64,000 bases of DNA, taken from assembly GCA_024642525.1 (NCBI GenBank), contig JAHEAX010000001.1:186001-250000 (forward strand), given 5' to 3'. This document shows, piece by piece, positions 1 to 64,000 of this stretch (the stretch's first letter is position 1; the number at the start of each line of letters is the position of its first letter). Position numbers and translations under genes: made by a program. Source of the stretch: Erythrobacteraceae bacterium (lineage in GTDB: Bacteria; Pseudomonadota; Alphaproteobacteria; Sphingomonadales; Sphingomonadaceae). The notes beneath the pieces are model-generated. The model saw only the letters and a program-made list of their open reading frames with translations. It was not told where the DNA came from and did no database searches.

Positions 1-2
1 TA

Positions 3-701
3 ATCGAAGTGAACCCGCGCGCAAGCCGCACCGTCCCATTTGTGGCCAAGGCCATAGGCCAGCCAGTGGCGAAAATTGCCGCCAGGGTGATGGCAGGCGA
101 GAAGCTCGACACATTTCCTGCTTTCAAGCGCGACCTTGATTACATGGCGATCAAGGAAGCTGTGTTCCCGTTCAACAAATTCCCCGGTTCCGACCCGGTC
201 CTGACACCGGAAATGAAATCAACCGGCGAAGTGATGGGCATCGATGCCGATTTCGCGACTGCGTTCTATAAGTCGCAGCTCGGTGCGGGTGTCACCTTGC
301 CGGAAACGGGCGTTCTGTTTGTTTCGGTAAAGGATAGCGACAAGCCGGTGATCGTGCCTGCAATCGCAATGCTGATTGAACATGGCTTCAAGGTCATCGC
401 CACCGGCGGCACCCAGACCTATCTCACCGAGCAGGGCCTTGCCGTTGAACGGGTGAAGAAGGTAGCTGAAGGCCAGCCCCATATCGTGGACAAGATGATC
501 GATGGCGAAGTCGATCTGGTGTTCAATACGACCGAGGGTTGGCAGAGCCACATTGACAGCAAATCCATCCGGGCATCGGCATTGGAAAAGCGGATTCCCT
601 ATTACACCACGGCCGCTGCATCACTTGCCGCAGCGCAGGCAATCGTGGCGGTAAAGGCCAGCCAGCTTGAAGTTCGGTCGTTGCAAGACTATTATAGCTG
701 A
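3..701 (+). CDS. carB: Carbamoyl-phosphate synthase large subunit, C-terminal part (5' end outside window)
   Basis: This is the 3' end of carB; the reading frame is open to the left edge. CarB uses bicarbonate, glutamine-derived ammonia and two ATP to make carbamoyl phosphate for pyrimidine and arginine synthesis in the cytoplasm. The first visible residues ([17 protein letters not shown]) are the end of the second ATP-grasp domain. About residue 90 onward is the MGS-like allosteric domain, with [17 protein letters not shown] and [13 protein letters not shown]. The protein ends normally at QDYYS. greA follows on the same strand after about 110 bp, which is common in alphaproteobacteria. Identity is secure; length cannot be judged because the gene is cut. 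Confidence 0.97.
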
Positions 702-810
702 AACAACCGCGTCTTTTCTCGACATTCTGATGTTACTCAACCGCCTCTAGTGAAGCGGTGCGGCATCGAATTGTCAGAATTGGCGCCCTGATAATGAAAT
801 GAGGGTACCG

Positions 811-1278
811 ATGGATAAAGTTCCGATGCTTGCGGAAGGCTATGAGCGGCTGACGGCCGATCTCAAAGTCTTGCGCGCGGAACGTCCGAAGATTGTGGAC
901 GCGATTGAAGAAGCGCGTGCCCATGGCGATCTTTCGGAAAACGCCGAATATCACGCCGCCAAGGAACGCCAGGGCCAGGTAGAAGCGCAGATAGCCGATA
1001 TCGAGGACAAGGTTTCACGCGCGCAGATCATCGATCCCACGACGCTTTCGGGGGACCGCATCATCTTTGGTGCGACTGTCACCCTGCTCGACGAAAACGA
1101 CAAGCCGATCAAATACCAGATTGTTGGCCAGACAGAAGCGGATGCCAAGAAAGGCCGGATTTCCTATAATTCGCCGCTGGCAAAGGCGCTGATCGGCAAG
1201 AATGTCGATGACGAAATCGAAGTGTCGGTTCCATCAGGCGACAAGTTCTATCTTGTCCAGAAAATCGAATTCATCTGA
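811..1278 (+). CDS. greA: Transcription elongation factor GreA
   Basis: GreA rescues backtracked RNA polymerase by stimulating cleavage of the transcript 3' end. The 155-residue protein has the usual two parts: an N-terminal coiled coil whose tip carries the acidic DLSENAEYH segment, and a C-terminal FKBP-like domain with [17 protein letters not shown] chose the ATG at 811 because a GAGGG ribosome-binding site lies at 801-805. An in-frame ATG at 799 would put that site inside the gene. The length matches the family. A strong hairpin follows the stop codon. Confidence 0.96.
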
Positions 1279-1284
1279 CCGGAT

Positions 1285-1319
1285 ATCAGGCGAAGCGGCC
1301 AGATGCTGCTTCGCCTGAT
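1285..1319 (+). terminator. Probable terminator after greA
   Basis: A perfect 12-bp inverted repeat (1285-1296 with 1308-1319) surrounds an 11-nt loop and is followed by TTTCATCTT. It lies between convergent greA and the DUF4170 gene. The T-tract is interrupted, so efficiency is uncertain. Confidence 0.6.
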
Positions 1320-1330
1320 TTCATCTTGGC

Positions 1331-1570
1331 CTATTTGCCTTCTGCTTCGGGATCGAGCAGCTTGTGCAGATGCACGATGACATATTTCATCTCGGCATCG
1401 TCAACTGTGCGCTGCGCCTGTGAACGCCACGCATCGACCGCTTCATCATAGCTTGGATACACGCCCACGACATGGACGCTGTGCGGATCCTGAAATTCCA
1501 GGGTGCGGGGGTCCTTCACCCGGCCGCCCATGACCAGATGGAGCAATTGTTTCGAAGTAGGGTTCGACAT
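1331..1570 (-). CDS. DUF4170 family small protein
   Basis: This 79-residue soluble protein has the look of the alphaproteobacterial DUF4170 family: an N-terminal HLVMGGRVKDPRTLEFQD segment, then a conserved YPSYDEAVDAWRSQAQRTVD helix and a YVIVHLHKLLDP strand near the end. No function is established for the family. It has no signal peptide or membrane segment. It is probably its own transcription unit, because a strong hairpin terminator separates it from the DUF883 cluster upstream on the same strand. The family call rests on recalled sequence pattern. Confidence 0.8.
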   Translation of the reverse strand: MSNPTSKQLLHLVMGGRVKDPRTLEFQDPHSVHVVGVYPSYDEAVDAWRSQAQRTVDDAEMKYVIVHLHKLLDPEAEGK

Positions 1571-1612
1571 GAAGATACCTTGTTGACCTGGGGAAGCTTT
1601 GCGCGGCCCATA

Positions 1613-1649
1613 AAGAAATCGGCGCAGCAGGCAAGCCCGCTACGCCGAT
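1613..1649 (-). terminator. Rho-independent terminator of the DUF883 cluster
   Basis: Read on the minus strand, a 14-bp stem (1649-1636 with 1631-1618, including two G-U pairs) closes a CTTG loop and runs into TTCTTTA. It follows the last gene of the cluster and precedes the DUF4170 gene, so it marks the end of that operon. Confidence 0.7.
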
Positions 1650-1696
1650 CATAATCTGCGAATAGAGGCAGCTTTGCCTCGCCTCATTCAATCAAC

Positions 1697-2188
1697 CTAG
1701 TTCATCCGGCCGCGAATATTGCGAAGTGTGCGACTTGCCTTTTTGCCGACCGAACGGCTGAGGATAGTCGCGCTGTCGCTGGCGTTTGATGCACGGAACG
1801 CTGCTTCGCGCTTCAAACCGCGAGCGGTATCGCCCAGCGTATCACCGAAATCTTCAAGCCTGTCCTGCCCGTTGCGTGCTGCCGCGCCAGCACTATCAAG
1901 CAAGCCAGATCCATATGTCATGCCCAGTTCTGCAGCCAGTGCAGCAAGGGAGACTGCCCGCGTGCCCATGCGGCGGCTAAGCCTGCGGCCGGGGCCGGGG
2001 ATAATCGCGGCCAGAATTGCGCCAATTGCCAAGCCGCCTGCGACGGTTGCAATGGGGTGTTCCTTCACGAAATCGGTCGCCTGTTCTTTCGCGTCACGCG
2101 CAAAATCGCCCAAGCTGCGCTCTGCATTGCGTGCTTCACCAGCTTCGATTTTTTCGCGGAGTTCTTCGCGTTTCTCGTCGGTTGTCAT
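1697..2188 (-). CDS. YqjD/DUF883-like protein with a glycine-alanine membrane segment
   Basis: A 163-residue protein. It opens with a charged helix (EKREELREKIEAGEARNAERS), then has DFARDAKEQATDFVKEHP followed by one hydrophobic Gly/Ala/Ile segment at about residues 48-66. This pattern of a helix, then KEHP or KSPL, then a single membrane anchor is typical of DUF883/ElaB/YqjD proteins. In E. coli some of these anchor ribosomes to the inner membrane in stationary phase. The C-terminal half, with Asn/Ser-rich helices, is not recognised. A GGAG site lies about 8 nt before the ATG. It is the last gene of a minus-strand cluster. Role here is unknown. Confidence 0.6.
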   Translation of the reverse strand: MTTDEKREELREKIEAGEARNAERSLGDFARDAKEQATDFVKEHPIATVAGGLAIGAILAAIIPGPGRRLSRRMGTRAVSLAALAAELGMTYGSGLLDSAGAAARNGQDRLEDFGDTLGDTARGLKREAAFRASNASDSATILSRSVGKKASRTLRNIRGRMN

Positions 2189-2229
2189 TGTTAAGTCTCC
2201 AAAAAATTGCTGTCTCGAACCGAACGGCC

Positions 2230-2562
2230 TCAGGGCGTGTCAGGTTCCCCGGCGAAATGATCGCCATCTTCATCGTCCAGTTCATCATCGTCGGCAAAAA
2301 GCGCCATGATCGGATTGCGTGCGAACCAGACAAGCACAGCAGCGATCAGAGTGGCCAGCACGCCCCGATTATTATTGGCGACGCCCACGGCTTCGTCGAA
2401 CACATCGACTGCCCCTTCGCTGATGCGGTCCATGAACCGTTCGCCCATGCTTTTGCCTGAAAGGTCTGCGCGCAAATGGGCGACATCAGCCTTGAGCAAA
2501 GCGAGGGCGGCATCGCGTAACGCGCGATCTTCCTTTAATCTGCGGAACTTTTCTTCGCTCAT
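2230..2562 (-). CDS. Small membrane-associated protein of the YqjD/YqjE-like cluster
   Basis: This 110-residue protein has a charged N-terminal helix (MSEEKFRRLKEDRALRDAAL), an amphipathic middle, one hydrophobic segment near residues 70-88 (GVLATLIAAVLVWFARNPIM) and an acidic tail (DDDELDDEDGDHF). The start at 2562 is chosen because its ATG overlaps the stop of the upstream holin-X gene as ATGA, which implies translational coupling. A longer reading to 2757 would run through that gene. I do not recognise a named family. The position suggests it belongs with the DUF883-type proteins on either side. Confidence 0.7.
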   Translation of the reverse strand: MSEEKFRRLKEDRALRDAALALLKADVAHLRADLSGKSMGERFMDRISEGAVDVFDEAVGVANNNRGVLATLIAAVLVWFARNPIMALFADDDELDDEDGDHFAGEPDTP

Positions 2563-2963
2563 TCGCGTGTCTCCGCATAAGCTTCTGCCATGCGTTCGAA
2601 GCGGGCCTTGGCTTTCATTCCGAAGAAAATACCGGCCAGCATCAGCAACCCTACGACAACAGCAGTCGCGCCCCATGGGGTGAGGATTGGCGAAAGCGCC
2701 AGGATTGCACCGATCACCAGCGCGACCAACGCAAGATGTAACACCGCAAACGCACAAATGCCGTAAAAAGCGCCGCTCTTTCCGCGATCTGCGGCGAAAA
2801 CGAGGCGCGATTTCTGGAATGCAATTTCGGCGTCGACGTAGGTTTTGCCGTCATCAATCAGCGCGATGATGTCATCCGATAAGGAGCCACCAGCATATGG
2901 CGCATCCTCTTTAGAATAATCTGTATCATCAGCGTGCCCGTCGGGCAGTCCGTCACCAAGCAT
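2559..2963 (-). CDS. Holin-X / YqjE-like phage holin family membrane protein
   Basis: A 134-residue inner-membrane protein. After a polar N-terminus, an AFQKSRLVFAADRGKSGAFYG segment leads into two adjacent hydrophobic helices at about residues 66-88 and 93-115, followed by KAKARFERMAEA. This layout matches the putative actinobacterial holin-X family (PF07332), which includes E. coli YqjE. Despite the name, no lytic role is implied. In E. coli, yqjE sits beside yqjD, and the same pairing with DUF883-type genes is seen here. The gene overlaps the next gene by 4 bp. Confidence 0.75.
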   Translation of the reverse strand: MLGDGLPDGHADDTDYSKEDAPYAGGSLSDDIIALIDDGKTYVDAEIAFQKSRLVFAADRGKSGAFYGICAFAVLHLALVALVIGAILALSPILTPWGATAVVVGLLMLAGIFFGMKAKARFERMAEAYAETRE

Positions 2964-3035
2964 GCACTGCCCCCTGAATTGCCGGCGCGGCCAGCTTCAA
3001 ACTATCTGTTCCAGCTGACCGCACCACCAATCCTA

Positions 3036-3650
3036 TCAGTCGTGGCTTCCGCGGAACAGACGGGCGAACATGAAACCCACCACAGCGGCAATACCGACAG
3101 CAGCGGCCGGGCTCTTGCGAACCATTTCGCGGGCATCTTCACCCAGTTCGTCGACACTCTTTGCATCAAGCTTCGCAGCGGTTTCCTGGAGGCTGCGCGA
3201 GGCAGAGCGGGCATAATCGCCATACTTGGCGCCGAGCTTGTCGTCGATCATGCCGGCATTTTCCGAAACGATCTTGCCCAGGCCCGAAATTGCGTCGCTT
3301 GCCTTTGCCTTGCCTTCAACGGCCAGATCGGCGGCCTTGGACTTGGCTTCCACGGCAAGGTCGGCCGCCTTGGTCTTGGCATCTGCCCCATAGGCCTTGG
3401 CTTCACCGACCAGATCGTTCGACTTGCCCTTGGCCTGTGCAGTGTAGGCCGATGCGCGTGTCGCGGCTTCTGCCTTCAATGCAGCAGCGCCCGCCTTCGC
3501 TTCATCGAGCGCGGCGTTGAACCTGGTTTTTGCTTCCCTGGTGTTGCTGGTTGGCTTGCCCGACGGTTGAAGCGACACTTCAGGCGCAATCGTCTGCTTT
3601 GCCGGTTTGGATTTTGGTGCTGGTTTCTTTGGTGTGCTGGCCTGTGCCAT
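3036..3650 (-). CDS. Lys/Ala-rich YqjD/DUF883-like protein, first gene of the cluster
   Basis: A 204-residue protein. It starts with a Pro/Lys-rich tail (KKPAPKSKPAKQ) and a long alanine-rich helix of imperfect AADLAVEAKSKA-type repeats between about residues 70 and 115. It ends with DAREMVRKSPAAAVGIAAVVGFMFARLFRG, the DUF883 hallmark of a charged helix, KSP and a single C-terminal membrane anchor. An AGGA site lies 7 nt before the ATG. It probably anchors a coiled coil to the inner membrane. E. coli relatives (YqjD, ElaB) bind ribosomes, but whether this one does is not shown. It is divergent from eno across about 180 bp that must hold both promoters. Confidence 0.75.
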   Translation of the reverse strand: MAQASTPKKPAPKSKPAKQTIAPEVSLQPSGKPTSNTREAKTRFNAALDEAKAGAAALKAEAATRASAYTAQAKGKSNDLVGEAKAYGADAKTKAADLAVEAKSKAADLAVEGKAKASDAISGLGKIVSENAGMIDDKLGAKYGDYARSASRSLQETAAKLDAKSVDELGEDAREMVRKSPAAAVGIAAVVGFMFARLFRGSHD

Positions 3651-3827
3651 GATCTATTCCTTTGCCCTCAAAACGTTTTCAGCCTGCCCTCGTGGCCATG
3701 GCTGATCCTTCAATTGTGCAACGCAACTTGCGCGGCTTTGTTCCGATGCATAAAGCACCAGTCAAACCCCGATAAGACCAATATTGGGGTGTATTAGCGA
3801 AATGCAACACTTCTAGCCGGAGCATAG

Positions 3828-5120
<1,293 letters not shown>

Positions 5121-5188
5121 TCGCGCTGCATAATTGAGAATTGCCCTCTTCTCCGCCGCAGCATAAGGTTGGGTCGGAGGAGAGGGAT

Positions 5189-6247
5189 TTGGCAGATTTT
5201 CCGGTTTCGCCCGAGCAATTGGGCACCGCTTTCCTTTCGCGGGTGATGGGCGCGGAAGTCACGGATTTCACATCAATCCCCATCGGTGCCGGATTGGTTG
5301 GTGACAGCGCCCGCATCAACATAACCTACGCCAGCGGCCAGTCTGGCCCGCCCAGCATTGCCGGAAAATTCCCGGCGGCAGACCCCACCAGTCTCGCAAC
5401 AGCCAAGATGCTGAAGCTGTATGAAAAGGAAGTGGGTTTTTACAAATCGGTGGCGCCCCATGTCGCCATCCGCACGCCATCGATTTATTTCGCTGAATGG
5501 GACCCGGAAAGCGGCGATTTTCTGCTGCTGATGGAAGATCTGGCACCTGCAGTGCAGGGCGACCAGCTGGCCAGTTGCACAATTGAAGAAGCAATGGCTG
5601 CCATATCGCAAATCGCCGCTTTGCATGGCCCCACTTATTGCAACAACGCATTGCTTGGCCTGAAATGCGCACAGGCTGAACCGCAGGCCCGCGCCTTCGC
5701 AGCAGAGCATTATGGCGCGGCAACCGACAAGTTCTGCGCGCTTTATGAAGGCAGGCTGGAACCTGAACTTCTGGAAATTTGCGCTGAATTGGGCAAGCGT
5801 TCGGCAAGCCTATTCGAACATGAAGCGCCCGATGGGCCGTGCATCATCCATGGCGATTTCCGGCTGGATAATATGCTGTTCGCCATTCGCGGCGGGGCAG
5901 AGCCGATGGCTACGCTGGACTGGCAGACCTTGGCGCTTGGCGATCCGTTGGTGGATGTCGGCTATTTCATGGGTGCAGGCATCGCGCCTGAATTGCGCCG
6001 CGCACACGAGACGCAATTACTGGCTTTCTACCGCAGCGAACTTGCTCGCCACGGCGGCCCGTCATTCAGCGCAGATGATATCCGCGAAGGTTATGCCCGC
6101 GGCGCCTTGCACGGCATTTCGACCGCCGTGTTCAGCGCGGCTTTTGTTGAACATAATGAACGCAGCGAGGCCATTTTCCTGTCGATGGCGCGCGGTGCCG
6201 CAAATCTGACGCGCGATCTTGATGCGTTGAAAATATTGGAGAAATAG
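5189..6247 (+). CDS. Phosphotransferase family protein (APH/EcKinase-like small-molecule kinase)
   Basis: A 352-residue cytoplasmic protein of the aminoglycoside-phosphotransferase fold. The catalytic loop IIHGDFRLDNMLF and the metal-binding LDWQTLALGDPLVDVGYFMG are intact; an N-terminal lobe with SARINITYASG precedes them. This sub-type resembles ecdysteroid-kinase-like enzymes that phosphorylate hydroxylated lipophilic substrates, so it need not confer antibiotic resistance. There is no ATG near the start. I chose the TTG at 5189 because GGAGGAGAGGG lies at 5176-5186, at ideal spacing; a TTG at 5141 lacks such a site. The next gene begins 1 bp after its stop, so the two are probably co-translated and work on one pathway. 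Substrate unknown. Confidence 0.85.
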   Translation: MADFPVSPEQLGTAFLSRVMGAEVTDFTSIPIGAGLVGDSARINITYASGQSGPPSIAGKFPAADPTSLATAKMLKLYEKEVGFYKSVAPHVAIRTPSIYFAEWDPESGDFLLLMEDLAPAVQGDQLASCTIEEAMAAISQIAALHGPTYCNNALLGLKCAQAEPQARAFAAEHYGAATDKFCALYEGRLEPELLEICAELGKRSASLFEHEAPDGPCIIHGDFRLDNMLFAIRGGAEPMATLDWQTLALGDPLVDVGYFMGAGIAPELRRAHETQLLAFYRSELARHGGPSFSADDIREGYARGALHGISTAVFSAAFVEHNERSEAIFLSMARGAANLTRDLDALKILEK

Positions 6248-6248
6248 A

Positions 6249-7337
6249 ATGGTTCTCAGCCGTGGTGATGATTATCCGCTGCACCAGACAGCAGAACCTG
6301 TTGCCTATTCGGGCACAGACCGGAATTTCTACGACCGCTATTTCTTCAACGGTTATGCGCCCGACGGCAGCGGCTTCTTTGCCGTAGCCCTTGGCATTTA
6401 CCCACACCTGGATGTGGCGGATGCGCATTTATGCGTTATTCGCGGCGGGGTGCAGCACTGCATCCATGCGAGCCGCGAGATGGGCATGGAACGGATGGAC
6501 CTTTCTGTGGGGCCAATCCGCATCGAAATCATCGAACCCTTGCAGAAACTGCGGATCACCGTGGCCGAACAGGACGGGATTTCCGCCGACATCACTTTCA
6601 CCGGCCGCGCATTCCCGATCGAGGAGCCGCGATTTACCCATCGCATCGGCCCCCGGACCTTCATGGATTACACAAGGATGACCCAGAACGGACGATATTC
6701 CGGGTGGATCGAAGTGGATGGCAAACGCGAGGAAATCAGCAGCGAAACCCGCGGCACGCGAGATCGCAGCTGGGGCGTGAGGCCAGTTGGCGCAAGGGAC
6801 GAACAACCGATGCCCGGCGTCGTTGCGCCCAGCTTCTTCTGGCAATGGACCCCGGTAAACCTGCCTGAAGGCAGCCTCTTCTGGCACCTCAATGCCGACC
6901 CGGACGGCAGCGCCTGGAACACCCGCGCGGCATGGGCGGCAGATGGTGTGGATGCAGACGGCATCAGGGAAGGGCATGGCGAAATGGGCTCGCAGCTTGT
7001 GCCCGGCACACGCTGGCCAGCCACTGCTGAACTCAGCATCAATGTCGAAGGTGCACCGCGTTCAGTCACGTTCGAACCGCTCGTCCGCTTCCAGATGCGC
7101 GGGCTTGGCTATACTTCCCCCGTCTGGAACCACGGGCTCAACCATGGGTCCTTGGAAGTCGCGCGCGAGGATATCGACCTTGAGGCGATCAATCCGCTGG
7201 AACCTGAAAACCTGCATGTGCAGATAGTGTGCCGCGCAACCACCGATACCGGTTCAACCGGCACAGGCGTGTTCGAACAGCTGGTGATCGGCCCCTATGT
7301 CCCGATGGGGCTGACCGGTTTTCTAGACGCGCCCTGA
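6249..7337 (+). CDS. AttH-like uncharacterised protein paired with the kinase
   Basis: A 362-residue soluble protein with no signal peptide. It is rich in beta-strand-like segments and contains the motif GTRDRSWGVRPVG followed by FFWQWTPVNLP. That recalls the DHSWG motif of the AttH/carotenoid-hydratase-like lipocalin superfamily, whose members bind hydrophobic ligands. The start follows the kinase stop by a single base. In other actinobacteria and sphingomonads such proteins accompany genes for lipophilic compound metabolism (general knowledge, not tested here). The superfamily call is tentative and no reaction can be assigned. Confidence 0.6.
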   Translation: MVLSRGDDYPLHQTAEPVAYSGTDRNFYDRYFFNGYAPDGSGFFAVALGIYPHLDVADAHLCVIRGGVQHCIHASREMGMERMDLSVGPIRIEIIEPLQKLRITVAEQDGISADITFTGRAFPIEEPRFTHRIGPRTFMDYTRMTQNGRYSGWIEVDGKREEISSETRGTRDRSWGVRPVGARDEQPMPGVVAPSFFWQWTPVNLPEGSLFWHLNADPDGSAWNTRAAWAADGVDADGIREGHGEMGSQLVPGTRWPATAELSINVEGAPRSVTFEPLVRFQMRGLGYTSPVWNHGLNHGSLEVAREDIDLEAINPLEPENLHVQIVCRATTDTGSTGTGVFEQLVIGPYVPMGLTGFLDAP

Positions 7338-7356
7338 TAGCAGGGCAGCCAGCCAG

Positions 7357-7776
7357 TCAGCCGAATTTCTCGCGCAGCTCCAGCAGTGCGATAGCCGCCT
7401 TTGCGGCTTCGCCGCCCTTGTCCTTGCGCGTTTTGTCGGCACGGGCGAGGGCCTGCTCCTCGTTTTCTACAGTGATGATGCCGTTGCCAATGGCAACGCC
7501 GTCCATGGTCAGCGCCATGATGCCGCGCGCACTTTCGCCAGCCACGATTTCGAAATGGTATGTTTCGCCGCGGATGACGACGCCGATTGCGACAAATGCA
7601 TCATATTGTCCGCTGTCAGAGGCGAGCGCGATCGCCCCGGGAACTTCCAATGCGCCGGGAACCGTCAGCACTTCTGCTTCGTGTCCGGCTGCTTCCAGTG
7701 CAGATTTTGCGCCGTCGACCAGCATATCGTTGAGGTGGTCGTAAAATCGGGCTTCGACGATCAGGAAACGCGCCAT
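7357..7776 (-). CDS. ribH: 6,7-dimethyl-8-ribityllumazine synthase
   Basis: RibH condenses the pyrimidinedione intermediate with dihydroxybutanone phosphate to give lumazine, the penultimate step of riboflavin synthesis. The 139-residue protein shows VEARFYDHL, the [10 protein letters not shown] segment, the active-site [14 protein letters not shown] (with the catalytic His) and [14 protein letters not shown]. All are family hallmarks. It stands alone here without other rib genes, and I see no FMN riboswitch in the 180 bp upstream. It is convergent with the AttH-like gene and divergent from the TonB-like gene. Confidence 0.96.
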
Positions 7777-7960
7777 GGGATACTCCTATTGGATTTCCAC
7801 GCCGTTAGCGGGGGCGAGGCGGATATGGAAGGCAAACGAGCATTTTTCTGGCAAAGTGCCTAACCCCATCGGATCATTGCAACGGTCTTATTTTGCGCGC
7901 ATTGCGGCGCTTCCACCTGCAACCCGGCCATGCCGCGAGCAATCAAGCAGATCGAATTTC

Positions 7961-8761
7961 TTGCCCCAGCAAATCTACATTGATGAGCGGCCCTTGATAG
8001 AACGGATGCGTGACGGCCTCGGCCGCCGCATGGTCGGCATCACCATTGCTGTCGGTATTGAGGCGCTGATCATCCTGCTGCTCCTCACGCTATCGACCTC
8101 AATTGGCACCAGCCGGCCCGCATCCACCGCGCTCGCCAGTTTCGATTTCGAGCCGAAGCAAACGCCATCCCCAGATGACAAGCCTGATGCGGAAAAGGAA
8201 AAACCCAAACCGCCACAGGCAAATGCGCAGCCTACGCCCCGTCAACCGGAGCCACCGGTTGACCCCGCAGTGCCGCAAATTACCGAAGCGCCACGGCCAG
8301 CACCGCCAGTCATCATCAATCCGCGCCCTGAAGCAGTGCCGCCAGTGGCCGCAACACCTGCCGAAAAACCAAAAGCAAAGGCCGTTATCCGTAACGACCG
8401 GACCGGTCCTGCCGATACCATCGGGCGGCCCAGCGATAGTGCACGGGTGGAAGGGTCAGGCCCCAATGGCGAACCGCTTTATGCCGCTGCCTGGTATCGT
8501 GAGCCTTACGAGGAAGAACTGGCGGGCTACCTTTCCACTGCCTCTGGTCCGGGCTGGGCTTTGATTGCCTGCCGCACCGTCCCCAATTACCGAGTGGAAG
8601 ATTGCGTGCCGGTGGCAGAATATCCGCGCGGGGCCGGACTTTCGCGGGCCGTGCTGGCAGCAGCATGGCAGTTTCGCGTTCGCCCGCCCCGCATCGGCGG
8701 CACTTCAAAAGTGGGCGAATGGGTCCGCATCAGGATCGATTACGAACAGCGCCGCAATTGA
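7961..8761 (+). CDS. TonB-like energy-transducer protein
   Basis: A short cytoplasmic head (IDERPLIERMRDGLGRR) precedes one membrane helix (about VGITIAVGIEALIILLLLTL). A long Pro/Lys/Glu-rich periplasmic spacer follows (PKPPQANAQPTPRQPEPP), then a C-terminal domain ending AAWQFRVRPPRIGG and VRIRIDYEQ. This is the TonB layout, which couples the ExbBD proton-motive complex to outer-membrane receptors, although the C-terminal domain is divergent. The start is uncertain: TTG at 7961 keeps an N-terminal IDERP segment seen in sphingomonad TonB-like proteins, while ATG at 8006 would shorten it by 15 residues. No exbB or exbD is in the window. Confidence 0.7.
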   Translation: MPQQIYIDERPLIERMRDGLGRRMVGITIAVGIEALIILLLLTLSTSIGTSRPASTALASFDFEPKQTPSPDDKPDAEKEKPKPPQANAQPTPRQPEPPVDPAVPQITEAPRPAPPVIINPRPEAVPPVAATPAEKPKAKAVIRNDRTGPADTIGRPSDSARVEGSGPNGEPLYAAAWYREPYEEELAGYLSTASGPGWALIACRTVPNYRVEDCVPVAEYPRGAGLSRAVLAAAWQFRVRPPRIGGTSKVGEWVRIRIDYEQRRN

Positions 8762-8775
8762 TCTGATCGCGCGCC

Positions 8776-9372
8776 CTATCCGCCTGCCGGGCGTTCGATG
8801 GTGGGGCCAATATCCGCCATGACCTTACGCGCATCGAACACGCGGTCGCCATTGCCGGGCATGGTGCCTTTGCCCATCCGTATTTCCGCATAGGCCCTGA
8901 ATTTTTCGACCGTGCGGCCGTCCATGTCGTCAGCCCAGAACCTGCTGCTGCCATAGGGATGCCACATCACCCAGCCACTTGCCGTGTAATAGCTCCAATG
9001 GGGCCGCCAATAATCGTAATATGGTCCATATGGGCTGATAACGCGGGGGTAGCGATCGACATAAATCTCACGTTCCGCTTCCGTCGTATGATCGACCAGC
9101 CTGAACCATGTGTACCCGCTGTCGATGGTCAGTTCGGCAGCGCGGTAAAGGAGATAGCTTTCGACCCTTTCGCGAGACGTCAGGGTGTTGCCCTCGAAGC
9201 TGACTTCGTACCTGTCTGCGGCAAGGCGATTGTCGGAATATCCGCCAGACACTTTTTGCCCGGCGATATTGGGCTGGTATGGTGTCGCTGTTGTACAGGC
9301 GAACAGCAATGCCGCCAGCAACAGGCCCGCGCTTTTTCTCGCGATGCCGGTCATTTGATTTAAGGTTGTCAT
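8776..9372 (-). CDS. CC0125/CC1285-type envelope lipoprotein
   Basis: A 198-residue protein with a lipoprotein signal: GIARKSAGLLLAALLFAC followed by TTATPYQP, with the lipid-carrying Cys at about residue 27. The mature part starts with YQPNIAGQKVSGGYSDNRL and holds SFEGNTLTSRERVESYLLYRAAEL. These are hallmarks of the CC0125/CC1285 family, alphaproteobacterial lipoproteins of unknown function. A Tyr/Trp-rich stretch near the middle (YGPYYDYWRPHWSYY) is unusual. The start at 9372 has a GGAG site about 8 nt upstream; an ATG farther out at 9438 gives no plausible signal peptide. The family name is from memory. Confidence 0.8.
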   Translation of the reverse strand: MTTLNQMTGIARKSAGLLLAALLFACTTATPYQPNIAGQKVSGGYSDNRLAADRYEVSFEGNTLTSRERVESYLLYRAAELTIDSGYTWFRLVDHTTEAEREIYVDRYPRVISPYGPYYDYWRPHWSYYTASGWVMWHPYGSSRFWADDMDGRTVEKFRAYAEIRMGKGTMPGNGDRVFDARKVMADIGPTIERPAGG

Positions 9373-9485
9373 CTCGCGTGCTCCAACAGGCTTTTGGAAT
9401 GATATTCGCTGCGGTTTCGCCCCGTCAGCTTCAGCCATGGACTGGTGGCCGGTTACGCTGACGGGGCGCTCCCCCTAACCCGGGC

Positions 9486-10679
9486 TTAATCCGTGCTCGC
9501 AGCGGGCAGTGCATATTCATGAATGAAATTCACTACCGTGCGGGCATCGTCTGCAGCCTGGGCAAAGGCTGTCATTGTGCCGCCATCGGAATAATCGACA
9601 CCGCCGAAAATCACGTCGTAGACATTTACGACAGTTGGCACCCAGCTACCGTCGGCCTGCTGGACCAGCACCTCGACAGTGATGTTTTCGTAGGTGTCCG
9701 ATCGGTCATATGTGAAAGTGCTGAAGTCGACGCTTGAATATGAAACGTTTCCGGTTTTCTCGAGGTTGATGTCGAGAAACGCATTGAGATAGGCAACTTC
9801 GTCGACTGAAAATTCGCCGCTCTTGTCCGTCGCCGCAGCGGCAAATGCGGCCGCGAAGATAAGGTCAGCGTTGGTCAGTTCTCCATCGACCAGGTGATCG
9901 AATTCGGTGCCCGGCAGATCATCCACGCCCGGAATGGTGCCGGTCGTCATCAACGCAACATAGATCGCGAGATTTTCCAGTGGGGAATCGATCGTATTCG
10001 CCGTGCCATCCACCGTCAGCACCAATCGGCCCGCTGCATCGAGCGAAATATCCGTGGCTTCATTCAGCAGCGTTATGACTTCTTCAGCCCGACGGTCCAG
10101 AACCTGTGCCGGCGCACGGCCGACGTTCAGCCTGCCCAGTTCAACCTCGATGGCCAATGTGGGGTCAATCGGTGCACCTTCTTCGTCCAGCGGCACAAGA
10201 TTGCCCTCGGCATCAATTGGCTGGACGAAGCCCGCATCGCTGAGGACGGGGATGCCGTTGTCATCCCTCAAAATGACATACATGTCACCAAACAGGTCGC
10301 CCCGGGTGCTGCCGGCGGAAGATGGCTTTTCGCCGCGGTCATTCTTGCCGCCGGAACCACCAGCCCATGCAGGCTTGTCAGAATCCTCGTCGCCTTCATC
10401 AGCGCCGGCCACATCGCGGAAAATGTCTTCGAGGCTATCGTGGCCGCCCTTGCTGCCTTTGCCCTTCTCACCGGGCGCGCCGCCTTTGCCGCCTTGCTGG
10501 CCCTTGCCTTCGTGGTCTGTGTGATCGTCACTCTCGTGGCCGCCACCATGGCTGTCCTGCATTGCTGCATGGGCCGCAAAACCTGTTCCAAGTGGCATTG
10601 CGCCCATTGCCAGAATTGCCGCGATAGCAGCTGTGACAGATGCCCGATTAAGCAGGCCGTTCTTCGTAGATCCCGTCAT
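9486..10679 (-). CDS. Secreted protein with a Gly/Lys/Asp-rich linker, function unknown
   Basis: A 397-residue exported protein that I do not recognise. A signal peptide (about residues 1-38, ending GTGFAAHA) is followed by a His/Gly/Lys-rich low-complexity stretch (DHEGKGQQGGKGGAPGEKGK) and an acidic stretch to about residue 110. A globular part with FGDMYVILRDDNGIPVLSDA and FVQPIDAEGNLVPLDEEG follows. Near the C-terminus are ENLAIYVALMTTG and a repeated Ser/Asp-rich pattern. The start is firm: AGGAGGA lies 6 nt before the ATG. It may form a unit with the large outer-membrane barrel gene upstream on the same strand (96 bp gap). Confidence 0.75.
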   Translation of the reverse strand: MTGSTKNGLLNRASVTAAIAAILAMGAMPLGTGFAAHAAMQDSHGGGHESDDHTDHEGKGQQGGKGGAPGEKGKGSKGGHDSLEDIFRDVAGADEGDEDSDKPAWAGGSGGKNDRGEKPSSAGSTRGDLFGDMYVILRDDNGIPVLSDAGFVQPIDAEGNLVPLDEEGAPIDPTLAIEVELGRLNVGRAPAQVLDRRAEEVITLLNEATDISLDAAGRLVLTVDGTANTIDSPLENLAIYVALMTTGTIPGVDDLPGTEFDHLVDGELTNADLIFAAAFAAAATDKSGEFSVDEVAYLNAFLDINLEKTGNVSYSSVDFSTFTYDRSDTYENITVEVLVQQADGSWVPTVVNVYDVIFGGVDYSDGGTMTAFAQAADDARTVVNFIHEYALPAASTD

Positions 10680-10775
10680 TGAGTCCTCCTGATCAGGGTT
10701 TCGAAGGACAAGGTAGCCAAGGCGTTCCGAGCGTCTTTAAGCATTGTTACTTACACAAGTGTCAGCCAGCGCAGA

Positions 10776-13244
10776 TCACAGTTTGAAAATTACAGCCATG
10801 CGGAAAATATTTTCCGTGCTGTCAAATGTGTCAACTGCATCACCGGGCGCAATATCGAACCGGCCATAGTTGCTGTGGTCATATTCCAGACGCACTCGTG
10901 TTGACGAATCCAGCCCAAGTTCCAGCCCGCCGCCGTATCGCGTTCCGGTCTTCCAATTACGTTCCCTCACGCTGTTCTTCGTCGTTGCGTATTTTGTATC
11001 AAATTTAGTCCGGTCGAGGCCAAACCGGCCGAAAAGCAGCGCCGATTTGCTAATCTGGTACCCCAATCGTGCCGAGGCACCGAAGGACACTTCATGTTCC
11101 GTGGAATATATCCGTCCGTTGGGATCGCGTTCGATATTCCAGTCGATATTGGAAATATCCACGCCCAGTTCCGCGCCAAAGTAGAAGTCTTTCCAAGTGA
11201 TTCCGGCACCTGCGATCAGCCCTAGAACCGGGCCAGAACTGCTGCGTGAAATATCGACGGGCGTTCCGCCTGACCTCGTGCCAAGGTTACCACTGATGAG
11301 CGCGCCGTGGCCAAACTGCGCACCTATATAAATGCCCGAAAAATCGTGGGCCGACGCATCATCTTCGGTGCCTTTTGCGATGGGCGATAACCGAAAGCCG
11401 ATGCCTATGCGGAACTGGTTTTCCGTATTGGAAAAATTGTCGCTCTCTGCTTCCCCTGTGGACACGTCGTAGTCTCCATAAGACGAAAGCGAATACTCGG
11501 CCCGCACGAAACCGCGCCGTCCGAAACCTGCATCTGCGCCAAGGCCCATCGCATAGCCGGTTTCTTTCCTGCTGATATCTTCAGAGCCTGCGGGGTGGTC
11601 ATACAAGGTGCGCATATGGCTGGAGACGATGCCGAACCGCCCATAGAGTATGTCAGAACCGGCATTCACATATCCAATGCGGAGACTTGCGCCCAGTCCG
11701 TCCTTTTTCTGGACCGAAAACACCCGGTTGGCATCATGGCTCCACTCTGGCCCCGCCAATTGGCCCTCTGCCTCCACCCCCAGGTAAACCGGGCCTGTGA
11801 CAAAACCGAATCCTGCGGCACCGATGACCGCCGGGCCGTCATCCCCAAAGTCCGCCGTATTGCTGCCATCACTGCCGCGCGGACCATCCAGCCCTGTCAC
11901 CAGCGTTCCGTGACCAAACATCACTGCGCCATAAAGCCCTGCCGGGCCCTGGCCTGTCGCGAAGGAAAACCGGCTTGCCGTGTCCCAATTGCTGCGCGGC
12001 TTTATCTGCGCACCGATGCGAAGGAAAAACCGGTTCTCGTCAAAATCGAAGCCTGCCCTGTTCGACGTGCGTTGGGCAAAGTCATAATCAGCCCCGAGGT
12101 AAATCCGCTTGTGCAGCCAATAGCGACCCCAGATTCCGGCGGAGGTAACAAATTCGGAGCGATCCACGCCAACATAATCATAATGCGATCCGCCTATGTT
12201 GAGGCCAGCATTGAAGCGCGCCGTGTTGAACGCCTGCAGCGATAATTGTCCGCTGGTGAGAATGTATGCGGAGGCGGCGGGCAGGGTGGTTTCTTCGACT
12301 GACCTGTCGATTTTCACTGCAGCAGAAATTCCCTCGGGGTCGGTCCAGTCAAGAACTGCTCCGAAGTCCATCGCTCTGACGTTTTTCAGGCGGGGGTCCG
12401 CATAATCCTGCGCCATGTAACCGGCAAAAATCTCGCCGCTGAGACGCGGTGAAAAGCGATGCCTGATGCCCAGTGCAGCCGCGTAGCCGTCCGAATTCCG
12501 ATCAAGCCCGAAATCGTCGAAAACAGCGTCATAGTTTCGCTTGTCATAGGCGCCTTGCACGAACAGTTCCGTATCTGCCGACAGCTTGCGCCCGATACGT
12601 CCGCCCAGTTCATATTGAACGCGGTCGCGGTCGTCATTGTTGATCGTGCCAAGCGCGCCTTCCACGTCTGAAAAATCGAGGTCGGTGACGGTGCCTGCAA
12701 GACGTAACGCATAGTCGCCCTTGTCCCACAGAAGCCCGGCAAAGCCGTAACCTCTCCGGAATTCCGTAGGCTCCAGCCCGTTAACATCATCAGGTGAGGC
12801 ACGATTTTCATGATCCCAGCGATATTCGCCGCCGCCAACAAATGTGAGGGCAGGGGAAAGCTTTGCGCGGCTGTTCAGGCCTAGCTGCCAGTCGCTGTAA
12901 TCTTCAGAAGCATTGCTGTCATAACGGCCAATCTCGCCGCGGCCAGTAATGGCGATCCGGTAGTCCTTGCCATTGGCAACCAGCTCCAGCCTGGGCGCGA
13001 TGATGCCGATAAAGTCATCGACTTCATAATTCCGGGTGGCAAAGATGTTGTCGACGTAGCCGCCGGAAATATCGATGCCCGCATCGACTATAATACTATC
13101 TCTGCTGGCTGATTCTGAAACCTGCTGCTCAACCGGCGGGGGTGTTTTGTCCGACGTACCTTGAGCATGCGCGGGGCTACCCGTCACCCCAATCAGGGCC
13201 AGCAGGGTGGCACAGGCACCATAAGAATACCGCGATGATTGCAT
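10776..13244 (-). CDS. Large outer-membrane beta-barrel protein (BBP2-like barrel plus two opacity-type barrel repeats)
   Basis: An 822-residue exported protein. The signal peptide (residues 1-28, ending GSPAHAQG) is followed by a long region of alternating strands from about residue 45 to 425, opening with GGYVDNIFATRN. This resembles the beta-barrel porin 2 family found with exopolysaccharide systems. Two further units of about 180 residues follow, each with an FGHGxLxxG start and each closing with a FRIGIGFRL- or FRMAVIFKL-type terminal strand as in OmpA-like eight-stranded barrels. The final Leu is compatible with BAM recognition. The ATG at 13244 is chosen because it gives a standard signal peptide; a start at 13298 would add 18 residues. 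Role unknown. Confidence 0.8.
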   Translation of the reverse strand: MQSSRYSYGACATLLALIGVTGSPAHAQGTSDKTPPPVEQQVSESASRDSIIVDAGIDISGGYVDNIFATRNYEVDDFIGIIAPRLELVANGKDYRIAITGRGEIGRYDSNASEDYSDWQLGLNSRAKLSPALTFVGGGEYRWDHENRASPDDVNGLEPTEFRRGYGFAGLLWDKGDYALRLAGTVTDLDFSDVEGALGTINNDDRDRVQYELGGRIGRKLSADTELFVQGAYDKRNYDAVFDDFGLDRNSDGYAAALGIRHRFSPRLSGEIFAGYMAQDYADPRLKNVRAMDFGAVLDWTDPEGISAAVKIDRSVEETTLPAASAYILTSGQLSLQAFNTARFNAGLNIGGSHYDYVGVDRSEFVTSAGIWGRYWLHKRIYLGADYDFAQRTSNRAGFDFDENRFFLRIGAQIKPRSNWDTASRFSFATGQGPAGLYGAVMFGHGTLVTGLDGPRGSDGSNTADFGDDGPAVIGAAGFGFVTGPVYLGVEAEGQLAGPEWSHDANRVFSVQKKDGLGASLRIGYVNAGSDILYGRFGIVSSHMRTLYDHPAGSEDISRKETGYAMGLGADAGFGRRGFVRAEYSLSSYGDYDVSTGEAESDNFSNTENQFRIGIGFRLSPIAKGTEDDASAHDFSGIYIGAQFGHGALISGNLGTRSGGTPVDISRSSSGPVLGLIAGAGITWKDFYFGAELGVDISNIDWNIERDPNGRIYSTEHEVSFGASARLGYQISKSALLFGRFGLDRTKFDTKYATTKNSVRERNWKTGTRYGGGLELGLDSSTRVRLEYDHSNYGRFDIAPGDAVDTFDSTENIFRMAVIFKL

Positions 13245-13413
13245 GAAGTTCTGCGCCCCCTTTCCCGAGGGTGCAAGATTGTTAGCAGGCGCAAGCAATT
13301 CCCATACGTATCTATCCTGAACGCACCTGCGTTCGCGCGCCGAAAAGCAGGAAACGCGCGTCGCATATTTGACGCTTTCTGCGCCGAACCGATGATTTCC
13401 GAGTCTGGGAAAA

Positions 13414-13489
<76 letters not shown>

Positions 13490-13604
13490 ACTTGCCGGAT
13501 TGCGGCGGCTTCGAATCGTCAACCGATACCGAAGAGGCGCTGCATATAGCGCGTGTTCCCGGCATTGGAAGGGGAAATGCCATCCTTATGCTTGGAAAGA
13601 GCAT

Positions 13605-14723
13605 TTATCCTGAAAGACCGTATCTCGGGCTTTCGCGATTCCACCTGTTCACCATCATCAAAGTGCCGATGCAGATCATGTTTGTCATCATGGATGATCC
13701 GCCGTGGCTCATGAAGGGAAGGGGAATACCTACCACGGGCGCAAGGCCCATAACCATCATCAGATTGATGGCAACGTAGAAGAAGATGGTCGCCACCATG
13801 CCTGATGCAAGAAGCTTGGAAAACCGGTCGTTTGAACGCTTTGCCACCAGCATTCCCCAGCGCAGAATTATTCCGAAAATCACGATTACAAGCAATCCGC
13901 CCAGCAGGCCCCATTCTTCGGCCATGGTCGCGAAGACAAAGTCTGTATGCGGTTCAGGCAGGTAGTTGAGGTGGCTTTGCGAACCTTCATTGAAGCCCTT
14001 GCCGGAAAATCCGCCAGAACCGATGGCGATCTTTGATTGCAGGATATGATAGCCGGCACCCAGAGGATCATTTTCAGGATCAAGGAATGTCGTGACCCGG
14101 CGCTGCTGATATTCCTTCAGGCCGAAGAAAAAGGCAATCGGGGCGAGCACTGCGCCAGCGACGCCCGCGCCCACAAACCAACGCATCGGCAGACCGGCAA
14201 GGAACATGACCACTGCGCCGCCAAACGCAATTGCCAGAGCCGTGCCTAGATCAGGTTGCATCAACACCAGCGCCATCGGCACACCGATCAATGCGCCTGC
14301 CGGAACAAGTGCCCGCCAGGTCGGGATCATGCCGGAGGGCAGCGTTGCATAGAATTTTGCCATCACCAGAACAATGACCGGCTTCATCAGTTCGGACGGC
14401 TGGATCACGATTGGCCCGAGGCTTAGCCAGCGCTGGCTGCCGCCGCCCATCGCACCGATTGCCTCCACCGCCACAAGCAAAAGTAAAACACCAGCATAGG
14501 CCGGAAATGCTGCAAAGCGGACGATGTCGCGATTGAACAGCACCATTATCGACGCCATCACGAGGAACACGGCAAAGCGGATAATATGCGACGCAGCAAA
14601 TGGCTGCATATGGCCGCCAGCAGCGGAATACAGCACGGCTGCACCGAACCCGACCAGCACGAACAGCGGGATCAGCATTTGCCAAGGCTGCCGTGCGACT
14701 GCGGCAGGTACGATCGAGTTCAT
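13605..14723 (-). CDS. rodA: Rod-shape-determining peptidoglycan glycosyltransferase RodA
   Basis: RodA is the SEDS-family polymerase that extends glycan strands in the elongasome, acting in the inner membrane with PBP2. The 372-residue protein has about ten membrane helices. SEDS landmarks are present: GSQRWLSLGPIVIQPSELMKP, MQPDLGTAL, the periplasmic-loop segment EPHTDFVFATMAEEWG (with the conserved Asp), and PFMSHGGSSMM near the end. Its ATG overlaps the stop of mrdA by 4 bp, which fits stoichiometric coupling with its transpeptidase partner. It is the last gene of the mre operon. Confidence 0.97.
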   Translation of the reverse strand: MNSIVPAAVARQPWQMLIPLFVLVGFGAAVLYSAAGGHMQPFAASHIIRFAVFLVMASIMVLFNRDIVRFAAFPAYAGVLLLLVAVEAIGAMGGGSQRWLSLGPIVIQPSELMKPVIVLVMAKFYATLPSGMIPTWRALVPAGALIGVPMALVLMQPDLGTALAIAFGGAVVMFLAGLPMRWFVGAGVAGAVLAPIAFFFGLKEYQQRRVTTFLDPENDPLGAGYHILQSKIAIGSGGFSGKGFNEGSQSHLNYLPEPHTDFVFATMAEEWGLLGGLLVIVIFGIILRWGMLVAKRSNDRFSKLLASGMVATIFFYVAINLMMVMGLAPVVGIPLPFMSHGGSSMMTNMICIGTLMMVNRWNRESPRYGLSG

Positions 14724-16837
14724 TCCTCGTCTCCTGGCGCGGCAACGGTTGCGGCAGGCGCAGGGGAGGGCGATGATACAGGCGTTGATGTAGGCGGCGG
14801 AATGACACTGTCGCTGATATCGGACCGGTTTTCAGCCGCATCGGTTGCCTGCGTCACAGGCTGCTGCGCGGCGGCTCTTGCTTCTGCATCAACGCGGTCG
14901 AAAATGTCTTCGTCCCTGCGGGGCGCCGGGGGCACAGCTTCGCCCGATTGCGCTGCAAACGCGGCATATTTGCGCGCCAGTCTTTCCTGCGCAGTGCCGC
15001 CCCACTGTTTTTCGAGCGAGTAGAGCTGTTCCAGCCCCTTTTTCGCATCGAACATGAAGGTCATGACATCACGCGCGATCGGGTAGGCAGCGCCGGAACC
15101 GCCGCCATGTTCAATGACAACAGCGCCAGCATAACGCGGATTATCAAACGGCGCGAAAAAGATGAACAGGCCGTGGTCGCGATATTTCCAGGGCCCTGAT
15201 TTACCGTCGGACTTGGCCAGCGAAACGACCTGCGCCGTGCCGGTTTTGCCCGCAATCTTGATATCGTCAAACGGCAAGCGGGCACGTCCGGCGGTGCCGG
15301 GGCCGTTGACCACATCGCTCATGGCATTTCGAATGAGCATTTCATGCTCGTCGCTGATGCCCATATCCCTGAATTGCGGTGTTTTGGAATCGAGAACGAG
15401 ACGGGGCATCACTTGCTTGGCCGTTGCAAGGCGCGTGGCCATGACAGCGAGCTGCAGCGGATTGGCGAGCATATAGCCTTGACCGATGGTGGCGTTGACA
15501 GTGTCGAACGCAGCCCATGGCCGTCCGTATTTTTCCATCTTCCACTTGGGGTCTGGAACGGTTCCGTAAAACTGGCTGGTCACGGGCAGGGGAAATTCCT
15601 GCCCCATGCCATATCGGCGCGCCATTTCCGAGATGGGGTCCATGCCGATGCGCTGCGCGAAGTGGTAGAAGTAGACGTCGCAGCTCTGGTAGATTCCCTT
15701 GGCCATATTGACCTGGCCGTGTCCGCCGCGCTTCCAGCAGCGGAAGACGCGGTTTCCCACGCGCAGGCCGCCTCCACAAAAGACGGATTCTTCTGGGTCA
15801 AGCCCGGCCTTGAGGAAGGCTGTGCTCACCATCGGTTTCACGGTCGAACCGGGTGGGTAAAGGCCCTTCAGGACCTTGTTACGCAGCGGCACGCGTTCGT
15901 CCTGGCTCAACATATTGTATTCGACCCGGCCGATGCCGTCTGAAAAGCTGTTCGGATCGAAACTGGGCATGGAGGCCATGCACAGAAGGTCGCCCGTCTT
16001 GCAGTCCATGACAACGACAGAGCCGGATTCAAGACCAAGCCTTCGCGCGGCATAATCTTGCAGCGGGCCATCAATCGTCAGCTTGATGGGGTTGCCCTGA
16101 ATATCTTCGCGCGTATCCAGATCGCGCACGATCCGGCCCGAAGCAGTGACTTCCACGCGGCGTGCACCGGGGACACCCCGTAATTTCTGTTCGAACTGCT
16201 TTTCCAGCCCGTCCTTTCCGATCTTGTATCCCGGCGTAATCAGCAGCGGGTTTCGATCAAGCTCGTATTCCTCTGCCGAAGCAGGGCCAACATAGCCGAC
16301 CAGATGTCCGACAGCGGGGCCAGTGGGGTAGAACCGCGAAAAGCCGCGCTGGGGCACCACGCCGGGCATCTCAGGCAAGCGGACGCTGACAGCGGCGAAC
16401 TGTGAGAAATCGAGCCCGCTGCCGACTTCCACCGGCTGGAAACCGCGGGCGTCACCCACCTTGTCCTTAAGGTCCTGCACGGCTGTATTATCCAGCCCGA
16501 GCAAGCCGCCGAGGATATCGATTGTCTTTTCCGGATTGTTCAGCCGGTCAGGAATCAGGTCGACACGGAAATCCGCGCGGTTCGAAGCCAGCGGCGCGCC
16601 ATTACGGTCCAGCAGCCAGCCTCTGCGCGGGGGGATGAGCGACAGATTGACGCGGTTGCTTTCTGCTTCTGTTTCGTATTTCTCGTTTTCGGCAATGGCG
16701 ATGTAGCCCATGCGCACTGCCAGCAGCATACCCACGCCTGCGCCAACGCTGCCGATGACGAAGCTGCGGCGATCATAGGCATTTCTGAGGGTGGCTGTGC
16801 TGACGACGGGCCGGTTCTTCTTGCCGAACACCATCAC
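14720..16837 (-). CDS. mrdA: Penicillin-binding protein 2 (elongasome transpeptidase)
   Basis: PBP2 crosslinks peptidoglycan during side-wall elongation. The 705-residue protein has a cytoplasmic tail, one membrane helix (about residues 26-46), a pedestal domain, and a C-terminal transpeptidase. The catalytic motifs are all visible: the serine-lysine motif STVK at about 331-334, SCD at about 385-387 in the SxN/D position, and KTGT at about 531-534. The last 90 residues are a Pro/Ala/Asp-rich tail, longer than in E. coli. The gene overlaps mreD upstream and rodA downstream by 4 bp each. Confidence 0.97.
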   Translation of the reverse strand: MMVFGKKNRPVVSTATLRNAYDRRSFVIGSVGAGVGMLLAVRMGYIAIAENEKYETEAESNRVNLSLIPPRRGWLLDRNGAPLASNRADFRVDLIPDRLNNPEKTIDILGGLLGLDNTAVQDLKDKVGDARGFQPVEVGSGLDFSQFAAVSVRLPEMPGVVPQRGFSRFYPTGPAVGHLVGYVGPASAEEYELDRNPLLITPGYKIGKDGLEKQFEQKLRGVPGARRVEVTASGRIVRDLDTREDIQGNPIKLTIDGPLQDYAARRLGLESGSVVVMDCKTGDLLCMASMPSFDPNSFSDGIGRVEYNMLSQDERVPLRNKVLKGLYPPGSTVKPMVSTAFLKAGLDPEESVFCGGGLRVGNRVFRCWKRGGHGQVNMAKGIYQSCDVYFYHFAQRIGMDPISEMARRYGMGQEFPLPVTSQFYGTVPDPKWKMEKYGRPWAAFDTVNATIGQGYMLANPLQLAVMATRLATAKQVMPRLVLDSKTPQFRDMGISDEHEMLIRNAMSDVVNGPGTAGRARLPFDDIKIAGKTGTAQVVSLAKSDGKSGPWKYRDHGLFIFFAPFDNPRYAGAVVIEHGGGSGAAYPIARDVMTFMFDAKKGLEQLYSLEKQWGGTAQERLARKYAAFAAQSGEAVPPAPRRDEDIFDRVDAEARAAAQQPVTQATDAAENRSDISDSVIPPPTSTPVSSPSPAPAATVAAPGDEE

Positions 16838-17388
16838 GAAGCTCGCAACCGGGTGAGGCGCAACCTGTCAAGCCGGGCGACCAGACGCGAAACAATTGGC
16901 AACATCAACAATGTCAGCAGAATTTGCGGGACAATTGCCTTGAACATGGGGCCGCCCATATTCCCGCCCGAAAGAAACGCTGCAAAGACAAGAAAGACCA
17001 CCATGACGAAACCGCCTGTCAGCCAGTCCTGCAAGAAGCCGCGCCAGGGAAAACGCGCTTCGATGAGTTCAATCGCAATCATCGCCAGCGACCATAGCAG
17101 GATGGCACTGCCAAAAGGATGACCGCTGAAAAGATCATCAAACAGGCCAAGGGGGAAGCCTGCCCAGATCGGCAGGATACCGGGACGTACAAGCCGCCAC
17201 GACACCAGCATCATGAAGCCGAGAGGCGGGACAAGGGGAACGGCCGTGGCAACGAAGAAAATGGGAAATAGCGAGCCAAGCAGAATGCTGAATGAGGGTA
17301 TGCCGTAGGCAAGCACCTTCGAATGTTCTCGATTGATCCGGCTGCCATATTCGTCGCGCCGGGCAGGGCCCCTGGTCCGGATGTTCAT
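16834..17388 (-). CDS. mreD: Rod shape-determining protein MreD
   Basis: A 184-residue inner-membrane protein with about five hydrophobic helices. It carries the family segment GFPLGLFDDLFSGHPFGSAILLWSL, where the LxDL and HPxG residues are typical of MreD. MreD bridges MreC and the RodA-PBP2 pair in the elongasome. It starts within the last bases of mreC and ends within the start of mrdA, so translation of the block is coupled. The basic N-terminal tail (RGPARRDEYGSRINREHSK) is cytoplasmic. Confidence 0.93.
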   Translation of the reverse strand: MNIRTRGPARRDEYGSRINREHSKVLAYGIPSFSILLGSLFPIFFVATAVPLVPPLGFMMLVSWRLVRPGILPIWAGFPLGLFDDLFSGHPFGSAILLWSLAMIAIELIEARFPWRGFLQDWLTGGFVMVVFLVFAAFLSGGNMGGPMFKAIVPQILLTLLMLPIVSRLVARLDRLRLTRLRAS

Positions 17389-18275
17389 TGTTCGGGCGGG
17401 CTTTCCGCAGGCGCACTTCGGCTGCGTATGGCTTCAGGTTGCCAGATTGGCTCCACCGATACGAAATCGGTCGCTGCAGGGTCGCTGATGATCCGGGCAA
17501 GCCCGCCATCATCGGTAATTTTGCTGACGATGGCGACAGCAATGCCGGGCCTGTAATAGCCGCCCGCACCACTGGTGACGAAGACATCACCGACTTTCAA
17601 CGGATTGATACCGAGGTTGATCAGCCTGATGCGCAGCAAACCATCGCCCCGCCCTTCTGCAAAGGCAACGACTTCGTCCTGCGCGCGGCGGACTGGCAGC
17701 ACGCTTTGGCTATCGGTCAGCAGCAATACGCGCGAACTGTCGCGACCCACTTCGAGCACACGCCCGACGACCCCGCGTGGGCTGCGCACAGCCATTCCCG
17801 GTCCAACACCATCAGCCTTGCCCGCCCCAAGATAGGCGAAACGGCGGGCGCTGGAAGCGGTGGAGCCGACGATGCGCGAAACCACGACAGGCTTCACATC
17901 GGTTTCCTTGAGGCCAAGCAGAGCCTTCAGGCGGCGGTTTTCGGTCTTGACCGCCTTGGCTTCTGCCAGCCTGATCCGCGCAAGTTCCATTTCCCGCTTC
18001 AAGGCAGCATTCTGCCGCCCTGCGCGATAATAGCCTGCAATACTGTCGATCAGCCCCAGGCCATCGGAACGCGCAACCGCGGTCAGTTCACCCGCCGGCG
18101 CGACGGTATCATGCGCAGCTGCGCGCGGGCCATTGAAACTGGCCGGACGCCACAGCGACAAGGCCAGCAGGATTGCACCAACCAGCGCGCCGATACCGGC
18201 AACCACGTAGCCGGTGAAAATTCCGAATTGCGCCCTGCGCGAAAAGCCGGGACGCCGTTTGGAAGGCGGCGCCAT
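17385..18275 (-). CDS. mreC: Rod shape-determining protein MreC
   Basis: MreC is the periplasmic scaffold that activates PBP2-RodA. The 296-residue protein has a cytoplasmic basic head, one membrane helix (about residues 18-40), a coiled coil (NAALKREMELARIRLAEAKAV, about 95-125), then a beta-rich domain with VGPGMAVRSPRGVVGRVLEVG and LLTDSQSVLPVR and SGAGGYYRPGIAVAIV. It follows mreB after 13 bp and overlaps mreD by 4 bp. Confidence 0.95.
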   Translation of the reverse strand: MAPPSKRRPGFSRRAQFGIFTGYVVAGIGALVGAILLALSLWRPASFNGPRAAAHDTVAPAGELTAVARSDGLGLIDSIAGYYRAGRQNAALKREMELARIRLAEAKAVKTENRRLKALLGLKETDVKPVVVSRIVGSTASSARRFAYLGAGKADGVGPGMAVRSPRGVVGRVLEVGRDSSRVLLLTDSQSVLPVRRAQDEVVAFAEGRGDGLLRIRLINLGINPLKVGDVFVTSGAGGYYRPGIAVAIVSKITDDGGLARIISDPAATDFVSVEPIWQPEAIRSRSAPAESPPEQ

Positions 18276-18288
18276 TACAATCCTTCCC

Positions 18289-19509
<1,221 letters not shown>

Positions 19510-19525
19510 CTAAGCCGGTTTGTCG

Positions 19526-21340
19526 ATGCCAGAAATACGCCGCCTTCCCGAATCCCTGGTCAACCGCATTGCCGCTGGCGAAGTGGTGGAACGACCTGCG
19601 GCTGCCTTGAAGGAAGTGGTCGAAAACGCGATCGATGCCGGCGCAACACGCATTGCAGTCCAGCTTGTGGACGGCGGACTTACCCGCATGGAAGTCACCG
19701 ACGATGGCTGCGGCATGTCGCCCGACCAGATGGCCTTGGCGCTTGAACGCCACGCAACGTCAAAGCTGCCGGACGAAGCAATCGAGCAGGTGGTAACGCT
19801 GGGTTTCCGGGGCGAGGCTTTGCCTTCCATCGCCAGCGTTTCGCGCTTTACGCTGGAAAGCAGGCCGCGCGATGGGGCCACACAGACGCAAGGCTGGCGG
19901 CGCGTTGTCGATCATGGCGAACTTGTCGAAGACACGCCTGCTGCAATGCCGCCCGGCACACGCGTGAGGGTGGAGCAATTATTTGCCAAAGTCCCTGCAA
20001 GGCGCAAGTTCCTGCGCACCGCCCGCAGCGAATATGCCGCCTGCAAGGATGTGGTGCACCGCCTGGCCATGGCGCGGCCCGATATCGGCTTCACGCTCGA
20101 CCACGGCAACCGCCGCGTGCTCGCGTTGCAACCTGACGAGGCGCTGGCCACCAGAGTTGCGGGCATCATTGCCCGCGAACTGGCTGACAATGGCGTGGCA
20201 ATCGATCTGGAACGCGGTGATATGCGGCTGACCGGCATTGCCGGTCTGCCGACATACAATCGCGGCGTGGCAGACCACCAATATCTGTTCGTCAATGGCC
20301 GTCCGGTAAAGGACCGGCTGCTGACAGGTGCGGTGCGCGGCGCATATTCGGATATGCTTGCGCGTGACCGGCACGCGGTGCTGGCGCTTTTTCTCACGAT
20401 TCCTGCAGAAGAAGTGGATGTGAATGTGCATCCGGCCAAAACCGAGGTTCGCTTTCGCGATGGTGCGGCAGTGCGCGGTTTCATCGTGTCCGGTTTGCGG
20501 CAGGCATTGGCGACCGGTGACCGGCGCAGCGCGCAGTCACCTGATGCCGCAGCAATGGGCAGATGGCAGGCAGAACCCCTGGCACAAGCAGCACCTGCCG
20601 CCCTGCGTTCCATGTTCGAAGGGCGCGACTGGAGCAAACCTTCCGGCAGCCGCGTGGCTTCGCCCACCGACAGCTGGCGCGGGCCGGAAAATACGGACCT
20701 TGCCGCACCGATGGGCCGCGCCGTCGAGGCGGAGGAATTGCCCGACGATGCCGCGCAATATCCGCTCGGCATTGCGCGCGGACAGGTCGCCAACACTTAT
20801 ATCGTGGCAGAAGCCGCCGACGGGCTGGTGCTGGTGGACCAGCACGCCGCGCATGAACGGCTTGTGCTGGAGCGGCTCCGCGCTGCCGGCGCAGAAGAAG
20901 CCGTGAAGCGGAGTCAGGCCCTGTTGCTGCCAGAAGTGGTGGAAATGGAAGAAACCTCTTGTGACCGGCTGGAAGACGCAGCGGATAAGCTGGAAGGGCT
21001 CGGCCTGGTCATCGAACGGTTCGGGCCATCCGCCATGCTGGTCCGGGCAGTGCCCCATTCGCTCGGTAAATCCAACCCTGCTGCTTTGCTGCAGGACATC
21101 GACGATGATCTTGCCAGGCACGGCGAGGCATTGCTGCTTGGCGAGAAACTTGACCTTGTGCTGGCGACGATGGCTTGCCATGGGTCGGTAAGGGCAGGGC
21201 GTACGCTTCAGGTGCCTGAAATGAATGCACTACTTCGCGAAATGGAACGCACCCCGCGCTCTGGCCAATGCAACCATGGCAGGCCAACCTGGGTTAAGCT
21301 GTCCATGGAAGATGTCGAAAAACTGTTCGGGAGACATTGA
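19526..21340 (+). CDS. mutL: DNA mismatch repair protein MutL
   Basis: MutL links MutS mismatch recognition to strand removal. The 604-residue protein has the GHKL ATPase domain: IAAGEVVERPAAALKEVVENAIDAGA, DDGCGM and TLGFRGEALPSIASV. A variable linker follows from about residue 330 to 420. The C-terminal domain holds DQHAAHERLVLE, ACHGSVRAGR and CNHGRPTW. The DQHAxxExxxxE motif indicates a metal-dependent endonuclease, as expected in bacteria lacking MutH. The ATG at 19526 yields the usual MPEIRRLPESLVNRIAAGEV; a TTG 6 nt earlier is less likely. Confidence 0.97.
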   Translation: MPEIRRLPESLVNRIAAGEVVERPAAALKEVVENAIDAGATRIAVQLVDGGLTRMEVTDDGCGMSPDQMALALERHATSKLPDEAIEQVVTLGFRGEALPSIASVSRFTLESRPRDGATQTQGWRRVVDHGELVEDTPAAMPPGTRVRVEQLFAKVPARRKFLRTARSEYAACKDVVHRLAMARPDIGFTLDHGNRRVLALQPDEALATRVAGIIARELADNGVAIDLERGDMRLTGIAGLPTYNRGVADHQYLFVNGRPVKDRLLTGAVRGAYSDMLARDRHAVLALFLTIPAEEVDVNVHPAKTEVRFRDGAAVRGFIVSGLRQALATGDRRSAQSPDAAAMGRWQAEPLAQAAPAALRSMFEGRDWSKPSGSRVASPTDSWRGPENTDLAAPMGRAVEAEELPDDAAQYPLGIARGQVANTYIVAEAADGLVLVDQHAAHERLVLERLRAAGAEEAVKRSQALLLPEVVEMEETSCDRLEDAADKLEGLGLVIERFGPSAMLVRAVPHSLGKSNPAALLQDIDDDLARHGEALLLGEKLDLVLATMACHGSVRAGRTLQVPEMNALLREMERTPRSGQCNHGRPTWVKLSMEDVEKLFGRH

Positions 21341-21840
21341 TGCGTCATCTGGTTCTGGTCGCCGCCCTGGCATTGGCTGCATGTGGCGACGGTGAAGTGA
21401 CCCCTGAAGAACAGGCGCGGATCGATGATGCCAAGATAGCGGCAGTGAAGGCTGCCCAGATCATTCCGCCAACTCCGTTGAGCCCGGGCAAGATCCTGTA
21501 TCCCGATATCGAACAGAACAATCTTTATGGGGCTGGATGCGCGTTTGTGCCCGAAGGTGGCGGGCTAGGCGCGATTGCGCTGACGCAGGCTGACGTCGGC
21601 TATATGAAAATTGATGACAAGATCGAACGTTTTGCCGCCGACAAGGGCAGTGCAACGGCACCGGTTGGCACTTTCGCCAAATATGACGCCGGCGCATATT
21701 CGCTGCGGCTCGATCTGGCAGATGAAAAGGGTAAGCGCTCCGGCATGGAGACGACAGATTTCAATGCCCGGCTCACTGTTCGAAACGAGCGTGACCAGAT
21801 CGTTTATGAAGCCGCCGGATTGGCGCAATGTGGTTCTTAG
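21340..21840 (+). CDS. Putative lipoprotein downstream of mutL
   Basis: A 166-residue protein with a short lipoprotein signal (MRHLVLVAALALAAC, Cys at 15). Its ATG overlaps the mutL stop as TGATG, so it is translationally coupled. The mature protein has ILYPDIEQNNLYGAGCAFVPEGGGLG and ADEKGKRSGMETTDFNARLTVRNERD, with beta-strand character. I do not recognise a named family; similar small lipoproteins follow mutL in related genomes as far as I recall. Envelope location is likely; function is unknown. Confidence 0.75.
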   Translation: MRHLVLVAALALAACGDGEVTPEEQARIDDAKIAAVKAAQIIPPTPLSPGKILYPDIEQNNLYGAGCAFVPEGGGLGAIALTQADVGYMKIDDKIERFAADKGSATAPVGTFAKYDAGAYSLRLDLADEKGKRSGMETTDFNARLTVRNERDQIVYEAAGLAQCGS

Positions 21841-21867
21841 ACTAGCTTAAAAAGGGTTCGCAATTCC

Positions 21868-23478
21868 ATGAATAAAATACGTTTTGTGCTCGCTGGCGCA
21901 GCGCTTGCCTATGCCATGCATCCGATTATCGCAGGCGCGCAAGATGCAGCCGATACCGCCCGCATCATCGATGAAGGGATGAACCGCAGCCAGGTGCAGC
22001 AGAGCGCGCACGAGCTGCTCGACCAGATTGGCCAGCGGCTGACCAATTCGCCCAATATGCGGCGGGCAGAAGCATGGGCCGTTGCTGAAATGCAGGCTCT
22101 GGGCCTCGACAATGTGCACAAGGAAGGTTTCGAATTCGGCCGCGGCTGGGAAATGATTTCAAGCGATGTGCATATGATTGCGCCGCGCCCGCTGGAACTG
22201 TCGGCGACGCCGGTTGCCTGGACGCCCGGCACCAACGGCACGATCGAAGCTGAAATCATCGTCGCGCCCATTTCAGAAGTCGCGCATTTCGATGCCTATC
22301 GCGGCAAGCTGGCGGGCAAGATCGTGCTCTATTCGATTCCGGGAACGGGTGACGAACCAACATCTGCACCTTTCACGCGGCTGACCTCGGCAGATATTTC
22401 GAAGCGGGATGAATATGATGTTCCCCAGCATGATCCGCAGGACATTGCGCGCAATGCCAAGCGCCGTGAATTTGCCCTTCAACTGGACGAATTTCTCGCC
22501 AGTGAAGGCGCGGTTGCATGGGTCAAAAAATCATATCGCGACGGTAATCTTCTGCACGGTTCAGGCTATACCTATCTCGTCGGCAAGACACCGAAGCTAC
22601 CCGGCTTTGAAGTTGCCGCCGAAGATTACCGCCGCCTTGCCCGTTTAGCCAAGACCGGCCCGGCACCGCGCCTGTCTTTGAACAGTAATGTCCGCTTCGT
22701 GGACGATGATACGAACGCCTATAACATCATCGGCGAGATACGCGGGACCGACCCTGCAGCAGGTTATGTCATGGCTGGCGCGCATTTTGACAGCTGGGCT
22801 GCTGGCGATGGTGCGGTGGACAATGGCGCGGGCAGCATCACCGTGCTGGAAGCGGCGCGCATTCTGAAGACGATGGGCGTTCGCCCGCGCCGCACCATCC
22901 GCTTTGCCTTGTGGGCAGGTGAGGAACAGGGCCTTCTAGGTTCACTCGCCTATATCCGCCAGCATCTGGTCAGCCGCGCGGGCGAAGATGCACTGGATGC
23001 TGGCAGTGTCAGCCGCGAATGGCGCAATCTCTATCCCATCACGCGCAAGCCCGGATATTCGCAGCTCAAGGCCTATTTCAACATGGACAATGGTTCGGGC
23101 AAGTTCCGCGGAATCCATGCAGAAGGTAATGCCGCTGCAGAACCTCTACTGCGCAAGTGGATGGCACCCTTTGCCGACATGGGGGCGACCAATGTCGTTG
23201 CCGGCAGTACGGGCGGGACAGACCACGTCTATCTTCAGGCAATCGGCCTGCCAGGTTACCAGTTCATCCAGGATCCGCTGGATTACGGCGCGCGCCTGCA
23301 TCATACCAATATCGACACGTTCGATCACTTGCGACCGGATGATCTGCGGCAGGCATCGGTTGTGATGGCCGGAATGCTTCTGGCAGCCGCCAACGACAAG
23401 GATACGATCGCACCGATGCCGCTGCCGCAGCAGCCGCTCGACACTGATCCTTTCGAATATGATTATCCAGAAGATTGA
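21868..23478 (+). CDS. Exported M28-family zinc peptidase with a PA domain
   Basis: A 536-residue protein with a signal peptide (residues 1-24, ending HPIIAGAQ). An N-terminal part and a PA-like insertion (APISEVAHFDAYRGKLAGKIVLYS) precede the catalytic region. Zinc ligands are visible: AGAHFDSWAAGDGAVDNGAGS (His and Asp), WAGEEQGLLGS (tandem Glu, base and ligand), FNMDNGSG (Asp) and LHHTNIDTFD (His). Closest in type to plasma glutamate carboxypeptidase-like M28 enzymes, which cut dipeptides or act as aminopeptidases in the periplasm. It sits 27 bp after the lipoprotein gene, so it may be in the mutL transcription unit. Confidence 0.92.
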   Translation: MNKIRFVLAGAALAYAMHPIIAGAQDAADTARIIDEGMNRSQVQQSAHELLDQIGQRLTNSPNMRRAEAWAVAEMQALGLDNVHKEGFEFGRGWEMISSDVHMIAPRPLELSATPVAWTPGTNGTIEAEIIVAPISEVAHFDAYRGKLAGKIVLYSIPGTGDEPTSAPFTRLTSADISKRDEYDVPQHDPQDIARNAKRREFALQLDEFLASEGAVAWVKKSYRDGNLLHGSGYTYLVGKTPKLPGFEVAAEDYRRLARLAKTGPAPRLSLNSNVRFVDDDTNAYNIIGEIRGTDPAAGYVMAGAHFDSWAAGDGAVDNGAGSITVLEAARILKTMGVRPRRTIRFALWAGEEQGLLGSLAYIRQHLVSRAGEDALDAGSVSREWRNLYPITRKPGYSQLKAYFNMDNGSGKFRGIHAEGNAAAEPLLRKWMAPFADMGATNVVAGSTGGTDHVYLQAIGLPGYQFIQDPLDYGARLHHTNIDTFDHLRPDDLRQASVVMAGMLLAAANDKDTIAPMPLPQQPLDTDPFEYDYPED

Positions 23479-23489
23479 AGCCTGACGGG

Positions 23490-23521
23490 GGAGGGCGCCT
23501 GCATCATCAGCGGGGCCCTCC
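23490..23521. terminator. Possible terminator between the M28 and MaoC genes
   Basis: A 7-bp GGAGGGC/GCCCTCC stem with an 18-nt loop that can fold further (CTG/CAG) lies between two convergent genes. It lacks a clear T-tract, so the call is weak. Confidence 0.35.
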
Positions 23522-23535
23522 TACAGTTCATTCCA

Positions 23536-23997
23536 TCAGTCGATTGGTGCATCCTTGTCGCGCACTTCGATGAGCCCGTTGGACAAAAGTTCCAGCACCA
23601 TGTCGCCATGCTGGTTGAAGGTGCGTGCACGAGATTTGAAAATGCCCATTTCAGGTCTGCTCTTGCTGCGGCGCTTTTCCAGCAATTCGGTTTCGCACCG
23701 AAGGGTGTCGCCGGGAAAAACCGGTTTTGCCCAGCGCAGTTGGTCAACACCGGGTGAGCCAAGGCCAGCCTGTTGTTGCACCTTCATGTCATCTACCATC
23801 ATCCGCATGGTCATGGCGCAGGTGTGCCACCCGCTGGCTGATAGCCTGCCAAAATGTGTGCGGGCCGCTGCATCGTCATCGAGATGGAATGGCTGCGGAT
23901 CGTATTTACTGGCGAAATCGACAACCTCTTCGCGCGTCACGTCATAGGAACCGAACGATTTGCGTGATCCGACAACCAGGTCTTCAAAATACAGCAT
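23536..23997 (-). CDS. MaoC family dehydratase (hydratase-type hot-dog protein)
   Basis: A 153-residue single hot-dog-domain protein. The hydratase signature appears as FASKYDPQPFHLDDDAAARTHFGRLSASGWHT, containing the catalytic Asp and His. VDQLRWAKPVFPGDTL is the typical second motif. Such proteins hydrate enoyl-CoA thioesters or dehydrate hydroxyacyl-CoA. The start at 23997 gives MLYFEDLVVGSRKSFGSY, the normal N-terminus; upstream codons look non-coding. No fatty-acid gene is adjacent, so the acyl substrate is unknown. Confidence 0.9.
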   Translation of the reverse strand: MLYFEDLVVGSRKSFGSYDVTREEVVDFASKYDPQPFHLDDDAAARTHFGRLSASGWHTCAMTMRMMVDDMKVQQQAGLGSPGVDQLRWAKPVFPGDTLRCETELLEKRRSKSRPEMGIFKSRARTFNQHGDMVLELLSNGLIEVRDKDAPID

Positions 23998-24091
23998 ATG
24001 TTCTCCGCTTTGATATCTGCGCGGTCTAGCGGAGGTAAAATCGCTCCGCCAGAACAACCATCATTGGCAACAGGAAAAGAAACGCGCCGGA

Positions 24092-24877
24092 TTACCTCAG
24101 CGATTCCACATCCGGCACAATGCGGTAACGCGCGAGAACGAGGCTGAAAATGCCAAACAGAAGCAGCCCGATAGCGACCAGTGTGAACCAGATGCCATCG
24201 TCACGAAGCGAATTTACGGCGCCGCCCAGCGTCTTGACTTCGCTGCTGCTGGAAATCCACGCAGCATTGACGAGCGACCAGCCAATGACTGCAAAAACGG
24301 CTGTACGCGCCGCATATCCTGCATGACCAAGCGCCTTGGTGAAGGAAGGTGCAGAAGCCGAAATCCTGTTCATGAAGCTACCGGTCCACGCCTTCTTGCC
24401 CTGCGCGAATGCTGCAATGAAGAAACCGATGCCGACGATACCAAGAATTACGCTGCCAAAATCCATCGACAGAATGCCGCCGACGGCTTGGCGTGTAGTG
24501 TCGCTTTCAGTCGAATGTTCGTTACCGGAAGCAAATTGATAAGCGGAAAACGCCAGGGCGATATGGGCTATGCCGCTGCACAGATGCCCGATCCGGTGTC
24601 CCCAGCCTTTGGCATCACCGCCATAATTTTCGATGTCGATTGCAGGCGAGGCGAGACGATAAAGCGCATAGCCGAACAGGCCGAGCGCACAGAGATAGAG
24701 AACGATTGAGCCGCCTGGCACTTCCTGAATCCAGGAAAACACACTTTTTGCGCCGCCATCACCCGATTCGCCGCCGCTGCTGGTCAGGAAGATGTATCCC
24801 AGCAGGGTGTAGACAATTCCGCGTGCGGCGAAGCCAAGCCTGACAAGCCAGCGGAATTTCTCGGATTTATCGACCAT
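24092..24877 (-). CDS. DUF1206 domain membrane protein
   Basis: A 261-residue inner-membrane protein built from three similar pairs of helices, the DUF1206 pattern. The repeats open with LVRLGFAARGIVYTLLGYIFL, IGHLCSGIAHIALAFSAYQF and ALGHAGYAARTAVFAVIGWSLV; Gly-x-Ala-Arg-Gly-like motifs begin each. Family function is not established. A strong hairpin lies only 7 nt upstream of its ATG, between it and ychF, so this gene may need its own promoter or have a structured leader. Confidence 0.9.
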   Translation of the reverse strand: MVDKSEKFRWLVRLGFAARGIVYTLLGYIFLTSSGGESGDGGAKSVFSWIQEVPGGSIVLYLCALGLFGYALYRLASPAIDIENYGGDAKGWGHRIGHLCSGIAHIALAFSAYQFASGNEHSTESDTTRQAVGGILSMDFGSVILGIVGIGFFIAAFAQGKKAWTGSFMNRISASAPSFTKALGHAGYAARTAVFAVIGWSLVNAAWISSSSEVKTLGGAVNSLRDDGIWFTLVAIGLLLFGIFSLVLARYRIVPDVESLR

Positions 24878-24884
24878 TAAATAC

Positions 24885-24921
24885 TTCCCTGTTCAACGTT
24901 GCCCAAGCAACGAACAGGGAA
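24885..24921 (-). terminator. Hairpin between ychF and the DUF1206 gene
   Basis: A perfect 10-bp stem (24885-24894 with 24912-24921) encloses a second CGTTG/CAACG stem. On the minus strand it is followed by GTATTTAATGG, which includes the DUF1206 start codon. It may terminate ychF, or act as a 5'-leader hairpin occluding the DUF1206 ribosome site. The T-tract is poor. Confidence 0.5.
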
Positions 24922-24932
24922 GGATTTTGTGC

Positions 24933-26033
24933 CTAGACGTTGAACTTGAAGTTCAGAATATCGCCGTCTTTCACGAGATATTCCTTGCCTTCCTGACGCA
25001 GTTTGCCTGCTTCGCGCGCGCCTGCTTCACCGCCGAACTGGATGAAATCATCATAGGCGATGGTTTCCGCCTTGATGAAACCACGTTCGAAATCGCTATG
25101 GATTTCGCCAGCTGCCTGCGGTGCCTTGGCACCCATCGGGAAGGTCCATGCGCGGGCTTCTTTGGGGCCAGCGGTAAAATAGGTCTGCAATTGCAGCAGT
25201 TCGTATCCGGCACGAATTACACGGGCCAGTCCGCTTTCTTCCAGCCCTAGTTCGGCCAGATATTCGCCGCGATCTTCAGGCTCCATGCCGACGATTTCGG
25301 ATTCGATGGCGGCAGAAACCACCACCGATTGCGCACCTTCGCTGGCTGCCTTCGCCGCCACGAGATCGGACAGGGCATTGCCCTTGGCCGCGTCTTCTTC
25401 TGCCACGTTGCACACATATAGAACCGGTTTTGCTGTCAGCAGCTGCGCCTGTTCGAACAGGCGTTCTTCCTCGTCATCATTGGGCACGGTCAGGCGGGCA
25501 GGCTTACCTTCACGCAGCAGGTCGAGCGCCTGTCCCAGCACGCTGGCGAGGATTTTTGCTTCCTTGTCGCCGCTGGTGGCTTTCTTCTGGGCAGCCGGAA
25601 CACGTTTTTCCAGGCTTTCCAGATCGGCCAGCATCAGCTCTGTTTCGACGACTTCGGCATCTGCAATCGGATCGACTTTGTTGGCGACGTGCTGGATATC
25701 ATCATCTTCAAAGCAGCGCAGCACATGGACGATTGCGTCCACTTCACGGATGTTGGCCAAGAACTGGTTGCCGAGGCCTTCACCTTTGCTGGCACCTTTA
25801 ACGAGGCCCGCAATATCGACGAAGCCAAGCTGTGTGAAAATGGTCTTTGCGCTGCCCGCTGTCGCGGCGATTTTTTCAAGGCGCGCATCCGGGACTGCGA
25901 CCTGACCGACATTGGGTTCGATCGTGCAGAACGGATAGTTGGCAGCCTGCGCCGCCTGCGTCTCTGTGAGCGCATTAAAAAGGGTGGACTTGCCAACATT
26001 GGGCAGCCCGACGATCCCGCAACGGAAACCCAT
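24933..26033 (-). CDS. ychF: Redox-regulated ATPase YchF (Obg-family)
   Basis: YchF/OLA1 is a ribosome-associated P-loop protein that prefers ATP to GTP. The 366-residue length is standard. Motifs are GLPNVGKSTLFN (Walker A), FVDIAGLVKGAS (G3), the atypical VLYVCNVAEED in place of NKxD (explaining ATP preference), and a C-terminal TGS domain ending VKDGDILNFKFNV. GGAG lies 6 nt before the ATG. It is divergent from the TPR lipoprotein gene across 100 bp. Confidence 0.97.
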   Translation of the reverse strand: MGFRCGIVGLPNVGKSTLFNALTETQAAQAANYPFCTIEPNVGQVAVPDARLEKIAATAGSAKTIFTQLGFVDIAGLVKGASKGEGLGNQFLANIREVDAIVHVLRCFEDDDIQHVANKVDPIADAEVVETELMLADLESLEKRVPAAQKKATSGDKEAKILASVLGQALDLLREGKPARLTVPNDDEEERLFEQAQLLTAKPVLYVCNVAEEDAAKGNALSDLVAAKAASEGAQSVVVSAAIESEIVGMEPEDRGEYLAELGLEESGLARVIRAGYELLQLQTYFTAGPKEARAWTFPMGAKAPQAAGEIHSDFERGFIKAETIAYDDFIQFGGEAGAREAGKLRQEGKEYLVKDGDILNFKFNV

Positions 26034-26133
26034 CGAAAACTCCGGAATAAGAACAGGTGGCGGCCCTTAGCGCCCGCAATCGGCAAAGGCCAGCTTCACG
26101 ATTATTTTAGACGCGCGATGCTATGCCCACGTC

Positions 26134-27657
26134 ATGAAAAAATCGACACATCTTCTGGCTTCAATCGCCTTGCTGGCACTTCTTGGCGGTTGCAGCAAAT
26201 CGCCGGAAGAAAAATACGCCCGCGCCCAGGAAAGCTACGCGCAGAATGACTTCGCGGCCGCGCGGCTCGACCTGATTTCGGCGCTGGACGATGACCCCCA
26301 GAATGCCGCAATGCTGGAACTGCTGGCAAAAGCGCAAATTGCCATGGGCGATGGGGAGGGTGCAGCTGCAAGCCTTGCCAAATTGGCCAATGCCAATCCG
26401 GGGACGAAGCATCGCCTGCTTCTTGCCGAAGCAGATATTTTGCGCGGCAGGTTTGATGATGCCCTGAAAGCTGTCGCAAGCATCGATCTGGCTGAGGCAA
26501 AGCGCATCGGCGGGCTGGCGCAGATGGGCAAAGGCGATCCGGCCGCAGCGCGCAGCTGGTTTGTACAGGGAATGGAAGCGCCGGGGCCAAAGGCGCGGCT
26601 ATACGCGGCATTCGCCCGCCTCGAACTTGGCAGCGGCAAGATAGAAGCTGCCCGAAAACTGGCGGAAAAGTCTATCGCGCAAAAGCCTGCGCCATTGGAT
26701 GGGATGTTGGTCGCAGCCGATATTGCCGCAGCGCAAAACCGGCTTTCTGACGCGCTCACTCTATATAACCAGGCACTAGCATCCTATCCTGCTAATTTCG
26801 CCGCCAGCATAGGCAAAGTGGCCGTTCTGGGTGATCTCGACCGCTTCGACGAGGCCGAAAAACTGCTCGGGTCCTTTGCTGGCGATGCTCCTGATAATCC
26901 GCGTGTAATCTACCTTCAGGCCCGCATTGCCAGTGCCAAGGGACAATGGGAAAAGGCGCGCACGATCCTGCAATCTCAGGAAATCCTGATGCGGGATAAC
27001 CCTTCGATGCAGGTCGTCTATGCTGAAGCATTGCTGCGCATCTGCCAGATTGAACAATCACGGGGTTGGCTTGGCCCGTTGTTGCGCAAATATCCTTCGA
27101 ACAGGAAAGTCAGGCGCTTGCTGGGTGAAGCACAATTGGCGGGCGGGGATGCCCAAGGCGCGCTTGCAACCTTGCAGCCGATTGCCGATCGCCCCGATGC
27201 CTCGCCCGAAGAACTGGCGCTGGCCGCAAAGGCTGCCAAGGCAAGCGGCGATATGAACCATGCACGCTATTCGCAGCGGGCGAAATTGCCCGCGCCTGAA
27301 TGGCTGGGCGGGGAACTGGCAAAGGGCGATACGGCGCTGCGCAATGGCAATTGGGCCGCGGCAGCGCGCAGCTATCAAGCCATCGTTGATCGCAGCCCGC
27401 AGCCAAATGGGATGGTGCTGAACAATCTGGCCTTCGCCAAAGCCAATCTTGGCCAAAAAGACGAAGCGCTCCAGATCGCGCTGAAGGCGCTTTCGGCATC
27501 GCCGGAACACCCATCAGTCATGGATACGGCGGGTTGGCTACTGGTTGAAACGGGCAGGGACAGGCAGCGCGGCGTCGCTCTGCTGAAGGCCGCCGCCCGC
27601 AAGGCACCCGACAATGCAGCGATTGCCCGCCATCTGACGGCAGCTACCGCAAACTGA
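26134..27657 (+). CDS. TPR-repeat lipoprotein
   Basis: A 507-residue exported protein with a lipoprotein signal (SIALLALLGGC, Cys at about 21) followed by degenerate tetratricopeptide repeats over nearly its whole length. Repeats are visible as YARAQESYAQNDFAAARLDL, ALTLYNQALASYPANFAASIG and LNNLAFAKANLGQKDEALQI. It resembles the PrsT-type TPR lipoproteins of PEP-CTERM/exosortase systems, and the facing gene does encode a PEP-CTERM protein. The link is suggestive only: no exosortase lies nearby. TPR proteins act as protein-binding scaffolds. Confidence 0.85.
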   Translation: MKKSTHLLASIALLALLGGCSKSPEEKYARAQESYAQNDFAAARLDLISALDDDPQNAAMLELLAKAQIAMGDGEGAAASLAKLANANPGTKHRLLLAEADILRGRFDDALKAVASIDLAEAKRIGGLAQMGKGDPAAARSWFVQGMEAPGPKARLYAAFARLELGSGKIEAARKLAEKSIAQKPAPLDGMLVAADIAAAQNRLSDALTLYNQALASYPANFAASIGKVAVLGDLDRFDEAEKLLGSFAGDAPDNPRVIYLQARIASAKGQWEKARTILQSQEILMRDNPSMQVVYAEALLRICQIEQSRGWLGPLLRKYPSNRKVRRLLGEAQLAGGDAQGALATLQPIADRPDASPEELALAAKAAKASGDMNHARYSQRAKLPAPEWLGGELAKGDTALRNGNWAAAARSYQAIVDRSPQPNGMVLNNLAFAKANLGQKDEALQIALKALSASPEHPSVMDTAGWLLVETGRDRQRGVALLKAAARKAPDNAAIARHLTAATAN

Positions 27658-27680
27658 GAAAATTGCTGTGTGACAGCCGA

Positions 27681-28376
27681 TCAGGCTGCGCGCGCGACCA
27701 GACCTTGGCGGCGGCGTGCAAGGCCAAGGCCGATCAGTGCCGCGCCCAAGATGCCCAACATGCCGGGTTCAGGAACGCTGGTGCCGCCTGACGTGCTGCT
27801 GGAAATCTGCTGACCGCTGGCCGAAGAAATCGCTCCTGCACCGGTGATGGACTGATAGCGGACAAAGAAATCATCCAGTGTCAGCGATGTCAGCGGGTCG
27901 GAGAAGCTGAGCGTCAGCGTGCCAGTTCCGGTGCCGCCGGTGGTAACGCCGCCGCTGTTGCCTGCGCAGGAACCGCTGTTGCCGCCCTTGAAGCATACAT
28001 CAACGTTTCCGATGCCATTGGGATAGCTGGAATCGGTGACCACGAAATTATAATCGCCCGTGCTCGATGCCCCGGCAATGTCCGGGTTAGTGTTGAACGC
28101 AAAGCTGGATACGAGCGAATCGACGCCTCCGCTGGTCGTGTTACGGACAACATAGTCGAAGCTGTATGTCGTGTCGGTCACGCCGGTCAGGGTGAAGGTG
28201 GTTTCCGCAGTCAGCCCGTCAATCGTGGTTCCGCCGGAAAAGCCATCATATTTGATGGTGAAGCTTTCACCGACATCGCCGCCATCAAGCAGGATAGGAT
28301 CGGCCAGTGCGGGCGATGCAATCATCGCACCTGCAAAAGCTGCAGCGAAAGCCAGGCTGGAAAAACGTGTCGTCAT
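27681..28376 (-). CDS. PEP-CTERM sorting-domain exported protein
   Basis: A 231-residue protein. The signal peptide (residues 1-25, ending ASPALA) is followed by a Ser/Thr/Gly-rich beta-type domain. The C-terminus has SVPEPGMLGILGAALIGLGLARRRQ: a PEP motif, a hydrophobic stretch and an arginine cluster, the signal for exosortase-mediated processing. Two Cys residues (VCFKGGNSGSCAGNSG) may form a disulfide. The start at 28376 fits the signal peptide; farther-out codons look non-coding. It is convergent with the TPR lipoprotein gene (23 bp gap). Its role may be in an extracellular matrix. Confidence 0.9.
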   Translation of the reverse strand: MTTRFSSLAFAAAFAGAMIASPALADPILLDGGDVGESFTIKYDGFSGGTTIDGLTAETTFTLTGVTDTTYSFDYVVRNTTSGGVDSLVSSFAFNTNPDIAGASSTGDYNFVVTDSSYPNGIGNVDVCFKGGNSGSCAGNSGGVTTGGTGTGTLTLSFSDPLTSLTLDDFFVRYQSITGAGAISSASGQQISSSTSGGTSVPEPGMLGILGAALIGLGLARRRQGLVARAA

Positions 28377-28523
28377 TGATGTGCCCCTGCACCCCGTAAA
28401 ATGGTTTACGCAAATCAATGCAAGGGATGTGCCATACGCCGCTGACCGCCACTTCCGATGGTTAACAACTTTTGCAGGGGCGGGTCTTCGTAAGATTATC
28501 CGACACTTTTGCAGCACAAACTG

Positions 28524-29516
28524 TCAGTCGAGCACGGCCTTTACCCAAGGGCCATACGGCGACTGGCCGAGCCATTCGATCTGCGTCTGGGCGCTGACCT
28601 TGTTAATGGTTATCTGCGGCTTGGGGCCGGGATGAACTGCGCGGCGCAAAGGGCGCGTGCCTGCAGGCATGGCGAGGATTTCGGCCATGGCATTGGGAAC
28701 ATCCATCGGGTCTGCGCTGCGGGCGGTGCCATCTTCCTTGCCCATTCCCGCCACCATCGCGGGGTAGCCGTCCAGATGCTTCTTGTCGGACCGGGCCGCC
28801 AGCTCTCCGGAATAACGGTTGCGGTTGACCCATACTTTGGTGGGATAACCGCCCGGTTCGATGATGGTCACTTCGATACCATGCGGCACCAGTTCGTAGG
28901 CGAGTTGCTCACTCATCGCTTCAACCGCGAATTTCGTGGCAGAATAATGGCCTGCGCCCGGTACGATTACACGGCCAAGCTGCGATGAAATGTTGAAGAT
29001 GTGGCCGCTTTTCCGGCTCCGCATACCGGGCAGAACTGCACGGGCCAGACGGTGGTAACCCAGGACATTGGTATCGAAAGCCAGCTTGGTGGCTTGCATG
29101 TCCTGCACTTCGACAGGGCCGGTGATACCGACACCGGCATTATTGATCAGCACATCCAGCCCGCCGCCAGCGGCTTTTTCCGCAGTGGCAACGGCGGCAG
29201 CAACCTGATCGTCCTGCAACACGTCAAGCGGCAGAACAGTCAGATCGAGCCCTTCATCCTTGGCGATTTTCTGCAGTTCAGCGCCTTCGGCTCGCGGTAG
29301 ATTGCGCATCGTCGCAAATACCTTTGCGCCAGACCGTGCGAACAGCAGCGCCGCAAGCCGGCCAAACCCTGATGATGTGCCGGTGATGAAAACCGATTTT
29401 CCGGCAAAACCATATGGGCCAGCAGCCGCGCTTCCCTGCGCCCGCGTGCTGGCTGCCGCAATGACACTGGTGGCGGCAGCGCCTGCCAGCAGGCTTCGAC
29501 GATCAATTTTCGGCAT
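28524..29516 (-). CDS. SDR-family oxidoreductase with a Tat-type signal
   Basis: A 330-residue short-chain dehydrogenase. The Rossmann motif TGTSSGFG (about 46-53), NNAG (about 125-128) and catalytic YSATK (Tyr 191, Lys 195) are intact. The first 28 residues, IDRRSLLAGAAATSVIAAAS and onwards to RAQG, look like a twin-arginine leader. That is unusual for an SDR, which normally works in the cytoplasm with NAD(P)H; export would require a folded protein with bound cofactor. The start at 29516 is supported by this leader. Substrate unknown. Confidence 0.85.
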   Translation of the reverse strand: MPKIDRRSLLAGAAATSVIAAASTRAQGSAAAGPYGFAGKSVFITGTSSGFGRLAALLFARSGAKVFATMRNLPRAEGAELQKIAKDEGLDLTVLPLDVLQDDQVAAAVATAEKAAGGGLDVLINNAGVGITGPVEVQDMQATKLAFDTNVLGYHRLARAVLPGMRSRKSGHIFNISSQLGRVIVPGAGHYSATKFAVEAMSEQLAYELVPHGIEVTIIEPGGYPTKVWVNRNRYSGELAARSDKKHLDGYPAMVAGMGKEDGTARSADPMDVPNAMAEILAMPAGTRPLRRAVHPGPKPQITINKVSAQTQIEWLGQSPYGPWVKAVLD

Positions 29517-29590
29517 CACACTCTCCTGTTCGGCTTTTTCATAGCCTAGCCACAGGGTGCGATCTTGTCGAACTGGACCTAAGCTTCCGG

Positions 29591-30013
29591 TCAGTCCTGC
29601 GGGAAAGTCGGGAGCAAACGGGAATCCGCGATAGCGGCTGTCCGGTGGGCGGTGATTGCCTGGCTTTCGGGATCGGAAGCAAATGCCAGGAATGCCTGCT
29701 TGCCGGCCTGTTCCACCAGCAGAACAGCATCCCAATATTCATCAGCAGGCCCGATGAGAAAACCATACGCGCTGCCTGAATACAAAAGCTTTCCGCCGGA
29801 TGCTTCGAGCAGCGGGGTCATGCCTTCGACATAAAGCGCGTAAGCTTCTGCGCCAGATATGGGTTGTGCAGGGGCAAGGGCAGGGGCGTGCGAATAATCG
29901 GCTTCATCACGGAAACGCAGAAGATTGAGCATGACCAATGGACCAGTGTCGGGCGTGCCGAAGAAATGGGCACCCTGCTGGTTTGTGACCTGCGTGTAGG
30001 TGGTATCGGCCAT
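29591..30013 (-). CDS. DUF1330-like small protein
   Basis: A 140-residue soluble protein with the dimeric alpha-beta-barrel look of DUF1330: VMLNLLRFRDEADYS, AEAYALYVEGMTPLLEASGGKLLYSG and WDAVLLVEQAGKQAFLAFASDPE. Relatives occur beside many kinds of oxidoreductase genes, but no activity is assigned. It lies between pth and the SDR gene on the same strand and 9 bp after pth, so it is probably co-transcribed with pth. Confidence 0.75.
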   Translation of the reverse strand: MADTTYTQVTNQQGAHFFGTPDTGPLVMLNLLRFRDEADYSHAPALAPAQPISGAEAYALYVEGMTPLLEASGGKLLYSGSAYGFLIGPADEYWDAVLLVEQAGKQAFLAFASDPESQAITAHRTAAIADSRLLPTFPQD

Positions 30014-30022
30014 CGCTCTGCC

Positions 30023-30592
30023 TCAATCCTGCATTCTGAGAGCCACATCGCTCATGAAGCGGGGCGCATTGCCCTTGGCCAGCCATTCAGCTTCTGCACC
30101 GATCGCACCGAGCATTTCGGCAAGATCATCCTGTTCTGATTTGGCATAATTGCCCAGCACATGGGAATGGACACGGTCCTTGTGCCCGGGGTGGCCGATG
30201 CCGATGCGCACCCTACGAAAATCATTGCCGCAATGGGCGTCGATGGACCGCAGGCCATTATGCCCTGCTGTCCCGCCGCCCTGCTTCACTTTCACCTTGA
30301 AAGGGGCAAGGTCCAGTTCGTCATGAAACACTGTCAGCGCATCAAGCTCCAGTTTGAAGAAACGCATGGCTTCGCCGACAGAGCGGCCGCTCTCGTTCAT
30401 GAAGGTGGCCGGTTTCAGGAAAATAATGCGCTGCCCGCCAATGCGGCCATCCTGCACCCACCCGGAAAACTTCTTCTGCACGGGGCTGAATTTATACATG
30501 TCGGCCATGACATCGAGCGCCATGTATCCGACGTTGTGCCGGTTCATCGCATATTGCGGACCGGGATTACCGAGGCCTACCCAAAGTTGCAT
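30023..30592 (-). CDS. pth: Peptidyl-tRNA hydrolase
   Basis: Pth frees tRNA from peptidyl-tRNA that drops off ribosomes. The 189-residue protein has WVGLGNPGPQYAMNRHNVGY (catalytic His), FLKPATFMNESG, FHDELDLAPFKVKVKQGGGTAGHNGLRSI and RIGIGHPGHKDRVHSHVLG. The ATG at 30592 is chosen because AGGTGGG lies just before it; a GTG 9 nt farther out would overlap that site. It follows rplY after a terminator, a common pairing in proteobacteria. Confidence 0.97.
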   Translation of the reverse strand: MQLWVGLGNPGPQYAMNRHNVGYMALDVMADMYKFSPVQKKFSGWVQDGRIGGQRIIFLKPATFMNESGRSVGEAMRFFKLELDALTVFHDELDLAPFKVKVKQGGGTAGHNGLRSIDAHCGNDFRRVRIGIGHPGHKDRVHSHVLGNYAKSEQDDLAEMLGAIGAEAEWLAKGNAPRFMSDVALRMQD

Positions 30593-30623
30593 TTCGCCCA
30601 CCTAGACAAGTCGCGCTGAAAAG

Positions 30624-30656
30624 CAAAACGCCGGCCTTCCTATCGGAAAGCCGGCG
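30624..30656 (-). terminator. Rho-independent terminator of rplY
   Basis: A 12-position stem with 11 pairs (30629-30640 with 30645-30656) and a TATC loop is followed on the minus strand by TTTTGCTTTT. It lies between rplY and pth, so pth probably has its own promoter or depends on readthrough. Confidence 0.85.
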
Positions 30657-30687
30657 CTTTTGATTCTTGCCGGAATGGCAGGGACGA

Positions 30688-31374
30688 TTACTCGCCCTTG
30701 TCTTCCTGTTCCTCGGCTGCGTCAGCATCCGGGCCCTGTTCGGTCGCGGCGGTTTCGCCAGCTTCCATTTCTTCACCGCCAGCGGCTTCGCCTTCGGCAC
30801 GCTTGAGAGCGGACGGAGCGACGATTGTTGCGATGGTGAAGTCACGATCGGTGATCGCGCTTTCCGAACCCTTGGGCAGCGTAACGCTGCTGATGTGGAT
30901 CGAATCGCCAACTTCCAGGCCGGTAACGTCGATCTGGATTTCGTCGGGGATCTTGTCCGATTCGCAAACCAGGTCGAGGTCGTGACGAACCACGTTGAGC
31001 ACGCCGCCTTTCTTCAGGCCGGGGCTTGCTTCTTCGTTCACGAACACCACCGGAATGGCGACTTCGATCTTCGAATCCTTCGACAGACGCAGGAAGTCTG
31101 CGTGCAGCGGCAGGTCGGTTACGGGGTGGAAGGCAACATCCTTAGGCAGGGTGCGCACGCTCTTGCCGCCAACTTCGATCATTACGATCGAGTTCATGAA
31201 GTGGCCGGTTCCAAGCTGACGGATCAGCTCCTTGGCTTCAACATGGATCGTGGTAGCTTCTTCTTTGCCGCCATAAATGACAGCAGGTACTCGGCCATCG
31301 CGACGCAGTGCACGGGAGGCTCCCTTGCCAGCCCGTTCGCGCGTCTCGGCCGGCAGGGTCAGAGCGTCGCTCAT
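30688..31374 (-). CDS. rplY: 50S ribosomal protein bL25, long Ctc form
   Basis: Ribosomal protein bL25 binds 5S rRNA. This is the long 228-residue form (general stress protein Ctc): an N-terminal RNA-binding domain ([24 protein letters not shown]), a C-terminal beta domain ([38 protein letters not shown]), and an acidic Ala/Glu tail of about 40 residues. The start at 31374 gives the standard [18 protein letters not shown]; the reading frame runs 74 codons farther out without similarity. pth follows. Confidence 0.96.
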
Positions 31375-31507
31375 AATAATTGCCTTTCGAATTGCATTGA
31401 ATAACAGTTTTCCGCAGCCAAGCCTCCAGGGATGACCTTGGCCGGAAGCGCGCGCCTTTACGGCCATTGCGGCCCGAAGACAAGTGCCGATGCGCCGCAG
31501 CGACTGC

Positions 31508-32392
31508 TTACTGGATACGGGTGACGGTATATCCGCGTTTTTCCAGCAGCACGGGCAAGCCTTCCGGCCCTGCCATATGGGCTGCACCCACGGCAATCAA
31601 AGCAGGCTGCTGTGACGGCAGGATAGTGGCGAGTTTCGCCGCCCAGTCATCGTTCCGCCGAACCAGTAAGGCATCGCGCAGTTCAGGGTCGGCGAGCAGT
31701 CCTTGCGAATTCTCATTTGCGAGTGCAGCCATGTCTCCTGCGCGCCATATTTTTGCAAGCCGCGCACTTTCGCCTTCCGGCTTGAGGCTTTCCTTCACGA
31801 CTGCGCCAAGCATATCGCGCTGGTCAGTTTCAGAAAGGCGGTCAAAGATGCCCAGCTGGCGTTCGGTGCCTTCCAGTTCCTGCACTGGCCTTCCGCGAAA
31901 CCGGCGCAGGAGCACGCGGTCCACGCCATTTTCCGGGTCGCCGCCTTGCAGGCTTTGCGCCAGCATCAGCGCCGCGGCCCAGCTTTTAATCGCGCTGAAA
32001 TCGCCTGCGTCATAACCGGCCTTGTCCATCAGCCTGGTCAATGCGGCATGGTCTACGGCTGGCAAGCGGCGGGTGAGGGGGGCTTGCCCCGGTGTCTGCG
32101 CCAGGCGCGAGAAAATCGCAGAAACCGCCGCGCTGTCATCCAGCCCGGCGATCTCCACTATCAGCAAATCTGCGCTATCGATTGCATTTGTCAGCGTGGG
32201 CGTTTCCCACACAGACCCGCCGGGCAATGTGTGGATGGTGCCGAATAGCCAGCCTTCCAGTGTACCGTCGGCTGATTTCACCTCCCACAGCGCGGGGCTG
32301 GGAGGGGTATCATCGCCGATAACAGACGCATTCTCCCCGCACGAAGCCAGCGCGATGGCCACCAATGCGGAGAGAATTACACGTTTTGTCAC
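31508..32392 (-). CDS. TraB/GumN family lipoprotein (second of a tandem pair)
   Basis: A 294-residue protein of the TraB/GumN family, whose fold relates to the Tiki metalloproteases. A lipoprotein signal ([11 protein letters not shown]) precedes the domain. The two conserved motifs are GTIHTLP near the start and [25 protein letters not shown] at the end, with an internal FLRR-type region. The GTG start overlaps the upstream gene's stop by 4 bp (GTGA), so it is coupled to its paralogue. It lacks established activity in bacteria. Confidence 0.88.
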
Positions 32393-33324
32393 TGGACGCG
32401 GTGGGTGGTGATGCCGCGGGCAGTCAGCGCATCCTGTACACTCTTGCTGCCGGCAAGATGGCCAGCGCCCACGGCGATGAAAACGGTGCCAGGGGTGTCG
32501 AGACGGTTGTCGATCCATTCGGCCCAATTGGCATTGCGTTGATACAGCAGGCGGTCAGCCAGCACAGGGTCGGACAGGCCTTCGTTCATCAATGCCGCCA
32601 GTCCATCAGCATCGCCTTCCAGCCATTCCGCCACCATCTTGTCCAGCATGGGCTTGATGGTTTCAACGCCATCGGCAGCCTGCACCAGGAACTGGATCTG
32701 GCTTTCCAGCGGGAGTTCATCGAACACCGACATCTGGAACGCGACCGTTTCAAGTTCGCCGCGCTTTCTGGCTTCGCCGCTTTCCTTGGTCAGCACGGCT
32801 TCCACACCGCTTTCCGGGCTGTAACCTTCCTTCATCAGCGGCAGGATCGACAGCATCATGCTGGCATACCACGGCTCGAACCGGTCAAACGCAGCTTCGG
32901 GAAGGCCCAGCTTGACCATCGCAGCATCATAGGATGCCCGCTGTTCGTCCGTCAGCATGGCACGAAGTGTTTCACCAGCTGGAAGCATCCCCTTTTCCAT
33001 GAGAATGGACTGCATCAGCGCAGGCGTATCAGGCGTGGTCATGATTTCGGTGATCAGCATGTCTGACGATGCCAGGGCCGTAGCCACATCACCCTTATAC
33101 CAGTCCACATCCTTGGGCAGAGCGTGGACCGTACCAAACAGGTAAACCGTGGTGTCTTCGTCATAGACTTTCCACAAGGCCGGACCGGCTGGCTGCGGCG
33201 TGGCAGCGGCAATCTGCGCTTCCACCGCAGGGGCGGCGGCTTCCTGCTGCGCTGCGGCAGGAGTTGCCAGCAAAATGACGGTTCCGGACAGAAGTGCGGC
33301 AGCAGTTTTGACAAGGAATTTCAT
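32389..33324 (-). CDS. TraB/GumN family exported protein (first of a tandem pair)
   Basis: A 311-residue protein with a cleavable signal peptide (residues 1-25, ending ATPAAAQQ). It has the family motifs LFGTVHALPKDVDW and VGAGHLAGSKSVQDALTARG, and ALWKVYDEDTTVYLFG before the first. It is clearly a paralogue of the following gene (same domain, similar length) but soluble rather than lipid-anchored. The start at 33324 gives the signal peptide. A tandem duplication is the simplest origin. Confidence 0.9.
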   Translation of the reverse strand: MKFLVKTAAALLSGTVILLATPAAAQQEAAAPAVEAQIAAATPQPAGPALWKVYDEDTTVYLFGTVHALPKDVDWYKGDVATALASSDMLITEIMTTPDTPALMQSILMEKGMLPAGETLRAMLTDEQRASYDAAMVKLGLPEAAFDRFEPWYASMMLSILPLMKEGYSPESGVEAVLTKESGEARKRGELETVAFQMSVFDELPLESQIQFLVQAADGVETIKPMLDKMVAEWLEGDADGLAALMNEGLSDPVLADRLLYQRNANWAEWIDNRLDTPGTVFIAVGAGHLAGSKSVQDALTARGITTHRVQ

Positions 33325-33383
33325 GGAGCAACCTTTCATGGAATGCATATTTAGTTTGGCTGAACGATTATTGCGAAGGGGGA

Positions 33384-34052
33384 TTACAAATACTTGCGGT
33401 AGAACCAGACCGCCGACCAAATGGCTGCGACAATCAGCATGACGACCATCGGGTCCTGTTCAGGCAGCAGCCCGGCGCGGGTGGCGACCCACCAGCTGGG
33501 GGCGATGAACAGATAGGCATGGACGGCGACATTCGCTCCCGCTTCGTAGCTTGCCCGATCGTGTTCATCAGTCATGCGCCACCACATCAGTGTCGTGATC
33601 GACCCGCCGACAGTCCATACCATTATGGCGACAAGTGCAGGGAAGACAGCAAGCGGCCCATTGGTAAAGATCGAAGTGCCTTCTGGCTGCGCCATAGAAA
33701 GCAGCGCCCCCAAGCCCGCGCTGACCACCAGCGCCGCATAAAGAACGTTACGGGACCGGCGCGTGCTGCGCGACAGCATTTCCTTCGGCGCTTTCATGAG
33801 CCTGGACCATGATCTGGCCGCCAGAAAGGCAAGGCCGCCCACCACTGCAACCCACACGGCATAGATGCCGAACAAGACATCTGGCCGGTCGCCGCCGCCC
33901 GCATCGGTGAATCCGGCAACCACACCGGCACCGAAGATGACTGCGACAAATGTAACGAATACGAGCGCCGCAAAGGTGAATTTTGATGAACCGGGATTGG
34001 ACGATGTCATGTTCACATCTGCTTCCTTCAAATCTGTTTCAGGGTTGGTCAT
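33384..34052 (-). CDS. Multi-pass membrane protein controlled with an XRE regulator
   Basis: A 222-residue inner-membrane protein with about six hydrophobic helices, starting at FTFAALVFVTFVAVIFGAGVVAG and ending FYRKYL. SRLMKAPKEMLSRSTRRSRN is a basic cytoplasmic loop. The start at 34052 has GAGGAG 7 nt upstream and lies inside the 3' end of the XRE gene (14-bp overlap), so the two are coupled. Small XRE regulators paired with such membrane proteins are widespread, but the function is not known. I do not assign a family. Confidence 0.8.
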   Translation of the reverse strand: MTNPETDLKEADVNMTSSNPGSSKFTFAALVFVTFVAVIFGAGVVAGFTDAGGGDRPDVLFGIYAVWVAVVGGLAFLAARSWSRLMKAPKEMLSRSTRRSRNVLYAALVVSAGLGALLSMAQPEGTSIFTNGPLAVFPALVAIMVWTVGGSITTLMWWRMTDEHDRASYEAGANVAVHAYLFIAPSWWVATRAGLLPEQDPMVVMLIVAAIWSAVWFYRKYL

Positions 34053-34233
34053 CGAAAATCTCCTCGATGGGCATTTCAAAAAGCCTGGCGAGTTTGAATG
34101 CGAGGGGGAGCGAGGGATCATGCTTGCCCGTCTCGATGGCGTTTACGGCCTGACGCGAGACATCCAGATGCATGGCCAGCTCCGCCTGGCTCCAGTCCCG
34201 CATTGCGCGCAGGACCTTGAGGCGGTTTTTCAT
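34039..34233 (-). CDS. Small XRE-type helix-turn-helix regulator
   Basis: A 64-residue protein that is almost only the Cro/C1-type DNA-binding domain. The helix-turn-helix reads WSQAELAMHLDVSRQAVNAIETGKHDPSLPLAFKLARLF. This minimal form is typical of autoregulating repressors placed before membrane-protein genes. It follows a 39-residue membrane peptide gene by 4 bp and overlaps the membrane-protein gene by 14 bp. Inverted repeats in the upstream region are likely operators. Confidence 0.9.
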   Translation of the reverse strand: MKNRLKVLRAMRDWSQAELAMHLDVSRQAVNAIETGKHDPSLPLAFKLARLFEMPIEEIFDDQP

Positions 34234-34237
34234 CGGC

Positions 34238-34357
34238 TCAGGCCATTACATCGACTATCGCCAGCGCGATGGTCGACATTCCCACACCGGCCAGCAGATA
34301 GATTGAATTGACCAGCAGCTTCACTTTGAGCGGAGCGTGATTGTAAGTCGCGTACAT
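34238..34357 (-). CDS. Small single-pass membrane peptide (39 residues) leading the XRE operon
   Basis: A short reading frame encoding 39 residues starting MYATYNHAPLKVKLLVNS, then a hydrophobic helix through YLLAGVGMSTIALAIVDVMA. AAAGGA lies about 7 nt before the ATG, a strong ribosome site, and the XRE start codon follows its stop after 4 bp. One membrane helix with a basic cytoplasmic side is predicted. It could be a small membrane regulator, or a leader peptide. No known family is recognised; coding status rests on the ribosome site, the spacing and the composition. Confidence 0.7.
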   Translation of the reverse strand: MYATYNHAPLKVKLLVNSIYLLAGVGMSTIALAIVDVMA

Positions 34358-34408
34358 GGGAAAGTCCTTTGATGGAGTATCGGAAGTGTCAGGTGTGTGG
34401 GACGTAAT

Positions 34409-34453
34409 GTCAGGTTATGCTGACTATATGTCGTGATTCGCTGACTGTGTCAA
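34409..34453 (-). promoter_or_regulatory. Promoter and candidate operators of the XRE operon
   Basis: On the minus strand a perfect TTGACA (34453-34448) is followed 17 bp later by CATATA (34430-34425), or 19 bp later by TATAGT. GTCAG-N6-CTGAC (34409-34424) sits just after the -10, and CTGAC-TGT-GTCAA (34441-34453) covers the -35. The two half-site families repeat at about 21 bp, or two helical turns. Autorepression is the likely use. Confidence 0.6.
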
Positions 34454-34572
34454 CAACACCTTACATAAAGTCGTCAGAAGCTGTCTTTCTTCAGCATCTG
34501 GCACCATTGATTGCGGCATGTGTTGCAGTGCGGCATTGACCCAGTTTCGGCCATCCTCCAAAGCCCGCTTCG

Positions 34573-35472
34573 ATGACACGTGATCCGACCAAGAGTTTTC
34601 AGGACATGATCCTCGCCCTCCATGATTTCTGGAGCGCGAATGGCTGCCTGATCCTGCAACCCTATGACATGCGAATGGGGGCGGGCACCTTCCACCCTGC
34701 TACCACCCTGCGCGCTTTGGGACCGGAACCGTGGAATGCCGCTTTCGTGCAGCCCTGCCGCCGCCCCACAGACGGGCGCTATGGTGAAAACCCAAATCGG
34801 CTACAGCATTATTACCAGTATCAGGTCATCCTGAAGCCAAGCCCGTCTGACCTGCAGGAACTCTATCTGAGAAGCCTCGAAGTGATCGGCATCGATTCCT
34901 TGAAGCACGATATCCGCTTCGTCGAAGACGACTGGGAATCGCCAACGCTCGGCGCATGGGGCCTTGGCTGGGAAGTCTGGTGCGACGGGATGGAAGTGAC
35001 CCAGTTCACCTATTTCCAGCAAATGGGCGGATATGATTGCAAGCCGGTTGCCGGCGAACTGACCTACGGGTTGGAACGGCTGGCCATGTATATTCAGGGC
35101 GTGGACAATGTTTACGACCTCGACTTCAATGGCCGCGGCGTAAGTTACGGGGACGTATTCCTCGAAAACGAAAAGCAGATGAGCACGTGGAACTTCGAAG
35201 TGGCCGATACAGACGCTCTGTTCGACCTGTTCCGCAAGGCCGTGGCCGAATGCCAGAACTGCCTTGATGCAAAGCTGCCAATCCCGGCCTATGAACAGGC
35301 CATCGAAGCCAGCCATATGTTCAACCTGCTGCAGGCCCGCGGGGTCATCAGCGTGCAGGAACGCGCCAGCTACATGGGCCAGGTGCGCGATCTCGCCCGT
35401 GGCAGCTGCGAGGCATATATGGCCAAGAATGCCGATGCCTGGGCCGAGAAATTTCCGGAGTGGTCAGCATGA
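34573..35472 (+). CDS. glyQ: Glycyl-tRNA synthetase alpha subunit
   Basis: GlyQ is the catalytic subunit of the heterotetrameric glycyl-tRNA synthetase, which charges tRNA-Gly. The 299-residue protein has the class-II motifs around [81 protein letters not shown] and [18 protein letters not shown]. The start lies about 120 bp downstream of the XRE promoter, divergently. It overlaps glyS by 4 bp (ATGA). Confidence 0.97.
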
Positions 35473-37712
35473 CGGATTTCCTGCTCGAACTGCGCTGCGA
35501 GGAAATTCCCGCGCGTATGCAGAAAGGCGCACGCGCCGATCTGGAAAAACTGTTCCGCGCCCAGATGGAAGCATCGGGCGTTGCACTCTCCGATGTCACA
35601 GTGTGGTCCACCCCGCGCCGCCTTGCGCTGGTTGCAAAGGGCCTGCCGCAGCAGACACAAGCTGTCAGCGAAGAAGCAAAGGGCCCGCCCGAAGGCGCGC
35701 CTGACCAGGCGATTGATGGTTTCTGCCGCAAGAATGGTGTGACCCGCGACCAGCTGGAACTGCGCGATGTCAAGGGCCGCGCGACATGGTTCGCGGTGAT
35801 TGAAAGACCGGGCAAGGCGGTCAGCGATGTGCTGGCAGAAGCCATTCCGGCCATCATCCGCAGCTTCCCCTGGCCAAAAAGCATGCGTTGGGGCGCGGCA
35901 TCCCTCAGCACGGAAAGCCTGCGCTGGGTCCGCCCGCTGTCGGGTATTGTCGCCATTCTGGGCGATCAGCTGGTCGAATGCGAAATTGATGGCGTGACGT
36001 CAGGTTTCGCCACCTTGGGCCACCGTTTCCATCACAGCGGGCCGATCACAATCGGCGGCGCGGATGATTATGCGGAAAAACTGCGCGCCTGCCACGTAAT
36101 CGTCGACCACGCCGAACGCGAAGCGCTGATCCGCACTGGCGCCGGCAAAGCGGCTGCAGATGCAGGGCTGACACTGGTTGAGGATGAGGGGCTGGTTGTT
36201 GAAAATGCCGGACTGACCGAATGGCCAGTGCCTCTGCTTGGCCGGTTCGAAGAAGATTTCCTCGAAGTGCCGCCGGAAACCATCCAGCTGACAGCGCGGG
36301 TGAACCAGAAATATTTCGTCTGCGAGCAGGGTGGTCAACTCGCGAATGCCTTTATCTGCACCGCCAATATCGATGCGGCAGACGGCGGCGCGGCGATTGT
36401 CGACGGCAACCGCAAAGTCCTCGCCGCACGTCTGTCCGACGCGCGTTTTTTCTGGGATGTGGACCGGAAGAAAACACTGGCCGAACACGCCAAGGGGCTG
36501 GAACGGATTACCTTCCATGAAAAGCTCGGCACCGTAGCCGACAAGGTCGAACGCGTGGCGAACCTGGCCGAATGGCTGGCCAGCGAAGGCATTGTACCTG
36601 ATTGCGATCCCGCACTTGCACGGCAGGCAGCCGAATTGTGCAAGGCTGATCTCGTGACCGAAATGGTTGGGGAATTTCCTGAATTACAAGGCCTTATGGG
36701 CGGCTATTACGCCCGCGCCGAAGGCTCGCCCGATGCCGTGGCGGATGCCATCCGCGATCATTACAAACCAGTCGGGCAGAGCGATGACGTGCCGACGGCC
36801 CCAGTAACGGTCGCGGTTGCGCTGGCGGACAAGTTAGACACGCTGGGAAGCTTCTTCGCTATCGACCAAAGGCCTACAGGTTCAAAGGATCCTTTTGCGC
36901 TTCGCCGAGCCGCAATATCAGCAATTCTGCTTCTGGTTGAAAATCGGATCAAAGTGAATTTGCGCGCAGTATTGGCTCGTTCAACTTCGGCAATCATAAC
37001 TCCTAAGTCGATTAAGAATTTTGATTTCGAAAATTTCGAAACAGACGCGGATCGTGCAAATAATCTGATAGAGAAGGTTGAACACCGGTTACTTGAGGTT
37101 GGTGATGAAGCACTCGACTTCTTCGCCGACCGACTCAAAGTCCAGCAACGTGAGGCAGGAGTCCGCCACGACCTTATCGACGCAGTCTTCGCGCTCGGCG
37201 GCGAGGACGATCTTGTTCGTCTGCTCGACCGCGTCCACGCCCTGCAAGCCTTCATGGGCACCGAAGATGGCACCAACCTTCTCGCCGGTTACAAGCGCGC
37301 AGCCAATATCCTGAAAAAGGAAGACTGGCGCGGCATCGAGGGTGAAATCGCGCATACGGGTGAGGAAGATCCGCTGGCGCTGGTCGATAACCCCGACATG
37401 AAAGCCGTGGTCGAAGCGAAGATGGCATTGCGCCATGCAAAGGCGCTTTCCTACGAGCCTGAACCTGCAGAAAAAGCGCTGATTGCAGCATTGGACAACG
37501 CCGAGCCCAAGGCAAGGATCGCCGTCGAAGCTGAAGATTTCAGCGCTGCAATGGCTGCGCTGGCATCCCTTCGCGCACCAATCGACGCCTTCTTCGAAGA
37601 CGTTACGGTGAATGACGAAAATCAGGACAAGCGCGCATCGCGCCTGAACCTGCTCGACCGTTTCCGCACCGCAGTCCAGCGCGTTGCTGATTTCTCCAGG
37701 ATCGAGGGATAA
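35469..37712 (+). CDS. glyS: Glycyl-tRNA synthetase beta subunit
   Basis: GlyS supplies the tRNA-binding and anticodon-recognition parts of the enzyme. The 747-residue protein begins [17 protein letters not shown], has the YPKSMRW-like [10 protein letters not shown] segment, GRYxxDG-like [25 protein letters not shown], the HD-domain segment [20 protein letters not shown]-like [20 protein letters not shown] and the C-terminal anticodon domain with FEDVTVN. The ATG at 35469 overlaps glyQ. A 120-bp patch near 36960-37080 is strikingly AT-rich for this genome, but the frame stays open. Confidence 0.96.
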
Positions 37713-37770
37713 GCACCATCGTTCGCAGCCCTTCATCTGTGTCACTCACTTCAGGAAAGTAGCCCTTTCA

Positions 37771-40434
37771 ATGAGCAATTCGGTCTATACCTTCGGCGGC
37801 ACTGCAATATCCGACGATCCTCGCGCGAAGGACAAGACCATAGTGGGCGGCAAGGGCGCAAACCTTGCCGAAATGGCGGAAATTGGCCTGCCTGTTCCGC
37901 CGGGCTTCACCATCACCACCGAAGAATGCGTGGAATATCTGGCCGGTGGTTCGGACTTTTCCGACAGCCTGCGCCAGGGCGTGGCTGCAGCGTTGCACCA
38001 TATCGAAAAGACAGTCGGCAAGACCTTTGGCAGCAAAGAAGACCCGCTGCTGGTTTCCGTTCGCTCCGGCGCGCGCGTTTCCATGCCCGGCATGATGGAT
38101 ACGGTGCTGAACCTCGGTCTCAATGACGAGACCGTTGCAGGTCTGGCAAAGGCATCGGGCGATGAGCGTTTTGCATGGGATTCCTACCGCCGCTTCATCC
38201 AGATGTATTCAGACGTTGTGCTTGGCGTCGACCATGGCCTGTTCGAAGAGGCACTTGAAATCGCAAAGGAAGACAAGGGCTTCTACGCCGATACCGAGAT
38301 GGAGGCTGAAGACTGGCAGGCGCTGGTCGCAGAATATAAATCCATCGTTGATCAGGAATTGGGCCGTTCTTTCCCGCTCGATGTCCACGAACAATTATGG
38401 GGCGCCATTTCGGCTGTTTTTGACAGTTGGGATGCTGACCGCGCGAAAGTCTATCGCAGGCTGAACGATATCCCGTCTGACTGGGGAACGGCTGTAAACG
38501 TGCAGGCCATGGTGTTCGGCAATATGGGCGATACCAGCGCAACCGGCGTAGCGTTCACCCGCGACCCGGCCACTGGCGAACGCGCATATTACGGCGAATA
38601 TCTGATCAACGCGCAGGGCGAGGATGTCGTCGCCGGCATCCGTACCCCGCAATATCTGACCAAGGCAGCGCGCGAAGCGGCCAATGCCAAGCCGTTGAGC
38701 ATGGAAGAAGCCATGCCCGACGCATACGGGCAGCTCGCCCATGTGTTTGACCTGCTGGAACGCCATTACCGCGATATGCAGGACATCGAGTTCACAGTGC
38801 AGGATGGTGTTCTGTGGATGCTGCAGACGCGGTCTGGCAAGCGCACGGCGAAAGCGGCGCTTAAAATGGCTGTCGACATGGTGGGTGAAGGGCTGATTGA
38901 CGAGCGCGAAGCGGTCTTGCGGATTGATCCGATGGCCCTCGACCAGTTGCTGCACCCCACGCTCGACCCTGATGCACCGCGCACCATTCTCACCACCGGC
39001 CTGCCGGCGTCACCAGGCGCGGCCAGCGGCAAGATCGTGCTGGATGCGGATATGGCGGAACAACACGCTGCCCGCGGCGACAAAGTCATTCTCGTGCGGG
39101 TCGAAACCAGCCCTGAAGACATTCACGGAATGCACGCCGCGCAAGGAATTCTCACCGCACGCGGAGGGATGACAAGCCACGCAGCAGTTGTGGCCCGCGG
39201 CATGGGCCGCCCATGCGTTTCGGGCGCGTCACAAGTGGCGATCGACATGAAAACCCGCACGCTGCAGATTGGCTCTGTCCAGTTGAAGGAAGGCGACACT
39301 ATCACTCTGGATGGTGCCAAGGGCCAGGTCATGGAAGGGCTGGTGCCAACGGTTGAGCCTGAACTGGTGGGCGATTTCGGGACTTTGATGGAATGGGCCG
39401 ATGCGCACCGGCGGATGCGCGTGCGGACCAATGCGGAAACGCCGGACGATTGCCGCATGGCGCGCCAGTTTGGCGCAGAAGGCATTGGCCTGTGCCGCAC
39501 CGAGCATATGTTCTTCGATGCGCGCAGGATCAGCGCAGTGCGCCAGATGATCCTGGCAGATGATGAAGCGGGCAGGCGCAAGGCGCTGGCAAAGCTCTTG
39601 CCGGAACAGCGGGATGATTTCCGCCAGATTTTTGAAGTGATGGCAGGACTTCCTTGCACCATCCGCCTGCTCGATCCGCCATTGCATGAATTCCTGCCCA
39701 CGGCAGAAGCCGATTTTGCGGATCTGGCTGATGAAACCAAGCTGGGGGTAGATCATCTAAAACGCCGCGCCGCCGAACTGCACGAATTCAACCCGATGCT
39801 GGGCCATCGTGGCTGCCGCCTGGGCATCACCTATCCTGAAATCTACGAAATGCAGGCCCGGGCGATTTTCGAGGCAGCCTGCGAAGTTGCCGAACAATCA
39901 GGCGAAGCGCCAGTGCCTGAAATCATGATCCCGCTGGTTGCGACAAGGCGGGAGCTCCAGATCCTGAAAACGCTGGTGGACCGCGTGGCGCAGGAAGTCT
40001 TTGCCGACAAAGGTTGCTCGGTCGAATATCTGGTCGGCACCATGATCGAGTTGCCAAGGGCTGCCTTGATGGCCGATGAAATTGCGCACGAAGCGCTGTT
40101 TTTCTCGTTCGGTACCAATGATTTGACCCAGACAACTCTTGGCGTTTCGAGGGACGATTCGGCCCGTTTCCTGGCACCTTACGTAGAAAAAGGCATCTTC
40201 CCGCGCGATCCGTTTGTCAGCCTCGATATTGACGGTGTGGGTCAGCTGGTCCGCATGGCCGCAGAACGTGGGCGCGAAACGCGTGATGGCATCAAGCTGG
40301 GCATCTGCGGCGAACACGGCGGAGACCCTGCCAGCATCGCATTCTGCGAGGAAGTTGGGCTCGATTACGTCAGTGCATCGCCATACCGCGTGCCGATTGC
40401 CCGTCTCGCCGCGGCCCAGGCCTCGCTCCGCTAG
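37771..40434 (+). CDS. ppdK: Pyruvate, phosphate dikinase
   Basis: PPDK interconverts pyruvate, ATP and phosphate with phosphoenolpyruvate, AMP and pyrophosphate, supporting gluconeogenesis. The 887-residue protein has an N-terminal ATP-grasp domain (VGGKGANLAEMAEIGLPVPPGF, VSVRSGARVSMPGMMDTVLNLG), a swivelling domain with the phosphohistidine loop GGMTSHAAVVARGMGRPCVSGA, and a C-terminal TIM barrel (GLCRTEHMFFD, FGTNDLTQTTLG). The start at 37771 gives the typical N-terminus. Its stop shares a CTAG with that of the convergent methyltransferase gene. Confidence 0.97.
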   Translation: MSNSVYTFGGTAISDDPRAKDKTIVGGKGANLAEMAEIGLPVPPGFTITTEECVEYLAGGSDFSDSLRQGVAAALHHIEKTVGKTFGSKEDPLLVSVRSGARVSMPGMMDTVLNLGLNDETVAGLAKASGDERFAWDSYRRFIQMYSDVVLGVDHGLFEEALEIAKEDKGFYADTEMEAEDWQALVAEYKSIVDQELGRSFPLDVHEQLWGAISAVFDSWDADRAKVYRRLNDIPSDWGTAVNVQAMVFGNMGDTSATGVAFTRDPATGERAYYGEYLINAQGEDVVAGIRTPQYLTKAAREAANAKPLSMEEAMPDAYGQLAHVFDLLERHYRDMQDIEFTVQDGVLWMLQTRSGKRTAKAALKMAVDMVGEGLIDEREAVLRIDPMALDQLLHPTLDPDAPRTILTTGLPASPGAASGKIVLDADMAEQHAARGDKVILVRVETSPEDIHGMHAAQGILTARGGMTSHAAVVARGMGRPCVSGASQVAIDMKTRTLQIGSVQLKEGDTITLDGAKGQVMEGLVPTVEPELVGDFGTLMEWADAHRRMRVRTNAETPDDCRMARQFGAEGIGLCRTEHMFFDARRISAVRQMILADDEAGRRKALAKLLPEQRDDFRQIFEVMAGLPCTIRLLDPPLHEFLPTAEADFADLADETKLGVDHLKRRAAELHEFNPMLGHRGCRLGITYPEIYEMQARAIFEAACEVAEQSGEAPVPEIMIPLVATRRELQILKTLVDRVAQEVFADKGCSVEYLVGTMIELPRAALMADEIAHEALFFSFGTNDLTQTTLGVSRDDSARFLAPYVEKGIFPRDPFVSLDIDGVGQLVRMAAERGRETRDGIKLGICGEHGGDPASIAFCEEVGLDYVSASPYRVPIARLAAAQASLR

Positions 40435-41189
40435 GATTTCCAGCCCGTAAGGGTCAGGATTTCAAATGTTTCAGAAACGCGGCCATTTTCGTCGGCATCG
40501 AGTAGAAATTCCTGCTTTGCGATAACAAGCGCCTTGCGGGTGAGTGCCGGAGGGCGCGAGACAAGCGCATTACTCAGCCCTTGCGCCCGCATATCGCGCA
40601 CCAGCGTTTCCAGACTGCTGTAGCGGACATCCAGAGATCGGGAATCGACAACCTGCCTCGCAAAACCGCTACGCTGGAGCAGCTCTGCACCAGCCCTGCG
40701 GTCCACCATAGGATGCATTCGCGCAGCAGGCCTTTGCCCATCCGCTGCCAGCATGGCCCTGCGTAGCAGAGGCGCGCTGCCAGCCCCAATCATGCTGGCG
40801 ATGAGAACACCGCCCGGTGCTAGTGCATTCCTGAGATGGATGAGCGCACCCGGCAGATCATTGACCGTATCCAGCGTGCCTACGCTGGCAATAAAATCGA
40901 ACGCCCCAAGTTGCAAAGGCGCTTCTTCATCGAGAGTAAGCGGATCGGCTGTAACAATCTCGCCCGCCGTAGAAGGAAGCGCTGCCGCGATCCGGCCGTG
41001 CCTGTCACCGATTACCAGGCTGCGAGCAGGTTCAAGCCGCATGAAAGACACCCGCTCTATTACGTCATCCGTCATATCGGCAAGGATGTAACTGGAATCA
41101 GGGTCCATTTTTGAAAGGCGCGCAGATCTCTGCCGGATTGCGCGGCGTCTTGCAGCATCGAAAATGCGGGGAGGGCTCTGATTTGCCAT
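40431..41189 (-). CDS. SAM-dependent methyltransferase-fold protein, NDUFAF5/BioC-like
   Basis: A 252-residue protein. The N-terminus RIFDAARRRAIRQRSARL is typical of the alphaproteobacterial NDUFAF5-like family. A SAM-fold follows with SLVIGDRHGRIAAALP (motif I, degenerate: GDxxG rather than GxGxG), DFIASVGTLDTVNDLPGALIHLRNALAPGGVLIASMIG, and ending VSETFEILTLTGWK. NDUFAF5 hydroxylates an arginine in complex I subunit NDUFS7; whether this homologue does so is inference. The gene is divergent from comF, a common alphaproteobacterial arrangement. Confidence 0.85.
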   Translation of the reverse strand: MANQSPPRIFDAARRRAIRQRSARLSKMDPDSSYILADMTDDVIERVSFMRLEPARSLVIGDRHGRIAAALPSTAGEIVTADPLTLDEEAPLQLGAFDFIASVGTLDTVNDLPGALIHLRNALAPGGVLIASMIGAGSAPLLRRAMLAADGQRPAARMHPMVDRRAGAELLQRSGFARQVVDSRSLDVRYSSLETLVRDMRAQGLSNALVSRPPALTRKALVIAKQEFLLDADENGRVSETFEILTLTGWKS

Positions 41190-41244
41190 GAACGCCCTCT
41201 GCCGCGCTTGCACCGCCTGCGCAAGCACGGCAACGTGGCAATCG

Positions 41245-42042
41245 ATGGCATCGGCACGCACCTTTTCACAATCCATGGCGCCGCTGGTCAACCTCATTTA
41301 TCCGCCTCGTTGCCCCCTGTGTGGCGGCTCTATCGCGCAGCAAAGCGGATTATGCGCGGGTTGCTGGGGCGATCTTCAGATCCCGACAGAACCGGCGTGC
41401 GCCACATGCCAGCGCCCATTTCTGAGCGAATCAGTCGAAGACGGCGCCATTTGCGCTCCTTGCATGGCGCAGCCTCCAAGGCATGGCGGCATTGCGGCAG
41501 GCACTATCTATAACGAAGCCTCTCGCCAGTTGGTCCTGAGCTTCAAACACGGCGGTCGTATTGCGATGGCACCAATGCTGGCGCGATTGATTGCGGGCAA
41601 GCTGCACTATGCAGATGAAAGCTGGACCTTGGTACCTGTGCCTTTGCACCGCTGGCGGCTGTGGGGGCGCGGCTATAATCAGGCGGCGTTGCTGGCAACA
41701 GAGCTTGCAAAAGTGACAGGCGCGAGGCTGGAAGTGCAGGGGCTGAGGCGTGACAAAAAGACACCGCCGCTGGCGGGACTGGGCCGGAATGCGCGGGCCA
41801 GGGCGCTTGCCGGCGCAATTTCCGTTTCTCCGCAGATGGCACCGCGAATAGCGGGCAAGAAGATAATCCTGGTCGATGATGTGCTGACCAGCGGTGCCAC
41901 CAGTGACAGCTGCGTCAGGGCATTGCAGGCCGCTGGCGCATCCGAGGTAAACATCGCCTGTTTTGCGCGTGTGCTGGATGACGTTCGCGTTGCAGAGGAG
42001 TTCCCAAATTGGAGGCTGGAAAACGAAACGCCCGAGACCTGA
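41245..42042 (+). CDS. comF: ComF family phosphoribosyltransferase-like protein
   Basis: A ComF protein of about 265 residues. A zinc-ribbon-like N-terminus (PPRCPLCGGSI, CAGCWGDL, CATCQRPF, CAPCM) is followed by a type-I phosphoribosyltransferase domain: LVPVPLHRWRLWGRGYNQAALLA, then the PRPP-binding KKIILVDDVLTSGATSDSCV. ComF is linked to DNA uptake and single-strand DNA handling in competent bacteria; elsewhere the role is less clear. The start is uncertain. ATGs exist at 41188, 41245 and 41275. The first overlaps the divergent gene's start codon, so I prefer 41245. A hairpin at its stop belongs to a minus-strand terminator. Confidence 0.92.
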   Translation: MASARTFSQSMAPLVNLIYPPRCPLCGGSIAQQSGLCAGCWGDLQIPTEPACATCQRPFLSESVEDGAICAPCMAQPPRHGGIAAGTIYNEASRQLVLSFKHGGRIAMAPMLARLIAGKLHYADESWTLVPVPLHRWRLWGRGYNQAALLATELAKVTGARLEVQGLRRDKKTPPLAGLGRNARARALAGAISVSPQMAPRIAGKKIILVDDVLTSGATSDSCVRALQAAGASEVNIACFARVLDDVRVAEEFPNWRLENETPET

Positions 42043-42052
42043 GGTCCCGGGC
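42019..42052 (-). terminator. Minus-strand rho-independent terminator overlapping the comF stop codon
   Basis: On the minus strand a 10-bp stem (42052-42043 with 42039-42030, one G-U pair) and a 3-nt loop run into GTTTCGTTTTC. Read on the plus strand the same stem has an A-C mismatch and no T-tract. It therefore terminates something transcribed on the minus strand from the gene-free region, not comF. Confidence 0.7.
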
Positions 42053-42255
42053 GCCACGTGACGAATAATGTCGGACCCGCCTTGCGGCTTGGCAACCATC
42101 CCCCCAGAAGGTTGCCGGGATCCAATCCCTCATCGTTTGGAGGCGCCATCACCGTCAGGCGGGCTGCATCTCCATATTCCCCTGAACCTGGCACTCTGTT
42201 GGTACCGTCATTCGGTGGGTGGCCCTTGCGAGCCACGTGCGATACATTCCACTAG
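42019..42255 (-). ncRNA. Candidate structured non-coding RNA, unassigned
   Basis: The 334-bp stretch between comF and hisI holds no convincing gene but much structure. A 7-bp stem GGCAACC/GGTTGCC with a 12-nt loop lies at 42091-42116. A GGGAT/ATCCC hairpin lies at 42117-42129. Distal segments pair: 42063-42073 with 42240-42249, and 42075-42081 with 42214-42220. This gives a long closed structure of about 190-230 nt. The T-rich terminator sits on the minus strand, so that orientation is preferred. Size and long-stem layout recall 6S RNA, but the neighbours expected for 6S (zapA, ygfA) are absent, and I cannot assign a family. Confidence 0.5.
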
Positions 42256-42376
42256 CTGATGCGACAGCATAGCGCCTTGTGCATTCAGGGCTTATTTTGA
42301 AGTCCAGCTGTTGTCATATTGCAACAATATTTCCTTTGCCGACCAATCGGCAATTTTATCCTGCGAAAGTCTGCCA

Positions 42377-42760
42377 GTGCCCGAAACCGCCGATTTGAAG
42401 AAGCGCCGCGAACAAGGGCGCGAATTCCTGCCCAAATTCGATTCAAATGGCCTGTTGAGCGCAGTCGTGGTCGACGCTGCGTCCAAGGATGTCCGCATGG
42501 TTGCCTTCATGGACCAGTTGGCTCTCGACAAGACGATTGAAACGGGAATCGCGCATTTCCATTCCCGCTCGCGCGGCAGGTTGTGGATGAAGGGCGAGAG
42601 CAGCGGCAATGTCCTTCGGGTCCAGTCCGTGCTGGTCGACTGCGACCAGGACGCCATTGTCCTCGTCTGCGAGGCAGCAGGCCCAACCTGTCACACCGGT
42701 GAGACAAGCTGTTTCTTCCGGAAGCTGAGCGGAGGAGAACTGGAGCGGGTCAAGACTTGA
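42377..42760 (+). CDS. hisI: Phosphoribosyl-AMP cyclohydrolase
   Basis: HisI opens the purine ring of phosphoribosyl-AMP in the third step of histidine synthesis. The 127-residue protein has LPKFDSNGLLSAVVVDAAS, HFHSRSRGRLWMKGESSGNV, the metal-binding VLVDCDQDAIVL and the zinc-cysteine segment CHTGETSCFFR. No ATG is available. The GTG at 42377 gives a normal N-terminus; a TTG at 42311 would add 22 unlikely residues. It stands apart from other his genes, and there is no fused HisE domain. Its stop codon overlaps the operator of the next gene. Confidence 0.93.
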   Translation: MPETADLKKRREQGREFLPKFDSNGLLSAVVVDAASKDVRMVAFMDQLALDKTIETGIAHFHSRSRGRLWMKGESSGNVLRVQSVLVDCDQDAIVLVCEAAGPTCHTGETSCFFRKLSGGELERVKT

Positions 42761-42782
42761 CCTTTACGTAAAGGTTATTTAG
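42757..42782 (+). promoter_or_regulatory. Perfect palindromic operator for the adjacent MerR regulator
   Basis: ACCTTTACGTAAAGGT at 42760-42775 is a perfect 16-bp palindrome. It lies 3' of a TTGACC (42757-42762) and before an AT-rich TTATTTAGAG. MerR-type activators bind between the -35 and -10 boxes, and LiuR-type MerR sites have a similar TTTACGTAAA core (recalled knowledge). The likely target is the merR-acyl-CoA dehydrogenase operon, with autoregulation. Confidence 0.75.
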
Positions 42783-42826
42783 AGTTCGCAGCGTCAAGGA
42801 TAGCTGAACGACGCGGGGACCGAGAG

Positions 42827-43264
42827 ATGCAGACTGCCAATTCGCCAGCACGCCACGCAGGCGCACATCTGGAACGGCCGGACAAGCTCCTGCGCGAACA
42901 GTTCAGCATTTCCGATCTTACATCCGAATTTGACTGCACGGCCCGTGCATTACGTTTTTACGAAGACGAAGGCCTGGTCGCACCGAAGCGCGTCGGGCTG
43001 ACCCGTGTATATTCCAAACGCGACCGAGCGCGGCTGGCTTGGATAATGCGGGCCAAGAACGTAGGCTTCAGCCTGTCTGAAATCCGCGAAATGATTGACC
43101 TTTATGATCTTGACGATGGCCGCGTGGAACAACGCCGCGTCACGATTGACCGCTGCCGCCGCCATGTCGCCAAGTTGAAAAGCCAGCGCGATGATATCGA
43201 TTCGTCAATCCATGAATTGACCGACTTTATAAAGCAAATCGAACGACTTGAAGCTGAAAGCTGA
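42827..43264 (+). CDS. MerR family transcriptional regulator
   Basis: A 145-residue MerR-type protein. The winged helix-turn-helix is FSISDLTSEFDCTARALRFYEDEGLVAPKRVGLTRVYSKRD. A long dimerising coiled coil follows (LDDGRVEQRRVTIDRCRRHVAKLKSQ). No metal-binding cysteines are present, so it is unlikely to sense metal. It belongs with the LiuR-like regulators of acyl-CoA or branched-chain amino acid breakdown, which fits the acyl-CoA dehydrogenase gene 31 bp downstream. The 24-residue N-terminal extension before the DNA-binding domain is unremarkable. A palindromic operator lies upstream. Confidence 0.93.
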   Translation: MQTANSPARHAGAHLERPDKLLREQFSISDLTSEFDCTARALRFYEDEGLVAPKRVGLTRVYSKRDRARLAWIMRAKNVGFSLSEIREMIDLYDLDDGRVEQRRVTIDRCRRHVAKLKSQRDDIDSSIHELTDFIKQIERLEAES

Positions 43265-43295
43265 GATAGCTTTCACCCCCAGCAAGGAAAAACAG

Positions 43296-45101
43296 ATGCC
43301 GACTTATACCGCCCCGACGCGCGATACGCGCTTCATCGTCAACGAACTGCTCGACCTTCCAAGCTATGGCAATCTGCCAGGTTTTGAAAATGCATCAGCC
43401 GACATGATCGACACAGTCATCAACGAAGCCGGCAAATTCTGCGCCGAAGTTCTCCACCCTTTGAACCAGGTGGGCGACCACGAAGGCTGTACTCGCCATG
43501 CTGACGGCACGGTAACGACGCCTACGGGTTTCAAGGCGGCGTTCGACCAATATTGTGATTCGGGATGGGGCACGATCGCACAGCCGGAAGTATTTGGCGG
43601 GCAGGGGATGCCCCATGTGCTTGGCTTCGTGGTCGAGGAATTCATGGCCACGTCAAACCAGGCCTTCGCGATGTACCCCGGCCTTACTTCCGGCGCTGTA
43701 TCGGCAATTATCGCCAAGGGTTCGGACGAACAGAAGGCAAAATTCCTTCCCAAGATGATCTCCGGCCAGTGGCTTGGCACCATGAACCTGACCGAACCGC
43801 ATTGCGGTACCGATCTCGGTATGATCCGGACCAAGGCCGAACCGCAGGCAGATGGGTCGTATGCGATTATCGGCACCAAGATTTTCATATCGGCGGGCGA
43901 ACATGACCTGACCGAGAACATCATCCACCTTGTGCTCGCAAAAACACCAGGCGCTCCGGATAGTTCGAAGGGCATTTCGCTGTTTATCGTTCCCAAGATC
44001 CTCGTCGATGATGAAGGCAATCTGGGTGATCGCAATGCAGTGCAGTGTGGTTCCATAGAAGAAAAGATGGGCATCCACGGCAACGCGACCTGCGTCATGA
44101 ATTATGATGGCGCCAAGGGCTGGATGGTCGGTGAAGAAAACAAGGGCCTCGCGGCCATGTTCATCATGATGAATGCTGCGCGCCTTGGCGTGGGCATTCA
44201 GGGTCTGGCCCAGGCAGAAATCGCTTATCAGAATGCTGTGGCCTATGCGCTTGATCGGCGTCAGGGCAGGGCGCTTACTGGCCCGGCCGACCCGCAGGCA
44301 CAGGCTGACCCGATCTTTGTTCACCCCGACGTCCGCCGGATGCTGATGGATGCCAAGGCATTCACCGAGGGCATGCGCGCATTGGCATTGTGGGGCGCAC
44401 TTCAGGTCGATCTGACCCACAAGGCACAGACAGAAGAAGAACGCGCCAAGGCAGACATGATCATCAGCCTGCTGACCCCTGTCATCAAGGGTTATGGCAC
44501 CGACAAGGGCTATGATGTAGCCACCAACATGCAGCAGGTCTTCGGCGGCCACGGTTATGTGACCGAGTGGGGGATGGAGCAGTTCGTCCGCGATTCGCGC
44601 ATTGCGATGATCTACGAAGGCACCAATGGCGTTCAGGCCATGGACCTTTGCGGGCGCAAGCTGGCCCAGAATGGCGGCGCTGCCATTCAGGCATTCTTTG
44701 CCACCGTGGACGAAGAAATTGCCGCAGCCCGCCAGGATGTGCAGCTGAAGCCGATTGCAGATGCTCTGGACAAGGCATTGGGCGAGCAGAAGGCTGCGAC
44801 CATGTGGTTCATGCAGCATGCCATGCAAAACCCGAACGACCTTGGTGCCGGCGCGCATCATTACATGCACATTATGGGCATCGTGACGCTGGGCCTGATG
44901 TGGCTGCGCATGGCGAAGATCTCGCTCGCCAAGCTGGCGGAAGGCACGGACGACAAGGCATTCTACGAAGCCAAGGTCGCGACCGCGCGTTACTATGCAG
45001 ACCGGTTCATTCCCGATGCAGGGGCGCTGCGCCGCAAGCTGGAAAGCGGTTCTGCGTCGATGATGGCGCTTGGCGAAGACGCCTTCGCGACAGCTTCCTG
45101 A
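43296..45101 (+). CDS. Acyl-CoA dehydrogenase with C-terminal extension
   Basis: A 601-residue FAD-dependent dehydrogenase. After an N-terminal segment typical of the group (YTAPTRDTRFIVNELLDL), the acyl-CoA dehydrogenase core shows MNLTEPHCGTDLGMIRTKAE, IFISAGEHDL, GIQGLAQAEIAYQNAVAYALDR and QVFGGHGYVTEWGMEQFVRDSRIAMIYEGTNGVQAMDL. An extra C-terminal domain (about 490-601) is that of the DmdC/FadE-like family. Substrate could be a medium-chain, branched or methylthio-acyl-CoA. AAGGAA precedes the ATG at 43296. It is probably controlled by the adjacent MerR protein. Confidence 0.92.
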   Translation: MPTYTAPTRDTRFIVNELLDLPSYGNLPGFENASADMIDTVINEAGKFCAEVLHPLNQVGDHEGCTRHADGTVTTPTGFKAAFDQYCDSGWGTIAQPEVFGGQGMPHVLGFVVEEFMATSNQAFAMYPGLTSGAVSAIIAKGSDEQKAKFLPKMISGQWLGTMNLTEPHCGTDLGMIRTKAEPQADGSYAIIGTKIFISAGEHDLTENIIHLVLAKTPGAPDSSKGISLFIVPKILVDDEGNLGDRNAVQCGSIEEKMGIHGNATCVMNYDGAKGWMVGEENKGLAAMFIMMNAARLGVGIQGLAQAEIAYQNAVAYALDRRQGRALTGPADPQAQADPIFVHPDVRRMLMDAKAFTEGMRALALWGALQVDLTHKAQTEEERAKADMIISLLTPVIKGYGTDKGYDVATNMQQVFGGHGYVTEWGMEQFVRDSRIAMIYEGTNGVQAMDLCGRKLAQNGGAAIQAFFATVDEEIAAARQDVQLKPIADALDKALGEQKAATMWFMQHAMQNPNDLGAGAHHYMHIMGIVTLGLMWLRMAKISLAKLAEGTDDKAFYEAKVATARYYADRFIPDAGALRRKLESGSASMMALGEDAFATAS

Positions 45102-45118
45102 ACCTGCTGCACAAGAAA

Positions 45119-45155
45119 GGCGGGCCGCCCGGGTTGGGTGGTCCGCCCTTTTTAT
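45119..45155 (+). terminator. Bidirectional rho-independent terminator
   Basis: A 12-bp GC-rich stem (45119-45130 with 45136-45147, two G-T pairs) with a GGGTT loop is followed by CTTTTTAT on the plus strand. On the minus strand it is followed by TTTCTTG. It serves the convergent acyl-CoA dehydrogenase and cysK genes. Confidence 0.85.
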
Positions 45156-45168
45156 TTGCCTGACGATA

Positions 45169-46089
45169 TTACTCGGTCGGCAGGAAATCGGGCACAGACA
45201 GGTATCTTTCGCCCGTGTCGTAGTTGAAGCCCAGAAAGCGGGTGCCAACCGCAAGTTCCGGCAATTTTTTTGCAATGGCCGCCAGTGTTGCCCCACTGGA
45301 TATGCCGACCAAAAGGCCTTCTTCAGCCGCGCAACGCCGCGCCATTTCCTTCGCGACCTCGGCATCCACCGGGATCGAGCCGTCGATAGCCTGCGTATGC
45401 AGATTGCCGGGAATGAACCCTGCGCCAATCCCCTGAATCGGGTGCGGGCCAGGCTGACCGCCTGAAATGACGGGTGAAAGTTCAGGTTCGACGGCATAGG
45501 CCTTCAGGGCGGGCCAGTGGCGCTTCAGTTCTTCCGCACAGCCGGTCAGATGTCCGCCCGTCCCCACACCGGTGATAAGCACATCAACAGGTCCGTCAGC
45601 GAAATCTGCGAGGATTTCCTGCGAGGTCGTGGCCACATGGACTGCGACGTTGGCCGGATTGTCGAACTGCTGCGGCATCCATGCGCCGGGGGTTTTCGAG
45701 ACCAGTTCGGATGCACGTTCGATCGCGCCTTTCATACCCTTTGCCTTGTCTGTCAGATCGAAGCTCGCGCCATAGGCAAGCATCAGCCTGCGGCGTTCGA
45801 TCGACATGGATTCAGGCATGACCAGCAGCAGCTTATAGCCCTTGACCGCAGCCACCATCGCCAGGCCTACGCCGGTGTTGCCCGATGTAGGCTCGATAAT
45901 CGTGCCGCCCGGCTTGAGATCGCCCGATGCTTCGGCCGCTTCAATCATCGCCAGCGCGATACGGTCCTTGATTGAACCTCCGGGGTTTGACCGTTCCGAC
46001 TTGATCCAGACTTCATGGTCGGGGAACATGCGCGACAAGCGAATGTGGGCGGTGTTGCCAATAGTGGCGAGGACAGATGCGGCTTTCAT
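45169..46089 (-). CDS. cysK: Cysteine synthase A
   Basis: CysK joins O-acetylserine and sulfide to give cysteine, using PLP. The 306-residue protein has the PLP lysine in [12 protein letters not shown] (about Lys 41), the Asn of [20 protein letters not shown] for phosphate binding, and SSGATLAA. The ATG overlaps the stop of the upstream exporter gene by 4 bp, so cysK is the second gene of a two-gene unit. It is convergent with the acyl-CoA dehydrogenase gene. Confidence 0.96.
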
Positions 46090-47378
46090 ACTGGTTTCTC
46101 CCGTGGCGGGTCATCGTCGAGATATTTGGACGAGAAGGTCTTTGCGTTCCGGATTTCCGGAAACCAAAACGCCCATAATAATGTCACGAATATCGCGCCC
46201 GCGCCGCCAAATACAACCGCCCCTGTTGCACCAAGCACAACAGCAGCAAGGCCGGACTGCATTTCGCCAAGCTCGTTCGATGCCGAAATCGCCAGCCCGG
46301 AAATGGATGAAACGCGGCCGCGCATTGTATCAGGCGTGTTCAGCTGGATGAGCGAGGAACGGATGAAGACAGACACCATGTCAGTCGCGCCGAGCATGGC
46401 CAGCAAAGCCAGCGACAGCAGGTAATCGCGTGACAGGGCAAAGGCGATTGTCACCGCGCCGAACACGGCAACGGACCACAACATTTTTACCCCGACGTTA
46501 TTTTCAAGCGGCCTGAAAGACAGGAACAGGGCCACGATTGCAGCACCTGCCGCAATGGCCCCGCGCATGAAACCAAGCCCGTCAGCACCGACATTCAGAA
46601 TATCGCGCGCATAGACCGGCAAGAGCGCAGTCGCGCCTGCCAGCAGGATGGCAAACAGGTCGAGCGTGATGCAGCCGAGCAGGAAGCGTTCCTTCCGCAC
46701 GAACTGGAAGCCGAGAAGTATCTGGCGCAGCGGATGGACAGGCGGCCCGTCATGCTTGGCCCGCACTGGCCGGACAGTCATGATAAGGAAGCCCGAAACC
46801 AGCAGCAGGCCAGCAGATATGAAATGCGGCAGTGATGGCGAAATTTCAAACATCAGGCCGCCCGCCCCAGGTCCGATCACGCTGCCGACTTGCCATGCGA
46901 TGGAACCCAACGCGATCGCACGAGGCAAAAGCCGCGGCGGAACGATATTGGGCGCGATGGCACTCAGCGCCGGACCATTGAATACCCGCGCACCGCCGTG
47001 CAACGCAGCCAGCGTAAACAGGATCGGCAGGTTGAGCGCATCCTGAAAGGTAAGCACCGCAAGCACGACGGCGATGAATGCATCCACCAGGTTGGCGATC
47101 AGCACAACGACGCGCCGGTCGAACCTGTCTGCGACAATACCCGCGACAGGGGTCAGCAGGAACAACGGGATGAACTGGGCGAGGCCTAGCAGGCCAAGCT
47201 GGAAAGCCGCCTCTGGCCGGTCCATGCCATAATCGGCACGGGCAACATCATATGTCTGATAACCGATCAGAACCACCATCGAGATAGTGGCAAAAACGGC
47301 CAGGAAACGCGCAAGCCAATACCGGCGATAATCCGGGATGGAGAGCGGTGTCTTTATCGTGCTGGATTCAGGCTGCAT
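46086..47378 (-). CDS. MFS transporter (EntS-like group)
   Basis: A 430-residue membrane protein with about 12 helices. The N-terminus [24 protein letters not shown] is the common opening of the MFS_3/EntS-like exporter group. Motif A is present as [19 protein letters not shown]. The middle loop is short and basic. These carriers export siderophores or other small molecules; the overlap with cysK hints at cysteine or sulfur-compound export, but that is inference only. The start at 47378 ([11 protein letters not shown]) is chosen because the 14 codons farther out lack similarity. Confidence 0.9.
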
Positions 47379-47460
47379 TACACCCCAGCCATGGCAGCCA
47401 CGTGCAGGGAAGCCAAGCAATCAGTAACGCAGCAGGCGCAAGCAATACTTGCGCAGTTGA

Positions 47461-47880
47461 TCAGCGGGTTTTGCGAAGCCTTGGGTTGGGCTGCAAAGTG
47501 TCAATCATCAGCATGAAATCGTCCAGTCGGATAATCCGTTCAAACTGGAAACCGGCGCGGTTTTCACGCGTCCAGATGACATAGGCTTCGATCCGGCCGA
47601 TTACCGGGAAGCGGATGATCACGCGGTCTCCACGTTCCAGCGACATTCCATCATCCACCATGAAGCCATGGGCGGAAATGTTGGTGACGTGCAGCTTGAT
47701 GTCCCCGCGAACACTATGCTCGGCAATAACCGGCACATCGACGGGGTGCCGCGCAGCGCGCCGCAGATCAGTTACTGACAATTGTGCTCCGACAGACACG
47801 TGATTTCGACCTTCCTTGTTTTTTCGAAAGGTCGTCTTGCCCGCAAAAGGCTGATAATTGGTAAAACGTGTTTGTCCCAT
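47461..47880 (-). CDS. PilZ domain protein
   Basis: A 139-residue protein with one PilZ domain, the cyclic-di-GMP-binding fold. The binding motif is visible as RRAARHPVDVPV (RxxxR form), followed by NISAHGFMVDDG in place of the D/NxSxxG motif. A basic N-terminus of about 30 residues precedes it; a later start is possible. There is no enzyme domain, so it is probably an adaptor that switches a partner when cyclic-di-GMP rises. It lies 29 bp downstream of tyrS on the same strand. Confidence 0.85.
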   Translation of the reverse strand: MGQTRFTNYQPFAGKTTFRKNKEGRNHVSVGAQLSVTDLRRAARHPVDVPVIAEHSVRGDIKLHVTNISAHGFMVDDGMSLERGDRVIIRFPVIGRIEAYVIWTRENRAGFQFERIIRLDDFMLMIDTLQPNPRLRKTR

Positions 47881-47909
47881 TTCGGGACAAGCGCATATTT
47901 ATCAATGCG

Positions 47910-49139
47910 TTATGGCAACAAAATACCGTGTTTCTTTTTGCCGAGGCTCAGTTTCACAGTCTCGCCGTCTGGAACGGTCACGATGATTGAAGGGTCGGCA
48001 ACGGCTACGTCGTCGAGTTTCACCGCGCCTTCGGCAACCTTGCGCTTTGCTTCACCATTGGATTGGGTGAACCCGATGGCAGTGCAGATCGCGGTGATCG
48101 CCATGCCTTCATTACCAAGGTTAAGCGTGGGCAGATCATCACCCAATCCGCCACCGGCGAATGTCGCGGCCGCAGTGGCCGATGCCGCCTCGGCCGCATC
48201 AGCGCCGCGCACCAGTTTTGTCACTTCATTGGCCAGCACGATCTTGGCATCGTTGATTGCGCTGCCTTCCAATGCCTCTAGCCGGGTGATTTCATCCAGC
48301 GGCAAATCGGTGAACAGCCGCAGGAACCGGCCCACGTCACGGTCATCTGTGTTGCGCCAATATTGCCAGAAATCGTAGCTCGGCAGCTGGGCTTCGTTCA
48401 GCCACACCGCACCGCCAGCTGATTTGCCCATCTTGGCACCGTCAGCCGTGGTCATGAGCGGCGTAGTCACGCCGAACAGTTCCACCCCGTCCATCCGCCG
48501 GCCAAGTTCGATGCCGTTGATGATATTGCCCCACTGGTCCGATCCGCCCATCTGCAGGCGAACACCCATGTTCTTCGCCAGATGGCGGAAATCATATCCC
48601 TGCAGGATCATGTAATTGAATTCGAGGAAGGTCATGGGCTGTTCGCGTTCCAGCCTCAGTTTGACCGAATCGAAGGTCAGCATGCGGTTGACGGTGAAAT
48701 GCGTGCCAACTTCCTGCAGCAATTCGATGTAACCGAGCTGGCCCAGCCAGTCCTGGTTATTGACCATCACGGCGTCTGTCGGACCGTCACCGAAGGTCAG
48801 CAGTTTTTCAAAAACCGTGCGAATGGACGCGATATTGGCATCGATTGTCGCATCGTCGAGCATCTTGCGACTTTCATCGCGGCCGGTGGGGTCGCCAATA
48901 CGCGTGGTCCCACCGCCCATCAGAACAATGGGCTTGTGACCGGTCTGCTGCAAACGCCGCAACATCATGATCTGCACGAGGCTGCCAATGTGCAGCGAAG
49001 AGGCAGTGGCATCAAAACCGATATATCCCGGCACGATCTGGCTAGCTGCAAGCGCATCCAGCCCTGCCGCGTCGGTGGTTTGATGGATATAGCCACGCTC
49101 GTCGAGCAGGCGCAGAAGCTGGGATGAATATTGGCTCAT
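47910..49139 (-). CDS. tyrS: Tyrosyl-tRNA synthetase
   Basis: A class-I aminoacyl-tRNA synthetase of 409 residues that charges tRNA-Tyr. Motifs: [17 protein letters not shown] (HIGH), [43 protein letters not shown] in place of KMSKS, and a C-terminal S4-type domain ([13 protein letters not shown]). The start is ATG at 49139 ([20 protein letters not shown]); an ATG 12 nt earlier is also possible. It is divergent from the DOMON-like gene across about 100 bp. Confidence 0.96.
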
Positions 49140-49244
49140 GACGCGCGGCATCTAGCAGCGAAATTGCCGCGCCCCAAGGGGCTTTCCCACTCAACACAAA
49201 GCACAGGTCTTGAAAGGGTATCGAGGCTCGGCAATAGGGGGGTA

Positions 49245-49757
49245 ATGCAGCGCCTTACACTCCACCCGGATTGCAGTTCCGGCCCGGTCACATCCATCGA
49301 AGCCTCGATCGCGCCGACAAGCGGCGGCTTCCGCTGTTCCTTCAGGGTGCATGGCGATATTGGCCGAATTATCATACCTGCCGCGGCTGCGCCTGAACGG
49401 ATGGACAACCTGTGGAAGACCACCTGCTTTGAAGTTTTCTGGGAGGGTGAAGGGCCGGACTACCGCGAATTCAACCTTTCCCCTTCGACCCGTTGGGCGT
49501 GCTATGATTTTGATGATTTCCGGCTTAATTCGCGTGACGGGCCAGCAGAAGTGGCAATTGCGCTGAGCAGCGACGAAAACGTCATGGAACTGGATGCAGA
49601 TATCATTTCTGCACTTCCGCTGCCTGCCAAAGTGGCGTTGAATGCCATCATCGAAGATACAGGCGGCAATATCCAGTTCCGGGCGCTGGCCTTTCAGTCA
49701 GGCAAGCCCGATTTTCACAGCAGCACCTGCCGCGCCCTGATCCTGCCGGAGCAATAA
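49245..49757 (+). CDS. DOMON-like domain protein
   Basis: A 170-residue protein with a beta-sandwich look and the DOMON-like pattern: LTLHPDCSSGPVTSIEASI, MDNLWKTTCFEVFWEGEGPDYREFNLSPSTRWACYDFDDFR. Such domains bind sugars or haem in some families, but this cytoplasmic type has no assigned role. AGGGGGGT lies just before the ATG at 49245, which decides the start. It leads a two-gene unit with the NamZ-like gene 2 bp downstream. Confidence 0.8.
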   Translation: MQRLTLHPDCSSGPVTSIEASIAPTSGGFRCSFRVHGDIGRIIIPAAAAPERMDNLWKTTCFEVFWEGEGPDYREFNLSPSTRWACYDFDDFRLNSRDGPAEVAIALSSDENVMELDADIISALPLPAKVALNAIIEDTGGNIQFRALAFQSGKPDFHSSTCRALILPEQ

Positions 49758-49759
49758 TA

Positions 49760-50965
49760 ATGACAGTTCAATTCGGCATAGACCGTCTGCTCGCAGAACC
49801 TGATCTGAAAGCACGGCTTGCAGGCAAGCGCGTCGCGCTGGTCGCGCATCCGGCATCAGTGACGGCCGACCTGACCCATTCGCTGGATGCGCTGATTGCA
49901 GCAGGTATCAATGTGACCTCCGCCTTTGGTCCCCAGCATGGGTTGAAAGGCGATAAGCAGGACAACATGATGGAGACACGGGACGAAACAGACCCTGTCT
50001 ATAATATCCCGGTCTTCAGCCTATATGGCGAAGTCCGCCGCCCGACCGGCCAGATGATGTCCAGCGCCGATGTCTTCCTGTTCGATTTGCAGGACCTGGG
50101 CTGCCGTATCTACACCTTTGTCACCACGCTGCTTTACCTGCTGGAAGAAGCCGAAGTGCACGGCAAGGAAGTATGGGTGCTGGACCGGCCAAACCCTGCG
50201 GGCAGACCGGTGGAAGGCACATTGCTTGTGCCAGGGCAGGAAAGTTTTGTCGGCGCTGGCCCGATGCCGATGCGCCACGGCCTGACCATGGGCGAAATGG
50301 GCCATTGGTTCATAGAACATTTCGGTATTGAGGTGAAATATCACGTCGTCGAAATGAACGGCTGGCAGCCAGATGCTGCGCCCGGCTTCGGTTGGCCGGA
50401 AGACCGGGTTTGGATCAACCCGAGCCCCAATGCAGCCAATCTCAACATGGCCCGCGCCTATGCCGGAACTGTCATGATTGAAGGCGCGACATTAAGTGAA
50501 GGGCGGGGCACAACACGCCCGCTGGAAGTGCTGTTTGGCGCGCCTGACATAGACGCAGGCGATGTCCTGAGCGAAATGAAGCGCATCGCGCCGCATTGGC
50601 TGGCAGGATGCAATTTGCGCGAATGTTACTTCGAGCCGACCTTTCACAAGCATCAGGGAAAGCTGTGCAGCGCGCTGATGATCCATGCCGAAGGGCCATT
50701 TTACGACCACGCAGACTTCCGTCCTTGGCGGCTGCAGGCGCTGGCGTTCAAGGCCATCCGCAACCTCTATCCAGATTATGATTTGTGGCGGGATTTTCCC
50801 TACGAATATGAGCTTGACCGCCTGGCGATCGACGTGATCAACGGCAGCCCGATCCTGCGCCAATGGGTTGATGATGCCGCCCTTGGCCCGGATGCCCTGG
50901 AGAAAATGGCCGGAGCAGACGAAGCGGCGTGGTCTGAAACCATCCGCAAGCACTTGCTTTACTGA
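49760..50965 (+). CDS. DUF1343 / NamZ-type exo-beta-N-acetylmuramidase-like protein
   Basis: A 401-residue DUF1343 protein. NamZ relatives remove N-acetylmuramic acid from the non-reducing end of peptidoglycan fragments. Landmarks are VALVAHPASVTADLTHS, FGPQHGLKGDKQDNM, FDLQDLGCRIYTFVTTLLYLLEEA, LDRPNPAGRPVEGTLL, MRHGLTMGEMGHWF and GATLSEGRGTTRPLE. The conserved Glu and Asp are present. It lacks a signal peptide, so it would act in the cytoplasm on recycled muropeptides, whereas characterised NamZ enzymes can be secreted. It is coupled to the DOMON-like gene. Confidence 0.9.
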   Translation: MTVQFGIDRLLAEPDLKARLAGKRVALVAHPASVTADLTHSLDALIAAGINVTSAFGPQHGLKGDKQDNMMETRDETDPVYNIPVFSLYGEVRRPTGQMMSSADVFLFDLQDLGCRIYTFVTTLLYLLEEAEVHGKEVWVLDRPNPAGRPVEGTLLVPGQESFVGAGPMPMRHGLTMGEMGHWFIEHFGIEVKYHVVEMNGWQPDAAPGFGWPEDRVWINPSPNAANLNMARAYAGTVMIEGATLSEGRGTTRPLEVLFGAPDIDAGDVLSEMKRIAPHWLAGCNLRECYFEPTFHKHQGKLCSALMIHAEGPFYDHADFRPWRLQALAFKAIRNLYPDYDLWRDFPYEYELDRLAIDVINGSPILRQWVDDAALGPDALEKMAGADEAAWSETIRKHLLY

Positions 50966-50991
50966 ACCGCGATCATCGCCTTTCGAAAGTC

Positions 50992-52173
50992 CTAGCCGTG
51001 TTTGCGGCTCAACTCGCGCATGGCTTCATCCAATCCGTCCAGCGTCAGCGGATACATCCGGTCATTGACCAGCTGCTTCAGCATCTTGGTCGACTGTGAA
51101 TAGTTCCACTGGTTCTCAGGAACAGGATTCAGCCAAACGGTGGCGGGGTAGGTGTTGGTCACCCTGTTCATCCACACAGCGCCGGCTTCCTCGTTCATAT
51201 GTTCGACCGAGCCGCCCTGATGGGTGATTTCATAAGGGCTCATGGCGGCATCGCCGACAAATACGATTTTATAGTCGTGTCCGTATTTATGCAGGATATC
51301 CCAGGTGTTTGTCCGTTCGGCCCAGCGGCGCCGGTTGTCCTTCCACACGCCTTCATAAAGACAATTGTGGAAGTAGAAGAATTCAAGGTTCTTGAATTCT
51401 GCCGTGGCCGCGCTGAAAAGTTCTTCCACCAGCTTGATAAACGGGTCCATCGAGCCGCCTACGTCTAAAAACAGCAGCAGCTTGACCGCATTGTGGCGTT
51501 CCGGACGCATCCGGATATCCAGCCAGCCCTGTTTCGCTGTGCCTTCGATGGTCGCATCCAGATCCAGTTCGTCGGCAGACCCTTCGCGGGCAAAACGGCG
51601 CAGGCGGCGCATAGCCATCTTGATGTTCCGCGTGCCCAGTTCCCGCGTATTGTCGAGGTTCTGGAATTCGCGCTTTTCCCAAACCTTGATTGCGCGCTTG
51701 TGCTTGCTTTCACCGCCAATGCGGACGCCTTCGGGATTAAAGCCGGAATTGCCGAATGGCGATGTGCCGCCGGTACCAATCCACTTGTTGCCGCCCTGGT
51801 GGCGCTTTTCCTGTTCCTCGAGCCGCTTTTTCAGCGTCTCCATGATCTCGTCCCAGTCGCCGAGCGACTTGATCGCTTCCATTTCTTCAGGCGACAGGAA
51901 TTTTTCGGCAACAGCCTTCAGCCAGTCTTCGGGAACATCAACGGCCTGTTGGCCATAGTCGGTGAGAATGCCCTTGAAGACCTTGTTGAACACCTGGTCG
52001 AACCGGTCGAGCAGGCCTTCATCTTTCACGAATGTCGCACGGCTCAGGTAATAAAACGCTTCGGGCGTCTGCTCGATTACATCCTTGTCCAGCGCTTCCA
52101 GCAGGGTGAGATGCTCCTTGAAGGAAGCCTGGATGCCTGCGGCGCGAAGCTCGTCTACGAAATCGAAAAACAT
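50992..52173 (-). CDS. VWA domain protein of the CoxE-like family
   Basis: A 393-residue cytoplasmic protein. The N-terminal half, with MFFDFVDELRAAGIQASFKEHLTLLEAL, precedes a von Willebrand A domain; the metal-site segment is LLFLDVGGSMDPFIKLVEEL, where DxGxS departs slightly from DxSxS. KIVFVGDAAMSPYEI is a later strand. CoxE-like VWA proteins work with MoxR-type AAA ATPases to mature or insert cofactors into target proteins. Here that ATPase lies 2.5 kb upstream, past two unrelated genes, rather than directly adjacent. Target unknown. Confidence 0.9.
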   Translation of the reverse strand: MFFDFVDELRAAGIQASFKEHLTLLEALDKDVIEQTPEAFYYLSRATFVKDEGLLDRFDQVFNKVFKGILTDYGQQAVDVPEDWLKAVAEKFLSPEEMEAIKSLGDWDEIMETLKKRLEEQEKRHQGGNKWIGTGGTSPFGNSGFNPEGVRIGGESKHKRAIKVWEKREFQNLDNTRELGTRNIKMAMRRLRRFAREGSADELDLDATIEGTAKQGWLDIRMRPERHNAVKLLLFLDVGGSMDPFIKLVEELFSAATAEFKNLEFFYFHNCLYEGVWKDNRRRWAERTNTWDILHKYGHDYKIVFVGDAAMSPYEITHQGGSVEHMNEEAGAVWMNRVTNTYPATVWLNPVPENQWNYSQSTKMLKQLVNDRMYPLTLDGLDEAMRELSRKHG

Positions 52174-52224
52174 GGAGACTTCCTAACCTGCGTTCAGCCG
52201 CTGCGCCAGACCGCAAATGCGCGC

Positions 52225-53115
52225 TTATTTCGACTGCGGCTTATGAACCGCGGCCACCAGCACGAAAGAGATATACATCAGCAGGTACCACGCCCCCATC
52301 TTGGTGAAGGACACCATCTTCCACACCTTCTGCTGATCAGGATAGGACCACGCCCGCGCAAAAGTGGCAATATTCTCTGCAAACCAGATGAACATGGCGA
52401 CCAGAAAGGCAGCCACAAGGAAGGGCATCCACCGGTCGGCGCGCCACACCCTGAAATATATCCGCGTCCGCAAATGAAGCGCAGCCAACGCTGCAAACAG
52501 CAGCAACCGCATGTCCGGGAAATAGTGATGGGCAAAGAAGTTCACATAGATCGCTGCTGCCAGTGCAAATGTGGCCCATTGCGCGGGGTAATGGGTGAAG
52601 CGGAAATCGAAAATGCGCCAGATCCGCGCAATATAGCTGCCGACCGCTGCATACATGAAGCCAGAGAACAGCGGAACTCCGCCAATCCGCAACAGGCTGG
52701 CTTCGGGATAGACCCAGGATCCTGCCGCCGTCTTGAACACTTCCATGATGGTGCCGACCACGTGAAACGCCAGGATTACCCGCGCTTCATCCATCGTTTC
52801 AAGCCGCAGGGCCAGCATACACAGCTGAATGCCAAGTGCGGCGATGGTCAGAAAATCATACCGCGCCAGTGCCACGCCATCGGGATAGAACAGATGCGTA
52901 GCCAGCAGCAGGAACAGCATGAGTGCGCCAAAAAGGCAGGCCCATGCCTGTTTGAAGCCGAACAGCAAAAATTCGTAAATCCACGATCGCAAACCCGGCG
53001 GGGGCGCATATTCCTCCAGCCTGCGCCTGATTCCGGCAAAGCGGGTTTCTGCAAGAATGTGACTGGGCGTCTCTGCCGGACTGCTGACGGTTTCTTCGCT
53101 CGATTTATCGGTCAA
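52225..53115 (-). CDS. DUF817 family membrane protein
   Basis: A 296-residue inner-membrane protein with about eight helices. The conserved core GSWVYPEASLLRIGGVPLFSGFMYAAVGSYIARIWRIFDFRF is the DUF817 hallmark. No reaction is known. The start appears to be TTG at 53115; no nearby in-frame ATG exists. It lies on the same strand as the CoxE-like gene and is divergent from the chemoreceptor gene; the 51-bp gap to CoxE suggests a shared transcript. Confidence 0.85.
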   Translation of the reverse strand: MTDKSSEETVSSPAETPSHILAETRFAGIRRRLEEYAPPPGLRSWIYEFLLFGFKQAWACLFGALMLFLLLATHLFYPDGVALARYDFLTIAALGIQLCMLALRLETMDEARVILAFHVVGTIMEVFKTAAGSWVYPEASLLRIGGVPLFSGFMYAAVGSYIARIWRIFDFRFTHYPAQWATFALAAAIYVNFFAHHYFPDMRLLLFAALAALHLRTRIYFRVWRADRWMPFLVAAFLVAMFIWFAENIATFARAWSYPDQQKVWKMVSFTKMGAWYLLMYISFVLVAAVHKPQSK

Positions 53116-53185
53116 AGGCGGCCCCGGTTCGATTTCGTGAAAGCACTTAACCCTTCGATAACTATAAATGCTTTAGGTGCCACCC

Positions 53186-54613
53186 ATGAATTTCAGGGGT
53201 CTTGGTCACATGAAGCATGAAACATTCGAAAATGTCGCACGGCAGTCGATCGATCTGATCCCTGAAAGTTGCGGCGAAGTGACCGTTGGCTGCTCAGATG
53301 TGGCAGGCATTGTCCAGTCAGTTATCGAATCTTCGGAAAAGCTCCGCGCCGAACATGGCGCATTGCAAGGCACCGTGCATGAACTGGAAGCCGACCAGCG
53401 AAAAGTATCAGAAGCAAGCGACGAAGCACGCCTTTTGTCTGAACGCGCGATCGAGCGGCTGGGGCAGGGCACGGAACTCATCCAGTCATCCCTTGGCCGC
53501 ATTTCCGACCTGCTTGACCTGGTCGATACATTGTCTCAGCACGTCACCGGCTTTGCTGCCGCGATGGAACAGGTGCGCCGTTGTTCGCAGGACATCGATC
53601 AGATTGCCGAAACAACCAATATTCTTGCGCTCAACGCGACAATTGAAGCGATGCGCGCCGGCGATGCTGGTCGAACTTTTGCAGTGGTGGCCAACGAGGT
53701 AAAAGGCCTCGCCAGCAACACGCGGCAGGCCACTGAAGAAATTGCCCGCACGATCGATGCACTTGGCGGAGAAGCGGAACGGGTTATTGCCCAGATCGAA
53801 AGCGGCGCAGAAGCAAGCCGAGAAGCCAAAAGCTCTGTAGTCCAGATCGAACAGACCATCGAAGGCGTTGCCGAACTGGTCGAGGAAGTCGACCGCCAGA
53901 ACGACCAGATCGCACGGGCCACTGGCACCATCAGCGGCCATGTCCACCGTGTGCAGGATGTTCTTGAAAGCTTCGATGCAGCAGCCATCGAAAACGAAGG
54001 CAAGCTGGAACGCGCCAACCGCCGCATGAACGAGCTGGAACTCACCGCCAGCGAAATGTTCGACGGGATCGTGAAGGCGGGCCTTTCGCCCAAGGATAGC
54101 AATATCGTCGAACGTGCGCAAAATGCTGCACGTGAAGTGGCGCATCGCGCTGAAAGTGCCATTTCCAGCGGCCAGCTTTCGATGGAAGCCCTGTTCGACA
54201 ATGATTACAAGGAAGTGCCGGGCAGCAACCCGCCGCGTTTCCGCACGACATTCAGCGACTGGGCCGATGCCAACTGGCGTCCGCTGATTGACCGCATTGC
54301 AGGCGAAGGCGCGCCAATCCGGATGTGTTCGCAGGCCGACATGAACGGTTTCCTGCCAACCCATGTTACCGAACATTCACGCCAGCCAACGGGCGATCTG
54401 GCACATGACACCAAGCATTGCCGCAATGGCCGCATCATCTTCGATGCGCTGGACCAGAAGGCCAAGCGTAGCAACGCGCCCTACATGATGGCCGTTTACC
54501 GCCAGGAAGGCGACGGCAAGCAATATGTCGTGGTACGCAACGTATATGTGCCGCTGATCATCAACGGCAGGCGCTGGGGCGATTTCGAACTCGCCTATTC
54601 ATTCGACGATTGA
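53186..54613 (+). CDS. Soluble methyl-accepting chemotaxis protein with C-terminal sensor
   Basis: A 475-residue protein with no membrane helix. A long coiled coil carries the conserved hairpin tip [40 protein letters not shown] (about 138-176), which contacts CheA and CheW. The C-terminal 130 residues (about 340-475) form a separate domain with [29 protein letters not shown] and [21 protein letters not shown]. This is a Cache-like or PAS-like sensor placed after, not before, the signalling part. AGGTG lies 6 nt before the ATG at 53186; an ATG at 53210 is an alternative. No other che gene is in the window. Confidence 0.9.
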
Positions 54614-54617
54614 GTAA

Positions 54618-54645
54618 CGCCGGCCCATGGCGCCCGGCGGTTTCT
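54618..54645. terminator. Probable terminator between the chemoreceptor and MoxR genes
   Basis: CGCCGG (54618-54623) pairs with CCGGCG (54634-54639), the loop can fold further (CCATGG), and GTTTCTAG follows on the plus strand. It lies between convergent genes. Confidence 0.5.
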
Positions 54646-55495
54646 AGCCGCCCTGCCGCCGCGCCATGAACGCCAGGCGTTCGAACAGCATTACATCCTG
54701 TTCGTTTTTCAGCAGCGCACCATGCATCGGCGGAATGGCCTTTGCAGGATCGCGGTCCTGCAGGACTTCCAGCGGCATGTCTTCGTTGAGCAGCAGCTTC
54801 AGCCAGTCGAGCAGTTCAGACGTGCTCGGCTTTTTCTTCAGGCCGGGAACTTCGCGAATTTCGTAAAAGATATCCATCGCCTTGGTGACGAGGATTTTCT
54901 GAATATCAGGGAAGTGCACGTCGATGATTTCGCGCATCGTGTCGCGGTCAGGGAACTTGATGTAGTGGAAGAAACAGCGGCGCAGGAATGCGTCGGGCAG
55001 TTCCTTTTCATTGTTCGAAGTGATGACCACGATCGGGCGTTCCTGCGCCGTGATGCGTTCCTGCGTTTCGTAAACGTCGAAGCTCATCCGATCGAGTTCC
55101 TGAAGCAGATCGTTTGGGAATTCGATGTCGGCCTTGTCCACTTCGTCGATCAGCAGGACTGGCAGTTCGGGCGAGGTGAACGCTTCCCACAGCTTGCCCT
55201 TCTTGATGTAGTTGCGGATGTCGTGGACCCGTTCTTCACCAAGCTGGCCATCGCGAAGGCGCGCCACCGCGTCATATTCATAGAGGCCCTGCTGCGCTTT
55301 GGTGGTGGATTTGACGTTCCATTCAATCAGCGGCGCATTCATCGCCTTGGCCACTTCATGGGCCAGCACTGTCTTGCCAGTTCCCGGCTCACCCTTGACC
55401 AGCAGCGGGCGGCGAAGTGTGACGGCGGCGTTGACCGCAACTTTCAGGTCTTCGGTCGCAATATAGGACTGGGTGCCTTCGAAACGCTCGGTCAT
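54644..55495 (-). CDS. MoxR-type AAA+ ATPase
   Basis: A 283-residue AAA+ ATPase. Walker A is GEPGTGKT at about 35-42, Walker B VLLIDEVDKAD at about 105-115, sensor 1 is VVITSNNEKELPDAFLRRCFFHYI. The N-terminus FEGTQSYIATEDLKVAVNAAV is standard. MoxR proteins act as chaperone-like motors with VWA partners; its expected CoxE-like partner is on the same strand downstream, beyond a convergent chemoreceptor gene and DUF817. The start at 55495 gives the normal N-terminus. Confidence 0.93.
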   Translation of the reverse strand: MTERFEGTQSYIATEDLKVAVNAAVTLRRPLLVKGEPGTGKTVLAHEVAKAMNAPLIEWNVKSTTKAQQGLYEYDAVARLRDGQLGEERVHDIRNYIKKGKLWEAFTSPELPVLLIDEVDKADIEFPNDLLQELDRMSFDVYETQERITAQERPIVVITSNNEKELPDAFLRRCFFHYIKFPDRDTMREIIDVHFPDIQKILVTKAMDIFYEIREVPGLKKKPSTSELLDWLKLLLNEDMPLEVLQDRDPAKAIPPMHGALLKNEQDVMLFERLAFMARRQGG

Positions 55496-55577
55496 GGGTT
55501 TTCCTGTGCAACTTGAATTCAAGCTGCGGGTTAAAACGCCATGTCGCAAAGGGCAAGGGCGCGCTGCGGGATTAAGT

Positions 55578-56153
55578 TCAGGCCAATTGGTCAAGTTCGC
55601 GGATTTCTGCTTCCAGCTTGTCCGCTGCCCGCAAATTGAGCCAGCGCACCGCCAGCAGCACCCCTGCTGCAAAAACCGCAGAAGGCGTAACGTCAATCAC
55701 TGCTTCGACCCAGCCAATGCGCATGCTGGCTTCATAGGCGCGGGCAATATGAATGAGCGCAAGTCCCGGCACCAGAGGCGCAAGATACCATTTCGAAACA
55801 GATCGCAATGCCTCGTGCTGATGCCTGATCTGTGCCTTCAAATGGGTCCGGCAATCCTGTTCGGGCCTGCGTTCGAGATTCGAACCAACGCGTGACAGGT
55901 TGAACATCAACACGGCCACCCCAAGGATCGCGGCGATGAAAGCCGCCGTCATAATGGGAGTCGCGACAGATGCGGTGAGCCACGCAACCGATGCAAAACC
56001 TGCAATCACCAATGCTCCTGCACCATATTCAAACCAGTTCCTGCGCCTGATCGTCCGTTCGAATTTCGATGACCTGGCTGCAAACGCACCGGGCAATGCG
56101 AAGCGCGCGTCAGTGTTCTGGGCGGTCCATTGCGGGAAAGGCGGATTATTCAT
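55578..56153 (-). CDS. Membrane protein coupled to an ECF sigma factor, possible anti-sigma
   Basis: A 191-residue protein. A cytoplasmic N-terminal stretch (WTAQNTDARFALPGAFAARSSKFERTIRRRNWFEYGA) is followed by two close helices at about 45-90, a charged cytoplasmic loop with RPEQDCRTHLKAQIRHQHEALRS, and two more helices. Its start overlaps the sigma gene by 8 bp, which is how anti-sigma genes are usually placed. It has none of the zinc-binding HxxxCxxC residues of ZAS anti-sigma factors, so if it inhibits the sigma factor it does so by another kind of domain. Function is inferred from position only. Confidence 0.75.
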   Translation of the reverse strand: MNNPPFPQWTAQNTDARFALPGAFAARSSKFERTIRRRNWFEYGAGALVIAGFASVAWLTASVATPIMTAAFIAAILGVAVLMFNLSRVGSNLERRPEQDCRTHLKAQIRHQHEALRSVSKWYLAPLVPGLALIHIARAYEASMRIGWVEAVIDVTPSAVFAAGVLLAVRWLNLRAADKLEAEIRELDQLA

Positions 56154-56673
56154 GATCTGGTCCCTCTTGGGTTTCAGGGTTGAATGCGCCGGCAATCACG
56201 GCCTTGGCGCGATGTATGCGGACAGAGACTGCAGAACTGCCAAGGCCGGTAATTTCCGAAATTTCCGAGCCGCTCTGCCCTTCAAGCCATAACAGGATCA
56301 CTTGCGCGTCCACTGCCGGAAGACTGCGAAGCAAATGACGGACCCGGTCCATTGCATGGCTTTCAGCAAAGCCGCGTTCTGTGTCATTACGTGCGGGCAA
56401 ACTCTCGATCTGGTCGATCGGGATTGTTTTCATGCCGCGTTTCTGGCGGCCGACATGATCTGCTGCCACATTGTGAGCCACGCGATAAACCCAGGTACTA
56501 AGGCTGCATTGCCCTGCGAAACGGGCAAAGCTGCGCCATAATTCCAGGTGGATATCCTGTTCAAGCTCGGCTGCCTGATCAGGCAGCCTTTCCATCGCAT
56601 GGGCCAGTCGCGCTATGGCGGGGGCGAATTTGATGCCCGCTTCTGCGTAGAGAGTGTCTTGCTGCTTGCTCAT
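56146..56673 (-). CDS. ECF-type RNA polymerase sigma factor
   Basis: A 175-residue group-IV sigma factor. Region 2 reads LEQDIHLELWRSFARFAGQCSLSTWVYRVAHNVAADHVGRQKRG and binds the -10 and core polymerase. Region 4 reads LPAVDAQVILLWLEGQSGSEISEITGLGSSAVSVRIHRAKAVI and holds the -35-binding helix-turn-helix. It is followed, with an 8-bp overlap, by a membrane-protein gene that may be its regulator. The 90 bp upstream could hold an autoregulated promoter. Target genes cannot be read from this window. Confidence 0.93.
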   Translation of the reverse strand: MSKQQDTLYAEAGIKFAPAIARLAHAMERLPDQAAELEQDIHLELWRSFARFAGQCSLSTWVYRVAHNVAADHVGRQKRGMKTIPIDQIESLPARNDTERGFAESHAMDRVRHLLRSLPAVDAQVILLWLEGQSGSEISEITGLGSSAVSVRIHRAKAVIAGAFNPETQEGPDHE

Positions 56674-56764
56674 GGTCCTTTAGTGGACGAGCGAGGCAAT
56701 TTCTTACACCAGCCGCGAAAAAACCGCATGATCACCAGCCAATCGCGGAGTGTAAACCACCTGA

Positions 56765-58741
56765 TCAGGCATCAATCATGTCGCGGTCCAGTTCGCCAGC
56801 GCGGTTCTGGATGAAATTGAAGCGATGCTCCGGGTTGCGGCCCATCAACTGGTCCACCAGTTCCTTCACGGCTGCGCGCTGCTCGAATTCAGGCGGCAGG
56901 GTAATGCGGATCAGGCTGCGAGTATCCGGGCTCATGGTGGTTTCGCGCAATTGCTGCGGGTTCATTTCGCCAAGGCCCTTGAACCGACCGACTTCGACTT
57001 TCTTGCCCTTGAAAACAGTTTCTTCCAGTTCCGCCCGATGTGCATCGTCGCGCGCGTAACGGCTCTCTTTGCCTGCTGTCAGACGGTAGAGCGGCGGCTG
57101 GGCAAGGAACAGATGACCCTTGCGGACGATGTCAGGCATTTCCTGAAAGAAGAATGTCATTAGCAGCGTGGCGATATGGGCGCCGTCGACATCAGCGTCG
57201 GTCATGATGACTACGCGGTCATAACGCAGGTTTTCCGCATCGCAGTCCTTCCGCGTGCCGCAGCCAAGCGCCAGCGTCAGATCGGCGATTTCGCTATTGG
57301 CGCGGATCTTGTCAGCCGTTGCGCTGGCAACGTTCAGGATTTTGCCGCGGATGGGCAAAATCGCCTGCGTTTTGCGGTTGCGCGCCTGTTTTGCGCTGCC
57401 GCCTGCTGAATCGCCTTCGACGATGAACAGTTCTGTTTCGCCTTTGCCGTCACCCGAACAATCGGTGAGCTTGCCGGGAAGGCGCAATTTCTTGGCATTG
57501 GTTGCGGTCTTGCGCTTGATGTCGCGTTCCGCCTTGCGGCGCAGGCGCTCATCCATCCGCTCCATGACCTGGCCAAGCAGCGCCTTGCCGCGCTCCATAT
57601 TGTCGGACAGGAAATGGTCGAAATGGTCGCGCATGGCGTTTTCGACGTAACGCGCAGCCTCCGGGCTCGTGAGCCGGTCTTTCGTCTGGCTCTGGAATTG
57701 AGGGTCACGGATGAAGATGGATAGCATCACTTCGCCGCCCGTCATCACGTCATCAGCGGTGATATCCTTGGCCTTTTTCTGCCCGACCAGATCACCAAAA
57801 GCGCGAAGCCCCTTGGTCAGCGCGCCGCGCAGGCCCTGTTCGTGCGTGCCGCCATCCGGTGTCGGCACGGTGTTGCAATACCAGCTGGTCGAACCATCGG
57901 AATAGAGCGGCCAGGCAATCGCCCATTCTGCGCGGCCCATGTCATCGGGGAAATCCTGACTGCCGGTGAAGGGCTGGGTGGTGACACATTCACGCCCGCC
58001 GATCTGTTCAGCCAGATGGTCAGCCAGACCGCCGGGGAATTTGAAGGTCGCTTCTGCCGGAACATCGTCGGTCGCCAGCGCCTCGGCACATTTCCAGCGG
58101 ATTTCCACACCGGCAAACAGATAGGCCTTGGACCGTGCGAGTTTGAACAGGCGCTTGGGGCTGAACTGCCGGTCACCGAAAATTTCTGTGTCAGGCGTGA
58201 AGCTGACGGTGGTGCCGCGCCGGTTGGGCGTCGGCCCCAGTTTTTCGATAGGACCAAGTGTCAGCCCCTTGGAAAAGCTTTGCGCATAAAGCTGACGATC
58301 ACGCGCGACTTCCACCCGCGTGTCTGACGACAGCGCATTGACCACGCTGACCCCGACACCGTGGAGCCCGCCGCTGGTTGCATAGGCCTTGCCAGAAAAC
58401 TTGCCGCCTGAATGCAAGGTGGAAAGGATGACTTCGAGCGTCGATTTGCCGGGGAATTTCGGATGTTCATCAACCGGAATTCCGCGGCCATTATCGGCCA
58501 CAGTCAGGCGGTTGCCTTCTTCAAGACTGACTTCAATCCGCGTGGCATGGCCGGCAACGGCTTCATCCATCGCATTGTCGATGACTTCTGCAGCAAGGTG
58601 ATGAAGCGCCCGGTCATCAGTGCCGCCGATATACATGCCCGGCCGCCGGCGAACAGGCTCCAATCCCTCGAGAACCTCGATGGAAGAAGCGTTGTAATCG
58701 CCGCTCGACGCGGGGGTACCTGCAAAAAGATCGTCAGCCAT
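56765..58741 (-). CDS. parE: DNA topoisomerase IV subunit B
   Basis: ParE is the ATPase subunit of topoisomerase IV, which unlinks daughter chromosomes. The 658-residue protein has the GHKL ATPase domain (LEPVRRRPGMYIGGTDDRALHHLAAEVIDNAMDEA, DNGRGIPVD, GGLHGVGVSVVNALS) and the TOPRIM domain (FIVEGDSAGGSAKQARNRKTQAILPIRGKILN, DADVDGAHIATLLMTFFFQ). The IRGKILN form and length favour ParE over GyrB. parC is not in the window. Confidence 0.95.
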   Translation of the reverse strand: MADDLFAGTPASSGDYNASSIEVLEGLEPVRRRPGMYIGGTDDRALHHLAAEVIDNAMDEAVAGHATRIEVSLEEGNRLTVADNGRGIPVDEHPKFPGKSTLEVILSTLHSGGKFSGKAYATSGGLHGVGVSVVNALSSDTRVEVARDRQLYAQSFSKGLTLGPIEKLGPTPNRRGTTVSFTPDTEIFGDRQFSPKRLFKLARSKAYLFAGVEIRWKCAEALATDDVPAEATFKFPGGLADHLAEQIGGRECVTTQPFTGSQDFPDDMGRAEWAIAWPLYSDGSTSWYCNTVPTPDGGTHEQGLRGALTKGLRAFGDLVGQKKAKDITADDVMTGGEVMLSIFIRDPQFQSQTKDRLTSPEAARYVENAMRDHFDHFLSDNMERGKALLGQVMERMDERLRRKAERDIKRKTATNAKKLRLPGKLTDCSGDGKGETELFIVEGDSAGGSAKQARNRKTQAILPIRGKILNVASATADKIRANSEIADLTLALGCGTRKDCDAENLRYDRVVIMTDADVDGAHIATLLMTFFFQEMPDIVRKGHLFLAQPPLYRLTAGKESRYARDDAHRAELEETVFKGKKVEVGRFKGLGEMNPQQLRETTMSPDTRSLIRITLPPEFEQRAAVKELVDQLMGRNPEHRFNFIQNRAGELDRDMIDA

Positions 58742-58823
58742 GGCGGAGGCTATAAGCCGCAGGTTTGCAGGCCGACAAGCAGCGTTCCTGTTTTATCTTC
58801 AGCCCCGCGCCAATGGCAGTGGA

Positions 58824-59990
58824 TCAATTGCCGAACCTGGCCGGTGCAGGCGACACGATAACCACTTGCCCATCGCGCACTTCGCGCACTTCCATCGCAC
58901 GTTCGACCACGCCGCTGCGCTGGAAGCGGAAGGGGCCGTCAAGACCAAGGAAGCCATCTTCGTCGCGCAGTTTCGACACAGGGAAGCTGCGGCCAACCTT
59001 CCAGTCCTGCGCCACCCTGAGGGCAAGCAGGACACCATCATAACCAAGCGTGGCGATACGGAATGGCTGGCCGCCAAACCGCGTCTTGTAACTATCGGAG
59101 AAGCGTTTGAAGCGGGCATCCGACACGGCAGCGAACATCGCCCCGCGAAGGGCGGTGGTGCGGGTGATGCCAGCTTCGCCGCTCCACAATTCGGTGCCAA
59201 GCAGCTGCACAGTGCCCTGGCCGCGTGGCTTCAATTCATTCGCTGCCAACGCAGCAAGCCGCGCACCATCGGCAATCAGCACGGTATCGAAACCGCCGCG
59301 CTGGTTGATGCGCTGTGCGGCACTGACGATGGAAGTGTTGCCCCGCGCATAGCGTTCGGACGCCACCAGCGTTCCGCCGCCTGCACGAAGCGCACCATTG
59401 AGCGCCGCTTCTGCACGGTCGCCATATTCGCCTTCCGGCACGATGGCGGCAAACCTCGATTTACCGTTCTGGCGGGCATAGCCAACCGAGCGGGCAACTG
59501 ACTGGCCGGGGATATGGCCCATCACGAACACATCAGCAGCAGCAATGCCGATGTCGTTGGAGAAAGAGATAAGCGGGACATTGGCTGGCCGTGCTTCAGC
59601 CAGAACAGCTCCGACATTGTCCGCCATTAACGGGCCGAGAATCAATTTGTTACCATCGGCAATGGCACGTGCCGCTGCGCTGCGGGCACCTGTGGAAGTA
59701 TCATATGTGGTAATCCGCAGATTATCCGCATTCGTATCGAGCAATGCCATCGTTGCCGCATTGGCGATGGATGAACCGACATCGCCATTGGCGCCGCTCA
59801 TCGGCACCAGAAGGGCCACGCGGTGACGCGTATCGTCGGTGGGCAGCACCGATTCGCTTGGCTCGGGCGTTGGTGTGGCAACCGGCCCGGTGGGCGAGAC
59901 CGGCCCCTTGGGCACGATCTGGCAACCTGCCAAAAGCGCCGTAGCGCCAGCCAATACCAATGTGCGCCTGTCCAGAATGATGCGCTTCAT
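58824..59990 (-). CDS. LpoA/LppC-like periplasmic-binding-fold lipoprotein (penicillin-binding protein activator)
   Basis: A 388-residue protein. A lipoprotein signal ([13 protein letters not shown], Cys at about 22) and a Pro/Thr-rich linker (PVSPTGPVATPTPEPSE) precede a type-1 periplasmic-binding fold: RHRVALLVPMSGANGDVGSSIANAATMAL, KLILGPLMADNVGAVLAEARPANVPLISFSND. This matches the PBP-activator (LpoA C-terminal-like) family, without the TPR-like N-terminal half of enterobacterial LpoA. It is divergent from rsmI, an arrangement widespread in proteobacteria. Confidence 0.88.
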   Translation of the reverse strand: MKRIILDRRTLVLAGATALLAGCQIVPKGPVSPTGPVATPTPEPSESVLPTDDTRHRVALLVPMSGANGDVGSSIANAATMALLDTNADNLRITTYDTSTGARSAAARAIADGNKLILGPLMADNVGAVLAEARPANVPLISFSNDIGIAAADVFVMGHIPGQSVARSVGYARQNGKSRFAAIVPEGEYGDRAEAALNGALRAGGGTLVASERYARGNTSIVSAAQRINQRGGFDTVLIADGARLAALAANELKPRGQGTVQLLGTELWSGEAGITRTTALRGAMFAAVSDARFKRFSDSYKTRFGGQPFRIATLGYDGVLLALRVAQDWKVGRSFPVSKLRDEDGFLGLDGPFRFQRSGVVERAMEVREVRDGQVVIVSPAPARFGN

Positions 59991-60029
59991 GCTTGCCGCT
60001 CCCCGTGGTGCTGGTCCATTGAGGTCTGT

Positions 60030-60878
60030 GTGAACAACGAACCTCTCCAAGAACCCTTATCAGCCGGGCTGTATATAGTCGCGACCCCGATTGGCAATCT
60101 TGCTGATATTACAATGCGGGCAGCCGACGTCCTGGCGCGATGTGACGGTGTCGCCTGCGAAGATACACGCGTGACAGGAAAATTGCTGAAGCATCTCGGC
60201 ATCAGCAAGCCGCTCTGGCGATACAACGACCATAGCGAGGCCCGCGACCGCCAGCGCCTGATTGATTCGATGCATTCACGCAGTGTGGTTCTGGTGAGCG
60301 ATGCCGGAACACCGCTGATTTCAGATCCCGGCTTTCGGCTGGTGCGCGATGCGCGCGAAGCGGGAATTCAGGTGACCAGCCTGCCGGGTGCATGCGCGGC
60401 AATTACCGGTCTGACCTTGTCGGGCCTGCCCAACGACAGGTTCCTGTTCGCAGGCTTTCTACCCAACAAGGATAAGGCACGAAACGATATGCTGGCGGGT
60501 GTGGCAGACATCGATGCCACGCTGATATTTTATGAAACCGGTCCGCGATTGGTAAAATCCCTATCTGCAATCGAAACAGAGTTGCCGGGCCGCGAAGTGT
60601 CCGTCGCGCGTGAACTGACCAAGCTTTACGAAGAATGCCGCACCGGATCACCAGCGGAACTGGCTGACCATTATACAGCCCATCCCCCCAAGGGCGAAAT
60701 TGTCCTGATGGTTGGCCCGCCTGAAGAAAAATCTGTCGGTGAAGACGACGCAGATGCCATGCTGTCCGAAGCATTGCAGACCATGAAGGCATCGCAGGCG
60801 GTCGCCATGGTGGCCAAGGCAACCGGGCTTGATCGCAAGATGCTTTACACCCGCGCAATGGAACTTCGCGCGAAGTGA
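60030..60878 (+). CDS. rsmI: 16S rRNA (cytidine1402-2'-O)-methyltransferase
   Basis: RsmI methylates the ribose of C1402 in 16S rRNA near the ribosomal P site. The 282-residue protein has GLYIVATPIGNLADITMRAADVL, VSDAGTPLISDPGFRLVRDA, LPGACAAITGLTLSGLPNDRFLFAGFLP and ELTKLYEECRTG. The GTG at 60030 is chosen because GAGG lies at 60021-60024. It overlaps yraN (GTGA). The order lipoprotein/rsmI/yraN is conserved in many proteobacteria. Confidence 0.96.
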   Translation: MNNEPLQEPLSAGLYIVATPIGNLADITMRAADVLARCDGVACEDTRVTGKLLKHLGISKPLWRYNDHSEARDRQRLIDSMHSRSVVLVSDAGTPLISDPGFRLVRDAREAGIQVTSLPGACAAITGLTLSGLPNDRFLFAGFLPNKDKARNDMLAGVADIDATLIFYETGPRLVKSLSAIETELPGREVSVARELTKLYEECRTGSPAELADHYTAHPPKGEIVLMVGPPEEKSVGEDDADAMLSEALQTMKASQAVAMVAKATGLDRKMLYTRAMELRAK

Positions 60879-61225
60879 ACCGGCACGAAGCAGAAAAACA
60901 GGGCCGCAAGGGAGAATTGCGCGCCGAATGGTGGCTGCGGCTGCAAGGCTGGCGGGTAATCGCACGGCGAGTGCGCACACCGCGCGGCGAAATCGACCTC
61001 ATCATGAGGCGCGGCAGGACCGTTGCATTCATCGAAGTAAAATGGCGCAGGACCGCAGCCGCGCTGGATACGGCCATCGACGAATACCGCCTCAGACGCG
61101 TGGCCGCTGCAGTCGAAGCGGTGGCCCATACCTATGCAGTCGGCGCAGATACCTTGCGAATTGATGTGATGCTCCTTGCGCCGAACTGCTTGCCGCGCCA
61201 CATCGTCAATGCCTGGCAACCTTAG
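60875..61225 (+). CDS. yraN: UPF0102 family protein YraN
   Basis: A 116-residue protein of the YraN family. It shows the restriction-endonuclease-like core GRKGELRAEWWLRLQGWRVIARRVRTPRGEIDLIMRRGRTVAFIEVKWR with the E-x-K pair, then a helical C-terminus. Nuclease activity has been suggested for the fold; biological role remains open. The start is GTG, overlapping the rsmI stop by 4 bp. gshB follows after 8 bp. Confidence 0.92.
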   Translation: MNRHEAEKQGRKGELRAEWWLRLQGWRVIARRVRTPRGEIDLIMRRGRTVAFIEVKWRRTAAALDTAIDEYRLRRVAAAVEAVAHTYAVGADTLRIDVMLLAPNCLPRHIVNAWQP

Positions 61226-61233
61226 GAGTGAAC

Positions 61234-62178
61234 ATGTCGCTGCGTGTCGCGGTCCAGATGGACCCTATTGAAACGATCAATATCACCGGAGATTCCAGCT
61301 TTGCCCTGATGCTGTCAGCACAGACGCGGTGCCACACAGTCTGGCATTATGACGTGCGCACGCTCGCCTGGGAAAATTCACGGATCACGGCATGGGCCTC
61401 GCCCGTCACCGTGCAGGATGTGCTGGGTCATCACTATACGAAGGGCGACCTCCAGAAGATCGACCTAGCCAAGGACATTGACGTAATCCTGATGCGGCAG
61501 GACCCGCCGTTTGACCTCGGTTATATCACCGCCACCCTTATCCTTGAGCGGCTGGAAGGCCAGACGCTGGTGGTGAATGACCCTGCCAGCGTGCGTAATG
61601 CGCCTGAAAAGATGTTCGTGCTGGATTATGCCAGGTTCATGCCGCCAACCCTGATTTCCCGCAAACTGGAGGATGTTCAGGCGTTTCAGAAACAGCATGG
61701 CGCAGTGGTGATCAAGCCGCTCCACGGCAATGGCGGTCAGGCGATCTTCCGCGTGGAAGAAGACGGCACCAACCTTGCCGCACTGACAGAATTGTTTGGA
61801 CAAGTATGGCGTGAACCGCTGATGGCACAGCCTTTCCTTCCCGAAGTTGCGACGGGCGACAAGCGCATCGTGCTGGTCGATGGCGAATATGCAGGCGCAA
61901 TCAACCGCAAGCCGGGCAAGGGTGAATTCCGCTCCAACCTGGCGCAGGGGGGTTATGCCGAAAAGTCTGACCTCACCGACCGGGAAGCGGAAATCTGCGC
62001 GGCCATGGGGCCTGAGTTGAAGAAGCGTGGGCTGGTTTTCGTCGGCATTGATGTCATCGGTGGCAATTGGCTGACCGAAATCAATGTCACTTCGCCAACC
62101 GGCATCGTGGCCATCGACAAGTTCAATGGCACAGACACCCCCGGCCTCATCTGGGAAGCGATTGAACGCAAGCTCTAG
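61234..62178 (+). CDS. gshB: Glutathione synthetase
   Basis: GshB ligates glycine to gamma-glutamylcysteine with ATP to make glutathione. The 314-residue protein has VAVQMDPIETINITGDSSFALML, LMRQDPPFDLGYITATLILE, NDPASVRNAPEKMF, VIKPLHGNGGQAIFRV, RIVLVDGEYAGAINRKPGKGEFRSN and GIDVIGGNWLTEINVTSPTG. AGGAG at 61224-61228 decides the ATG at 61234 over a GTG 6 nt earlier. Confidence 0.97.
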   Translation: MSLRVAVQMDPIETINITGDSSFALMLSAQTRCHTVWHYDVRTLAWENSRITAWASPVTVQDVLGHHYTKGDLQKIDLAKDIDVILMRQDPPFDLGYITATLILERLEGQTLVVNDPASVRNAPEKMFVLDYARFMPPTLISRKLEDVQAFQKQHGAVVIKPLHGNGGQAIFRVEEDGTNLAALTELFGQVWREPLMAQPFLPEVATGDKRIVLVDGEYAGAINRKPGKGEFRSNLAQGGYAEKSDLTDREAEICAAMGPELKKRGLVFVGIDVIGGNWLTEINVTSPTGIVAIDKFNGTDTPGLIWEAIERKL

Positions 62179-62213
62179 ACGGAGCTTATCAGCGCCGAGC
62201 GCGTTTTGCACCC

Positions 62214-62819
62214 ATGACCGAATTCATCATCAACGGCATCGAAACGGGCGGTTATATCGGCATCCTTGTGCTGATGGCGCTCGAGAATATTTTTCCGCCA
62301 CTTCCGTCCGAAGTCATCATGGGGCTGGGCGGCGTGCTTGTCGGGCAGGGCAGGATGGGCTTCTGGCCGCTGCTTCTGGCCGGCACGGTCGGCTCCACCG
62401 CCGGCAATTATGTCTGGTACTGGGTGGGCGATAAATGGGGTTATGAAAGACTGCGCCCGTTTGTTGAAACACGCGGCCGGTGGCTGACAATGGAATGGGA
62501 CGATGTCGAACGGGTGACGGCATTCTTCCAGCGGCACGGCCAATGGGCGGTGTTCTTCGCGCGTTTCCTGCCGGTTTTCCGCACCATGATTTCCTTGCCT
62601 GCAGGCCTTGCGCATATGAGTCTTCGGCGGTTTCTTGCCTTCACCTTCGTCGGCTCGTCCATCTGGAATGTGTTCCTTATTTTCGCTGGCACGCTGCTTC
62701 ATGCCTATTTGCAGGATGCGCAGGATGTGCTGGGCTGGATTGTCGCCGCCTTTCTGGGCCTTGGCCTTACGATATATATCTGGCGGCTGGTCACCTGGAA
62801 GCCGCGCTCCGAGCGCTAG
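62214..62819 (+). CDS. DedA family membrane protein
   Basis: A 201-residue inner-membrane protein of the DedA/SNARE-associated family. The conserved parts are ENIFPPLPSEVIMGLGGVLVG, AGTVGSTAGNYVWYWVGDKWG, FFQRHGQWAVFFARFLPVFRTMISLPAGLAHMSLRRFL. The FARFLPVxR segment is the family signature. DedA proteins recycle undecaprenyl phosphate or phospholipid carriers across the membrane. It follows gshB after 35 bp; its stop shares CTAG with that of xerC. Confidence 0.92.
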   Translation: MTEFIINGIETGGYIGILVLMALENIFPPLPSEVIMGLGGVLVGQGRMGFWPLLLAGTVGSTAGNYVWYWVGDKWGYERLRPFVETRGRWLTMEWDDVERVTAFFQRHGQWAVFFARFLPVFRTMISLPAGLAHMSLRRFLAFTFVGSSIWNVFLIFAGTLLHAYLQDAQDVLGWIVAAFLGLGLTIYIWRLVTWKPRSER

Positions 62820-63712
62820 TCGCGTTCCCGCGGGTGCGCCCCGCGATAGCTTTCGAGAAGTTTGGCCGCGTCGACCTTGGTATAAATCTGCGTGCTGCCG
62901 AGGCTGGCATGGCCGAGCAATTCCTGAAGGCTGCGTAAATCAGCCCCTGCACCCAGCAAATGGGTCGCAAAGCTGTGGCGCAGTGCATGGGGTGTTGCCG
63001 TCGCGGGCAAACCAAGCGCCGCTCGCGCCCGTGCCATGGCTTTCTGGACCATGCCCTGGCTAAGCGGGCCGCCCTTCGCGCCGCGAAACAGCGCTTCCTG
63101 CTCGATCAGCGGCCACGGACTGGCCTTCACATATTCCTGCACGGCTTCGCGTACGATCGGCAGCATCGGCACGACCCGCTGCTTGCCGCCCTTGCCGGTA
63201 ACAGACAGCGTTTCGCCCAGCGGCACGTCGCTGCTCTTGATGGAAAGCGCCTCGGCGATGCGGAGGCCTGCACCGTATAACAGCAGCAGAACTGCACGGT
63301 CGCGCGCGCCGATCCAACCTTCGCTGGCATTTTCGCCCACCAGATCGGCGATATTTGCCGCATCATCCGGGCTGATAGGGCGGGGAAGGCCTTTCTTTAT
63401 GCGCGGGCCGCGCAGGCGTGGTCCGGATGCTTCTGCCAGACCCGCTTGCTGCCGGGCAAAGGCGATGAAGGATTTGAGTGCTGAAAGCTCGCGCGCTGCC
63501 GAAGCATTGCCGAGGCCTTCTGCGCGGCGCGTGGCCAGCTGCTTTCTCAGCCCGCCAGCGTCAATTTGTGCAGCCGCCTGCCAGTCCGACACGCCGGTAT
63601 TGTCGATCAAACGCCCCGCGCTGGACACATATGCCCTGACTGTGTGGGGCGAACGGCGGCGGCCCTGCGCCAGATGAGCGCCCCATTGGTCGAGCAATTC
63701 TGCCTTGCTCAT
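62816..63712 (-). CDS. xerC: Tyrosine recombinase XerC
   Basis: XerC resolves chromosome dimers at dif with XerD. The 298-residue protein has an N-terminal SAM-like core-binding domain and a C-terminal catalytic domain. Catalytic residues are visible: Arg in GAGLRIAEAL, Lys in GKGGKQRVVP, His and Arg in TPHALRHSFATHLLGAG, His in LLGHASLGSTQIY, and the nucleophile Tyr in IYTKVD. It overlaps the upstream hemW stop by 4 bp. XerC rather than XerD by sequence feel and length; this split is moderately sure. Confidence 0.88.
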   Translation of the reverse strand: MSKAELLDQWGAHLAQGRRRSPHTVRAYVSSAGRLIDNTGVSDWQAAAQIDAGGLRKQLATRRAEGLGNASAARELSALKSFIAFARQQAGLAEASGPRLRGPRIKKGLPRPISPDDAANIADLVGENASEGWIGARDRAVLLLLYGAGLRIAEALSIKSSDVPLGETLSVTGKGGKQRVVPMLPIVREAVQEYVKASPWPLIEQEALFRGAKGGPLSQGMVQKAMARARAALGLPATATPHALRHSFATHLLGAGADLRSLQELLGHASLGSTQIYTKVDAAKLLESYRGAHPRERD

Positions 63713-64000
63713 GCCTCCACCAATGTTTCGTGGACAAGTTCGCCAAGCAATCCATCCAGCAATGGCATCCCTTGCGGCGTTACCCCGATCCTGTCGCCAT
63801 CACTCCATGCCAGCCCCAGATCGCACAGCATCCGCAGGCGTTGCCTTTCCACCAGCTTGTTTTCCGGAATTTCGAACCGCTGCGCCATTGCGCCAAGGTT
63901 GATCCCTTCATTCAGCCGCAAACCCATAAGTAGTGCCTCTGCCGCCTGTTCCTGAAGCGGTAGCGGACGCAGTTCGGATGCGCCGTGCCCGGCCTTTTCG
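63709..64000 (-). CDS. hemW: Heme chaperone HemW, C-terminal part (5' end outside window)
   Basis: The minus-strand frame is open to the right edge. Visible residues begin EKAGHGASELRPLPLQEQAAEALLMGLRLNEGINL, the HemN_C-type helical domain of HemW, and end LVHETLVEA. HemW is a radical-SAM heme chaperone related to coproporphyrinogen oxidase HemN. The radical-SAM domain lies outside the window, so HemW rather than HemN is judged from the LPLxxQAxEALLMGLRLxEGI form. The gene overlaps xerC (ATGA). Confidence 0.85.
   Translation of the reverse strand, partial: EKAGHGASELRPLPLQEQAAEALLMGLRLNEGINLGAMAQRFEIPENKLVERQRLRMLCDLGLAWSDGDRIGVTPQGMPLLDGLLGELVHETLVEA

Follow-up and report, generated by a model that had tools for sequence, protein, structure and literature searches.

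A predicted structured minus-strand RNA in the comF-hisI gap, conserved in sphingomonads and possibly related to Zymomonas Zms6

The gap between comF and hisI in the 64,000-nucleotide stretch of DNA that we analyzed (the window) is confirmed, on the basis of sequence comparison, to encode a structured minus-strand RNA with its own upstream element and its own intrinsic terminator. By the same comparison this RNA is conserved across many genera of the host family, the named loci belonging mostly to Erythrobacter, Qipengyuania and their kin. We favor, with somewhat better than even confidence, the reading that it is an intergenic regulatory small RNA (sRNA) of ∼245 nt that runs from its own promoter region to its own terminator and acts in trans by base pairing, and, less certainly, that it is the counterpart of Zymomonas mobilis Zms6. 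The window occupies positions 186001-250000 of contig C10 in its genome; the features of the locus are listed here in window positions:

41188..42042 (+): comF (Pfam DZR_2 and Pribosyltran), the opposite-strand neighbor, with its stop codon within the terminator loop
42377..42760 (+): hisI (Pfam PRA-CH), the divergent neighbor; start codon provisional
42043-42376: the comF-hisI gap; both flanking genes lie on the plus strand (Pfam)
42309..42326 (-): upstream box, TGTTGCAATATGACAACA here and TGTTGCANGATAACCACA in the family consensus; probably the site of a regulator or a part of the promoter
42293..42299 (-): second upstream block CAAAATA, consensus CAAAATC, 27 bases past the box start
42269..42272 (-): third upstream block CTAT, consensus CTTT, 54 bases past the box start; possible -10 region
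42020..42266 (-): small RNA as predicted, ending in the T tract (42020) and with its 5′ end placed at roughly 42258-42266
42247..42251 (-), 5′ side, with 42059-42065, two bases bulged: P1, the closing stem and the least certain one
42219..42236 (-): P2 hairpin (42236-42230 with 42219-42225), 7 bp, loop GCAA
42190..42206 (-): P3 hairpin (42206-42202 with 42190-42194), from alignments and covariation scan
42179..42188 (-): GGUUCAGGGG, conserved and single-stranded in the model
42143..42167 (-): P4 hairpin (42167-42162 with 42143-42147, one base bulging), from alignments and covariation scan
42125..42132 (-): UGAGGGAU, conserved and single-stranded in the model
42073..42123 (-): P7, a long-range stem (42123-42118 with 42073-42078) around P8 and P9
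42092..42115 (-): P8 hairpin (42115-42110 with 42092-42097), with conserved GGGGG in its loop
42079..42088 (-): P9, small hairpin GCC-GCAA-GGC, from alignments and covariation scan
42057..42065 (-): near-invariant UUCGUCACG, beside the terminator
42020..42053 (-): intrinsic terminator, an 11-bp stem (42053-42043 with 42029-42039) followed by a T tract (42028-42020)

Read 5′ to 3′ on the minus strand, the locus presents the upstream box (42326-42309), two further short conserved blocks and the stems, and closes with an intrinsic terminator oriented for the RNA strand, as for an independent intergenic sRNA. Covariance models R1 and R2 match the window at 42021-42252 with 233.9 and 209.6 bits, respectively (each was trained on a set that includes the window's sequence). 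An earlier note on this DNA had proposed an unassigned structured RNA of 200-230 nt on the minus strand: the assignment and the strand are borne out by the lack of a matching Rfam family, conservation, covariation, G-U bias, a terminator on one strand and a conserved upstream element, while the length becomes somewhat greater, about 245 nt, when the 5′ end is placed from the fixed spacing to the upstream box. The T-rich tail TTTCGTTTT is indeed found on the minus strand only. The terminal hairpin ahead of it is also present and overlaps the comF stop codon as described, with a stem of 11 bp rather than 10; its three-base loop is the exact complement of that stop codon (42040-42042).

The strand was evaluated both from the single sequence and from its relatives. 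Single-sequence folding gave z = -2.71 for the minus strand (1 of 200 shuffles as good) and z = -1.39 for the plus strand (17 of 200). Across 63 sequences read on the minus strand, G-U exceeds A-C by 142 to 56 cells outside the terminator and by 57 to 0 within it; A-C cells on the minus strand are G-U on the other strand, so that this excess favors the minus strand. The folding of one sequence lends modest support to a structured RNA, and the comparison with relatives lends strong support.

To derive the consensus fold, RNAalifold was run on a structure-blind MAFFT alignment (A1) of 26 of the 31 loci (L018, L024, L026, L029 and L032 were left out); it returned 50 pairs, of which 26 show one or more double changes. 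For the structure of R1, ten of these pairs were removed (three joining the 5′ end to the tail, two between single strands that lie far apart, a weak helix of three pairs and two isolated outer pairs) and five P1 pairs were added, leaving 45. On A1 this edited structure pairs 94.3% of the cells, versus 34.2-44.8% when partners are slid by 1-3 columns, and shows double changes in 25 pairs, versus 13.7 in shuffles; compensatory changes outnumber those in every one of 500 shuffles. In 63 model-aligned sequences (A3), an alignment that leans to the model, 94.0% of the cells are paired and 35 pairs show double changes. The 20 strongest covarying column pairs all fall within the model (100 sequences, 96 without near-identical ones, in an alignment fitted to the model), the two strongest lying in P8. 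Taken together, the covariation supports a predicted fold of six stems plus the terminator. The closing stem P1 is weak: 84.0% of its cells are paired in A1, with double changes in no pair, and 84.7% in A3, with double changes in two of five pairs.

The individual stems bear on what had been read from the single sequence. The 7-bp hairpin noticed earlier is P2, which covaries, with 559 of 655 cells paired in alignment A5 (100 sequences). The GGGAT/ATCCC hairpin (42129-42125 with 42121-42117) is likewise present in the sequence but does not survive as a conserved fold: it competes with P7, and we prefer P7 because the hairpin has lower pairing (321 of 444 cells, against 510 of 543) and fewer double changes (8 against 86). 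In P4, locus L031 of A1 exchanges GC for AU and CG for UA. Near the 3′ end, TCGTCACG is identical in all 26 sequences of A1, and likewise in A6; in the near-invariant UUCGUCACG the first U varies (A in L004 and L021). A covariation scan for extra tertiary pairs yielded no convincing pseudoknot.

To follow the RNA through its relatives, we searched genomes by DNA match, by pattern and by model. At genus level five of six genomes have a DNA match, and at family level 46 of 199 do, each count including the window's genome; comF and hisI both flank the RNA in all 31 of the first loci (the window's own included; the 6S locus L002 not counted). Both conservation and covariation, which the earlier note had proposed to seek in related genomes, are therefore found. 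An exact 18-base pattern from the 3′ part of the RNA is present in at least 118 stretches in named genomes; among those listed, motif check and reading assign 112 to this RNA and six to chance (L034, L046, L071, L091, L101 and L111). R1 scores 32 of the 112 at 111-208 bits, some of their genomes being the same as training loci, and the best of the six chance stretches at 10.1 bits.

Within the order, matches at E≤0.001 were obtained in 128 of 296 genomes with R1 and in 170 with R2. Because the weak R2 matches include bare terminators, we restricted the count to scores of at least 45 bits, which leaves 123 of the 296 genomes. The terminator-less model R3 matched 83 of the 296, once each (82 of them with at least 29.8 bits, the lowest score being 23.1), and none of 12 control loci with only a terminator or a chance pattern. 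Class-wide, R2 matched 31 of 385 genomes at E≤0.001: four matches at 99.9-209.6 bits all belong to the same family, and the other 27 reach at most 40.4 bits over about 40-100 nt and are read as terminators, six having been checked as controls. Thus R2 found no match above 40.4 bits beyond the family in the 385 class genomes, and two other families of the order gave weak matches only, in five genomes. As a separate observation, in a group of relatives that have the RNA beside comF (comF-type) the terminator reaches ∼40 bases into the comF end at a nearly constant offset; the 3′ ends of RNA and comF seem to have come to overlap closely on more than one occasion.

The region upstream of the RNA is conserved in its own right. 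Among 127 distinct loci that passed a crude motif filter, 82 match the strict box pattern, and in these box-anchored loci three blocks recur at fixed spacing: TGTTGCANGATAACCACA, then CAAAATC, then CTTT. Variant boxes are readable in eight of the other 45 loci, and the window's own genome also carries a variant of the consensus. The consensus box, which was derived from such RNA loci, occurs in 37 of 149 family genomes, in one place each, versus none for the reversed control. Nineteen of these places are in genomes where the models had already placed the RNA; upon rechecking with R2, all of the other 18 carry it as well, 14 of them new (67.9-122.1 bits) and four being training loci (L257, L258, L260 and L261, which equal L022, L007, L016 and L020). 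The distance from box to model start is 56-59 bases at all 37 places, and 57 at 31 of them.

The box has the form of an imperfect inverted repeat, as for a dimeric regulator, and we infer from the sequence that a promoter lies here, with a regulator site dedicated to it. A search upstream of the RNA in the window turned up no sigma-70 consensus promoter. The box is retained, and at a fixed distance, whether the divergent neighbor is hisI, lolC or proS. When the window's own genome was scanned for a box regulon, only the RNA's own site appeared at zero mismatches, and two other sites appeared at two mismatches. Between this region and hisI, just ahead of the gene, a 7-bp hairpin followed by TTTTATCC (42336-42353, plus strand) is terminator-like, and possibly represents leader control of hisI.

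A second arrangement emerged from 40 loci examined closely, mostly weak R1 matches: 26 lie between comF and hisI, one is next to comF only, and 13 have neither gene. Near all 13 is a gene that we take to be lolC (named by eye; Pfam FtsX and MacB_PCD). Together with two loci from genomes of Zymomonas-like look, all 15 adjoin lolC, with proS in between in six and pyrG or hsp20 on the far side in ten, and each of the 15 copies has a divergent gene upstream. The lolC-type copies have the same upstream box and terminator and, in most cases, GUUC[AG]GGG, a run of GGGGG and CGUCAC. The fold may differ between the two forms around CGUCA: at lolC-type loci such as L209 and L217, a nearby UGACGA is able to pair, across GCAA, with the conserved CGUCA, an arrangement that differs from the comF-type fold.

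R3, which was trained on comF-type loci only, scores the lolC-type copies at 16 bits or less on the right strand, finds nothing at the right place in five of the 13, and does not match the two Zymomonas-like loci. Because these scores are low or nil, kinship rests on box, terminator and short motifs, and we treat the two forms as probably, not certainly, one family. The same scores favor the rival reading that comF-type and lolC-type RNAs are unrelated and merely share a promoter element and a common kind of terminator, in which case Zms6 would be uninformative on the window's RNA. We find this doubtful, if deserving of real weight: both types have the TGT[TG]GC...CACA box beside differing divergent genes (hisI, lolC or proS), both mostly keep the GUUC[AG]GGG, GGGGG and CGUCAC motifs ahead of the terminator, and the 123 matches of at least 45 bits fall in 123 different genomes, some of which have further weak matches. 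On the reading that the two forms are one family, one may suppose tentatively that box, RNA and terminator form a cassette that moved between comF/hisI and lolC-proS/pyrG, none of the 123 strong-match genomes having two, and that it would serve as a G-rich hub for C-rich mRNAs and sRNAs, with the regulator's consensus box once per genome where found.

The Zms RNAs of Zymomonas are said to have been first reported by Cho et al. in 2014. The two genomes of Zymomonas-like look, G029 and G113, are 2.1 Mb in size, and their loci have 46.6 and 46.7% G+C. In both, the copy of the RNA follows lolC and proS and precedes pyrG, and it lies after hfq on the same strand, by about 115 kb in G029 and 113 kb in G113. 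In G029, pyrG is followed by secG (Pfam) and by a frame that we recognized by eye as, presumably, triosephosphate isomerase (tpi). A second hairpin with flanking A and T runs lies within ∼50 bases of the Zymomonas-like copy ahead of pyrG (L224 and L225), and looks like a two-way terminator shared with pyrG.

These landmarks allow a comparison with strain ZM4, for which published sources give hfq as ZMO0347 (PMC7064620), tpi as ZMO0465 (PMC6989614) and Zms6 as a 304-nt RNA at 454669-454972 (PMC6970203). The interval from hfq to tpi in G029 is 117 kb for 118 tags, or about 0.99 kb per tag, which predicts the RNA near 459 kb in ZM4; the placement uses an estimated scale of about 1 kb per locus tag, not sequence. 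Zms6 is ∼5 kb from this predicted position, and the next RNA listed, Zms3 (512975), is more than 50 kb away. The Zymomonas-like copy is thus probably the published ethanol-response sRNA Zms6, judged by position rather than by sequence, and the step from there to the window's RNA as its counterpart is one that we make with less certainty than base pairing. Strand relative to hfq, neighborhood by the locus-tag scale, and size (an sRNA of a few hundred nucleotides) all agree, in contrast to the listed length of 304 nt and the failure of R3 to match the Zymomonas-like copy, in a comparison by position alone. Counted back from the terminator, 304 nt would start ∼65 nt before the box, which conflicts with the box as promoter DNA.

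According to PMC7064620, Zms6 is raised by 6% ethanol, its loss lowers growth in ethanol, and it binds several mRNAs and the sRNA Zms16 in gel shifts, without Hfq binding. The accessible text of PMC6970203 and PMC7064620 holds no mention of Zms6 conservation outside Zymomonas, and the corresponding portions of PMC4004385, PMC5770649, PMC6190654, PMC7451989 and PMC12817903 hold little or nothing by way of gene tags. Literature searches, partly from titles alone, yielded no description of this RNA in sphingomonads.

Comparison with Rfam, which the earlier note had suggested, gave no family for the gap at gathering score, and at E≤10 a single 10-bit match, to the fluoride riboswitch (10.1 bits, E 4.8), which we reject as a chance match. 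Twenty of the 40 distant loci gave one tRNA only, and at gathering score Rfam recognizes nothing in the window but an ordinary tRNA gene at 13417-13489 on the minus strand. We therefore describe a predicted new RNA family without an Rfam 15 match, of which one member, Zms6, is possibly already in print.

The mechanism that we propose runs as follows. Transcription of the minus strand would begin in a promoter region that belongs to the RNA, marked by the three upstream blocks with their fixed spacing, and would stop at the RNA's intrinsic terminator. The product would fold into the stems listed above, exposing three G-rich stretches; GGUUCAGGGG, UGAGGGAU and the GGGGG loop of P8 would then be the contact sites for C-rich mRNAs or other sRNAs. 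The G-rich stretches are conserved while the surrounding stems change by compensation, a pattern that suits contact with other RNAs, and from it we infer that base pairing in trans through these stretches may be the mode of action. The window's own genome has Hfq, so help from Hfq is possible; if the RNA is like Zms6, it would need none. The Hfq model itself gives two matches inside one reading frame in the own genome (C32:374564-374989), in G029 and in G113.

A structured RNA may instead bind a protein (polymerase, the ribosome or a sequestered regulator), as 6S or CsrB does, rather than other RNAs. Several stems in about 200 nt, together with short invariant motifs, are what such an RNA might show, and the near-invariant UUCGUCACG beside the terminator has a weak pairing partner only. 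We nevertheless regard protein binding as unlikely: compensating stems around G-rich single strands suit base pairing equally, and two precedents fare poorly here. The first is 6S RNA, to which a short stretch, TCGCAAGGGCCA, had been loosely compared; this stretch proves to be part of the variable P2 hairpin, and the gap has no RF00013 match at gathering score or at E≤10. A 6S candidate of the genome lies elsewhere (C10:96442-96609, locus L002; RF00013, 38.5 bits), next to zapA and a 5-formyltetrahydrofolate cyclo-ligase gene, the usual neighbors of 6S. Its score is below the cut-off of 46.4, so annotation at gathering score would miss it. The window's RNA is not 6S: it resembles 6S in length class (about 200 nt), intergenic position, structure and the one look-alike stretch, but its consensus fold consists of several hairpins and a nested long-range stem, whereas 6S forms one long hairpin with a large central bubble.

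The second precedent is the CsrB/RsmZ type, RNAs that sequester CsrA and that likewise display several G-rich motifs outside stems. CsrA (PF02599) was found in none of three genomes searched, the window's own included, while three of 14 control genomes were positive, E. coli among them. Unlike the hosts of those RNAs, then, the window's genome has no CsrA gene that our search could find, which disfavors CsrA sequestration, and we reject the CsrB-type candidate.

Control in cis of comF or hisI, through antisense action on comF or a shared 3′ end, seems to us very improbable. The terminator loop does overlap the comF stop codon in the window, and a rough script, which overcounts where the comF alignment ran past the stop, finds an overlap with the comF end in up to 32 of 57 comF-type loci. 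However, the terminator ends past the comF stop in 25 of the 57, so that overlap is common, not general; neither comF nor hisI lies near any of the 13 lolC-type loci; and the terminator's T tract is on one strand only. A small protein gene or chance structure can be dismissed: although the window has several reading frames, 63-222 codons long, that overlap the gap, a check of full-length frames in 63 sequences finds none open throughout in 31 of them for the RNA strand and in 33 for the other, and the compensatory changes beat all 500 shuffles.

In summary, the reading that we prefer is a trans-acting regulatory sRNA, and it would add a structured RNA family that spans many sphingomonad genera, bacteria with wide use in biodegradation and ethanol work. 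Since nothing in Rfam 15 matches, annotation that relies on Rfam would miss this RNA. If the link to Zms6 is true, an RNA described from one species gains a family, a conserved fold, contact sites and a control element, and comparison could then be used to test both its target rules and its regulator.
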